40,229 nt of DNA from Thauera aminoaromatica S2. GTDB lineage: Bacteria > Pseudomonadota > Gammaproteobacteria > Burkholderiales > Rhodocyclaceae. Below, piece after piece: positions 1 through 40,229 of the stretch. Location: positions 1-40,229 of the forward strand of contig NZ_AMXD01000019.1 of assembly GCF_000310185.1 (NCBI RefSeq). The letters are read 5' to 3'. The notes below the pieces were generated by a model. That model was not told the origin of the DNA, searched no databases, and saw only the letters and a program-made list of their open reading frames with translations. The position numbers and the translations under genes were made by a program. How positions within the stretch are numbered: position 1 is the stretch's first letter; every line of letters begins with the position of its first letter.

Positions 1-939
1 GCGAAGGCGCTCGCGCAGGCGGCGCTCGCGTGGCTGCTCGCCTTCGTCGTGCTCGCCAGCCTGGTATGGCGCGGCAGCGGGCTGCGCTGGGGCGAGGTGG
101 CCGCGGCCTTGCTGGCCGGACACACCGTGCTGGCCTGGCGCGCGGCGCTGGTGACGCTGGCGGTGCTGCTCGCGGTGGTGGGGGTGTGCGTGGAGCTGGC
201 GCCGCTCTACCACGTGCTCGGCACCGACAAGGTCGGGCAGGACGTGCTCTACCTGGCGCTCAAGAGCGTGCGCACGGCGCTGGTGATCGGCACCCTGACG
301 ACGCTGGTGATGATGCCCTTCGCGGTCGCGCTCGGCATCGCCGCGGGTTACCTTGGCGGCTGGGTGGACGATGCCGTGCAGTACGTATACACCGTGCTCA
401 ACGCGATCCCCGGAGTGCTGTTGATCGCCGCCGCGGTGCTGATGATGCAGGTCGTCATCGACACGAATCCGCACTGGTTCGACACCGCAGCCGAGCGCTC
501 GGATGCGCGCCTGCTGGCACTGTGCTTCATCCTCGGCATCACCAGCTGGACGGGGCTGGCGCGCCTGTTGCGCGGCGAGACGCTCAAGCTGCGCGAGCTC
601 GAGTACGTGCAGGCGGCGCGCGCCTTCGGGGTGCGCACCCCGGCGATCCTGCGCCGCCACATCCTGCCCAACCTGATGCATATCGTGCTGATCGCGCTGG
701 TGATGGACTTCTCCGGGCTGGTGCTGGCCGAGGCGGTGCTGTCCTACGTCGGCATCGGCGTCGACCCGTCGACGATCAGCTTCGGCACCATGATCAACAT
801 GGCGCGTGCCGAACTCGCGCGCGAGCCGATGGTCTGGTGGTCGTTGGCGGCGGCCTTCGTGTTCATGTTCGTGCTCGTGCTCGCCGCCAACCTGTTCGCC
901 GACGTGGTGCGCGACGCCTTCGACCCGCGCCGCGCCTGA
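1..939 (+). CDS. ABC transporter permease, DppC/OppC type (5' end outside window)
   Basis: Inner-membrane permease of a binding-protein-dependent ABC importer of the peptide/nickel (DppC/OppC, BPD_transp_1) type. The frame is open from base 1, so the true start lies upstream; 312 residues are visible. After a first hydrophobic segment comes the family motif [11 protein letters not shown] (E. coli DppC-like proteins have a GTDxxGRDxLS version). Several membrane segments follow, then the ATPase-contact EAA loop around [20 protein letters not shown] and the typical [11 protein letters not shown] stretch. The C-terminus is [15 protein letters not shown], as expected for the DppC half of the pair. 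The partner permease and binding protein are presumably to the left. The substrate cannot be read from the sequence. The gene ends 49 bases before selO, which may be co-transcribed. Confidence 0.85.
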
Positions 940-988
940 GCGCGCCCTGGCCCGCACCCGCCGGGCCGACCATGACGAGGATTTCCCG

Positions 989-2563
989 ATGAGAGCGCTT
1001 CGCTTCGACAACCGCTTCGTGCGCGAGCTGCCCGCCGATCCCGAAGCGGAGAACCACGTCCGTCCGGTCCATGGCGCCTGCTACTCGCGGGTGATGCCGA
1101 CGCCGGTGCGGGCGCCGCGCCTGCTGGCGTGGTCGCGCGAGGTGGCGCACATCCTGGGCCTGGAGGAGGCCGACGTGCGCAGCGCCGAGTTCGCCCGCGT
1201 CTTCGGCGGGAACGGCCTGCTGCCCGGCATGGAGCCCTACGCCGCCTGCTATGGCGGCCACCAGTTCGGCAACTGGGCGGGGCAGCTCGGTGACGGGCGC
1301 GCGATCACGCTCGGCGAGTCGATCAATGCGCGCGGCGAACGCTGGGAGCTGCAGCTCAAGGGCGCCGGGCCGACGCCGTATTCGCGCTTCGCCGACGGCC
1401 GCGCGGTGTTGCGCTCCTCGCTGCGCGAGTTCCTGTGCAGCGAGGCGATGCACCACCTGGGCGTACCGACCACGCGCGCGTTGAGCCTGGTGGGAACCGG
1501 CGAGACCGTGGTGCGCGACATGCTCTACGACGGCAATCCCCGACCCGAGCCGGGCGCGGTGGTGTGCCGGGTGGCGCCGTCCTTCATCCGCTTCGGCAAC
1601 TTCGAGATCTTCGCCTCGCGCGGCGAGGAGGCGCTGCTCGAGCGCCTGATCGACTTCACGATCGCGCGCGATTTTCCCGAACTCGCCGCCGAGCCCGATG
1701 CGGCGGCGCGGCGCATCCGTTGGTTCGACGAGGTCTGCCGGCGCACCGCGGTGCTGGTCGCGCACTGGATGCGGGTGGGCTTCGTGCATGGGGTCATGAA
1801 CACCGACAACATGTCCATCCTCGGCCTCACCATCGATTACGGCCCCTACGGCTGGGTCGACGACTTCGACCCCGACTGGACGCCCAATACCACCGACGCC
1901 GGCGGGCGCCGCTACCGCTTCGGCAACCAGCCGTTCATCGCGCATTGGAACCTGTGGCAGCTCGCCAACGCGATCTATCCGGTGGTGCGCGAGGTCGAGC
2001 CGCTGGAGCGCGCGCTCGCCGCGTACGCGGACGTCCATGATTCGAGCTATCGCGACATGATGCGCGCCAAGCTCGGCCTCGCCGAATGGCGTGGTGGCGA
2101 GGAGGGCGACGACGGCCTGCTCGAGCGCCTGCACCGCCTGCTCGCGGCAGGCGAGGTGGACATGAGCCTGTTCTTCCGCCGCCTCGCCGACGTCGATCCG
2201 GCGGCGCCCACGCTGGAGCCGCTCGCCGAGGCCTTCTACGACCCCACGCGCCGCGCCGCGGTGGAGGCGGAGCTGCTCGCCTGGTTGCGAGCGCATGGCG
2301 CGCGCGTGCTCGGCGACGGTCGGCTGGCCGCGGCGCGACGGGCGGAGATGAACCGCGTCAATCCGCTCTACGTGCCGCGCAACTACCTGGCCCAGCAGGC
2401 GATCGACGCCGCGGAGGGTGGGGACATGAGCGAGCTCGAGGCCCTGCTCGAGGTACTGCGCCGACCCTACGACGAGCAGCCCGGGCGCGAGCGCTTCGCG
2501 GCGCGCCGGCCGGACTGGGCGCGCGATCGCCCCGGCTGCTCCATGCTCTCCTGCAGTTCCTGA
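989..2563 (+). CDS. selO: SelO/YdiU family protein adenylyltransferase (pseudokinase fold)
   Basis: SelO (YdiU) uses an inverted kinase-like active site to transfer AMP from ATP to protein Ser/Thr/Tyr and is linked to redox homeostasis (known for the family). The 524-residue length is typical. Conserved blocks visible are [40 protein letters not shown], and the catalytic segment [20 protein letters not shown] carrying the DN pair and the metal-binding Asp. The tail ends LSCSS; the antepenultimate Cys (C522) sits where animal SelO has selenocysteine, and a second Cys is at 517. The ATG at 989 is chosen because gacgagga precedes it and the protein begins [15 protein letters not shown], the usual YdiU start. 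The earlier in-frame extension is read through the permease gene and is not real. Confidence 0.93.
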
Positions 2564-2806
2564 ACGTGCAGGCGACATCGCGCGTGGTCGTCGCCGGGCG
2601 TGCCTGCGCCATCCGGGTTCGTCGCTTCCCGAGGGCCCCTTGAGGCGAGGGTAGTCCTTTCGGCGTAGCGCTCCGTCGATCGGCCAATGGTCAGCGGCCG
2701 TGCCAGGGTCTAGGATGGAACTGGAGGAGGAACCGTCGCGACCCATGCCGGCGGATAAAACAGACCTGTGTCCACCATCGTCCTGACTCATGCGGAGGAG
2801 TCGCGC

Positions 2807-3529
2807 GTGCGTCCTGCGCTCGCGCGCAAGGCCGCTTCGCCTCGCGAGGCCTTGGCGCGCATGCCGATCCTGCTCGGCAGCGGGCCCGAGGTGCTCGACG
2901 AGCTTGCGCGCGGCGCGGAGTTCGTCCGCCTGTCCTCGTCGGCCACGGTGTTCGAGCGCGGCTCCCACCCCAGCGGCCTGTTCTTCGTCTGCAACGGCGC
3001 GGTCCGCCTGATGGTCAGCGGGCCCGAGGGCAAGGACAAGGTGGTCGAGCTCTTCGAGCCGGGCGGCATGTTCGGCGAGATCGGCGTGTTCACCGGCGAG
3101 CGCTATCGAACGTGGACGCAGGCGGTCGGCGCGGTCGTGCTGGTGCATGTTCCGCGCGAGCGCGTGCTGGCCGCGGTGGCGATGGACAATTCGCTCTCCA
3201 ACCGCATGCTGGTCGCGGTGTGCGCGCGCATCCAGCGCCTGATCGACGCGATCGGCAGCACCGTCGGCGGCCCGGCGGCGGTGCGCGTGGCGAGCTATCT
3301 GCTCGAACAGCTCGAGCGCGGTGCGCGCAGCGATGGTTGCATCGTCCTGGCCGCGCCCAAGAAGACCATCGCCTCCTTGCTCAACCTCACGCCCGAGACG
3401 CTCTCGCGGGTGTTGCGCAGCCTGGTCGAGGAGGGCGTGCTCACCGTGAGCGGCCGTCGCATCCGCGTGCGCAACCGTGCGCAGCTCGCCCGCCTGCTGA
3501 CGCACGACGAGGCGGTCCTACCCCTCTGA
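2807..3529 (+). CDS. Crp/Fnr family transcriptional regulator, no Fe-S cysteines
   Basis: A cytoplasmic DNA-binding regulator of the Crp/Fnr superfamily. An N-terminal cyclic-nucleotide-binding-like beta-roll (around GSHPSGLFFVCNGAVRLMV and ELFEPGGMFGEIGVFTGE) is followed by a long dimer helix and a C-terminal winged helix with recognition segment TIASLLNLTPETLSRVLRSL. The N-terminal cysteine set of FNR is absent, so it is not an Fe-S oxygen sensor; a DNR/NnrR-like or metabolite-sensing member is more likely. The GTG at 2807 is preferred because GGAGGAG lies just upstream; a longer form from GTG 2768 is possible. It stands directly upstream of narK1 in the same direction with a 150-base gap, so it may control the nar genes. 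The ligand is unknown. Confidence 0.85.
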   Translation: MRPALARKAASPREALARMPILLGSGPEVLDELARGAEFVRLSSSATVFERGSHPSGLFFVCNGAVRLMVSGPEGKDKVVELFEPGGMFGEIGVFTGERYRTWTQAVGAVVLVHVPRERVLAAVAMDNSLSNRMLVAVCARIQRLIDAIGSTVGGPAAVRVASYLLEQLERGARSDGCIVLAAPKKTIASLLNLTPETLSRVLRSLVEEGVLTVSGRRIRVRNRAQLARLLTHDEAVLPL

Positions 3530-3679
3530 GCTCGTCCGGGCTAGGCACTAAGGACTAGTCCGCCGTCGTGCCGGCAGTGCCGATCCCGTGCTTTTGGCGA
3601 ATGGTGCGGGGCGCCGCCCGAGCCTATCCTCACCCCGGAAAATTCGTGACCGTCGGACCTTTCCGGAGCGCAGTGGGAA

Positions 3680-4942
3680 ATGGCTACTCGCAAGTTTCAG
3701 CAGATGTCCGTGCTCATCATGAGCACCACCGCATTCACCGTCTGTTTTGCCGTGTGGATGCTGTTCGCGGTGATCGGTATCCCGATCAAGGAGGTTCTCG
3801 CCCTCAACGAGACCCAGTTCGGCCTGCTGGCGGCTACCCCGGTGCTGACCGGATCGCTGATCCGTCTGCCCCTCGGCATGCTCACCGACAAGTTCGGCGG
3901 CCGCATCGTCTTCTTCGTGCTGATGCTGTGCACCGTGCTGCCGATCTGGCTGATCGGCCATGCGACCGAATACTGGCAGTTCCTCGTCGCCGGCCTCTTT
4001 GTCGGCTTCGCGGGCGGCTCCTTCTCGGTCGGCATCGCCTACTGCGCGCGCTGGTTCGAACGCCAGAACCAGGGCTTCGCGATGGGGGTGTTCGGTGCCG
4101 GCAACTCGGGCGCCGCGGTCACCAAGTTCGTCGCGCCCACGCTGGTGGTCATGTTCGGCTGGCAGATGGTGCCGCAGGTCTATGCGGCGGCGATGCTGAT
4201 CACCGCGGTCGCGTTCTGGTTCTTCACCTACGACGACCCCGAGCACCGGGTGCACTCCTCGGTGACCTTCCGCGACCAGCTGCGCGTGCTCAAGGATCCG
4301 CGCGTGTGGAAGTACTGCCAGTACTACTCGATCGTGTTCGGCGGCTACGTCGGCCTGTCGCTGTGGCTCACCAAGTACTACGTCAACGAGTTCGGCATGG
4401 GCATCCAGGCGGCGGCGCTGCTCGCTGCCTGCTTCTCCCTGCCCGGCGGCGTGCTGCGCGCGGTGGGCGGCTGGCTGTCCGACCGCTACGGCGCGCACAA
4501 GGTCACCTGGTGGGTGATGTGGGCGTCGTGGATCTGCCTGTTCCTGCTCTCCTATCCGAACACCGACTTCACCGTGCAGACCGTCGAGGGGCCGCGCACC
4601 TTCAGCATCCACCTCAACGTGTGGGTGTTTACGATCCTGCTCTTCATCGTCGGCATCGCCTTCGCCTTCGGCAAGGCCTCGGTGTTCAAGTACATCTCCA
4701 ACGAGTTCCCCAAGGAGATCGGCGCGGTCTCCGGCATCGTCGGCCTGGTGGGCGGCATGGGCGGCTTCCTGTTGCCGATCATGTTCGGCGCCCTGGTCGA
4801 CCTCACCGGCGTGCGCTCGAGCGCCTTCATGCTGCTCTACGGCGTGACCTGGGTTTCCCTGATCTGGATGTACCTGACGGAAGTCCGTCGTGTCGACATG
4901 TTCGACGGTCACGACACCGCGGTCGACTCGTCCAAGGCCTGA
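3680..4942 (+). CDS. narK1: NarK1-type nitrate/nitrite transporter (MFS)
   Basis: Twelve-helix major facilitator protein of the nitrate/nitrite porter family. By analogy with Paracoccus and Pseudomonas, NarK1-type proteins are proton-nitrate symporters that start nitrate import. Visible features are the substrate-pocket Arg segments SLIRLPLGML and VLRAVGGWLSD, the nitrate-signature stretch FAGGSFSVGIAYCARWFERQ, and a second glycine-rich signature in GLVGGMGGFLLP. Length (420 residues) is normal. The start ATG follows a GGGAA at short spacing. narK2 begins 27 bases after the stop, so the two transporters are probably one transcript leading into narGHJI. No FNR/DNR box was seen in the 150 bases upstream. 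Confidence 0.92.
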   Translation: MATRKFQQMSVLIMSTTAFTVCFAVWMLFAVIGIPIKEVLALNETQFGLLAATPVLTGSLIRLPLGMLTDKFGGRIVFFVLMLCTVLPIWLIGHATEYWQFLVAGLFVGFAGGSFSVGIAYCARWFERQNQGFAMGVFGAGNSGAAVTKFVAPTLVVMFGWQMVPQVYAAAMLITAVAFWFFTYDDPEHRVHSSVTFRDQLRVLKDPRVWKYCQYYSIVFGGYVGLSLWLTKYYVNEFGMGIQAAALLAACFSLPGGVLRAVGGWLSDRYGAHKVTWWVMWASWICLFLLSYPNTDFTVQTVEGPRTFSIHLNVWVFTILLFIVGIAFAFGKASVFKYISNEFPKEIGAVSGIVGLVGGMGGFLLPIMFGALVDLTGVRSSAFMLLYGVTWVSLIWMYLTEVRRVDMFDGHDTAVDSSKA

Positions 4943-4969
4943 TTCGCAAGACAACGAGGAGTGGGTTTC

Positions 4970-6625
4970 ATGCAAGCAAGCAATGTCGCGGCGCCGAGCC
5001 CGGCGATCACCAGCAGCGTCGACCTCGTCGATTGGCGCCCCGAGGACGAGGCCTTCTGGAAGGAGAATGGCTCGCGGATCGCCAACCGCAACCTGTGGAT
5101 CTCCATCCCCAGCCTGCTGTGCGGCTTCGCCGTGTGGCTGATGTGGGGGATCATCACGGTGCAGATGGCCAACGCGGGCTTCCCCTTCGCCCCCGACCAG
5201 CTCTTCTCGCTCGCCGCGATCGCCGGCCTGTCGGGTGCCACCACGCGCATCCCGGCCTCCTTCTTCATCCGCATCTGCGGCGGTCGCAACACGGTGTGGC
5301 TGACCACCGCGCTGCTGATGATCCCCGCCGTGGGTACCGGCATCGCGCTGCAGAGTCTGGAGACGCCGCTGTGGGTGTTCCAGCTCATGGCGCTGCTGTC
5401 GGGCATGGGCGGCGGCAACTTCGCCTGCTCGATGGCCAATATCTCCACCTTCTTCCCCAAGCGCCTGCAGGGCACCGCGCTCGGCCTCAACGCCGGCCTG
5501 GGCAACTTCGGCGTGACCACCTCGCAGCTGCTGATTCCGGCAGTGATGACCATGGGGGTGTTCGGCGCACTCGGCGGCGACGCGATCCCGCTGGTCAAGG
5601 ATTCCGCCACGCTGATCGGCAAGATCGCCGCCGGCACGCCGACCTACGTGCAGAACGCCGGCTTCGTCTGGCTGCTGCTGTTGGTGCCGCTCGCGGTGGT
5701 CGGCTGGTTCGGCATGAACAACCTCCTCACCGTGTCGCCCAACATCGGCTCCACGGGCGCGGCGCTCGGCAAGATCATCCTGTTCTACGGCATCGCCCTG
5801 GTGGTTTCGGCGATCGGTCTCTACCTCTACCTGCCGAGCGGCCTCGGCGTGCTCGCGGGCGGCGGGATGTGGATCATGCTGCCGCTGGTCATCCTCGGCA
5901 CGCTGTACGGCATGAAGTTCGCCGCCAGCGGCGAGATGAAGACCAATCTCGACAAGCAGTTCGCGATCTTCCGCAACAAGCACACCTGGTCGATGACCGC
6001 GCTCTACGTGGTGACCTTCGGCTCCTTCATCGGTTTCTCGATGGCGCTGCCGCTGTCGATCACGGTGATCTTCGGCAACACCCACGTGCTCGATCCGGCC
6101 ACCCAGGCCTGGGTGCATGCGAAGAACCCGAACGCGCCCTCCGCGCTGATGTTCGCCTGGATCGGCCCCTTCGTCGGCGCGTTGATCCGACCGGTGGGCG
6201 GCTGGATCTCGGACAAGCTGGGCGGCTCGATCGTGACCCAGTGGATCTCGATCGTGCTCGTGATCGCCTCCGCGGTGACCGGCTACGTGATGTTCCTCGC
6301 CTACCACTCGGCGACGCCGGAACAGTACTTCTTCATGTTCATGGCGCTGTTCGTGCTGCTCTTCGCGGCCTCCGGCATCGGCAACGGCTCGACCTTCCGT
6401 ACCGTGGGCTTCGTGTTCGACAAGGACGAGCGCGGCCCCGTGCTGGGCTGGACCTCTGCGGTGGCGGCCTACGGCTCCTTCATCGCTCCGGTGGTGATCG
6501 GCGGCCAGATCAAGGCCGGCACGCCCGAGTACGCGATGTACGGCTTTGCAGTGTTCTACGCCCTGTGCGTGGTCCTCAACTGGTGGTTCTACCTGCGCAA
6601 GGACGCGTACATCCAGAACCCCTGA
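4970..6625 (+). CDS. narK2: NarK2-type nitrate/nitrite transporter with about 14 membrane segments
   Basis: Second porter of the tandem pair; NarK2-type proteins are thought to exchange nitrate for nitrite. The protein has 551 residues, about 90 more than E. coli NarK (463). A soluble N-terminal stretch of about 40 residues (VDWRPEDEAFWKENGSRIAN) precedes the membrane part. The two pocket arginines are in GATTRIPASFF and GALIRPVGGWI. Nitrate signatures are GMGGGNFACSMANISTFFPK and a later SGIGNGSTFR. By eye there are about 14 hydrophobic segments, two of them (around LFYGIALVVSAIGLYLYL and MWIMLPLVILGTLYGM) inserted between the halves. The ATG at 4970 has GAGGAG eight bases upstream and is preferred to GTG 4961. 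Confidence 0.92.
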   Translation: MQASNVAAPSPAITSSVDLVDWRPEDEAFWKENGSRIANRNLWISIPSLLCGFAVWLMWGIITVQMANAGFPFAPDQLFSLAAIAGLSGATTRIPASFFIRICGGRNTVWLTTALLMIPAVGTGIALQSLETPLWVFQLMALLSGMGGGNFACSMANISTFFPKRLQGTALGLNAGLGNFGVTTSQLLIPAVMTMGVFGALGGDAIPLVKDSATLIGKIAAGTPTYVQNAGFVWLLLLVPLAVVGWFGMNNLLTVSPNIGSTGAALGKIILFYGIALVVSAIGLYLYLPSGLGVLAGGGMWIMLPLVILGTLYGMKFAASGEMKTNLDKQFAIFRNKHTWSMTALYVVTFGSFIGFSMALPLSITVIFGNTHVLDPATQAWVHAKNPNAPSALMFAWIGPFVGALIRPVGGWISDKLGGSIVTQWISIVLVIASAVTGYVMFLAYHSATPEQYFFMFMALFVLLFAASGIGNGSTFRTVGFVFDKDERGPVLGWTSAVAAYGSFIAPVVIGGQIKAGTPEYAMYGFAVFYALCVVLNWWFYLRKDAYIQNP

Positions 6626-6714
6626 TTCCCGCCCGACCGACGGATTCCCTTTTTCAACCAGACTTTTACCGATCGCGCTTGACGAACGAAGCGACGACTT
6701 GAGAGGAGCAAACC

Positions 6715-9700
6715 ATGAGTCATTTTCTCGATCGCCTGAGGTTTTTCGACAAGGTCAAGGAGACCTTCTCGAACGGACACGGTATCGTCACCAATGAAGA
6801 CCGCAACTGGGAGGATGCCTACCGCAACCGCTGGCGCCACGACAAGGTGGTGCGCTCCACCCACGGTGTGAACTGCACCGGCGGCTGTTCCTGGAAGATC
6901 TTCGTCAAGAACGGCCTGGTGTCGTTCGAGATGCAGCAGACCGACTACCCGCGCACCCGCGAGGACCTGCCCAACCACGAGCCGCGCGGCTGCCAGCGTG
7001 GTGCCTCGTTCTCGTGGTACCTGTACTCGCCGCACCGCATCAAGTACCCGATGATCCGCGGCCGCCTGCTCGACCTGTACCGCGCCGAGCGCAAGGCCGG
7101 ACGCGACCCGGTCGAGGCCTGGGAGGCGATCCAGAAGGATCCCGCCAAGCGCGAGAAGTACGTGCACGTGCGCGGCCTGGGTGGCTTCGTGCGCACCAGC
7201 TGGGACGAGGTCACCGAGATCGTCGCCGCAGCCAACGTCTACACGATCAAGAAGTGGGGCCCGGACCGCATCTACGGTTTCTCGCCGATTCCCGCGATGT
7301 CGATGATCTCGTACGCCGCCGGCGCGCGTTACCTGTCGCTGATCGGTGGTGCCTGCGGCTCGTTCTACGACTGGTACTGCGACCTGCCGGCCGCGTCGCC
7401 GCAGACCTGGGGCGAGCAGACCGACGTGCCCGAGGCCGCCGACTGGTACAACTCGACCTATCTGATCATCACCGGCGCCAACCTGCCGATGACCCGCACC
7501 CCGGACGCCCACTTCGCCACCGAAGTGCGCTACAAGGGCACCAAGATCGTGTCGATGGCGCCGGACTACGCCGAGTACGTCAAGTTCGCCGACCTGTGGA
7601 TGCCCGTCAAGCAGGGCACCGACGCCGCCGCCTTCCTGGCCATGGGCCACGTCGCGCTGAAGGAGTTCCTGGTCGAGAAGCAGGACCCGTACTTCACCGA
7701 GTACGCGCGCAAGTACACCGACCTGCCGATGCAGGTCGTGCTGCGCAAGCATGGCGAGGGCTACGTCTCCGACCGCAACCTGCGCGCCTCCGACTTCGAC
7801 AACAACCTCGGCGAGTCCAACAACCCCGAGTGGAAGACCATCGTCTTCGACAAGAAGGGCGGCCGCTTCGTCGCGCCCAACGGCTCGATCGGCTTCCGCT
7901 GGGGCGAGGACGGCAAGTGGAACCTGCTCGAGAAGGCCGGTGCCGGCCAGGCCGAGACCGAAGCCGAACTCACCTGCATGGACAGCCATGACGAGGTCGT
8001 GTCGGTCGGCTTCCCGCACTTCGTGCCGGGCGAGCCCGCGCTGCTCTACCGCAACGTGCCGGCCCGTCGCCTGAAGCTCGCCAGCGGCGAGGAAGCCTTC
8101 GTGACCTCGGTGTTCGACATGCAGGTCGCGCAGTACGGTATCGACCGCGGCCTGGGCGGCGCCAACGTGGCCTCGTCCTACGACGACGCCAACGTCGCCT
8201 ACACCCCTGCCTGGGCTGCCAAGCAGACCGGCGTCAAGGCCGCCGACCTCGAGCGCACCGGCCGCGAATTCGCCGAGAACGCCTCGAAGACGAAGGGCAA
8301 GTCCATGGTCATCATGGGCGCGGCCATCAACCACTGGTACCACAACGACCTCGCCTACCGCGCGATCATGAACCTGCTGCACATGTGCGGCTGCGTGGGT
8401 CAGACCGGTGGTGGCTGGGCGCACTACGTGGGCCAGGAAAAGCTGCGTCCGCAGGCCGGCTGGGCGCCGATCGCGTTCGCGCTCGACTGGCAGCGTCCGC
8501 CGCGCCACATGAACTCGACCTCGTTCTGGTACTTCCACACCGACCAGTGGCGCTACGAGACGGTGGATGCCGACTCGCTGCTGTCGCCGGCGGGTCCGTG
8601 CCGCAACAAGGGTTCGTCGCTGGCCGACTACAACGTCAAGGCCGTGCGCATGGGCTGGCTGCCGTCCGCCCCGCACTTCAACCGCAACCCGATCGAGCTG
8701 GCCGAAGAAGCCGCGCGTGCCGGTGCGACCGACGAGGCGAGCGTGTCGAAGTACGTGGTCGACCAGCTCAAGTCGGGTGCGCTCGACGTGTCCTTCGCCG
8801 ACCCGGACGCCGAGGAGAACTGGCCGCGCAACCTGATCGTGTGGCGCGCCAACCTGATCGGATCGTCGGCCAAGGGCCACGAGTACTTCCTCAAGCACCT
8901 GCTGGGCGCGCAGAACGGCGTGATGCAGGAAGGCGGCGCGGGCAACAACTGCAAGGAAGTGAAGTGGCGCGAGCATGGCCCGACCGGCAAGCTCGACCTG
9001 ATGGTGGACATCAACTTCCGCCTCAACTCGACCGGCGCGTACTCCGACATCATCCTGCCGACGGCGACCTGGTACGAGAAGAACGACCTCAACACCACCG
9101 ACATGCACCCCTTCATCCACCCGCTGGGTGAGGCGGTGACTCCGGGCTGGGAGTCGAAGTCCGACTGGCAGATCTTCCGCACCCTGGCGAAGACCTTCAC
9201 CGCGCTCGGCGCCAAGCACCTCGGCACCCGCAAGGACGTGGTCTCGCTGCCGATGCAGCACGACTCGCCGATGGAACTCGCGACTCCGATGGGCGTGGGC
9301 AAGGACTGGAAGCACGGCGAGTGCGATCCGATCCCGGGCAAGACCATGCCGATGCTCAAGCTCGTCGAGCGCGACTACGCTCAGATCTACAATAAGTACA
9401 TCGCGCTCGGCCCGCTGATGGTGAAGTTGGGCAACAACGTCAAGGGCATCGACTGGGATACCACCCAGGAGTACGAAGAGCTCAAGAAGTGCAACTACCC
9501 GGTGCAGGTCGAAGGTGTTTCGAAGGGCATGCCGTCGCTCGAGGAAGACATCTACGTCTGCGACTCGGTCATGCGCATGGCGCCCGAGACCAACGGCGAA
9601 GTGGCGCACAAGTCGTGGAGCGCGCTGTCGAAGAAGACCGGCATCGATCACCACCACCTGTACGCCGGCCGTCACGAGGACAAGATCACCTTCCGCGACA

Positions 9701-10470
9701 TCGTCGCCCAGCCGCGCAAGATCATCACCGCGCCCACCTGGTCCGGCATCGAGTCGGAGACCGTGTCCTACACCGCGGGCTACACCAACATCCACGAGCA
9801 CATTCCGTTCCGTACCCTGACCGGTCGTGCGCACTTCTACCAGGACCACGAGTGGTTCCTCGACTTCGGTGAAGGCTTCTGCGCCTACAAGCCGCCGGTC
9901 GACCTCAAGGCCCACGAGAAGGTGCCCGACAGCGTGCGCAACAAGCCGCACCTGACCCTGTCGTGGATCACCCCGCACTCGAAGTGGGGCATCCACTCCA
10001 GCTACCAGGACAACCTGCGCATGCTCAACCTGTTCCGCGGCGGCCCGTACGTCTGGCTGTCCGAGGAAGAGGCCGCGACCATCGGCATCCGCGACAACGA
10101 CTGGGTCGAGGCGATCAACGCCAACGGCGCCACGGTGGCCCGTGCGGTGGTGTCGCAGCGCATCCCGCGTGGCATGGCGATCATGTATCACGCCCAGGAA
10201 AAGAACGTGAACGTGCCCGGCTCGAACACGACCGGCAAGCGTGGCGGCATCCTGAACTCGGTCACCCGCGTCATCGTCAAGCCCACCAACATGGTCGGCG
10301 GCTATGCGCAACTGGCTTACAGCTTCAACTACTACGGCACCGTCGGTTGCCAGCGTGACGAAGTCGTGGTGATCCACAAGATCGAGGACCAGGACATCGA
10401 CTGGCTGGAGCGTCCGCTCACGCCCGAACGCGAAGCCCAACGCAACCCCGTGGGCATCGGCAAGAAGTAA
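6715..10470 (+). CDS. narG: Respiratory nitrate reductase alpha subunit NarG
   Basis: Catalytic subunit of the membrane-bound nitrate reductase; it reduces nitrate to nitrite at a Mo-bis-MGD centre on the cytoplasmic face. Its 1251 residues match the family (E. coli 1246). The N-terminal FS0 [4Fe-4S] ligands are H50, C54, C58 and C93, the same numbers as in E. coli. The segment SFYDWYCDLPAASPQTWGEQ contains the expected Asp ligand to Mo. The N-terminus (MSHFLDRLRFFDKVKE) is of the usual NarG tail type and has no Tat leader processing site. GAGAGGAG precedes the ATG. An 89-base gap separates it from narK2; narH follows after 35 bases. Confidence 0.98.
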   Translation: MSHFLDRLRFFDKVKETFSNGHGIVTNEDRNWEDAYRNRWRHDKVVRSTHGVNCTGGCSWKIFVKNGLVSFEMQQTDYPRTREDLPNHEPRGCQRGASFSWYLYSPHRIKYPMIRGRLLDLYRAERKAGRDPVEAWEAIQKDPAKREKYVHVRGLGGFVRTSWDEVTEIVAAANVYTIKKWGPDRIYGFSPIPAMSMISYAAGARYLSLIGGACGSFYDWYCDLPAASPQTWGEQTDVPEAADWYNSTYLIITGANLPMTRTPDAHFATEVRYKGTKIVSMAPDYAEYVKFADLWMPVKQGTDAAAFLAMGHVALKEFLVEKQDPYFTEYARKYTDLPMQVVLRKHGEGYVSDRNLRASDFDNNLGESNNPEWKTIVFDKKGGRFVAPNGSIGFRWGEDGKWNLLEKAGAGQAETEAELTCMDSHDEVVSVGFPHFVPGEPALLYRNVPARRLKLASGEEAFVTSVFDMQVAQYGIDRGLGGANVASSYDDANVAYTPAWAAKQTGVKAADLERTGREFAENASKTKGKSMVIMGAAINHWYHNDLAYRAIMNLLHMCGCVGQTGGGWAHYVGQEKLRPQAGWAPIAFALDWQRPPRHMNSTSFWYFHTDQWRYETVDADSLLSPAGPCRNKGSSLADYNVKAVRMGWLPSAPHFNRNPIELAEEAARAGATDEASVSKYVVDQLKSGALDVSFADPDAEENWPRNLIVWRANLIGSSAKGHEYFLKHLLGAQNGVMQEGGAGNNCKEVKWREHGPTGKLDLMVDINFRLNSTGAYSDIILPTATWYEKNDLNTTDMHPFIHPLGEAVTPGWESKSDWQIFRTLAKTFTALGAKHLGTRKDVVSLPMQHDSPMELATPMGVGKDWKHGECDPIPGKTMPMLKLVERDYAQIYNKYIALGPLMVKLGNNVKGIDWDTTQEYEELKKCNYPVQVEGVSKGMPSLEEDIYVCDSVMRMAPETNGEVAHKSWSALSKKTGIDHHHLYAGRHEDKITFRDIVAQPRKIITAPTWSGIESETVSYTAGYTNIHEHIPFRTLTGRAHFYQDHEWFLDFGEGFCAYKPPVDLKAHEKVPDSVRNKPHLTLSWITPHSKWGIHSSYQDNLRMLNLFRGGPYVWLSEEEAATIGIRDNDWVEAINANGATVARAVVSQRIPRGMAIMYHAQEKNVNVPGSNTTGKRGGILNSVTRVIVKPTNMVGGYAQLAYSFNYYGTVGCQRDEVVVIHKIEDQDIDWLERPLTPEREAQRNPVGIGKK

Positions 10471-10505
10471 GCGCCGACTCGAGACCAGAGATTCAGGAGA
10501 AACAA

Positions 10506-12077
10506 ATGAAAATCCGCGCGCAATTCGCGATGGTGTTCAACCTCGACAAGTGCATCGGTTGCCACACCTGCTCGGTGACCTGCAAGAACGTGTGGACCAA
10601 CCGCAAGGGCGTCGAGTACGCCTGGTTCAACAACGTCGAGTCCAAGCCGGGCATCGGTTACCCGAAGGAATGGGAGAACCAGGACAAGTGGAAGGGTGGC
10701 TGGACCAAGCTCAACGGCAAGCTCGAGCTCAAGGCCGGCGGCCGCCTGAAGAAGATCGTGCAGATCTTCTCCAACCCGAACCTGCCCGAGATCGACGACT
10801 ACTACGAGCCCTTCACCTACGACTACGCCCGTCTGCAGAACGCGCCGCTGTCCGAGGCCGCGCCGACCGCGCGTCCGGTGTCGCAGATCACCGGCGAGAA
10901 GATGGACAAGATCACCTGGGGCCCGAACTGGGAAGACGACCTCGCCGGCGAGTTCGCCTCCCGTGCTCGTGACAAGAACTTCTCCAACATGGAGAAGGAA
11001 ATGTACAAGCAGTTCGAAAACACCTTCCACATGTACCTGCCGCGCATCTGCAACCACTGCATCAACCCGGCTTGCGTGGCCTCGTGCCCGTCCGGCGCGC
11101 TCTACAAGCGCGAGGAAGACGGCATCGTGCTCGCCGACCAGGACCGCTGCCGCGGCTGGCGGATGTGCATCTCGGGCTGCCCGTACAAGAAGGTGTTCTT
11201 CAACTGGGAGTCGTCCAAGGCCGAGAAGTGCGTGGGCTGCTACCCGCGCGTCGAGAACGGCATGCCGACCGTCTGTTCGGAGTCCTGCGTCGGCCGCATC
11301 CGCTACAACGGCATCATCCTGTACGACGCCGACAAGATCTCGGCCGCGGCCAGCGCCGACAACGTCCAGGACCTGTACCAGGAGCACCTGGACATGTTCG
11401 TCGATCCCTTCGACCCGGCCGTGATCGAGCAGGCCAAGAAGGACGGCATCACCGACGACTGGATCCTCGCCGCGCAGAAGTCGCCGATCTACAAGATGGC
11501 CGTGCAGTGGAAGATCGCCTTCCCGCTGCACCCCGAGTACCGCACGCTGCCGATGATCTGGTACGTGCCGCCGCTCTCGCCGGTGCAGTCGCAGATCGAC
11601 CAGAAGGCGCTGCCGACCGAGGCCGACGGCGTTATCCCGAAGGCCTCCGCGATGCGCCTGCCGGTCAAGTACCTGGCCAACCTGATGACCGCGGGCAAGG
11701 AGCAGCCGATCATCGACGCGCTCAACCGCATGATCGCGATGCGCTCCTACCAGCGCTCGGTGCACGTCGAGGGCACGCCCGACACGCGCGCGCTGGAGGC
11801 GGTGGGCATGACCGAGGACATGGCCAAGGAGATGTATCGCTACCTGGCGATCGCGAACTACGAAGACCGCTTCGTGATTCCGACCTCCAAGGAAGAGATG
11901 CGCCTCGAGGACTACCACGGCTTCCAGGGTCAGGCGGGCTTCAGCTTCGGCAGCGCGTCGTCGGTCGGCATCTCGCCGAACTCGCTGTTCCCCGAGCGCC
12001 GCAAGGAGTCGATGGAGCCGCGCAAGCCGGTCCCGCACGCCGACGAGCTGCACGACGTCACCGGCGAACGCTACTGA
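10506..12077 (+). CDS. narH: Respiratory nitrate reductase beta subunit NarH
   Basis: Iron-sulfur electron-transfer subunit connecting NarI hemes to NarG. The 523-residue protein has four ferredoxin-like Cys groups. The first is C16, C19, C22 and C26 (CIGCHTCSVTCKNVW). The second starts at C182 (CNHCINPACVASCP). The third is CRGWRMCISGCP, with Trp218 replacing a Cys as in the [3Fe-4S] centre of E. coli NarH. The fourth is KCVGCYPRVENGMPTVC. Start ATG follows AGGAGAAACAA. narJ begins 12 bases downstream. Confidence 0.98.
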   Translation: MKIRAQFAMVFNLDKCIGCHTCSVTCKNVWTNRKGVEYAWFNNVESKPGIGYPKEWENQDKWKGGWTKLNGKLELKAGGRLKKIVQIFSNPNLPEIDDYYEPFTYDYARLQNAPLSEAAPTARPVSQITGEKMDKITWGPNWEDDLAGEFASRARDKNFSNMEKEMYKQFENTFHMYLPRICNHCINPACVASCPSGALYKREEDGIVLADQDRCRGWRMCISGCPYKKVFFNWESSKAEKCVGCYPRVENGMPTVCSESCVGRIRYNGIILYDADKISAAASADNVQDLYQEHLDMFVDPFDPAVIEQAKKDGITDDWILAAQKSPIYKMAVQWKIAFPLHPEYRTLPMIWYVPPLSPVQSQIDQKALPTEADGVIPKASAMRLPVKYLANLMTAGKEQPIIDALNRMIAMRSYQRSVHVEGTPDTRALEAVGMTEDMAKEMYRYLAIANYEDRFVIPTSKEEMRLEDYHGFQGQAGFSFGSASSVGISPNSLFPERRKESMEPRKPVPHADELHDVTGERY

Positions 12078-12089
12078 GGAGATTGAACC

Positions 12090-12638
12090 ATGCAGACCTA
12101 CAAGCTGCTTGCCATGCTGCTCGACTACCCGGGCAGCGAGATCGTCGGCGACCTGCGCGCCGCGGTCTCGGAGCAGGGCGGTGCGCGGGGTCTGGTGCGC
12201 TCGGTGGACACCGACCAGGTGTTCACCGAGGCTGAGCACGGGAGCATCGCCGGTTTCATCGACTGGATGCTCGCTCAGGACCAGACCGAGCTCGAAGGCC
12301 GTTTCGTCAAGACCTTCGACCTCACCCCGGAGCACAGCCTGCACCTGACCCACCATGTGTTCGGCGACGACAAGAACCGCGGTCCGGCGCTGATCGACCT
12401 GTCGGAGTTCTACAAGTCCTACGGACTGCAGCACGACGAGCACGAGATCCCGGACTACCTGCCGATGATGATGGAGTTCGTGTCGCAACTCGGGGAGACC
12501 GAGGCGCGCGTGTTCCTGACTGACGCGGTGAAGGTGTTCAACGTGCTCGCGACCAACCTGGAAAAGGCGGAGAGCCCCTATGCGGCGCTCGTTCGCGTGA
12601 TCGAAAACCACAGCTCGCTGGCCCGCGCGGCCGCCTGA
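12090..12638 (+). CDS. narJ: Nitrate reductase assembly chaperone NarJ (short form)
   Basis: TorD/NarJ-family chaperone needed for cofactor insertion into NarG before membrane docking; not part of the final enzyme. The family core is clear: MQTYKLLAMLLDYPG at the N-terminus, GRFVKTFDLTPEHSLHLTHH, and RGPALIDLSEFYKSYGL followed by DYLPMMMEF. At 182 residues it is clearly shorter than E. coli NarJ (236); it ends shortly after the last conserved helix and lacks the C-terminal tail. The reading frame ends cleanly and narI follows 10 bases later, so this looks like a natural short form and not a frameshift. ATG is preceded by GAGGAG. Confidence 0.94.
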   Translation: MQTYKLLAMLLDYPGSEIVGDLRAAVSEQGGARGLVRSVDTDQVFTEAEHGSIAGFIDWMLAQDQTELEGRFVKTFDLTPEHSLHLTHHVFGDDKNRGPALIDLSEFYKSYGLQHDEHEIPDYLPMMMEFVSQLGETEARVFLTDAVKVFNVLATNLEKAESPYAALVRVIENHSSLARAAA

Positions 12639-12648
12639 GGAGAAGACG

Positions 12649-13341
12649 ATGTCCCTGACCAACCTGTTTTTCGGGGTCTATCCCTACATTGCGCTGACCG
12701 TGTTCGTGATCGGCAGCTGGATCCGGTACGACAACGAGCAGTACACCTGGAAGACCGATTCGTCGCAGCTGCTGTCCAAGCAAGGCATGATGCTGGCGAG
12801 CAACCTGTTCCACGTCGGCGTCATCATGATCTTCTTCGGCCATTTCGCCGGTCTCGTGCTGCCGCACGGCCTGTGGCTTGGCCTGGGGATCTCCGACCTC
12901 GCCCACCAATGGATCGCGATCATCGCCGGCGTGATCTTCGGCATCATGTGCCTGGTCGGTGGTTCCATGCTGTGGTATCGCCGCATGTACAACCCGCGCG
13001 TGCGCATCAACAGCCGTCGCAGCGACGTGTTCATCATCACCTGGCTGATGGCCACGCTGATCCTCGGCCTGCTGACCGTGCCGTTCTCGATCGGTCACGC
13101 CGTCAAGGGTGATCCGGCCGTGATGCTGGCGCTGGCCGAGTGGGTCAAGAGCATCCTGCTGCTGAACCCGCAGCCCGAGCTGATGACGAAGGTCGATCCG
13201 ATCTTCCGTGCCCACATCTTCTTCGGCATGACGGTGTTCCTGGTGTTCCCCTTCACCCGCCTGGTGCACATCCTGACCGCGCCGTTCAGCTACCTGACGC
13301 GCGCCTACCAGATCGTCCGGACCAAGCGCCGCCTGGCCTGA
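12649..13341 (+). CDS. narI: Respiratory nitrate reductase gamma subunit NarI (cytochrome b)
   Basis: Membrane anchor of the complex; it oxidises quinol at the periplasmic side and passes electrons over two b hemes to NarH. The 230 residues hold five membrane helices. Heme ligands appear as H55 and H65 (FHVGVIMIFFGHFAG) and H189 and H207 (AHIFFGMTVFLVFPFTRLVH), corresponding to E. coli H56, H66, H187 and H205. It is the last gene of narGHJI. A long hairpin with a T-rich tail begins 13 bases after the stop. Confidence 0.97.
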   Translation: MSLTNLFFGVYPYIALTVFVIGSWIRYDNEQYTWKTDSSQLLSKQGMMLASNLFHVGVIMIFFGHFAGLVLPHGLWLGLGISDLAHQWIAIIAGVIFGIMCLVGGSMLWYRRMYNPRVRINSRRSDVFIITWLMATLILGLLTVPFSIGHAVKGDPAVMLALAEWVKSILLLNPQPELMTKVDPIFRAHIFFGMTVFLVFPFTRLVHILTAPFSYLTRAYQIVRTKRRLA

Positions 13342-13353
13342 GGCTGAAGCGAG

Positions 13354-13404
13354 AGGCAGGGCTGGCAGCCATCGAGGCTGCCGGCCTTGCCTTTCGGTCC
13401 TTTT
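13354..13404 (+). terminator. Strong terminator-like hairpin after narI
   Basis: Two 17-base arms at 13354-13370 and 13376-13392 pair completely if two G-U wobbles are allowed, around the five-base loop atcga. A T-rich tail (ttcggtcctttt) follows at 13393-13404. The geometry is that of a rho-independent terminator. It would separate narK1K2GHJI from narXL or reduce read-through into the sensor genes. Confidence 0.75.
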
Positions 13405-13421
13405 GCCCCTAGCTTGCGCGG

Positions 13422-15389
13422 ATGCGCCAGAAAGCACCGATTCTCATGTTCATCCGCGGCTCGGGCCTGTCGGTCAAGATCACCGGCATGCTGCTCGGCT
13501 TTTTCCTCGTGGCACTTGCCGCGATCGCGCTGACGCTGTTCATCTCGTGGCGCCTGGAAGGCGCGGCGGCTGCGATCAACGATGCCGGCAGCCTGCGGAT
13601 GCGCTTGTACCGCGTGGCGCATCACCTCGCTCGTGCGGATCTGCATACCAGCGACCGGCAGGGTTTCGCTGGCGACCTGAGGGCGAGGGTCGACGACTTC
13701 GACCGCATCCTCGGCGTGCTGCGCCGGGGAGATCCGTCCCGCCCCTTGTTCGTGCCGCGCGAAGCCGGTATCCAGCAGGTGCTCTCCGGGATGTCCGAAG
13801 AATGGAGCGTGCAGCTGCGCCCGATCCTGCTCGCGATCGCCGCGGACCCGGATCCGGCCAACCTGCATCGCAGGGGCCTGGAGTTCGACCGCGCCGCCCG
13901 CGACTACGTCGAGGACATCAACGATTTCGTGCTGCGCATGGAGCAGAGCTATGCGCGCAACACCAACATCCTGCGCACCTCGCAGGTGATCCTGGTTGCC
14001 CTCGCGGTGATCGGCACCATCCTGCTGCTGCGCTTCTTCTTCCTCACCGTGATCCGCCCCGTGTTCGAGCTCCACGAGGGCGTCAAGCGCATGGGGCAGG
14101 AGGATTTCGATGCCCGCGTGCCGGTGCTGTCGCAGGACGAGTTCGGCGAGCTCTCGGCCGGCTTCAACCGCATGGCAGCCCACTTGCAGAACGTCTATGA
14201 CACGCTCGAGGAGCGTGTCGTCGCCAAGACCCGCAGCCTCGAAGAGAAGAACCGCGAGCTCGAGATCCTCTACGAGATCGTCGCCTTCCTGCGCGAACCC
14301 AACGACGTCGACACGCTGTGCAAGGGCTTCCTCGAGCGGGTGCAGAAGACGATGGGTGCGAGTGCGAGCTCCGCGCGCCTGCTCGATCTCGAATCGCGAA
14401 ACCTGTGCATGATCGTCCACGACGGGCTGGGCGACGACTTCCTCGATCGCGAGGAAGTGCTGGCCTGCGGCGAATGCGTCTGCGGCGAGGCGGCCCAGGG
14501 CAGCGGGCTTTCGCTGACCCTGGATGTACGCAATGCCGCGCTCGCGGTGACGCGCGATGCCTGTCGGCGCGCCGGGTTCCGTACGGTGTCGGCCACCTCG
14601 ATCACGGCCAGCAAGCGCGCGCTCGGCGTGTTCAACCTGTATTTCGACCAGTCGGATGCGATCGGCGACGCCGATCGCCAGCTGCTCGAGGCTCTCGGAC
14701 AGCAGCTCGGCATCGCGATCGAGAACCAGCGCCTGCACGCGCGCGAGCGCGAACTCGCCGTCTCCGAAGAGCGCAACCTGCTCGCGCGCGAACTGCACGA
14801 CTCGATCGCCCAGGGCCTGGCCTTCCTGAACCTGCAGGTGCAGATGCTGGAACGCGCGCTCGCCGAGAACCGCGCCGCGGACGTGAGTACGACCGTGGAG
14901 ATGCTTCGTCGCGGTATCCAGGAGAGCTATGAGGATGTGCGCGAGTTGCTGGTGCACTTCCGCACCCGGGTCGAGCAGCAGGATCTCGATGCCGCCATCG
15001 CCGCAGCCCTGCGCCGGCTCGCAGAGCAGACCGGCATCGCCACCGACCTCGACGTGCAGGGCGACGGCGCACCGCTCGATCCCGAGGCCGAGACCCAGGT
15101 GCTCTACATCATCCAGGAAGCGCTCTCCAACGTGCGCAAGCACGCCGGTGCAAGCACCGTTTCCGTGGGTGTGCGGCGCGGTCGCGACGGGCTCGCGGTG
15201 ACGGTGCGCGACGACGGCGTGGGCTTTGCGGAAGACCGTGACGCGTCCGACAGCGAGGCGCACATCGGCCTGCAGATCATGCGCGAGCGCGCCATGCGGA
15301 TCGGTGGCCGCTTTGCGGTGCGCTCGTCGCCCGGGCGGGGCACCGAGATCCGACTGGAACTGCCGAGAACGAACGAGGTGCTGGCTTGA
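13422..15389 (+). CDS. narX: Nitrate/nitrite sensor histidine kinase NarX
   Basis: Membrane sensor kinase that detects periplasmic nitrate/nitrite and phosphorylates NarL. The 655 residues are arranged as a first membrane helix (about 20-42), a periplasmic domain beginning with the nitrate-binding P-box INDAGSLRMRLYRVAHH, a second helix (about 188-210), HAMP, a GAF-like central module, and the HisKA_3 region. His459 in LARELHDSIAQGL is the phospho-acceptor. The HATPase_c domain follows, with NVRKHAGA and DDGVGF boxes. The central module carries a tight Cys triad, C349, C352 and C354 (ACGECVCGEAA). It overlaps narL by one base (stop TGA shares its A with the ATG). The GCGCGG before the start is a weak ribosome site, so ATG 13446 is an alternative. 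Confidence 0.94.
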   Translation: MRQKAPILMFIRGSGLSVKITGMLLGFFLVALAAIALTLFISWRLEGAAAAINDAGSLRMRLYRVAHHLARADLHTSDRQGFAGDLRARVDDFDRILGVLRRGDPSRPLFVPREAGIQQVLSGMSEEWSVQLRPILLAIAADPDPANLHRRGLEFDRAARDYVEDINDFVLRMEQSYARNTNILRTSQVILVALAVIGTILLLRFFFLTVIRPVFELHEGVKRMGQEDFDARVPVLSQDEFGELSAGFNRMAAHLQNVYDTLEERVVAKTRSLEEKNRELEILYEIVAFLREPNDVDTLCKGFLERVQKTMGASASSARLLDLESRNLCMIVHDGLGDDFLDREEVLACGECVCGEAAQGSGLSLTLDVRNAALAVTRDACRRAGFRTVSATSITASKRALGVFNLYFDQSDAIGDADRQLLEALGQQLGIAIENQRLHARERELAVSEERNLLARELHDSIAQGLAFLNLQVQMLERALAENRAADVSTTVEMLRRGIQESYEDVRELLVHFRTRVEQQDLDAAIAAALRRLAEQTGIATDLDVQGDGAPLDPEAETQVLYIIQEALSNVRKHAGASTVSVGVRRGRDGLAVTVRDDGVGFAEDRDASDSEAHIGLQIMRERAMRIGGRFAVRSSPGRGTEIRLELPRTNEVLA

Positions 15390-16120
15390 TGGCTGAAGAG
15401 AAGATCCGTGTCCTTCTGGTCGACGACCACACGCTGTTCCGCAGCGGCATCCGTTCGCTGCTGCAGAGCTACGTCTGCTTCGAGGTGGTGGGCGAGGCCG
15501 GCGACGGGCGCGAGGGCATCCGCCTCGCCGGGCAGCTGCGACCCGACGTGGTGTTGCTCGACAACAACATGCCCGGGCTCTCCGGGCGCGAGGCCGCCCG
15601 CCTGCTGCTCGAGGAGGTGCCCGAGACGCGTGTGCTGATGTTGACGGTCTCGGAGGACGCCGACGACCTTATCGAGACGCTGCGCGCCGGGGCCTGCGGC
15701 TACCTGCTGAAGAACATCCAGGCCGAAACCCTGGTATCGGCGATCAAGACGGCCGCGCAGGGCGAATCGGTGGTTTCGCCCCAGATGATGGGCAAGCTGC
15801 TGAGCGGCGTGCGCAGCAGCGCCAGCCGAGCGGCGATGGGCGGTGCGATCGCGCCTGCACCGGGAGCGCTGGCGAGGAGTGCCCCTGCTGCCGGTGCGGA
15901 GCCGGCCGAACTCGAGAAGCTGTCGCCGCGCGAACGCGAGATCCTGCGCTTCATCGCGCGCGGACAGAGCAACAAGGAGATCGCCCGTGCACTCGAGCTC
16001 GCCGAGAGCACAGTGAAGATCCACGTGCAGAACATGTTGCGCAAGCTCAACCTGAGCAGCCGGGTGCAGGCGGCGGTATTCGCGGTGGAGAACGGCTTGG
16101 GGCAGGGACCGGAGGGCTGA
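15389..16120 (+). CDS. narL: Nitrate/nitrite response regulator NarL
   Basis: NarL/FixJ-type response regulator of 243 residues. The receiver domain shows the acidic pair D12-D13, phospho-acceptor D58 (VVLLDNNMPG; classic NarL has DLNMPG), a Thr at LMLTVSED, and Lys in YLLKNIQ. An Ala/Pro-rich linker (about 145-175) leads to a LuxR-type helix-turn-helix (LSPREREILRFIARGQSNKE, then ALELAESTVKIHVQNMLRKL). It is translationally coupled to narX. Phosphorylated NarL would be expected to act on the nar and possibly nir promoters through heptamer sites. Confidence 0.94.
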   Translation: MAEEKIRVLLVDDHTLFRSGIRSLLQSYVCFEVVGEAGDGREGIRLAGQLRPDVVLLDNNMPGLSGREAARLLLEEVPETRVLMLTVSEDADDLIETLRAGACGYLLKNIQAETLVSAIKTAAQGESVVSPQMMGKLLSGVRSSASRAAMGGAIAPAPGALARSAPAAGAEPAELEKLSPREREILRFIARGQSNKEIARALELAESTVKIHVQNMLRKLNLSSRVQAAVFAVENGLGQGPEG

Positions 16121-16157
16121 GCTCCGCCAGCGGGCTTGCAGCAGGCTTCCGAAGGCT

Positions 16158-16565
16158 TCAGCGCAATTGCGAGGCGAGGTCGCGGAACACACCGCCGAGC
16201 AGCTTGACCTCCTCGCGGTGGTGCAGTGCGATCGTTGCCGCGAGGCGCTCGCCTTCGGCGGTCAGGTGCACCTCGACCGCGCGCCGATCCTCGCGACCCG
16301 GACGGCGCTCGACCAGTCCGAGTTTCTCGCAACGCGAAACCAGCGACACCACTCCATGCTGGTGGGCCTGCAGGCGCTCGGCGAGCTCGCCGATGCAGGC
16401 CCATTCGCGTCCGGGATAGCCCTTGACCTGGAGCAGCAGCAGGTATTGGAGGTTGGTGATGCCGTGGCGCCGGGTGAGCAACTCGGAGAAGCGCAGGAAG
16501 CGCCGCAGCTGGTAGCGGAAGTCGGCGAGGGCCTCGAATTCGGACTTGTCGAGTGGAGTGTTCAT
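16158..16565 (-). CDS. MarR family transcriptional regulator
   Basis: Winged-helix regulator of 135 residues, the usual MarR size. It shows an N-terminal dimerisation helix, DNA-reading helices in IGELAERLQAHQHGVVSLVS, and the wing RRPGREDRRAVEVHLTAEGE, whose DxR signature is typical of MarR proteins. The ligand is unknown. It is convergent with narL (37 bases between stops) and divergent from a Yip1-like membrane protein gene. The shared 177-base intergenic region holds a dyad at 16627-16642 that could be its operator (inference). Confidence 0.88.
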   Translation of the reverse strand: MNTPLDKSEFEALADFRYQLRRFLRFSELLTRRHGITNLQYLLLLQVKGYPGREWACIGELAERLQAHQHGVVSLVSRCEKLGLVERRPGREDRRAVEVHLTAEGERLAATIALHHREEVKLLGGVFRDLASQLR

Positions 16566-16626
16566 CGTGCGCGGATTTTAGCTTCTTCCGCCCTCGCTTC
16601 GGCAGTCCGATCGAGAGATCGTCCTT

Positions 16627-16642
16627 GCAATCCGACGATTGC
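16627..16642. promoter_or_regulatory. Dyad between marR and the Yip1-like gene, possible MarR operator
   Basis: A perfect inverted repeat gcaatc-cgac-gattgc lies between two divergent starts. An AT-rich segment follows at 16644-16670. Read on the minus strand, 16642-16655 gives TTGATATTAATCCG, an FNR-like sequence matching 8 of 10 conserved bases. The assignment to the MarR protein is inference from position. Confidence 0.35.
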
Positions 16643-16742
16643 GGATTAATATCAAAGTGTGATGTAAAAAGAGCGATGGCCCACGCGCGCAGGTGGATCG
16701 TGGCGGCGGCCGGATTTCCACCCCGAAAGAGGAGACCGAATC

Positions 16743-17315
16743 ATGGACGTCATGCAATTTCCCCGCATGGTGGTTTCGAGCCGCGATGGCTGGGACTTGG
16801 TCGCGCGCGAACGGCCACCGATGGACTGGCTGTTCCGTCGCCTGGTCCTGCCGATGTCGCTGCTGCCGCCGCTGATGATCCTGCTGGCATCGGGGGGCGT
16901 GGGCGCCCGGGTGTTTCCCGACGCGGGCTTCGGCAACTGGTTGATCGCGGCCGTGCTGTTCTTCGTCGCCGAACACTTCAGCGTGCCGATCATGGCGAAC
17001 TCGATCCGCCAGGCCTCGATGGCCAAGGACGGCAGCAGCCGGCTCGAGGATGCCTACACGGTGGCGGCGATCGCGCCGGTGCCACTGTGGCTGTCCTCGC
17101 TCGCGGTGGTGTTCGGCAGCGCGTGGTTCGTGGTGCTCGTCGGCCTCGTCGCGCTCGGCGCCTCGGCCATGCTGATCCGCCACGGCGTCGACCGCCTGCT
17201 CGGCATCGACGAGGACGTCGAGGCGAGCGAGGTGGCCATGCAGGTGACCAGCTTCGGCGTGCTGACCTGGCTGGTGCTGCTGGCGGTCGCGGGGGGGGCG
17301 GTGACGCTGCTGTGA
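16743..17315 (+). CDS. Yip1-like multi-spanning membrane protein, function unknown
   Basis: A 190-residue integral membrane protein with about five hydrophobic segments (LVLPMSLLPPLMILLASGG, NWLIAAVLFFVAEHF, AYTVAAIAPVPLWLSSLAVV, WFVVLVGLVALGASAM, LTWLVLLAVAGGAVTLL). Its N-terminal amphipathic stretch and the Ala-Pro-x-Pro segment resemble Yip1-domain (DUF1282) proteins. No catalytic motif is seen and no function is assigned. The start is well supported by GAGGAG eight bases upstream. A run of eight G at 17291-17298 lies near the 3' end. It ends six bases before the convergent smpB stop. Confidence 0.7.
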   Translation: MDVMQFPRMVVSSRDGWDLVARERPPMDWLFRRLVLPMSLLPPLMILLASGGVGARVFPDAGFGNWLIAAVLFFVAEHFSVPIMANSIRQASMAKDGSSRLEDAYTVAAIAPVPLWLSSLAVVFGSAWFVVLVGLVALGASAMLIRHGVDRLLGIDEDVEASEVAMQVTSFGVLTWLVLLAVAGGAVTLL

Positions 17316-17321
17316 GGGCGC

Positions 17322-17768
17322 TCAGGCCTTGACCCGCATGAGGCGCTGCTTCTCGCGCTCCCAGTCCTTCTTCTTCTCGTCCTCGCGCTTGTCGTGCAGC
17401 TTCTTGCCCTTGGCGAGCCCGATCTCGAGCTTCACGAGCCCATTCTTGTAGTGCAGGTCGAGCGGCACCAGCGTATAGCCGGCGCGCTCGACCTTGCCGA
17501 TCAGGCGGGCGATCTCCTTCTTGTGCAGCAGCAGTTTGCGCGTGCGCGTCGGGTCGTGGCGCACATGGCTGGAGGCGGTGCTGAGCGGGGTGATGTGCAT
17601 GCCGAAAACAAAGATCTCCTCGGCGCGGATCACCACGTAGGATTCCTTGATGTTCGAGCGACCGGCGCGGATCGCCTTGACCTCCCAGCCTTCGAGGACG
17701 ATGCCGGCTTCGTGCTTCTCCTCGATGAAGTAGTCGTGAAGGGCCTTGCGGTTTTCGATGATGCTCAT
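17322..17768 (-). CDS. smpB: SsrA-binding protein SmpB
   Basis: Small RNA-binding protein that delivers tmRNA to stalled ribosomes for trans-translation. The 148 residues show the standard landmarks: [60 protein letters not shown] and [20 protein letters not shown]. The C-terminal basic tail ([11 protein letters not shown]) inserts in the mRNA channel in studied homologs. It is divergent from ratA, an arrangement common in proteobacteria. Confidence 0.97.
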
Positions 17769-17819
17769 GGTTCGGCGTCCCGTGGCGGCGCGGCCCTGAG
17801 CCGGCGCGTCCGTATGCGG

Positions 17820-17825
17820 TAGAAT
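17820..17825 (+). promoter_or_regulatory. Possible -10 element for ratA
   Basis: TAGAAT matches the sigma-70 -10 consensus at five of six positions and lies 65 bases before the ratA start in the 95-base smpB/ratA divergent region. No convincing -35 was found. Confidence 0.3.
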
Positions 17826-17890
17826 CGCGGATTTTAACAGTTCGGCCGCACCTCCGTTCCGTCATGGTGGTGGCGCCGACCAACTTGCCC

Positions 17891-18343
17891 ATGGCCGAAG
17901 TCAACAAGCTCGTCCTGATCGAATTCACCCCGGCGCAGATGTTCGAGCTCGTCGACCGCTGCGAGGAATACCCGCTGTTTCTGCCCTGGTGCGGCGGCGT
18001 CGATCTGATCGGGCGCACCGAGACGATCACCGCGGCTACGCTGCACATCAATTACCATGGCATCAAGGCGCATTTCAGCACCGAGAACGCCAAGCGCTAC
18101 CCGCAGGAGATGAAGCTGCGCCTGACCGACGGCCCCTTCACCCATCTCGACGGACACTGGCGCTTCACCGCGCTCGGCGAGACCGCGTGCAAGGTCGAGT
18201 TCCAGCTGCGCTACCAGTTCGCGAGCAAGCTGCTGGAGAAGGTGCTCGGGCCGGTGTTCAACCATATCGCGAACACTTTCGTCGATTCCTTCGTCAAGCG
18301 TGCCGGCCAGGTCTATCGGGCCGGGCAGGGGAGTGCTGCATGA
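17891..18343 (+). CDS. ratA: RatA-type START/coenzyme Q-binding protein
   Basis: Member of the polyketide cyclase/START family that includes E. coli RatA (YfjG) and the coenzyme Q-binding protein Coq10; both ribosome-related and quinone-related roles have been proposed. Recognisable blocks are MFELVDRCEEYPLFLPWCGG, RLTDGPFTHLDGHWRF, and KLLEKVLGPVFNHIANTFVD. ATG 17891 (MAEVNKLVLIEF) matches the E. coli start; ATG 17864 in frame would add nine residues. The stop overlaps the ratB start (ATGA). Confidence 0.9.
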   Translation: MAEVNKLVLIEFTPAQMFELVDRCEEYPLFLPWCGGVDLIGRTETITAATLHINYHGIKAHFSTENAKRYPQEMKLRLTDGPFTHLDGHWRFTALGETACKVEFQLRYQFASKLLEKVLGPVFNHIANTFVDSFVKRAGQVYRAGQGSAA

Positions 18344-18666
18344 GCGGGATGATCAACGTGGAAGTGGTGTACGCGCTGCCGCAGCGCCAGGAGCTGGTGC
18401 ACGTGCGGCTGGCGGAAGGAGCCTCGGTGCGCGATGCGCTGGAGGCTTCCGGCCTGTTGCAGAAGCATCCGGAGATCCAGCCCGACCGTGCGAACAAGCT
18501 GGGGATCTATGCAAGGCTGGTCAAGCTCGACACCGAGGTGCGCGACCGCGACCGGGTGGAGATCTATCGTCCGCTGATCGCCGACCCGAAGGCGGTGCGA
18601 AAGAAGCGTGCCGACGAGGGCAAGGTCATGAAAAAGGGGGGTGGGCCCGCCGAAGCGGCCGAGTGA
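18340..18666 (+). CDS. ratB: RnfH/RatB family ubiquitin-like protein
   Basis: Small beta-grasp protein (108 residues) of the RnfH (UPF0125, RatB/YfjF) family, usually encoded next to ratA. It shows INVEVVYALPQRQELVHVRL, an acidic/hydrophobic core (VRDALEASGLL), GIYARLVKLD and DRVEIYRPLIADPKAVRKKR. The start overlaps the ratA stop, indicating translational coupling. The C-terminal tail KVMKKGGGPAEAAE is low-complexity. The biochemical role is not settled for the family. Confidence 0.88.
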   Translation: MSGMINVEVVYALPQRQELVHVRLAEGASVRDALEASGLLQKHPEIQPDRANKLGIYARLVKLDTEVRDRDRVEIYRPLIADPKAVRKKRADEGKVMKKGGGPAEAAE

Positions 18667-18677
18667 TGGATCGGCGC

Positions 18678-18705
18678 GACCCTGTGCAGCGGACCCTGTG
18701 CAGCG
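18678..18705. repeat. Tandem duplication of a 14-base unit
   Basis: gaccctgtgcagcg occurs twice head to tail (18678-18691, 18692-18705) in the 100-base spacer between ratB and the convergent DUF4124 gene. It looks like a local slippage product; no function is claimed. Confidence 0.7.
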
Positions 18706-18766
18706 GAATTTCCGCTCGCGCGACGTTGGGCTTGCGAGCCTGCTGGCGTCGACCTGCGGGTCGGAT

Positions 18767-20813
<2,047 letters not shown>

Positions 20814-20834
20814 GCGCGCTCCTTCGAGACATCC

Positions 20835-20863
20835 GGGCGGCTGCGAGGCCGCCCTTCCTTTTT
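20835..20863 (+). terminator. Rho-independent terminator-like hairpin between guaB and guaA
   Basis: gggcggc (20835-20841) pairs perfectly with gccgccc (20848-20854) over a six-base loop. A T-rich tail ttccttttt follows at 20855-20863. It could end guaB transcription or attenuate it into guaA. Confidence 0.7.
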
Positions 20864-20885
20864 CGACGTTCGAGATTCCCGCCCC

Positions 20886-22451
20886 ATGGCCCACCAGAAG
20901 ATCCTCATCCTCGATTTCGGCTCCCAGGTCTCCCAGCTCATCGCGCGCCGCGTGCGCGAGCAGCAGGTGTACTGCGAGCTGCATCCCTTCGACGTCTCGG
21001 ACGAGTTCGTGCGCAACTTCGGCGCGCAGGGCGTGATCCTCTCCGGCGGGCCCAACTCGGTCTACGAGGCAGAGGACTGGCGCGCACCGCAGGCGGTGTT
21101 CGAGCTTGGCGTGCCGGTGCTGGGCATCTGCTACGGCATGCAGACGATGGCCAGCCAGCTCGGCGGCAAGGTCGAGAGTTCGGCCAAGCGCGAGTTCGGC
21201 TATGCGGAGATGCGCGCGCGCGGGCACTCGAAGCTGTTCACCGGCATCGAGGACCGCAGCAACGCCGAAGGCCACGGCCTGCTCGACGTGTGGATGAGCC
21301 ACGGCGACAAGGTCACCGCGCTGCCCCCGGGCTTCAAGATCATCGGCAGCAACGAATCGACTCCGATCGCGGCGATGGCCGACGAGGCGCGCGGCTTCTA
21401 CGGCGTGCAGTTCCACCCCGAGGTCACGCACACGATCAAGGGCAAGGAGATGATCGGGCGCTTCGTGCACGACATCTGCGGCTGCGGCCACGACTGGAAC
21501 ATGCCCGATTACATCGAGGAAGCGGTGCAGAAGATCCGCGAGCAGGTGGGTGACGAGGAGGTCATCCTCGGCCTGTCGGGCGGCGTGGACTCCTCGGTGG
21601 CGGCGGCGCTGATCCACCGCGCGATCGGCGACCAGCTCACCTGCGTGTTCGTCGACCACGGCCTGCTGCGCCTGAACGAAGGCAAGCTGGTCATGGAGAT
21701 GTTCGCCGGGCGGCTCCACGCCAAGGTCGTGCATGTCGATGCGACCGAGCAGTTCATGGGACACCTGAAGGGCGTCACCGACCCCGAGCAGAAGCGCAAG
21801 ATCATCGGCCGCGAGTTCGTCGAGGTCTTCCAGGCCGAAGCCAGGAAATTGCCGAACGCCAGGTGGCTGGCCCAGGGCACCATCTATCCTGACGTGATCG
21901 AGTCCGGCGGCGCAAAGAGCAAGAAGGCCCACACCATCAAGAGCCATCACAACGTCGGCGGCCTGCCCGAGACGCTCGGCCTGAAGCTGCTCGAGCCGCT
22001 GCGCGACCTCTTCAAGGACGAGGTGCGCGAGCTCGGCGTGGCCCTCGGCCTGCCGCACGACATGGTCTATCGCCACCCCTTCCCGGGCCCGGGTCTGGGC
22101 GTGCGCATCCTCGGCGAGGTCCGCCAGGACTTCGCCGACCTGCTGCGCCGTGCCGACGCGATCTTCATCGACGAGCTGCGCGCCGCCGACTGGTACGACA
22201 AGACGAGCCAGGCCTTCGCGGTCTTCCTGCCGGTGAAGAGCGTGGGCGTGATGGGCGACGGCCGTACCTACGAGTACGTGGTGGCACTGCGCGCGGTGCA
22301 GACGCAGGACTTCATGACCGCGCACTGGGCGGAGCTGCCGCACAGCCTGCTCGGCAAGGTCAGCAACCGCATCATCAACGAGGTGCGCGGCATCAACCGG
22401 GTGGTCTACGACATCTCGGGCAAGCCGCCGGCGACAATCGAGTGGGAGTGA
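20886..22451 (+). CDS. guaA: GMP synthase (glutamine-hydrolysing)
   Basis: Converts XMP to GMP using glutamine and ATP. The 521 residues hold a class I amidotransferase domain with nucleophile Cys82 ([12 protein letters not shown]) and the His/Glu of FHPEVTHT. The ATP-pyrophosphatase domain follows with the P-loop [14 protein letters not shown], then the dimerisation domain with [15 protein letters not shown]. It ends with the standard PPATIEWE. It acts directly after GuaB in the pathway. Confidence 0.98.
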
Positions 22452-22506
22452 GCTGAGGGGCGCGTTCTGGAAGCGGCTTCCAGGGCAATGGCGCTAACAT
22501 GCGGCC

Positions 22507-23421
22507 ATGACCGAAGCCCGACCGTCGATCCTGCAATACTGGTCCGCCGTGATCCGGACCACCGTGAAGCTGTGGCTGGAAGCCCAGGTCTTCGTACATG
22601 CCGCTGCGCTGGCGTTCTTCACCGTGTTCTCGGTGGCGCCGGTGGTGATCATCGCGGTCAGCCTGGTGGGCCTGGTGCTCGGCGAGAGTGCGGCTCAGGG
22701 CCGCATCGCCGAGCAGCTCGAGGTGGCGATCGGGCCGGAGGTGGCGGCTGCGATCCAGACCGCGGTGGTCAACAGCCGCATCCAGCACAGCGGGCTGCTG
22801 CCCACGATCGCCGGCGTCGGTGCCATCGTGTTCGGCGCGACGACGGTATTCACCCAGATGCAGGAATCGCTCAACGCGATCTGGGGAGTGGCGCCGCGGC
22901 CCACGCGCAGCGGCGTGTTCATCCATCTCAAGACGCGCCTCCTGTCGCTCGCGGTGGTGCTCGGCATCGGCTTCGTGCTGCTGGTGTCGCTGTCGCTGAG
23001 CATCTTCGTTCGCGCGCTCGTCGCCTTCGCGCAGGACTGGCTGCCGGTGCCGGTGGGGCTGATCATCGGGCTGGACTGGGTGATCGCGCTGCTGGTGGTG
23101 ACGCTGCTCTTCGCCACCATCTTCCGCGTGCTGCCCGAGGTTGTGCTGGGCTGGCGTGACGTGCTGCCGGGCGCCTTCGTCACCGCGCTGCTGTTCGCGC
23201 TCGGGCGCGCGCTGATCGCGATCTACCTGTCGACCACCGCGACCGCGTCCACTTACGGGGCGGCGGGCTCGCTGGTGCTGCTGCTGCTGTGGGTGAATTA
23301 CTCCTCGTTGATCCTGCTCTTCGGCGCCGCGTTCACGCGCGCCTATCTGGAGGCGCGCGGCCGGACGGTGCGGCCGCGCGCGACGGCGGTGCTGGTGCAT
23401 CGCCAGCTGATCGAGGATTGA
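22507..23421 (+). CDS. YihY/BrkB family inner-membrane protein
   Basis: A 304-residue integral membrane protein of the YihY (BrkB, formerly annotated RNase BN) family. It begins with a short cytoplasmic stretch, then ALAFFTVFSVAPVVIIAVSL, an extracytoplasmic region with QMQESLNAIWGV, and four more helices. The conserved WRDVLPGAFVTALLFALGR and TYGAAGSLVLLLLWVNYSS complete the pattern. The family is widespread; transport or envelope roles have been suggested but not proven. It ends 30 bases before the convergent CBS/DUF294 gene. Confidence 0.9.
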   Translation: MTEARPSILQYWSAVIRTTVKLWLEAQVFVHAAALAFFTVFSVAPVVIIAVSLVGLVLGESAAQGRIAEQLEVAIGPEVAAAIQTAVVNSRIQHSGLLPTIAGVGAIVFGATTVFTQMQESLNAIWGVAPRPTRSGVFIHLKTRLLSLAVVLGIGFVLLVSLSLSIFVRALVAFAQDWLPVPVGLIIGLDWVIALLVVTLLFATIFRVLPEVVLGWRDVLPGAFVTALLFALGRALIAIYLSTTATASTYGAAGSLVLLLLWVNYSSLILLFGAAFTRAYLEARGRTVRPRATAVLVHRQLIED

Positions 23422-23451
23422 GTCCGCTTCCCGTGGGTGGCTCGGCCGCGC

Positions 23452-24894
23452 TCAGTTGCGCAGCAGCTGCAGCTTGAAGTGCTGCTGGATGAAGGCCTGG
23501 AAGCTGGCGACGCCCTCCAGGGCGAGGCGCAGCTCGCCCTGCTGCATCGCGTTCAACTGGTCGAGCGCGATGTAGTTGCCCGGCGTGCGCCCGCCGCGCA
23601 AGGCCTCGACCTGGCCGCGCAGGCGCATCCGCACCAGGAAGTCGAAGGCCGCGCGCAGGTCGGCGACCTGTTCGGCCTTGAGCACGCCGGCCTCGACCAG
23701 CGCCTCCATGCGGTCGTGGGTGCTGCCGTCGAGCCGGCGCGCCTCCATCGCCAGCGCCTTGATGCCGTCGGTGATGGCGAAGATGCCGGCCTTCTTTAGG
23801 TCGACCTCGCCGCGGCGCTCGCCGGATTTTTCCACCTTGATGCGGCCGAACCAGCCCAGCGGCGGGGCGAAGTTGACCATGTTCTGCGCCATGCGCACGA
23901 GGAAGCCCTGCTCGTGGCTCATGTAGTGCAGCGCGTGTTCGCGCAGGGTGTCGGCGAGCTCCCGCCGACCGTAGAGCGGGCGCAGGTCCATGAACATGCT
24001 GCCGGTCATCACGTTGTCGGGCGTCGGCGTCGATAGCCACTGCGTGAGCTCGCGCTTCCAGGCCGTCAGACTGCGCCGCCAGGCGGGGTTGCGCGCCATG
24101 ATGCCGCCGGGGCAGGGCGGCACCCCGATCGAGATCAGGGCGTCGATGAGGTCGTCCGAGAAGGCTTCGAGGCGTGCCAGCGCCTCGCCTTGCACCGCGT
24201 CGGCGTAGATGATCGCGTTGTCCTGGTCGGTCGATAGCGTCTGTTCGCCGCGCCCTTCGCTGCCCATCACCACGAAGGCGAAGTCGGTGGTGAGATCGGG
24301 GTAGCGATCGCGGCGCAGCAGGTCGATCAGGCGGATCAGGACCTGGTCGTTGAGGTTGGCGATCAGCTTCACCGTGTCGCGGATCGCGATGCCGGTGCCG
24401 GCGAGATGCACGATCAGCTGCTGGATGCGCTGATGCAGCTCGCGCAGCGCGTCGATCGATTCGGCCTTCTCGATGTCGAGCACGAGCTGGTGGGGCGAGT
24501 GCGCCTGCAGGCGCAGCAGGTCGGTGACGGTGACGATGCCCGCGAGTGCGTCCTTGCGGTCGACCACGACGAGGCGGTGGATGCCGTGGCGCGACATGCG
24601 GTAGAGCGCCTCGTAGAGCACGTCGTCCTCGCCGATGGTGATCACCGGCGCGCTCATCACGTCGCGCACCCGGAGCCCCGCCGGGTCGCGCCCAGCGGCG
24701 ATCACCTTGTTGCGCAGGTCGCGGTCGGTCAGGATCGCCGTCGGGTGCGTGCCGTCGACGACGACCACGCAGGAGATGCTCATCTCGCGCATGCGGCCGA
24801 CGATATCGACCAGCGCGTCGTCGGCGCTGCAGCTCACCACGCGGCGCTGCTCGATCTCCCGGATCGGACGAAAGAACTCGTTTTCTCCTGCCAT
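23452..24894 (-). CDS. CBS-domain DUF294 nucleotidyltransferase-like protein
   Basis: A 480-residue cytoplasmic protein. Two CBS domains fill about residues 10-130 (VVVVDGTHPTAILTDRDLRN; GIHRLVVVDRKDALAGIVTV). A DUF294 nucleotidyltransferase-like domain follows with the GS...D.D signature GSEGRGEQTLSTDQDNAIIY, then a DUF294 C-terminal helical domain ending QAFIQQHFKLQLLRN. Many relatives also carry an N-terminal cNMP-binding domain, which is missing here. GlnD-like uridylyltransfer or adenylate sensing is possible but unproven. The start ATG is preceded by GGGGAGC. It is transcribed in the same direction as nirE, 52 bases downstream of it. Confidence 0.88.
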   Translation of the reverse strand: MAGENEFFRPIREIEQRRVVSCSADDALVDIVGRMREMSISCVVVVDGTHPTAILTDRDLRNKVIAAGRDPAGLRVRDVMSAPVITIGEDDVLYEALYRMSRHGIHRLVVVDRKDALAGIVTVTDLLRLQAHSPHQLVLDIEKAESIDALRELHQRIQQLIVHLAGTGIAIRDTVKLIANLNDQVLIRLIDLLRRDRYPDLTTDFAFVVMGSEGRGEQTLSTDQDNAIIYADAVQGEALARLEAFSDDLIDALISIGVPPCPGGIMARNPAWRRSLTAWKRELTQWLSTPTPDNVMTGSMFMDLRPLYGRRELADTLREHALHYMSHEQGFLVRMAQNMVNFAPPLGWFGRIKVEKSGERRGEVDLKKAGIFAITDGIKALAMEARRLDGSTHDRMEALVEAGVLKAEQVADLRAAFDFLVRMRLRGQVEALRGGRTPGNYIALDQLNAMQQGELRLALEGVASFQAFIQQHFKLQLLRN

Positions 24895-24946
24895 GGCTGC
24901 TCCCCGGGGTGCGTCGAATTCGCCATTTTACCCGGGCGCGGCCGTT

Positions 24947-27776
<2,830 letters not shown>

Positions 27777-27803
27777 TCGATCTTCCGGTCAAGCTCTGAA
27801 AAA

Positions 27804-27826
27804 CCCCCGCGCCCCTGGCGCGGGGG
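27804..27826. other. GC-rich hairpin between nirS and nirT
   Basis: Ten-base perfect arms (27804-27813 and 27817-27826) with a three-base loop. No T run follows on the plus strand, though an A5 run precedes it, so on the minus strand it would look like a terminator. On the nir transcript it is more likely a 3' stabilising or partial-termination element that lets nirS be expressed above nirT. Confidence 0.6.
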
Positions 27827-27844
27827 ATCGAGGGGAAGAGTTCC

Positions 27845-28456
27845 ATGTCTGATCGAAACAGCGACAACTCCAAACAAGAAAATTCGGGCGGCCTGTGGGC
27901 ACGCCTGCGCCGCCCTTCCGCCAAGTCGCTGGGCGGCCTGTTGGCTGTCGGATTCATTGTGGGCGTGCTGTTCTGGGGCGGCTTCAACACCGCGCTGGAG
28001 GCCACGAACACCGAGAAGTTCTGTATTTCCTGCCACGAGATGTATGACAACGTGTACCAGGAGTACAAGCAGACGATCCACTACAGCAACCGGACCGGGG
28101 TGCGCGCGACCTGCCCGGACTGCCATGTTCCGAAAGAGTGGACGCACAAGATGATCCGCAAGGTTCAGGCGTCCAAGGAGCTGTGGGGCAAGATGGTCGG
28201 CACCATCGACACGCGCGAGAAGTTCGAGGCCAAGCGCCTGGAGCTGGCGCGCAACGAGTGGAAGCGGATGAAGGCGGTGGACTCGCGCGAATGCCGCAAC
28301 TGCCACAGCCTCGAGAGCATGAATCCCGAGGTTCAACGGCAGCGCGCGCGCAAGCAGCACGAGATTGCGAAGGAAGACAACATGACCTGCATCGACTGCC
28401 ACAAGGGCATTTCCCACAATAAGCCGGCAGGCATGACCGAGGCGGACGAGGAGTAA
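27845..28456 (+). CDS. nirT: NapC/NirT family tetraheme cytochrome c
   Basis: Membrane-anchored periplasmic tetraheme cytochrome that takes electrons from quinol; NirT in Pseudomonas stutzeri serves cd1 nitrite reduction. The 203 residues have one N-terminal membrane anchor (about 30-50: [18 protein letters not shown]) and four CxxCH sites at C60-H64 (CISCH), C90-H94 (CPDCH), C150-H154 (CRNCH) and C182-H186 (CIDCH). Its place directly after nirS supports a role as NirS electron donor and not a nap gene. Confidence 0.94.
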
Positions 28457-28504
28457 GATCCCTCGTGCATCACAGGCCAACCCAAGCACAGCGAGGATAT
28501 GACG

Positions 28505-29377
28505 ATGAAGAAGAACCTGATTGCCGGCGCCGTCGGTGCTCTCCTGGCTATCGGTACGGGTAGCGCGCTCGCAGCCGCGCCCGACTGGAGCAAGGTCCAG
28601 GGCAAGGACATCACCGCCTTCTACCCCGGCGTGTCGCCGCTGGAGTGGATCCAGAAGGGTACCGAGCACGGTGGCGCGCGCGCGCTCAAGAAGGGCGAGA
28701 CCTGTGCCGACTGCCACAGCGACGAAGCGGGTGACATGGGCAAGAAAATGGCCAGCGGCCAGAAGATCGAGCCCAGTCCGATCCCCGGCAAGGCCGCCTT
28801 CATTCCGGTGAAGGTGCAGGCCGCGCACGACGGCGAGAACCTCTACATCCGCTTCTCCTGGAAGCAGCCGGCCGCCTCGGGTGGGGCGAAGATGGACGAG
28901 AAGAACCCGGTCAAGATCGCGTTCATGCTCGAGTCTGGCGGCAAGGTCGAACTCGCCGACCAGGCGGGTTGCTGGGCGACCTGCCACACCGATTCGCGCA
29001 CCATGCCCGGTGCGGACGACGCCAAGACGAAGTACGTCAAGGGCGGCTCGGTCGCCGAGGGTAAGTTCTACGACCTCTACCAGTGGCGCAGCGGCGAGAA
29101 CAAGGGCTACAACGGCTACGTCGCCGAAAAGCGCGTGATGGAAGGCGGCAACGCCCTGGTCAGCGCCGAAGGCAAGAAGGACGGCGACAACTGGTCGGTG
29201 GTGTTCACCCGCAAACTCGCTGCGGGCGACGGTGACGTGAAGCTCGAGTCGGGCAAGGCCTACAACTTCGGCTTCGCGATCCACGACGACAACGCGGCGG
29301 GTCGATTCCACCACGTTTCGCTCGGCTACAAGCTCGGCCTCGACACCGACGGCCACATCAAGGCGGCCAAGCAGTAA
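28505..29377 (+). CDS. nirB: Periplasmic cytochrome c-552 (NirB type, EB_dh-like heme domain)
   Basis: A 290-residue exported cytochrome, in the position held by the diheme cytochrome c-552 NirB in the P. stutzeri nirSTB cluster (not the assimilatory siroheme NirB). A signal peptide ends ALAAAP. Heme sites are C67/C70/H71 (CADCH) and C156/C160/H161 (CWATCH), the latter with three residues between the cysteines. The body resembles the heme-binding domain shared by cytochrome c-552 and the gamma subunits of DMSO-reductase-like enzymes (IPVKVQAAHDGENLYIRFSW; YNFGFAIHDDNAAGRFHHVS). No molybdoenzyme partner is nearby. ATG 28505 is preferred over 28499 because of spacing to GAGG. It is likely an electron shuttle to NirS. 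Confidence 0.82.
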   Translation: MKKNLIAGAVGALLAIGTGSALAAAPDWSKVQGKDITAFYPGVSPLEWIQKGTEHGGARALKKGETCADCHSDEAGDMGKKMASGQKIEPSPIPGKAAFIPVKVQAAHDGENLYIRFSWKQPAASGGAKMDEKNPVKIAFMLESGGKVELADQAGCWATCHTDSRTMPGADDAKTKYVKGGSVAEGKFYDLYQWRSGENKGYNGYVAEKRVMEGGNALVSAEGKKDGDNWSVVFTRKLAAGDGDVKLESGKAYNFGFAIHDDNAAGRFHHVSLGYKLGLDTDGHIKAAKQ

Positions 29378-29417
29378 TCCGGTCCGATCCCGCCCATGCC
29401 CCTGGGCGGTGTTCGAT

Positions 29418-29463
29418 ACGGCGGAAGCATCCGGCGAACCCGGGGCTTCCGCCGTTGTCCTTT
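29418..29463 (+). terminator. Hairpin after nirB, probable terminator
   Basis: acggcggaag (29418-29427) pairs perfectly with cttccgccgt (29446-29455) around an 18-base loop, followed by tgtccttt. A smaller hairpin (cgccca/tgggcg, 29391-29408) precedes it. Together they would end a nirSTB transcript. Confidence 0.55.
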
Positions 29464-29479
29464 GCGATGGATCCATCGC
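29464..29479. promoter_or_regulatory. Perfect 16-base palindrome upstream of the cupredoxin gene
   Basis: gcgatggatccatcgc is fully self-complementary and ends 38 bases before the cupredoxin start. It is unlike an FNR box. It could be an operator for an unidentified regulator or simply a foldback; no protein is assigned. Confidence 0.4.
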
Positions 29480-29517
29480 GACTGCGTGGTCGCGTGGGCA
29501 TGAAACGGGAGATTTCC

Positions 29518-29847
29518 ATGAACGCCAGACTCGTTCCGGCAAGTCTGTTCGCGGTCGCAATCGGGCTTTCCGCGGCCGTTCCGGCGCAAGCCGCCGAACA
29601 TCAGGTCGTGGTGGAGAAATACGCCTTTTCGCCGATGGAGTTGCGCATCAAGCGTGGCGACACCGTGACCTGGATAAATAACGAAAAGCGGGTGAGTCAT
29701 TCGGTGCTGCTGATCGGCCGCAACGAGGAGTCGGAGCGCTTTTTTCCCGGCGAGAAGTGGTCGCGCGCCTTCCCGGAGGCCGGGCGCTTCGAGTACCGCT
29801 GCGGACCGCATCCGGAAATGCTCGGCGTGGTGATCGTCGCCGAATGA
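29518..29847 (+). CDS. Small periplasmic cupredoxin (type 1 copper, amicyanin-like loop)
   Basis: A 109-residue exported blue-copper protein. The signal peptide ends VPAQAAEH. The mature domain keeps the plastocyanin/azurin fold pattern (YAFSPMELRIKRGDTVTWIN) with copper ligands H61 (VSHSVLL), C95, H98 and M101 (CGPHPEM). The C-x2-H-x2-M loop is the short amicyanin spacing, unlike pseudoazurin (C-x2-H-x4-M). ATG 29518 has GGGAG at good spacing; an upstream in-frame ATG at 29500 is less likely. It occupies the place of nirM (cytochrome c-551) in other nir clusters, so a role as electron donor to NirS is inferred. Confidence 0.88.
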   Translation: MNARLVPASLFAVAIGLSAAVPAQAAEHQVVVEKYAFSPMELRIKRGDTVTWINNEKRVSHSVLLIGRNEESERFFPGEKWSRAFPEAGRFEYRCGPHPEMLGVVIVAE

Positions 29848-29956
29848 TGCGCGCGTGGCTCGCCGACGGATTTCGCTCGTGGGCCCGGGCGGTCGAGGTG
29901 GAAAGGGTGCGTGAGCGGATGCAGCGGGTGCGGCGGAGACCCCTCGCCCTTCGAGG

Positions 29957-29998
29957 TTGATGCGAGTCAAGGTTTCGACCCGGTCGAGGCCCCATGCT
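29957..29998 (+). promoter_or_regulatory. DNR/FNR-type box and -10 element of nirC
   Basis: TTGAT-GCGA-GTCAA at 29957-29970 is a near-perfect DNR/ANR-type box. CATGCT at 29993-29998 is at the class II distance, and resembles CATACT in the nirS promoter. The nirC ATG lies at 30030. It likely drives nirCF-DL-GH. Confidence 0.75.
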
Positions 29999-30029
29999 CT
30001 TCACCGATGCCTTACCGTCGGATGCCAGC

Positions 30030-30413
30030 ATGAAGATTCCGCCACTCCTCGCCCACGCCGTCGTCTTCCTCGGCGCAGCGCTCGTCTCCGCTTATGCCGC
30101 AGCCTCCGGGCACGTCCCGGTCGAGCCCGCTCCGGCGCGTGCGCGCGAACTGGTCCACATCGTCCGCCAGGATTGCGGTTCCTGTCATGGCCTGACCTTC
30201 AAGGGCGGGCTCGGCCCCGCACTGACCGCCGAGGCGCTTGCCGACAAGCCGGCCGAGGGCCTTGTGGCCACCATCGTCGGTGGCCGTCCGGGGACGCCGA
30301 TGCCGCCTTTCCAGTCCATCCTCTCCGAAGCCGAGGCGGAGTGGATCGTGTATTGGCTGATGCGCGGTTTTCCCGCCGATGCCGGCCTGCCGCAGGCCCC
30401 CGCGCGCAACTGA
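30030..30413 (+). CDS. nirC: NirC cytochrome c (c55X family)
   Basis: Small periplasmic monoheme cytochrome c of the NirC/c55X type, proposed to pass electrons during heme d1 maturation or to NirS. The 127-residue precursor has a signal peptide ending around AYAAASG and heme ligands C49, C52 and H53 (CGSCHG). The family pattern GPALTAEAL and GRPGTPMPPF supplies the Met axial ligand. The start is set from the signal peptide (MKIPPLLAHA); ATG 29994 would add 12 non-signal residues. nirF follows after 104 bases without another gene. Confidence 0.88.
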   Translation: MKIPPLLAHAVVFLGAALVSAYAAASGHVPVEPAPARARELVHIVRQDCGSCHGLTFKGGLGPALTAEALADKPAEGLVATIVGGRPGTPMPPFQSILSEAEAEWIVYWLMRGFPADAGLPQAPARN

Positions 30414-30517
30414 ACCATCGCCGTCCGTCGTACGGCCCCCGTGCCACGCCCCTGTTGGCGAGTGCGGACGGCAGTCTTCCCGGTGGCCCTCCGCCACCCC
30501 AAGTTCCCGGAGCTCCC

Positions 30518-31726
30518 ATGTCTTGCCGTGAAGTTCGTCTCGCACCGCCCGCCCTATGGGGCGTGGTCCTCTCCGCCATGGTCGTGCTGCTGTCGGCCTG
30601 TTCGAGCGTGCCGCCGGTCGCCGTGCGCGGCACCGGCGACCTCGGCGTGGTGATCGAGCGTGCCGACGGCAAGGTCAAGGTGATCGAGACCACTGGCCGC
30701 AGCGTGCTGGCCACCGTGGATGGCCTGGGCGATCTCTCCCACGCCTCGGTGGTTTTCTCGCGCGATGGCCGCTACGCCTTCGTGTTCGGGCGCGACGGCG
30801 GGCTGACCAAGGTCGATCTGCTGGCGCGCCGGATCGTCGGCCGCAAGGTCCAGGCGGGCAATGCGATCGGCGGCTCGATCTCGCACGACGGCAGCCTGGT
30901 GGTGGTGCAGAACTACGAACCGGGCGGCATCAAGGCCTTCGACGCCAACACGCTCGAGCTCGTCGCCGATGTGCCTGCGACCACGGACGACGGCACCCGC
31001 TCCAAGGTGGTGGGCCTCGCCGACCTCTCGGGCAAGCGCTTCATCTATTCGCTGTTCGAGGCGGGCGAGATTCGCATCACCGACTTCTCCGACCCGAAGA
31101 ATCCGCTGACCCGGCGTTTTGCCGGCGGCAAGCAGCCCTACGATGCACTGGTCACGCCCGATGGCCGGTACTACATCGCCGGCCTGTTCGGCGAGGACGG
31201 CCTTGCCCTGATCGACCTGTGGAACCTCGACAAGGGCAGCCGCAAGATCCTCTCCGGCTACGGTCGTGGCGAGCAGCCCCTGCCGGTGTTCAAGATGCCC
31301 CACCTGCGCGGCTGGTCGATCGCCGGCAATCGGGCCTACCTGCCCGCCATCGGTCGCCACGAGGTGCTGGTGGTCGACACCGCCACCTGGCAGGAGGTCG
31401 ATCGCATCCAGGTGAAGAGCCAGCCGGTGTTCGCCATGGCGCGCCCCGACGGGCGCGAGATCTGGGTGAACTTCGCCTTCCCCGACAACGGCTGGGTGCA
31501 GGTCATCGACACCGTCTCCGGCAAGGTCACCGACACCCTGCAGCCGGGCCGCGGCATCCTGCACATGGAGTTCCTCTCCAAGGGCCACGAGATCTGGCTG
31601 TCGGCGCGCGACGACAACAAGGTCGTGATCTACGACACCGCCAGCAAGCAGCCGATCGGCGGCTTCGAGTCGGCGAGCCCGAGCGGCATCTTCTTCACCA
31701 CGCGCGCCGCGCGCACGGGCTTCTGA
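30518..31726 (+). CDS. nirF: Heme d1 biosynthesis protein NirF (lipoprotein)
   Basis: Beta-propeller protein related to the d1 domain of NirS, required at a late stage of heme d1 formation in the periplasm. The 402-residue product has a lipobox LSAC at 25-28 (Cys28), agreeing with the lipoprotein nature of NirF in Pseudomonas aeruginosa. Repeated blades are visible (SRDGRYAFVFGRDGGLTKVD; LVTPDGRYYIAGLFGEDGLA). There is no CxxCH motif, as expected. It overlaps nirDL by one base. Confidence 0.94.
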   Translation: MSCREVRLAPPALWGVVLSAMVVLLSACSSVPPVAVRGTGDLGVVIERADGKVKVIETTGRSVLATVDGLGDLSHASVVFSRDGRYAFVFGRDGGLTKVDLLARRIVGRKVQAGNAIGGSISHDGSLVVVQNYEPGGIKAFDANTLELVADVPATTDDGTRSKVVGLADLSGKRFIYSLFEAGEIRITDFSDPKNPLTRRFAGGKQPYDALVTPDGRYYIAGLFGEDGLALIDLWNLDKGSRKILSGYGRGEQPLPVFKMPHLRGWSIAGNRAYLPAIGRHEVLVVDTATWQEVDRIQVKSQPVFAMARPDGREIWVNFAFPDNGWVQVIDTVSGKVTDTLQPGRGILHMEFLSKGHEIWLSARDDNKVVIYDTASKQPIGGFESASPSGIFFTTRAARTGF

Positions 31727-32775
31727 TGCCGCGCCAGGCCATCTTGCCCGCGGCGCTCGACGCCACCGGCTTCCGCCTGCTCAACGAGTGGCAGCGCGAC
31801 TTCCCGCTCGAGCCGCGACCTTTCGCACGCATCGCGCAGGCGGTGGGCGCCGCCGAGGAAGACGTCATCGCGGCCTACCGCGACCTGAGCGCGCAAGGCC
31901 TGGTGAGCCGGGTGGGCGCGGTGTTCGCCCCGCGTCGCCTGGGTGCGAGCGCACTCGCGGCCCTGGCCGCGCCGCCGGAGCGCCTGGAGGAGGTCGCCGC
32001 GCGCGTCACGCGCGAGCCGGCGATCAACCACAACTACCAGCGCGAGCATCGCTACAACCTCTGGTTCGTGGTCACCGCGGCCTCGCGTGCGCAACTCGAA
32101 GAGGTGGTCGCCGGCATCGAGCGCGACACCGGCTGTGCGGTCATCGTGCTGCCGCTGGAAGAAGAGTTCCACATCGACCTGGGCTTCGACCTCAAGGCGG
32201 GCGGGGAGGGGCGGCGACCGCATGCCGACGCGCGCAGCGACGAGCCGATCGCACGGGGCGACGCCGACGGCGGCTGCGCGTTGCCTGCGCTCGAACGCAA
32301 GCTGATCGGCGCGCTGCAGGGCGGCCTGGTGCTTGAGGCGCGGCCCTTCGCCACGCTGGCGGCGCGCGTCGGCCTCACCGAGGGCGAGGTGATCGCCTGC
32401 ATCGCGCGCTGGGTGGACGAGGGCTTGATCCGCCGCTTCGGCGTGGTCGTGCGCCACCATGAGCTCGGCCTCGAGGCGAACGCCATGTGCGTGTGGGACG
32501 TCCCCGACGCCGAGGTCTCCGGGCTTGGTCGCCGGCTCGCGCAGGAGGCGGCGGTCACGCTGTGCTACCGCCGCCGCCGCGTGCTGCCCGGCTGGCCGTA
32601 CAACCTGTTCTGCATGATCCACGGCAGCGCGCGCGAGGAGGTGCTGGCCGCGCGGGCGGATCTCGCCGCGCGCCTCGGCCTCGACCGCCATCCGCACGCG
32701 GTGCTGTTCAGTTGCCGGCGTTTCAAGCAGACCGGCGCGCGCTATCTCGACGCCAAGGATCTCGCCCATGTCTGA
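31726..32775 (+). CDS. nirDL: NirD-NirL fusion, siroheme decarboxylase subunits
   Basis: Two Lrp/AsnC-like modules in one 349-residue chain. NirD-type is about residues 1-150 (NEWQRDFPLEPRPFARIAQA; NHNYQREHRYNLWFVVTA), and NirL-type about 188-349 (LIGALQGGLVLEARPFATLA; YRRRRVLPGWPYNLFCMIHG). They are joined by a Gly/Arg/Asp-rich linker. NirDL with NirG and NirH decarboxylates siroheme to 12,18-didecarboxysiroheme, the step after NirE-derived siroheme. The HNYxREH and CYRRxRxLPxWPYNLF boxes are the conserved substrate-site His/Arg motifs. It overlaps nirG by eight bases. Confidence 0.92.
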   Translation: MPRQAILPAALDATGFRLLNEWQRDFPLEPRPFARIAQAVGAAEEDVIAAYRDLSAQGLVSRVGAVFAPRRLGASALAALAAPPERLEEVAARVTREPAINHNYQREHRYNLWFVVTAASRAQLEEVVAGIERDTGCAVIVLPLEEEFHIDLGFDLKAGGEGRRPHADARSDEPIARGDADGGCALPALERKLIGALQGGLVLEARPFATLAARVGLTEGEVIACIARWVDEGLIRRFGVVVRHHELGLEANAMCVWDVPDAEVSGLGRRLAQEAAVTLCYRRRRVLPGWPYNLFCMIHGSAREEVLAARADLAARLGLDRHPHAVLFSCRRFKQTGARYLDAKDLAHV

Positions 32776-33271
32776 AGCCCAGCCGGCCGCGTCGGTCGGC
32801 CGTCGTGGCGTGGCCGCGAAGCGTGCGCCCGACGACACCGACCGTCGCCTGATCAATGCCATCCAGGGCGAGTTCCCGCTCTCCGAGCGCCCCTTTGCCG
32901 AGGTCGGCGTCCTGCTCGGCCTGGCGGAGGACGAGGTGATCGCGCGCCTGCAGTCGCTGCTCGACGACCGCGTGCTGACCCGTTTCGGGCCGATGTACCA
33001 GATCGAGCGCATGGGCGGCGCCTTCTGCCTGGCCGCGATCGCGGTGCCCGAGGCGCAGTGGACGAGCGCGGTGGAGGCGGTCAATGCCTTCCCCGAGGTC
33101 GCGCACAACTACCGCCGCGAGCACGCGCTCAACATGTGGTTCGTGCTCGCCACCGAGACGCCGGAGGGCATCGCCGACTGCGCGCGCCGCATCGAGGCCG
33201 CTACCGGCTTGGTGGTGCATCTGTTCCCCAAGGAACGCGAGTACTTCGTCGAGATGAGGCTGGAGGCCTGA
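32768..33271 (+). CDS. nirG: Siroheme decarboxylase subunit NirG
   Basis: A 167-residue Lrp-like protein of the NirD/G/H/L family. It shows DRRLINAIQGEFPLSERPFA (helix-turn-helix part), FGPMYQIERMGGAFCLAAIA, and the NYRREHALNMWFVLATE box matching the NirD/NirG half of the enzyme. Its start lies inside the end of nirDL and its stop TGA overlaps the nirH ATG, so the three are tightly coupled. It partners NirH in siroheme decarboxylation (family knowledge). Confidence 0.9.
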   Translation: MSEAQPAASVGRRGVAAKRAPDDTDRRLINAIQGEFPLSERPFAEVGVLLGLAEDEVIARLQSLLDDRVLTRFGPMYQIERMGGAFCLAAIAVPEAQWTSAVEAVNAFPEVAHNYRREHALNMWFVLATETPEGIADCARRIEAATGLVVHLFPKEREYFVEMRLEA

Positions 33272-33840
33272 TGGTGCAAGGCATGTCCGGGAACGGAGCC
33301 CTCGCGCGGGCGGATGCGCAGGATGCCGCGGGTGCCGGCATGGATGAAGCTGCCCTTGCGGAGTTCGACCGCCGCCTCGTGCTCGCCACCCAGGGCGGCC
33401 TGCCGCTGGTTCCACGCCCCTACGCCGCGCTGGCCGAGACGCTCGGCGTGGCCGAGGGCCGCGTGCGCGAGCGCCTCGCCGCCATGCTCGCCGACGGCCG
33501 CATTCGCCGCATCGGCGCGGTGCCCAACCACTACGCCATCGGCTACACCGCCAATGGCATGAGCGTGTGGGACATCGACGCCGCGGTGATCGACGCGGTC
33601 GGCGAGCGCGTCGGTGCGCTCGACTTCGTCACCCACTGCTACCGCCGCCCGCGCCATCTGCCCGACTGGCCCTACAACCTGTTCGCGATGGTGCACGCCG
33701 CCAGCCACGAGGCCGCGCTCGCGCGCGTGGAAGAGATCGCCGCGCTGATCGCGGCGGAGTTTCCTGGTGCCTGCCGCAACCGCGACGTGCTGTTCTCGTC
33801 TGGCATCCTGAAAAAGACGGGCCTGCGCATCGGCGCCTGA
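33271..33840 (+). CDS. nirH: Siroheme decarboxylase subunit NirH
   Basis: Fourth paralog of the set, 189 residues. After a variable N-terminus of about 25 residues comes FDRRLVLATQGGLPLVPRPY, the IRRIGAVPNHYAIGYTANGM strand, and the box CYRRPRHLPDWPYNLFAMVH shared with NirL. The ATG overlaps the nirG stop; starts at 33283 or 33340 would remove only the variable tail. nirJ follows after 113 bases with its own candidate promoter. Confidence 0.9.
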   Translation: MVQGMSGNGALARADAQDAAGAGMDEAALAEFDRRLVLATQGGLPLVPRPYAALAETLGVAEGRVRERLAAMLADGRIRRIGAVPNHYAIGYTANGMSVWDIDAAVIDAVGERVGALDFVTHCYRRPRHLPDWPYNLFAMVHAASHEAALARVEEIAALIAAEFPGACRNRDVLFSSGILKKTGLRIGA

Positions 33841-33889
33841 TCCGGCAAGCGACTCTTCCGGCCGGCACGAGCGCCCGCCCCGGGCACCC

Positions 33890-33931
33890 TTGACGCGCAT
33901 CATTTTCATTCGCGGGCGCCTCGGGTGAAAT
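33890..33931 (+). promoter_or_regulatory. Possible DNR/FNR-type box and -10 element of nirJ
   Basis: TTGAC-GCGC-ATCAT at 33890-33903 matches the consensus at eight of ten conserved positions. TGAAAT at 33926-33931 sits at the same spacing as in the nirS and nirC promoters. It leaves a short leader of about 16 bases before the nirJ ribosome site and ATG. Confidence 0.5.
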
Positions 33932-33953
33932 GGCCAGCATTCAGGAGGCTCCC

Positions 33954-35162
33954 ATGTTCCGCATCTCCCAATTCATCCGCGAGCTCGACCACCCCACGCC
34001 TGCCGGCCCCCGCCGCAACCCGCCAGGTCCGGTGGTGATCTGGAACCTGATCCGGCGCTGCAACCTCACCTGCGAGCACTGCTACTCGATCTCGGCGGAC
34101 AAGGATTTCCCCGGCGAGCTGAACACACAGGAAGTCTTCAAGGTCATGGACGACCTCAAGGACGCACGCGTGCCGGTGCTGATCCTGTCCGGTGGCGAGC
34201 CGCTGCTGCGCCCCGACATCTTCGACATCGCCCGCCGCGCCAAGGGTATGGGCTTCTACGTCGGCCTGTCGTCCAACGGCACCCTGATCGACGAATCCAA
34301 CATTGATGCGATCGACGAGATCGGCTTCGACTACGTCGGCGTCAGCCTCGACGGCATCGGCGCCACGCACGACCACTTCCGCCGCAAGCAGGGCGCCTTC
34401 GAGGCCTCGATGCACGGCATCCGCCTGTGCCGCGAGCGCGGCATCAAGGTCGGCGTGCGCTACACGATGACCGAGGGCAACGCCCACGACCTGCCCGCGC
34501 TGTTGAAGCTGGTCGAGGACGAGGCCATCGACAAGTTCTACTTCTCGCACCTGAACTACGCCGGGCGCGGCAACAAGAACCGCGCCGGCGACGCCCGCCA
34601 CCGCACCACCCGCGAGGCCATGGAGCTGCTTTTCGAGACCTGTCTCGACCTGCACCGGCGTGGCATCGACAAGGACTTCGTCACCGGCAACAACGATGCC
34701 GACGGCCCCTTCCTGCTGCACTGGGTGCAGCGCCGCTTCCCCGACAAGGCCGCCCACATCGAGGCCAGGCTGCGCCAGTGGGGCGGCAACGCCAGCGGGG
34801 TGAACGTCGCCAACATCGACAACCTGGGCATCGTGCACCCGGACACCATGTGGTGGCACGTGCCGCTTGGCAACGTGCGCCAGCGCGCCTTCGGCGAGAT
34901 CTGGAACGACCTGTCGAACCCGCTGCTCGCCGGCCTCAAGCAGCATCCGCGCAAGCTGGAGGGGCGCTGCGGCGCGTGCAAGTACCTGGAGATCTGCAAC
35001 GGCAGCTCGCGCGTGCGCGCGGAGCAGGTCACCGGCAACCCGTGGGCGGAGGACCCGGCCTGCTACCTCTACGACGAGGAGATCGGCGTGAATCCGGCAG
35101 ACTACGGCGCCGAGCGCGTCGTCACGACGCCCTGGACCCGCATCGACAAGGTTTCCGCATGA
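33954..35162 (+). CDS. nirJ: Heme d1 biosynthesis radical SAM protein NirJ
   Basis: Radical SAM/SPASM enzyme that replaces two propionate side chains of didecarboxysiroheme on the way to heme d1. The 402 residues contain the SAM cluster C36, C40 and C43 (CNLTCEHCYS), the GGEP motif in LILSGGEPLLRPD, and a C-terminal Cys-rich SPASM region (CGACKYLEICNGSS, then WAEDPACYLYDEE). ATG 33954 is chosen because AGGAGG lies eight bases upstream; ATG 33930 lacks this. It overlaps nirN by four bases. Confidence 0.95.
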   Translation: MFRISQFIRELDHPTPAGPRRNPPGPVVIWNLIRRCNLTCEHCYSISADKDFPGELNTQEVFKVMDDLKDARVPVLILSGGEPLLRPDIFDIARRAKGMGFYVGLSSNGTLIDESNIDAIDEIGFDYVGVSLDGIGATHDHFRRKQGAFEASMHGIRLCRERGIKVGVRYTMTEGNAHDLPALLKLVEDEAIDKFYFSHLNYAGRGNKNRAGDARHRTTREAMELLFETCLDLHRRGIDKDFVTGNNDADGPFLLHWVQRRFPDKAAHIEARLRQWGGNASGVNVANIDNLGIVHPDTMWWHVPLGNVRQRAFGEIWNDLSNPLLAGLKQHPRKLEGRCGACKYLEICNGSSRVRAEQVTGNPWAEDPACYLYDEEIGVNPADYGAERVVTTPWTRIDKVSA

Positions 35163-36802
35163 AGATCCGCGCCTCGACCCTGACCGGCCTGTTCGCACTC
35201 GCCGGTGCACTGGTCGTCTTGCCTGCCGCCGCTTCGCCGGACAAGGCCGTCGCTCGGGCCGCGTCCGGGGCAGCGGCGTCGCCGGCTGCCATCGACGTAC
35301 CCGCGCTCTACGCGCAGCATTGCGCGGCCTGCCATGCGCCCAATCGCCTCGGAGCGATGGGGCCCGCGTTGCTGCCCGACAACCTGGGCCGCCTGCGCAA
35401 GAGCGAGGCTGCCAAGGTGATCGCCGAGGGCCGGCCCGCGACCCAGATGGCCGGCTTCGCCGCGCAGCTGGGCAAGGACGAGATCGCCGCGCTCACCGAG
35501 TGGATCTACACCCCGGTGGTGCCCGAGCCGCGCTGGACCGACGAGGACATCCGCGCCTCGCGCGTCGTCCATGTCGACACCGCGACCCTTTCCGACAAGC
35601 CGGTGTTCGACGCCGACCCGCTCAACCTCTTCCTGGTGGTGGAGGCGGGCGACCACCACGTCAGCGTGCTCGACGGCGACAGGCTCGAGCCGATCCACCG
35701 CTTCCAGTCGCGCTTCGCGCTGCATGGCGGGCCCAAGTTCGCCGCCAACGGGCGCTACGTGTTCTTCGCCTCGCGCGACGGCTGGATCACCAAGTTCGAC
35801 CTGTGGAACCTGAAGGTCGTGGCCGAGGTGCGTGCCGGCATCAACACCCGCAACGTCGCCGCATCGCCCGACGGCACCCACGTCGCGGTGGCCAACTACC
35901 TCCCCAACACGCTGGTGCTGCTCGACGGCGAGCTGAACCTGGTCAAGACCATCCCGGCGATGGACCGCGACGGCAAGAAGAGCTCGCGGGTGTCGGCGGT
36001 GTACGACGCCACGCCGCGCCAGTCCTTCATCGCCGCGCTCAAGGACGTCGGCGAGGTGTGGGAGATCAGCTACACCAAGGCGGTCGAGGACATCCCGGTC
36101 AGCTACATCCACGACTACACACAGCGCGAAGGCAGCTTCATTCCCGGTTACCTCAACCCGCGCCGCACCATCCTCGCCGAGGTGCTCGACGACTTCTTCT
36201 TCACCCAGGACTATTCCGAGCTGATGGGGGCCTCGCGCGAGGGGGTCGGACAGGTGGTGAACCTCGACGTGCGCAAGAAGATCGCCAATCTGCCGCTTGA
36301 CGGCATGCCGCACCTGGGCTCTGGCATCACCTGGGAATGGCAGGACCCCGCCGCCGGTCCGGGCGCCAGGCCGCGCACGGTGATGGCGAGCACCAACCTC
36401 AAGGCGGGCGAGGTCACCGTGATCGACATGAAGACCTGGGAGGTGGTGAAGCGCATCCCCACCCGCGGCCCGGGCTTCTTCCTGCGCAGCCACTCCAGCA
36501 GCCGCTATGCGTTCGTCGATTCGATGATGAGCGCGGAGGCCAAGCACATCCTGCAGGTCATCGACAAGCAGACGCTGGAGGTGGTGCGCGAGATCACCGG
36601 TGAGCCGGGCAAGACGCTCGCCCACGTCGAGTTCACCCGCGATGGCCGCCATGCGCTCGCCAGCCTGTGGGAGGACGATGGCGCGGTGATCGTCTATGAC
36701 GCGCGGACCCTCGAGGAGGTCAAGCGCCTGCCGATGAGAAAGCCTGTGGGCAAGTACAACGTATGGAACAAGATCACGCGCGAGGAAGGCACCAGCCACT
36801 GA
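35159..36802 (+). CDS. nirN: NirN, c-type cytochrome of heme d1 maturation
   Basis: Periplasmic paralog of NirS that binds dihydro-heme d1 and catalyses the last desaturation in heme d1 synthesis in P. aeruginosa. The 547-residue precursor has a signal peptide ending LPAAAS, an Ala-rich stretch, then heme c ligands C55, C58 and H59 (HCAACHA). A d1-type propeller follows (EAGDHHVSVLDGDRLEPIHR; LPLDGMPHLGSGITWEW; GPGFFLRSHSSSRYAF). Its start overlaps the nirJ stop. It is somewhat longer than P. aeruginosa NirN. It ends the nir cluster. Confidence 0.93.
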   Translation: MKIRASTLTGLFALAGALVVLPAAASPDKAVARAASGAAASPAAIDVPALYAQHCAACHAPNRLGAMGPALLPDNLGRLRKSEAAKVIAEGRPATQMAGFAAQLGKDEIAALTEWIYTPVVPEPRWTDEDIRASRVVHVDTATLSDKPVFDADPLNLFLVVEAGDHHVSVLDGDRLEPIHRFQSRFALHGGPKFAANGRYVFFASRDGWITKFDLWNLKVVAEVRAGINTRNVAASPDGTHVAVANYLPNTLVLLDGELNLVKTIPAMDRDGKKSSRVSAVYDATPRQSFIAALKDVGEVWEISYTKAVEDIPVSYIHDYTQREGSFIPGYLNPRRTILAEVLDDFFFTQDYSELMGASREGVGQVVNLDVRKKIANLPLDGMPHLGSGITWEWQDPAAGPGARPRTVMASTNLKAGEVTVIDMKTWEVVKRIPTRGPGFFLRSHSSSRYAFVDSMMSAEAKHILQVIDKQTLEVVREITGEPGKTLAHVEFTRDGRHALASLWEDDGAVIVYDARTLEEVKRLPMRKPVGKYNVWNKITREEGTSH

Positions 36803-36881
36803 TTCCTCCCGGCCGGGCAGGTGTGCGGCCGTGCGCAGCTTCATCCGCCTTCAACCCGTTCAGCAGAAAAGAGAACCGAAC

Positions 36882-38069
36882 ATGGCGCTGATCCGCCTCG
36901 ACGAACCCACCACCAAACGCATTCCGCCCGACACCTTCTCGCTGTGGGCGCTCGCCTTTCGTCCCTTCTACCTGCTCGCCGCACTGTTCGCAGCGATCGC
37001 GGTGCCGGTTTGGGCGGTGGCCTACTCGGGCGCGATCGACCTGCCCATGCCGGGAATCTGGTGGCATTCGCATGAGATGATCTTCGGCTTCGCCGTGGCG
37101 GTGATCATCGGCTTCCTGTTCACCGCAGGGCGCAACTGGACCGGGCTCGACACCCCGACGGGCAAGCCGCTCATGGTGCTCGCCGCGGTGTGGCTCGCCG
37201 GGCGCCTGGCGATGGCCTTCGGCAGCGGAGCCTGGGTGGCCATCGTCGATCTGGCCTTCCTTCCGGTCGCGGCGGGGATGCTGCTGAAGGTGCTGATCAA
37301 GGCCAAGAGCAAGCGCAACTACTTCGTCGGTGCGCTGCCCGCGATGCTCGCGCTCGCGAACCTGTTCTTCCACCTCGCCGTGCTCGGCGTGATCGAGGCC
37401 GATCCGCTGACCGCCATGCACCTGGCCCTCGGCCTGGTGGTGGTGCTGGAGACCATCGTCGGCGGCCGCGTGATCCCGATGTTCATCTTCAACGCGGTAC
37501 GTGGCGTCAAGCAGTGGCGCAACGTGAAGGTCGACTGGGCGGCGGCGATCGCCACCGGTATCGCGCTGCTGCTGTGGGCGCTGGGTGCCGGAGGCTGGGC
37601 GGGTGTGGTGTCGTTGATCGCAGCCGTTCTGCAGGCGGTGCGGCTAGGCGGCTGGAACCCTTGGGCGACGCGCGGCCATCCCATCCTGTGGGTGCTGCAA
37701 CTGGCCTATCTGTGGATTCCGCTCGGCCTGGCGCTGCTCGCGCTTACCCAGTTCGGCGTGCTGCCGCGCTCGGCCGGAGTCCATGCCCTGGCCATCGGCG
37801 CGACCGGCGGCCTGATCATCGGCATGATTACCCGCACCGCGCTCGGCCACACCGGCCGCATGCTGATCGCCGGTCGCATCGAGACCGCGGCCTACGCCCT
37901 GGTGCTGATCGCCGCGCTGGTGCGGGTGCTGACCGTGGGCTTCTTCCCGGCCGCACAGTTCGGCGGCGTGCATGCGGCCGCCACGCTGTGGTCGATCGCC
38001 TTCCTGCTCTACCTGTGGCGCTACGCCCCTTACCTCTGGTATGCGCGGGTGGACGGCAAGGAGGGTTGA
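36882..38069 (+). CDS. nnrS: NnrS family heme/copper membrane protein
   Basis: Twelve-helix membrane protein of 395 residues, typical for NnrS. In studied bacteria it contains heme and copper, is under NO-responsive control, and protects metabolism from NO stress. It shows the opening PPDTFSLWALAFRPFYLLAA, the His-rich WWHSHEMIFGFAVAVIIGFL, NWTGLDTPTGKPL, and GMITRTALGHTGRML. ATG 36882 is chosen from the family start; the longer frame begins within the nirN-nnrS spacer. No DNR box was seen in that 79-base spacer, so it may be transcribed from the nir operon. Confidence 0.93.
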   Translation: MALIRLDEPTTKRIPPDTFSLWALAFRPFYLLAALFAAIAVPVWAVAYSGAIDLPMPGIWWHSHEMIFGFAVAVIIGFLFTAGRNWTGLDTPTGKPLMVLAAVWLAGRLAMAFGSGAWVAIVDLAFLPVAAGMLLKVLIKAKSKRNYFVGALPAMLALANLFFHLAVLGVIEADPLTAMHLALGLVVVLETIVGGRVIPMFIFNAVRGVKQWRNVKVDWAAAIATGIALLLWALGAGGWAGVVSLIAAVLQAVRLGGWNPWATRGHPILWVLQLAYLWIPLGLALLALTQFGVLPRSAGVHALAIGATGGLIIGMITRTALGHTGRMLIAGRIETAAYALVLIAALVRVLTVGFFPAAQFGGVHAAATLWSIAFLLYLWRYAPYLWYARVDGKEG

Positions 38070-38095
38070 GCGCTTGCGGGGCGCCCACAAACAGG

Positions 38096-38118
38096 AAAGG
38101 GGCCTGCGGGCCCCTTTT
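38096..38118. terminator. Bidirectional terminator between nnrS and dnr
   Basis: aaaggggcc (38096-38104) pairs with ggccccttt (38109-38117) over loop tgcg, ending in TTTT. The A-run on the left arm gives a T-run on the other strand, so it can serve both convergent genes. Confidence 0.75.
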
Positions 38119-38233
38119 GCATCGCCCGGACATTCACGACGGCTCAAGGATCGCCCTGCAGGAGCGATGCGAGACGCGATTGCGACGTTCCGGAAGCGTG
38201 GGTGCGGGTTTGACGCGCTGAAAGGCGTGACCC

Positions 38234-38995
38234 TCAACCCAGGCTTCGGCGCAGGCGGCCGATGTCGGGGATGTGGATGGTGCGGCCTTCGACCTGGATG
38301 AGGCCTGCGCTGGTGAGTTCGCTGAGGATGCGGGAGAAGTGTTCCTGGGTGAGGTTGAGCCGCGAGGCGATCGTGCCCTTGCTGGTGGGCAGGCGCAACG
38401 ACACCGAGCCTTCGGCCACCCCGTCGCCGTCACGCTCCTCTTCGCGCAGCAGATAGCCCACCACGCGGTCGCGACCCGAACGCAGCGAGTAGCTCTCGAC
38501 GTCGGCCATCAGCAGATGCAGTCGCTGGGCCAGGCCGGCGATGATCTTGCGGCAGAACAAGGGATCGCCCGACATTTCCTCGAAGAAGATCTGCTTGCCG
38601 ATGTGCAGCAGGGTGGCGTCGGTCAGTGCCTGCGCCATCACGACGTAGGGCTTTTCCATGAACATCACCGCCTCGCCGAAGCTGCGTCCGGCGTAGAGGA
38701 TGTCGACCACCTTCTCGTTGCCCTCGGCCGAGGTGAAGGCGAGCTTGATCTGGCCGTCGAGGATGAGGTGGAAGCCGTGGCAGGGGTCGCCGCGATGGAA
38801 CAGGATCTCGCCGCGCGCGACCCGTACCTCGCGCACACCACGCGCGAAGCGGACGATATCCTCGCAGGCGAGGCCGTTGAAAAGCGGCGCGCGCGCGAGC
38901 AACCGGCACAGGCGGTCGATCTCCGTGACCGGGCTGGCGGGGGAGGAATCGATCCGGACAGGTCTTTCCCCGACCGGGGTGGCGTTACGAGGCAT
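38234..38995 (-). CDS. dnr: DNR-type Crp/Fnr regulator (NO-responsive)
   Basis: Crp/Fnr-family regulator of about 253 residues. The effector domain (HRGDPCHGFHLILDGQIKLA; VVDILYAGRSFGEAVMFMEK) and helix-turn-helix (GTIASRLNLTQEHFSRILSE) match the DNR/NnrR group that turns on nir and nor genes in response to NO, probably through heme. The three early cysteines do not have the FNR spacing, so an Fe-S cluster is not expected. It is encoded four bases after norD; starting at ATG 39019 instead would overlap norD by 20 bases. It is the natural candidate to bind the boxes at nirS, nirC and nirJ. Confidence 0.88.
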   Translation of the reverse strand: MPRNATPVGERPVRIDSSPASPVTEIDRLCRLLARAPLFNGLACEDIVRFARGVREVRVARGEILFHRGDPCHGFHLILDGQIKLAFTSAEGNEKVVDILYAGRSFGEAVMFMEKPYVVMAQALTDATLLHIGKQIFFEEMSGDPLFCRKIIAGLAQRLHLLMADVESYSLRSGRDRVVGYLLREEERDGDGVAEGSVSLRLPTSKGTIASRLNLTQEHFSRILSELTSAGLIQVEGRTIHIPDIGRLRRSLG

Positions 38996-38999
38996 GGCT

Positions 39000-40229
39000 T
39001 CAGCGGGTGAGCTGGGCATAGAACATGGGCAGGCGTGCGGGCAACTCGTCGGGTTGGCGGATCACCGCGTAGCCGGCCGGACCGAAGAGGTGCGGCAGGT
39101 AGCTTGCGCCTTCGCGGTCGATGGTAACGCAGAACGGCACCACACCGCGGTTGCGTGCCTCGACGACGGCGACGCGGGTGTCCTCGATGCCGTAGCGGCC
39201 GTCGTAGAGATCGAGGTCGTTGGGTTTGCCGTCGGACAGGATCAGCAGGATGCGGCGTGCGGCGCGCTGGCGGTCGAGGATCGTGGTGGCGTGGCGGATC
39301 GCCGCGCCCAGGCGGGTGTAGTAGCCCGGCTTGATCGCCATGATGCGGCCGCGCGCGCGGTCGTCGAAGCGCTGGTCGAAGTCCTTGAGGCGGTGGAAGC
39401 GCACGTTGCTGCGCTTGACCGAGGAGAAGCCGCATAGCGCGAAGCTGTCGCCGGTGGCGAGCAGGGCTTCGCCGAAGAGCAGCAGCGAGTCGCGGATGAC
39501 GTCGATCACACGCGCCTCGGAGGAGACCCAGGAATCGGTCGACAGCGACAGATCGGCCAGCGCCAGGCAGGCGAGGTCGCGCTCGCGCTTCTCGAGCGAG
39601 AGGTAGAGCTGATCGGACGGATGGTGGCCGGTGGCGCGGTCGGTGGCGGCGCGCACCACCGCGTCGAGGTCGAGCTCGGTGCCGTCGACCTGCGCCTTGA
39701 GCCAGCGTCTGCCCGGAGTGAGCGCGGCGAACTGGCGGTGCAGCCGGCGCGCAGTGCGGCGCAGGTGCTCGGGCAGGGCGCAGGGGGCGGCGCGCGGGTC
39801 GTGGATCGAGGGGGTGAGCTCGGCGAGGCGGACGTGGTCCTCGAGCAGCAGGTTCTTGCGGTAGTCCCACTCGGGCAGCGGGATGCCGTCGCCGAGCACG
39901 ACGTCGTCCTCGGCAGCCGAGGGCAGGTCGAGGTCGAAGCGCACCTTGGAGGCGACGCGCTCGCCGTCGCGGGTGATCGACAGGTGGTCGAGGTTGGCGG
40001 CGGCGTCGGCGGCGTTGTCGTCGGGCTCGTCGTCGGTGCTGCGCTGGACCTTGATGAACTCCGCCACCGACAGCAGGCTCTCGGCGCGGAAGGGGATGAT
40101 CATGCCGTGCTTTTCCGGCATTTTCTCCTGGCGCTCGACACGGTGGGCCTGGCGGCTGCTGTCCTTGCCGGGACGGCTGGCGCCGGCCTCGCCGAGCTCG
40201 CCGCCCGCGCCGGCGCCGCCGCTGCCGCC
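39000..40229 (-). CDS. norD: NorD, NO reductase accessory protein with VWA domain (5' end outside window)
   Basis: C-terminal 409 residues of NorD; the frame is open to the window edge. A Gly-rich segment at the edge and an acidic stretch (STDDEPDDNAADAAANLDHL) precede a von Willebrand A domain with a MIDAS-like DLSLSTDSW and a later LILSDGKPNDLDLYDGRYGI. It ends with the typical AGYAVIRQPDELPARLPMFY. NorD, usually with the MoxR-type ATPase NorQ, is needed for assembly/activation of the cytochrome bc NO reductase NorCB. norQ and norCB are expected to the right. It is followed closely by dnr. Confidence 0.92.
   Translation of the reverse strand, partial: GGSGGAGAGGELGEAGASRPGKDSSRQAHRVERQEKMPEKHGMIIPFRAESLLSVAEFIKVQRSTDDEPDDNAADAAANLDHLSITRDGERVASKVRFDLDLPSAAEDDVVLGDGIPLPEWDYRKNLLLEDHVRLAELTPSIHDPRAAPCALPEHLRRTARRLHRQFAALTPGRRWLKAQVDGTELDLDAVVRAATDRATGHHPSDQLYLSLEKRERDLACLALADLSLSTDSWVSSEARVIDVIRDSLLLFGEALLATGDSFALCGFSSVKRSNVRFHRLKDFDQRFDDRARGRIMAIKPGYYTRLGAAIRHATTILDRQRAARRILLILSDGKPNDLDLYDGRYGIEDTRVAVVEARNRGVVPFCVTIDREGASYLPHLFGPAGYAVIRQPDELPARLPMFYAQLTR

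Follow-up and report, generated by a model that had tools for sequence, protein, structure and literature searches.

Which protein hands electrons to cytochrome cd1 nitrite reductase (NirS) in a nir cluster that carries, in the position of the cytochrome c-551 gene (nirM, here also c551), a gene for a small copper protein instead? The question is raised by the window, the whole 40,229-nucleotide stretch of Thauera aminoaromatica S2 DNA analysed here. Among nirS denitrifiers, Thauera, Aromatoleum/Azoarcus and related bacteria are important in wastewater and sediments, and the identity of the NirS donor bears on the competition between nitrite and nitrate reduction, and hence on the release of nitrite, NO and N2O.

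The cupredoxin gene and its cluster

The window genome (G000; 4.28 Mb in 317 contigs) has the gene order nirS-nirT-nirB-cupredoxin-nirC-nirF-nirDL-nirG-nirH-nirJ-nirN, with nnrS also in the cluster, as judged from Pfam and NCBIfam profiles and synteny. On the plus strand, nirS (26094–27776; PF02239, 508 bits), which encodes the presumed electron acceptor, is followed by nirT for a NapC/NirT tetraheme cytochrome (27845–28456; TIGR02161, 317.3 bits against a cut-off of 310.6) and nirB for a c-552-like protein with an EB_dh domain, one CxxCH and one CxxxCH motif (28499–29377; PF09459, 148.3 bits). Beyond the cupredoxin gene, and on the same strand, come nirC for a monoheme cytochrome c (30030–30413; PF13442, 48.1 bits), nirF for a d1-type propeller of heme d1 synthesis (30518–31726; PF02239, 348.9 bits), the siroheme decarboxylase fusion gene nirDL (31726–32775; NF040707 and NF040708 both above cut-off), nirG (32768–33271), nirH (33271–33840), nirJ (33930–35162; TIGR04051, 631 bits) and nirN (35159–36802; PF02239 plus a cytochrome c domain). 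The profiles agree with the order that the first-pass annotation had given from nirS to nirDL; the labels of the nirG and nirH ORFs come from that annotation and synteny.

Divergent from nirS, on the minus strand, is a gene for a nirE/cobA-type tetrapyrrole methylase (24947–25840; PF00590, 182.3 bits). The far end of the window has genes for a Crp/Fnr-family regulator (38234–39019) and, on the minus strand, a VWA-domain protein (39000–40121) that presumably resembles NorD and whose relatives adjoin nirS in several other loci. In NirB, the second heme motif has the form CxxxCH instead of CxxCH, both in the window and in 59 of the 60 nirB stretches checked.

The place of nirM, downstream of nirS and nirTB and ahead of nirC, is occupied by the gene for a nir-linked cupredoxin precursor of 109 residues (29518–29847, plus strand, stop codon included), identified by its ORF translation, Pfam and NCBIfam profiles, PDB matches and a structural model. 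The protein scores above the cut-offs of PF00127 (Copper-bind; E = 1.6e-9, 38.5 bits against 21.2) and PF13473 (Cupredoxin_1; 30.3 bits against 27), and has all four type-1 copper ligands, H61, C95, H98 and M101, the last three in an amicyanin-like C-x2-H-x2-M loop (C95-G-P-H98-P-E-M101), much as first described. Its sequence contains no CxxCH heme motif, and a PDB fold search with its AlphaFold2 model (mean pLDDT 89.1) returned a cupredoxin fold rather than that of a class I cytochrome, leaving it with neither the heme site nor the fold of NirM. A signal peptide at about residues 1–26 is probable by eye, and pLDDT is low across about the first 20 residues, as a signal peptide would give; we infer from its sequence that the protein is exported and loaded with copper.

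Amicyanins are the best PDB matches of the protein by sequence, and an amicyanin is the best structural match of the model. A true amicyanin, plastocyanin or pseudoazurin is ruled out by scores below the cut-off of each equivalog profile (TIGR02657, 44.9 bits against 110.2; TIGR02656, 37.1 against 87.85; TIGR02375, 21.9 against 109.85), and the curated halocyanin cut-off is likewise not reached. Amicyanin is tied to methylamine dehydrogenase, for which a search of the window genome (PF02975) gave no match, control genomes being equally silent. By cupredoxin sequence the closest named relatives are in Thauera, with up to 85% identity in T. phenylacetica, and every match in a plasmid collection was under 60% identity.

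Linkage to nirS and alternation with c-551

Cupredoxins like that of the window lie beside nir genes in many other genomes. In a collection of genome contigs, nir genes surround the cupredoxin match in 25 of the 80 loci kept, with only a weak NirJ-like match in a further locus (L091); nirB is the recognised gene directly upstream in all 25, so the placement of the cupredoxin is not due to chance. These loci come from Thauera, Aromatoleum, Azoarcus, other Rhodocyclaceae, betaproteobacterial bins, one Chromatiales bin and one Kangiellaceae bin. A cupredoxin match was obtained in 46 of 150 genomes from the window's family and is strong (E ≤ 4.4e-20) in 35; all 35 have NirS, compared with 93 of the 150 overall (Fisher P = 3.2e-9, a significance that is overstated as the loci are related). 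Directly after nirB or nirS stand 33 of the 35 strong cupredoxins, 30 of them downstream of nirS in the census described below and three (G004, G045 and G121) following nirB on contigs that stop short of nirS; the other two (G083 and G129) are unlinked to nir. The first-pass annotation had proposed a search for this gene beside nirS elsewhere, and the pairing, found in the family and in some more distant proteobacteria, is more general than a reader of the window could have known.

An alignment of 66 rows (64 nir-linked cupredoxins and two unlinked ones from the window's family; 63 distinct sequences, because some genomes came from two collections) has invariant ligand columns. R58, F76, P77, F85 and Y93 are invariant too and E56-K57 nearly so, giving the pattern N-x-EKR-x2-H ... 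FP-x-E ... Y-x-CGPHPEM; the row of L169 is degenerate, and the letter at its H61 column means little. The C-x2-H-x2-M spacing is kept in 61 of the 63 sequences, the distance from His to Met being longer in L292 and L294. Conservation of the ligands, together with synteny, refutes the possibility that the ORF at 29518–29847 is spurious. In a tree with 50 other cupredoxins, Paracoccus relatives included, a branch with an SH-aLRT support of 99 separates the nir-linked proteins from these others. The tree is built on few columns and leaves many forks unresolved; its sequences were collected by searches that started from the window protein, and it omits L169, L055 and five sequences of fewer than 75 residues (L068, L071, L075, L093 and L105). 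Judged by these comparisons of sequence, the nir-linked cupredoxins form a distinct group that travels with nirS.

Two observations concern the edges of this group. Its unlinked members, L143 and L144, come from the genomes G083 and G129, which have nirSTB with no adjacent cupredoxin. About 1.1 kb downstream of nirS in L169 (genome G046), only the C-terminal part of a cupredoxin is recognisable and residues near the copper loop are altered, which probably marks a decaying copy; L118, nearest to L169 in the NirS tree, has no cupredoxin within 2.4 kb.

We classified nirS loci by the genes found up to 2.4 kb downstream of nirS on its own strand. In the family, 121 of 125 NirS places were classified (four short fragments were left out), and the 114 informative loci comprise 31 with the cupredoxin, 27 with c551, 56 with neither and none with both. 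From a sample of the class, 62 of 76 other NirS places were fetched and 14 were not; here the 58 informative loci divide into 7, 2, 49 and again none. Widening the class census to 3.6 kb raised the cupredoxin count to ten, because of an apparently duplicated nirB or a second nirS, and still gave no locus with both. Nor do the two genes occur together anywhere in the annotated stretches, c551 being found in none of the 38 cupredoxin loci and the cupredoxin in none of the 29 c551 loci (Fisher P = 4.3e-4 for the missing double class, only a guide, as the relatedness of the loci overstates it). In 25 of the 27 family c551 loci the cytochrome gene lies within 0.2 kb of nirS; it is 1.7 kb away in L205 and L210, where a dnr-like gene intervenes. 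Because 56 of the 114 family loci have no linked donor gene, 15 of these with both nirT and nirB, NirS can manage without one.

Some loci have more complex arrangements. In L134, L135 and L152, a second nirS (58–60% identical to that of the window) lies about 2.2 kb past a nirT-nirB-cupredoxin block and is followed by nirC; the block starts with the first nirS in L134 and L135. In the class sample, nirB is apparently duplicated downstream of nirT in L285, L288, L289, L291 and L292.

Cupredoxin and c551 also exchange places among related NirS lineages. One NirS clade includes both nirS-cupredoxin-nirC (L131, L132, L133 and L153) and nirS-c551-nirC (L128 and L179), and c551 also adjoins nirS in L129 and L130, of the same clade as L131. 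The order is nirS-c551-nirT-nirB in L232, L233 and L234, and nirS-nirT-nirB-cupredoxin-nirC in L294, which belongs to the same starred group of the NirS tree. A direct counterpart of the window is L235, with the order nirS-nirT-nirB-c551-nirC and a NirS that is 85% identical to the window's and is placed among cupredoxin loci in the tree. Solved c-551 chains matched by the c551 of L235 include 1cor, 1cch and 1fi3, the last two being P. stutzeri structures. With rows that have neither gene ignored, the NirS tree needs at least six changes between cupredoxin and c551; this tree of 182 rows was made by a quick method without bootstrap, it leaves out L229 (a cupredoxin locus with a short NirS) and it carries a long-branch warning among outlying class rows. 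The idea that the cupredoxin holds the place taken elsewhere by a c-551 gene is thus upheld, both by the lack of double loci among 114 family and 58 class loci and by the counterpart L235.

Regulatory sites suggest different transcription units for the two genes. In the window, one FNR/DNR-type box (TTAATTCACATCAA, one mismatch; 26004–26017, plus strand) ends 76 bases ahead of nirS, and another (TTGATGCGAGTCAA, one mismatch; 29957–29970, plus strand) lies 109 bases past the cupredoxin gene and 59 ahead of nirC; none with up to two mismatches was found between nirS and the cupredoxin gene. Across the 38 cupredoxin loci, boxes with at most one mismatch occur ahead of nirS in 21 (0.2 expected), in the gap from the cupredoxin gene to its downstream neighbour in nine (0.1 expected) and in the gap that separates it from its upstream neighbour in one (0.2 expected), the expectations coming from shuffles that keep base composition only. 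In the contig collection, 12 of the 25 loci with nir genes were examined; a box follows the cupredoxin in 10, and the 200 bases ahead of it are free of boxes in all 12. In L235, an FNR-type box lies ahead of c551. From these positions, the cupredoxin probably ends the nirS(TB) transcript and the c551 of L235 probably begins the next one, so that the exchange would be no simple swap in place. No terminator-like site was found on the plus strand between 25800 and 30600. A strong hairpin in the gap between nirB and the cupredoxin gene (29418–29455, plus strand; fold of 29378–29517, z = −3.11) may be an RNA processing or stability element.

Possible roles of the cupredoxin

As read from sequence, the copper site is intact, the gene is linked to nirS and, in the loci examined, it excludes c551 downstream of nirS; a role as donor to NirS fits this evidence, which suggests such a function. 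The best reading, and one that we consider reasonably probable, is that the operon itself encodes, in the position of nirM, a blue-copper protein that donates electrons to cytochrome cd1. The protein would be a periplasmic carrier dedicated to the NirS respiratory unit. Electrons would pass from the quinol pool through the bc1 complex and/or NirT/NirB to the type-1 copper of the cupredoxin, and from there through the heme c of NirS to heme d1 and nitrite, and the protein would fill the role of Pseudomonas cytochrome c-551 (NirM). Both the electron transfer to NirS and the identity of the reductant of the cupredoxin are steps that we infer. A c-551-like cytochrome encoded elsewhere may work in parallel, as Paracoccus cytochrome c550 does beside pseudoazurin.

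A bolder form of the donor reading seems doubtful to us. It makes the cupredoxin the main small donor to cd1, perhaps even the sole one in some genomes, has copper supply gate NirS and NosZ, and supposes repeated mutual replacement of cupredoxin and c-551, so that the minimum of six changes on the NirS tree would stand for several such replacements. If it were true, NO formation by an iron enzyme would depend on copper and would be gated along with the copper enzyme NosZ. The first-pass suggestion that donors switch with copper supply is unsupported.

Alternatively, the cupredoxin could be a partner of NirT/NirB, moving electrons between NirB and NirS, Nor or Nos, and not a general substitute for NirM, which we regard as unlikely. 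Gene neighbourhood is the main argument for such a partnership: the recognised gene just ahead of the cupredoxin is nirB in 34 of the 38 loci, and nirS in four. Where nirB is present, the family census gives 27 loci with cupredoxin, 3 with c551 and 16 with neither (n = 46), and the class census 7, 1 and 5 (n = 13); where it is absent, c551 is found in 24 of 68 family loci and 1 of 45 class loci, with neither gene in 40 and 44, and the cupredoxin is rare (4 of 68 and 0 of 45). A contribution of NirTB to supplying cd1 with electrons is considered in PMC13086519, and a pair of diheme cytochrome and cupredoxin is reported from Acidithiobacillus (PMC5982212). However, four loci read nirS-cupredoxin-nirC with neither nirT nor nirB within 2.4 kb, 21 of the 59 informative nirB loci have neither cupredoxin nor c551 within that distance (although L285 and L292 have the cupredoxin further on), and 4 of the 59 have c551 instead.

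Quite unlikely, in our judgement, is a cupredoxin that serves as a redundant or conditional donor, with a c-551-like cytochrome encoded elsewhere, or NirC, as the main donor to NirS. Candidates for that part exist. The window genome has a c-551-like gene outside the nir cluster (L149; C129:3463–3771) whose product is 54% identical to P. aeruginosa c551, and total loss of c-551 is thereby refuted for this genome. Each of the 35 family genomes whose cupredoxin match is strong also has a c-551 match (E ≤ 1e-3), weak in G093 (7.9e-7; 52% complete), G012 (1.1e-9) and G058 (2.2e-5), the last two being cupredoxin genomes that are at least 96% complete and have no strong match. The absence of nirM that the first-pass annotation led one to expect thus holds for the nir cluster, but not for the genomes, where the match usually lies elsewhere; loss of heme donors in cupredoxin genomes is not shown. 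In P. aeruginosa, NirM and NirC are both reported donors (excerpt of PMC13168839). Against the idea of redundancy, no FNR-type box with up to two mismatches was found in the roughly 460 bases ahead of the L149 gene, whereas the nir unit has one, and the copper ligands of the cupredoxin have been kept across deep divergence. As for NirC, it acts with NirF in heme d1 synthesis according to the same excerpt of PMC13168839, a role with which donor activity would still be compatible.

The two kinds of protein also differ in charge. The median core charge is +4 for nir-linked c551 (29 loci, mostly basic) and −3 for the cupredoxin (63 sequences, mostly acidic), with +4 for the c551-like protein of the window genome and −1 for the window cupredoxin; given these opposite tendencies, a common docking surface is not evident, although the L235 c551 has a charge of −2.

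Only two other PF00127 members were found in the window genome, L150 (C1:130419–130931) and L151 (C134:7592–8104). They are similar 170-residue cupredoxins among ORFs that by eye resemble copper-resistance genes, with CusF-like and OprM-like neighbours and, beside L150, a multicopper-oxidase-like ORF. A pseudoazurin profile search of the genome gave nothing over the cut-off, and a second azurin or pseudoazurin was rejected on these grounds. That the window cupredoxin is itself a copper-handling or stress protein (for chaperoning, for sequestration or for protection against NO or nitrite), co-regulated with nir by happenstance, is highly improbable: it is predicted to be a small exported copper-type protein, and both of its PF00127 relatives in the genome keep copper-resistance-like company, but its type-1 Cys-x2-His-x2-Met ligand set is typical of electron carriers, its own recognised neighbours are nir genes, and downstream of nirS it is mutually exclusive with an electron-carrying cytochrome.

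Under the preferred reading of an operon-encoded donor to cd1, the recurrent exchange of heme for copper beside a conserved enzyme suggests that copper can take over the job of an iron protein at NirS, and pairs such as the window and L235 are natural material for the study of cd1 donor specificity and copper dependence.

Comparison with known systems

Among the matches listed in a search of open-licence literature, no paper on a nir-linked cupredoxin gene was found by title or start of abstract. Hasegawa 2001 reportedly treats, going by its title, NirM and NirC as donors in P. aeruginosa, and Moir 1993 and Pearson 2003 are in the reference list of PMC6872814, the paper on Paracoccus cd1 donors.

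A close parallel in position is NirM, encoded in nirSTBMCFDLGH of Stutzerimonas and in nirSM of P. aeruginosa: it shares with the cupredoxin the slot between nirB (or nirS) and nirC, and it is a presumed NirS donor, as we propose for the cupredoxin. The two differ in that the cupredoxin would bind type-1 copper instead of heme c and has an unrelated fold, and in that it probably closes the nirSTB unit, whereas the c551 of L235 has an FNR-type box ahead of it. In the available text of PMC13086519, nirMCFDLGH lies directly downstream of nirS with an identical organisation in all strains of that study, and nirTB goes with NirS clade 1b and is absent from clade 1a. The same text links nirTB-bearing clusters to nitrite accumulation in Stutzerimonas and proposes, while calling the matter unresolved, that nitrate may require NirTB to halt nitrite reduction.

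Amicyanins have the nearest solved structures and share the C-x2-H-x2-M loop; the window cupredoxin differs from them in scoring below the amicyanin cut-off, in being tied to nirS and in being separated in the tree from the Paracoccus relatives L072 and L077. Paracoccus pseudoazurin, whose gene presumably sits outside its nir cluster, is alike in being a cupredoxin that serves cd1, a role demonstrated in vivo there and proposed here, but it belongs to another cupredoxin family, and the window gene lies inside the nir cluster. Electrons reach Paracoccus cd1 from cytochrome c550 or pseudoazurin, as stated in an excerpt of PMC6872814. Some Chloroflexi NirS proteins carry fused cupredoxin domains and so likewise join a copper domain to cytochrome cd1; going by the description in the available part of PMC8756737, they are set apart by being a single ORF, whereas the window cupredoxin is a separate gene in the place of nirM. 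Cupredoxin donors to cd1 are already known in the form of pseudoazurin, to which the window protein would add one encoded inside the nir cluster, in the slot of nirM.
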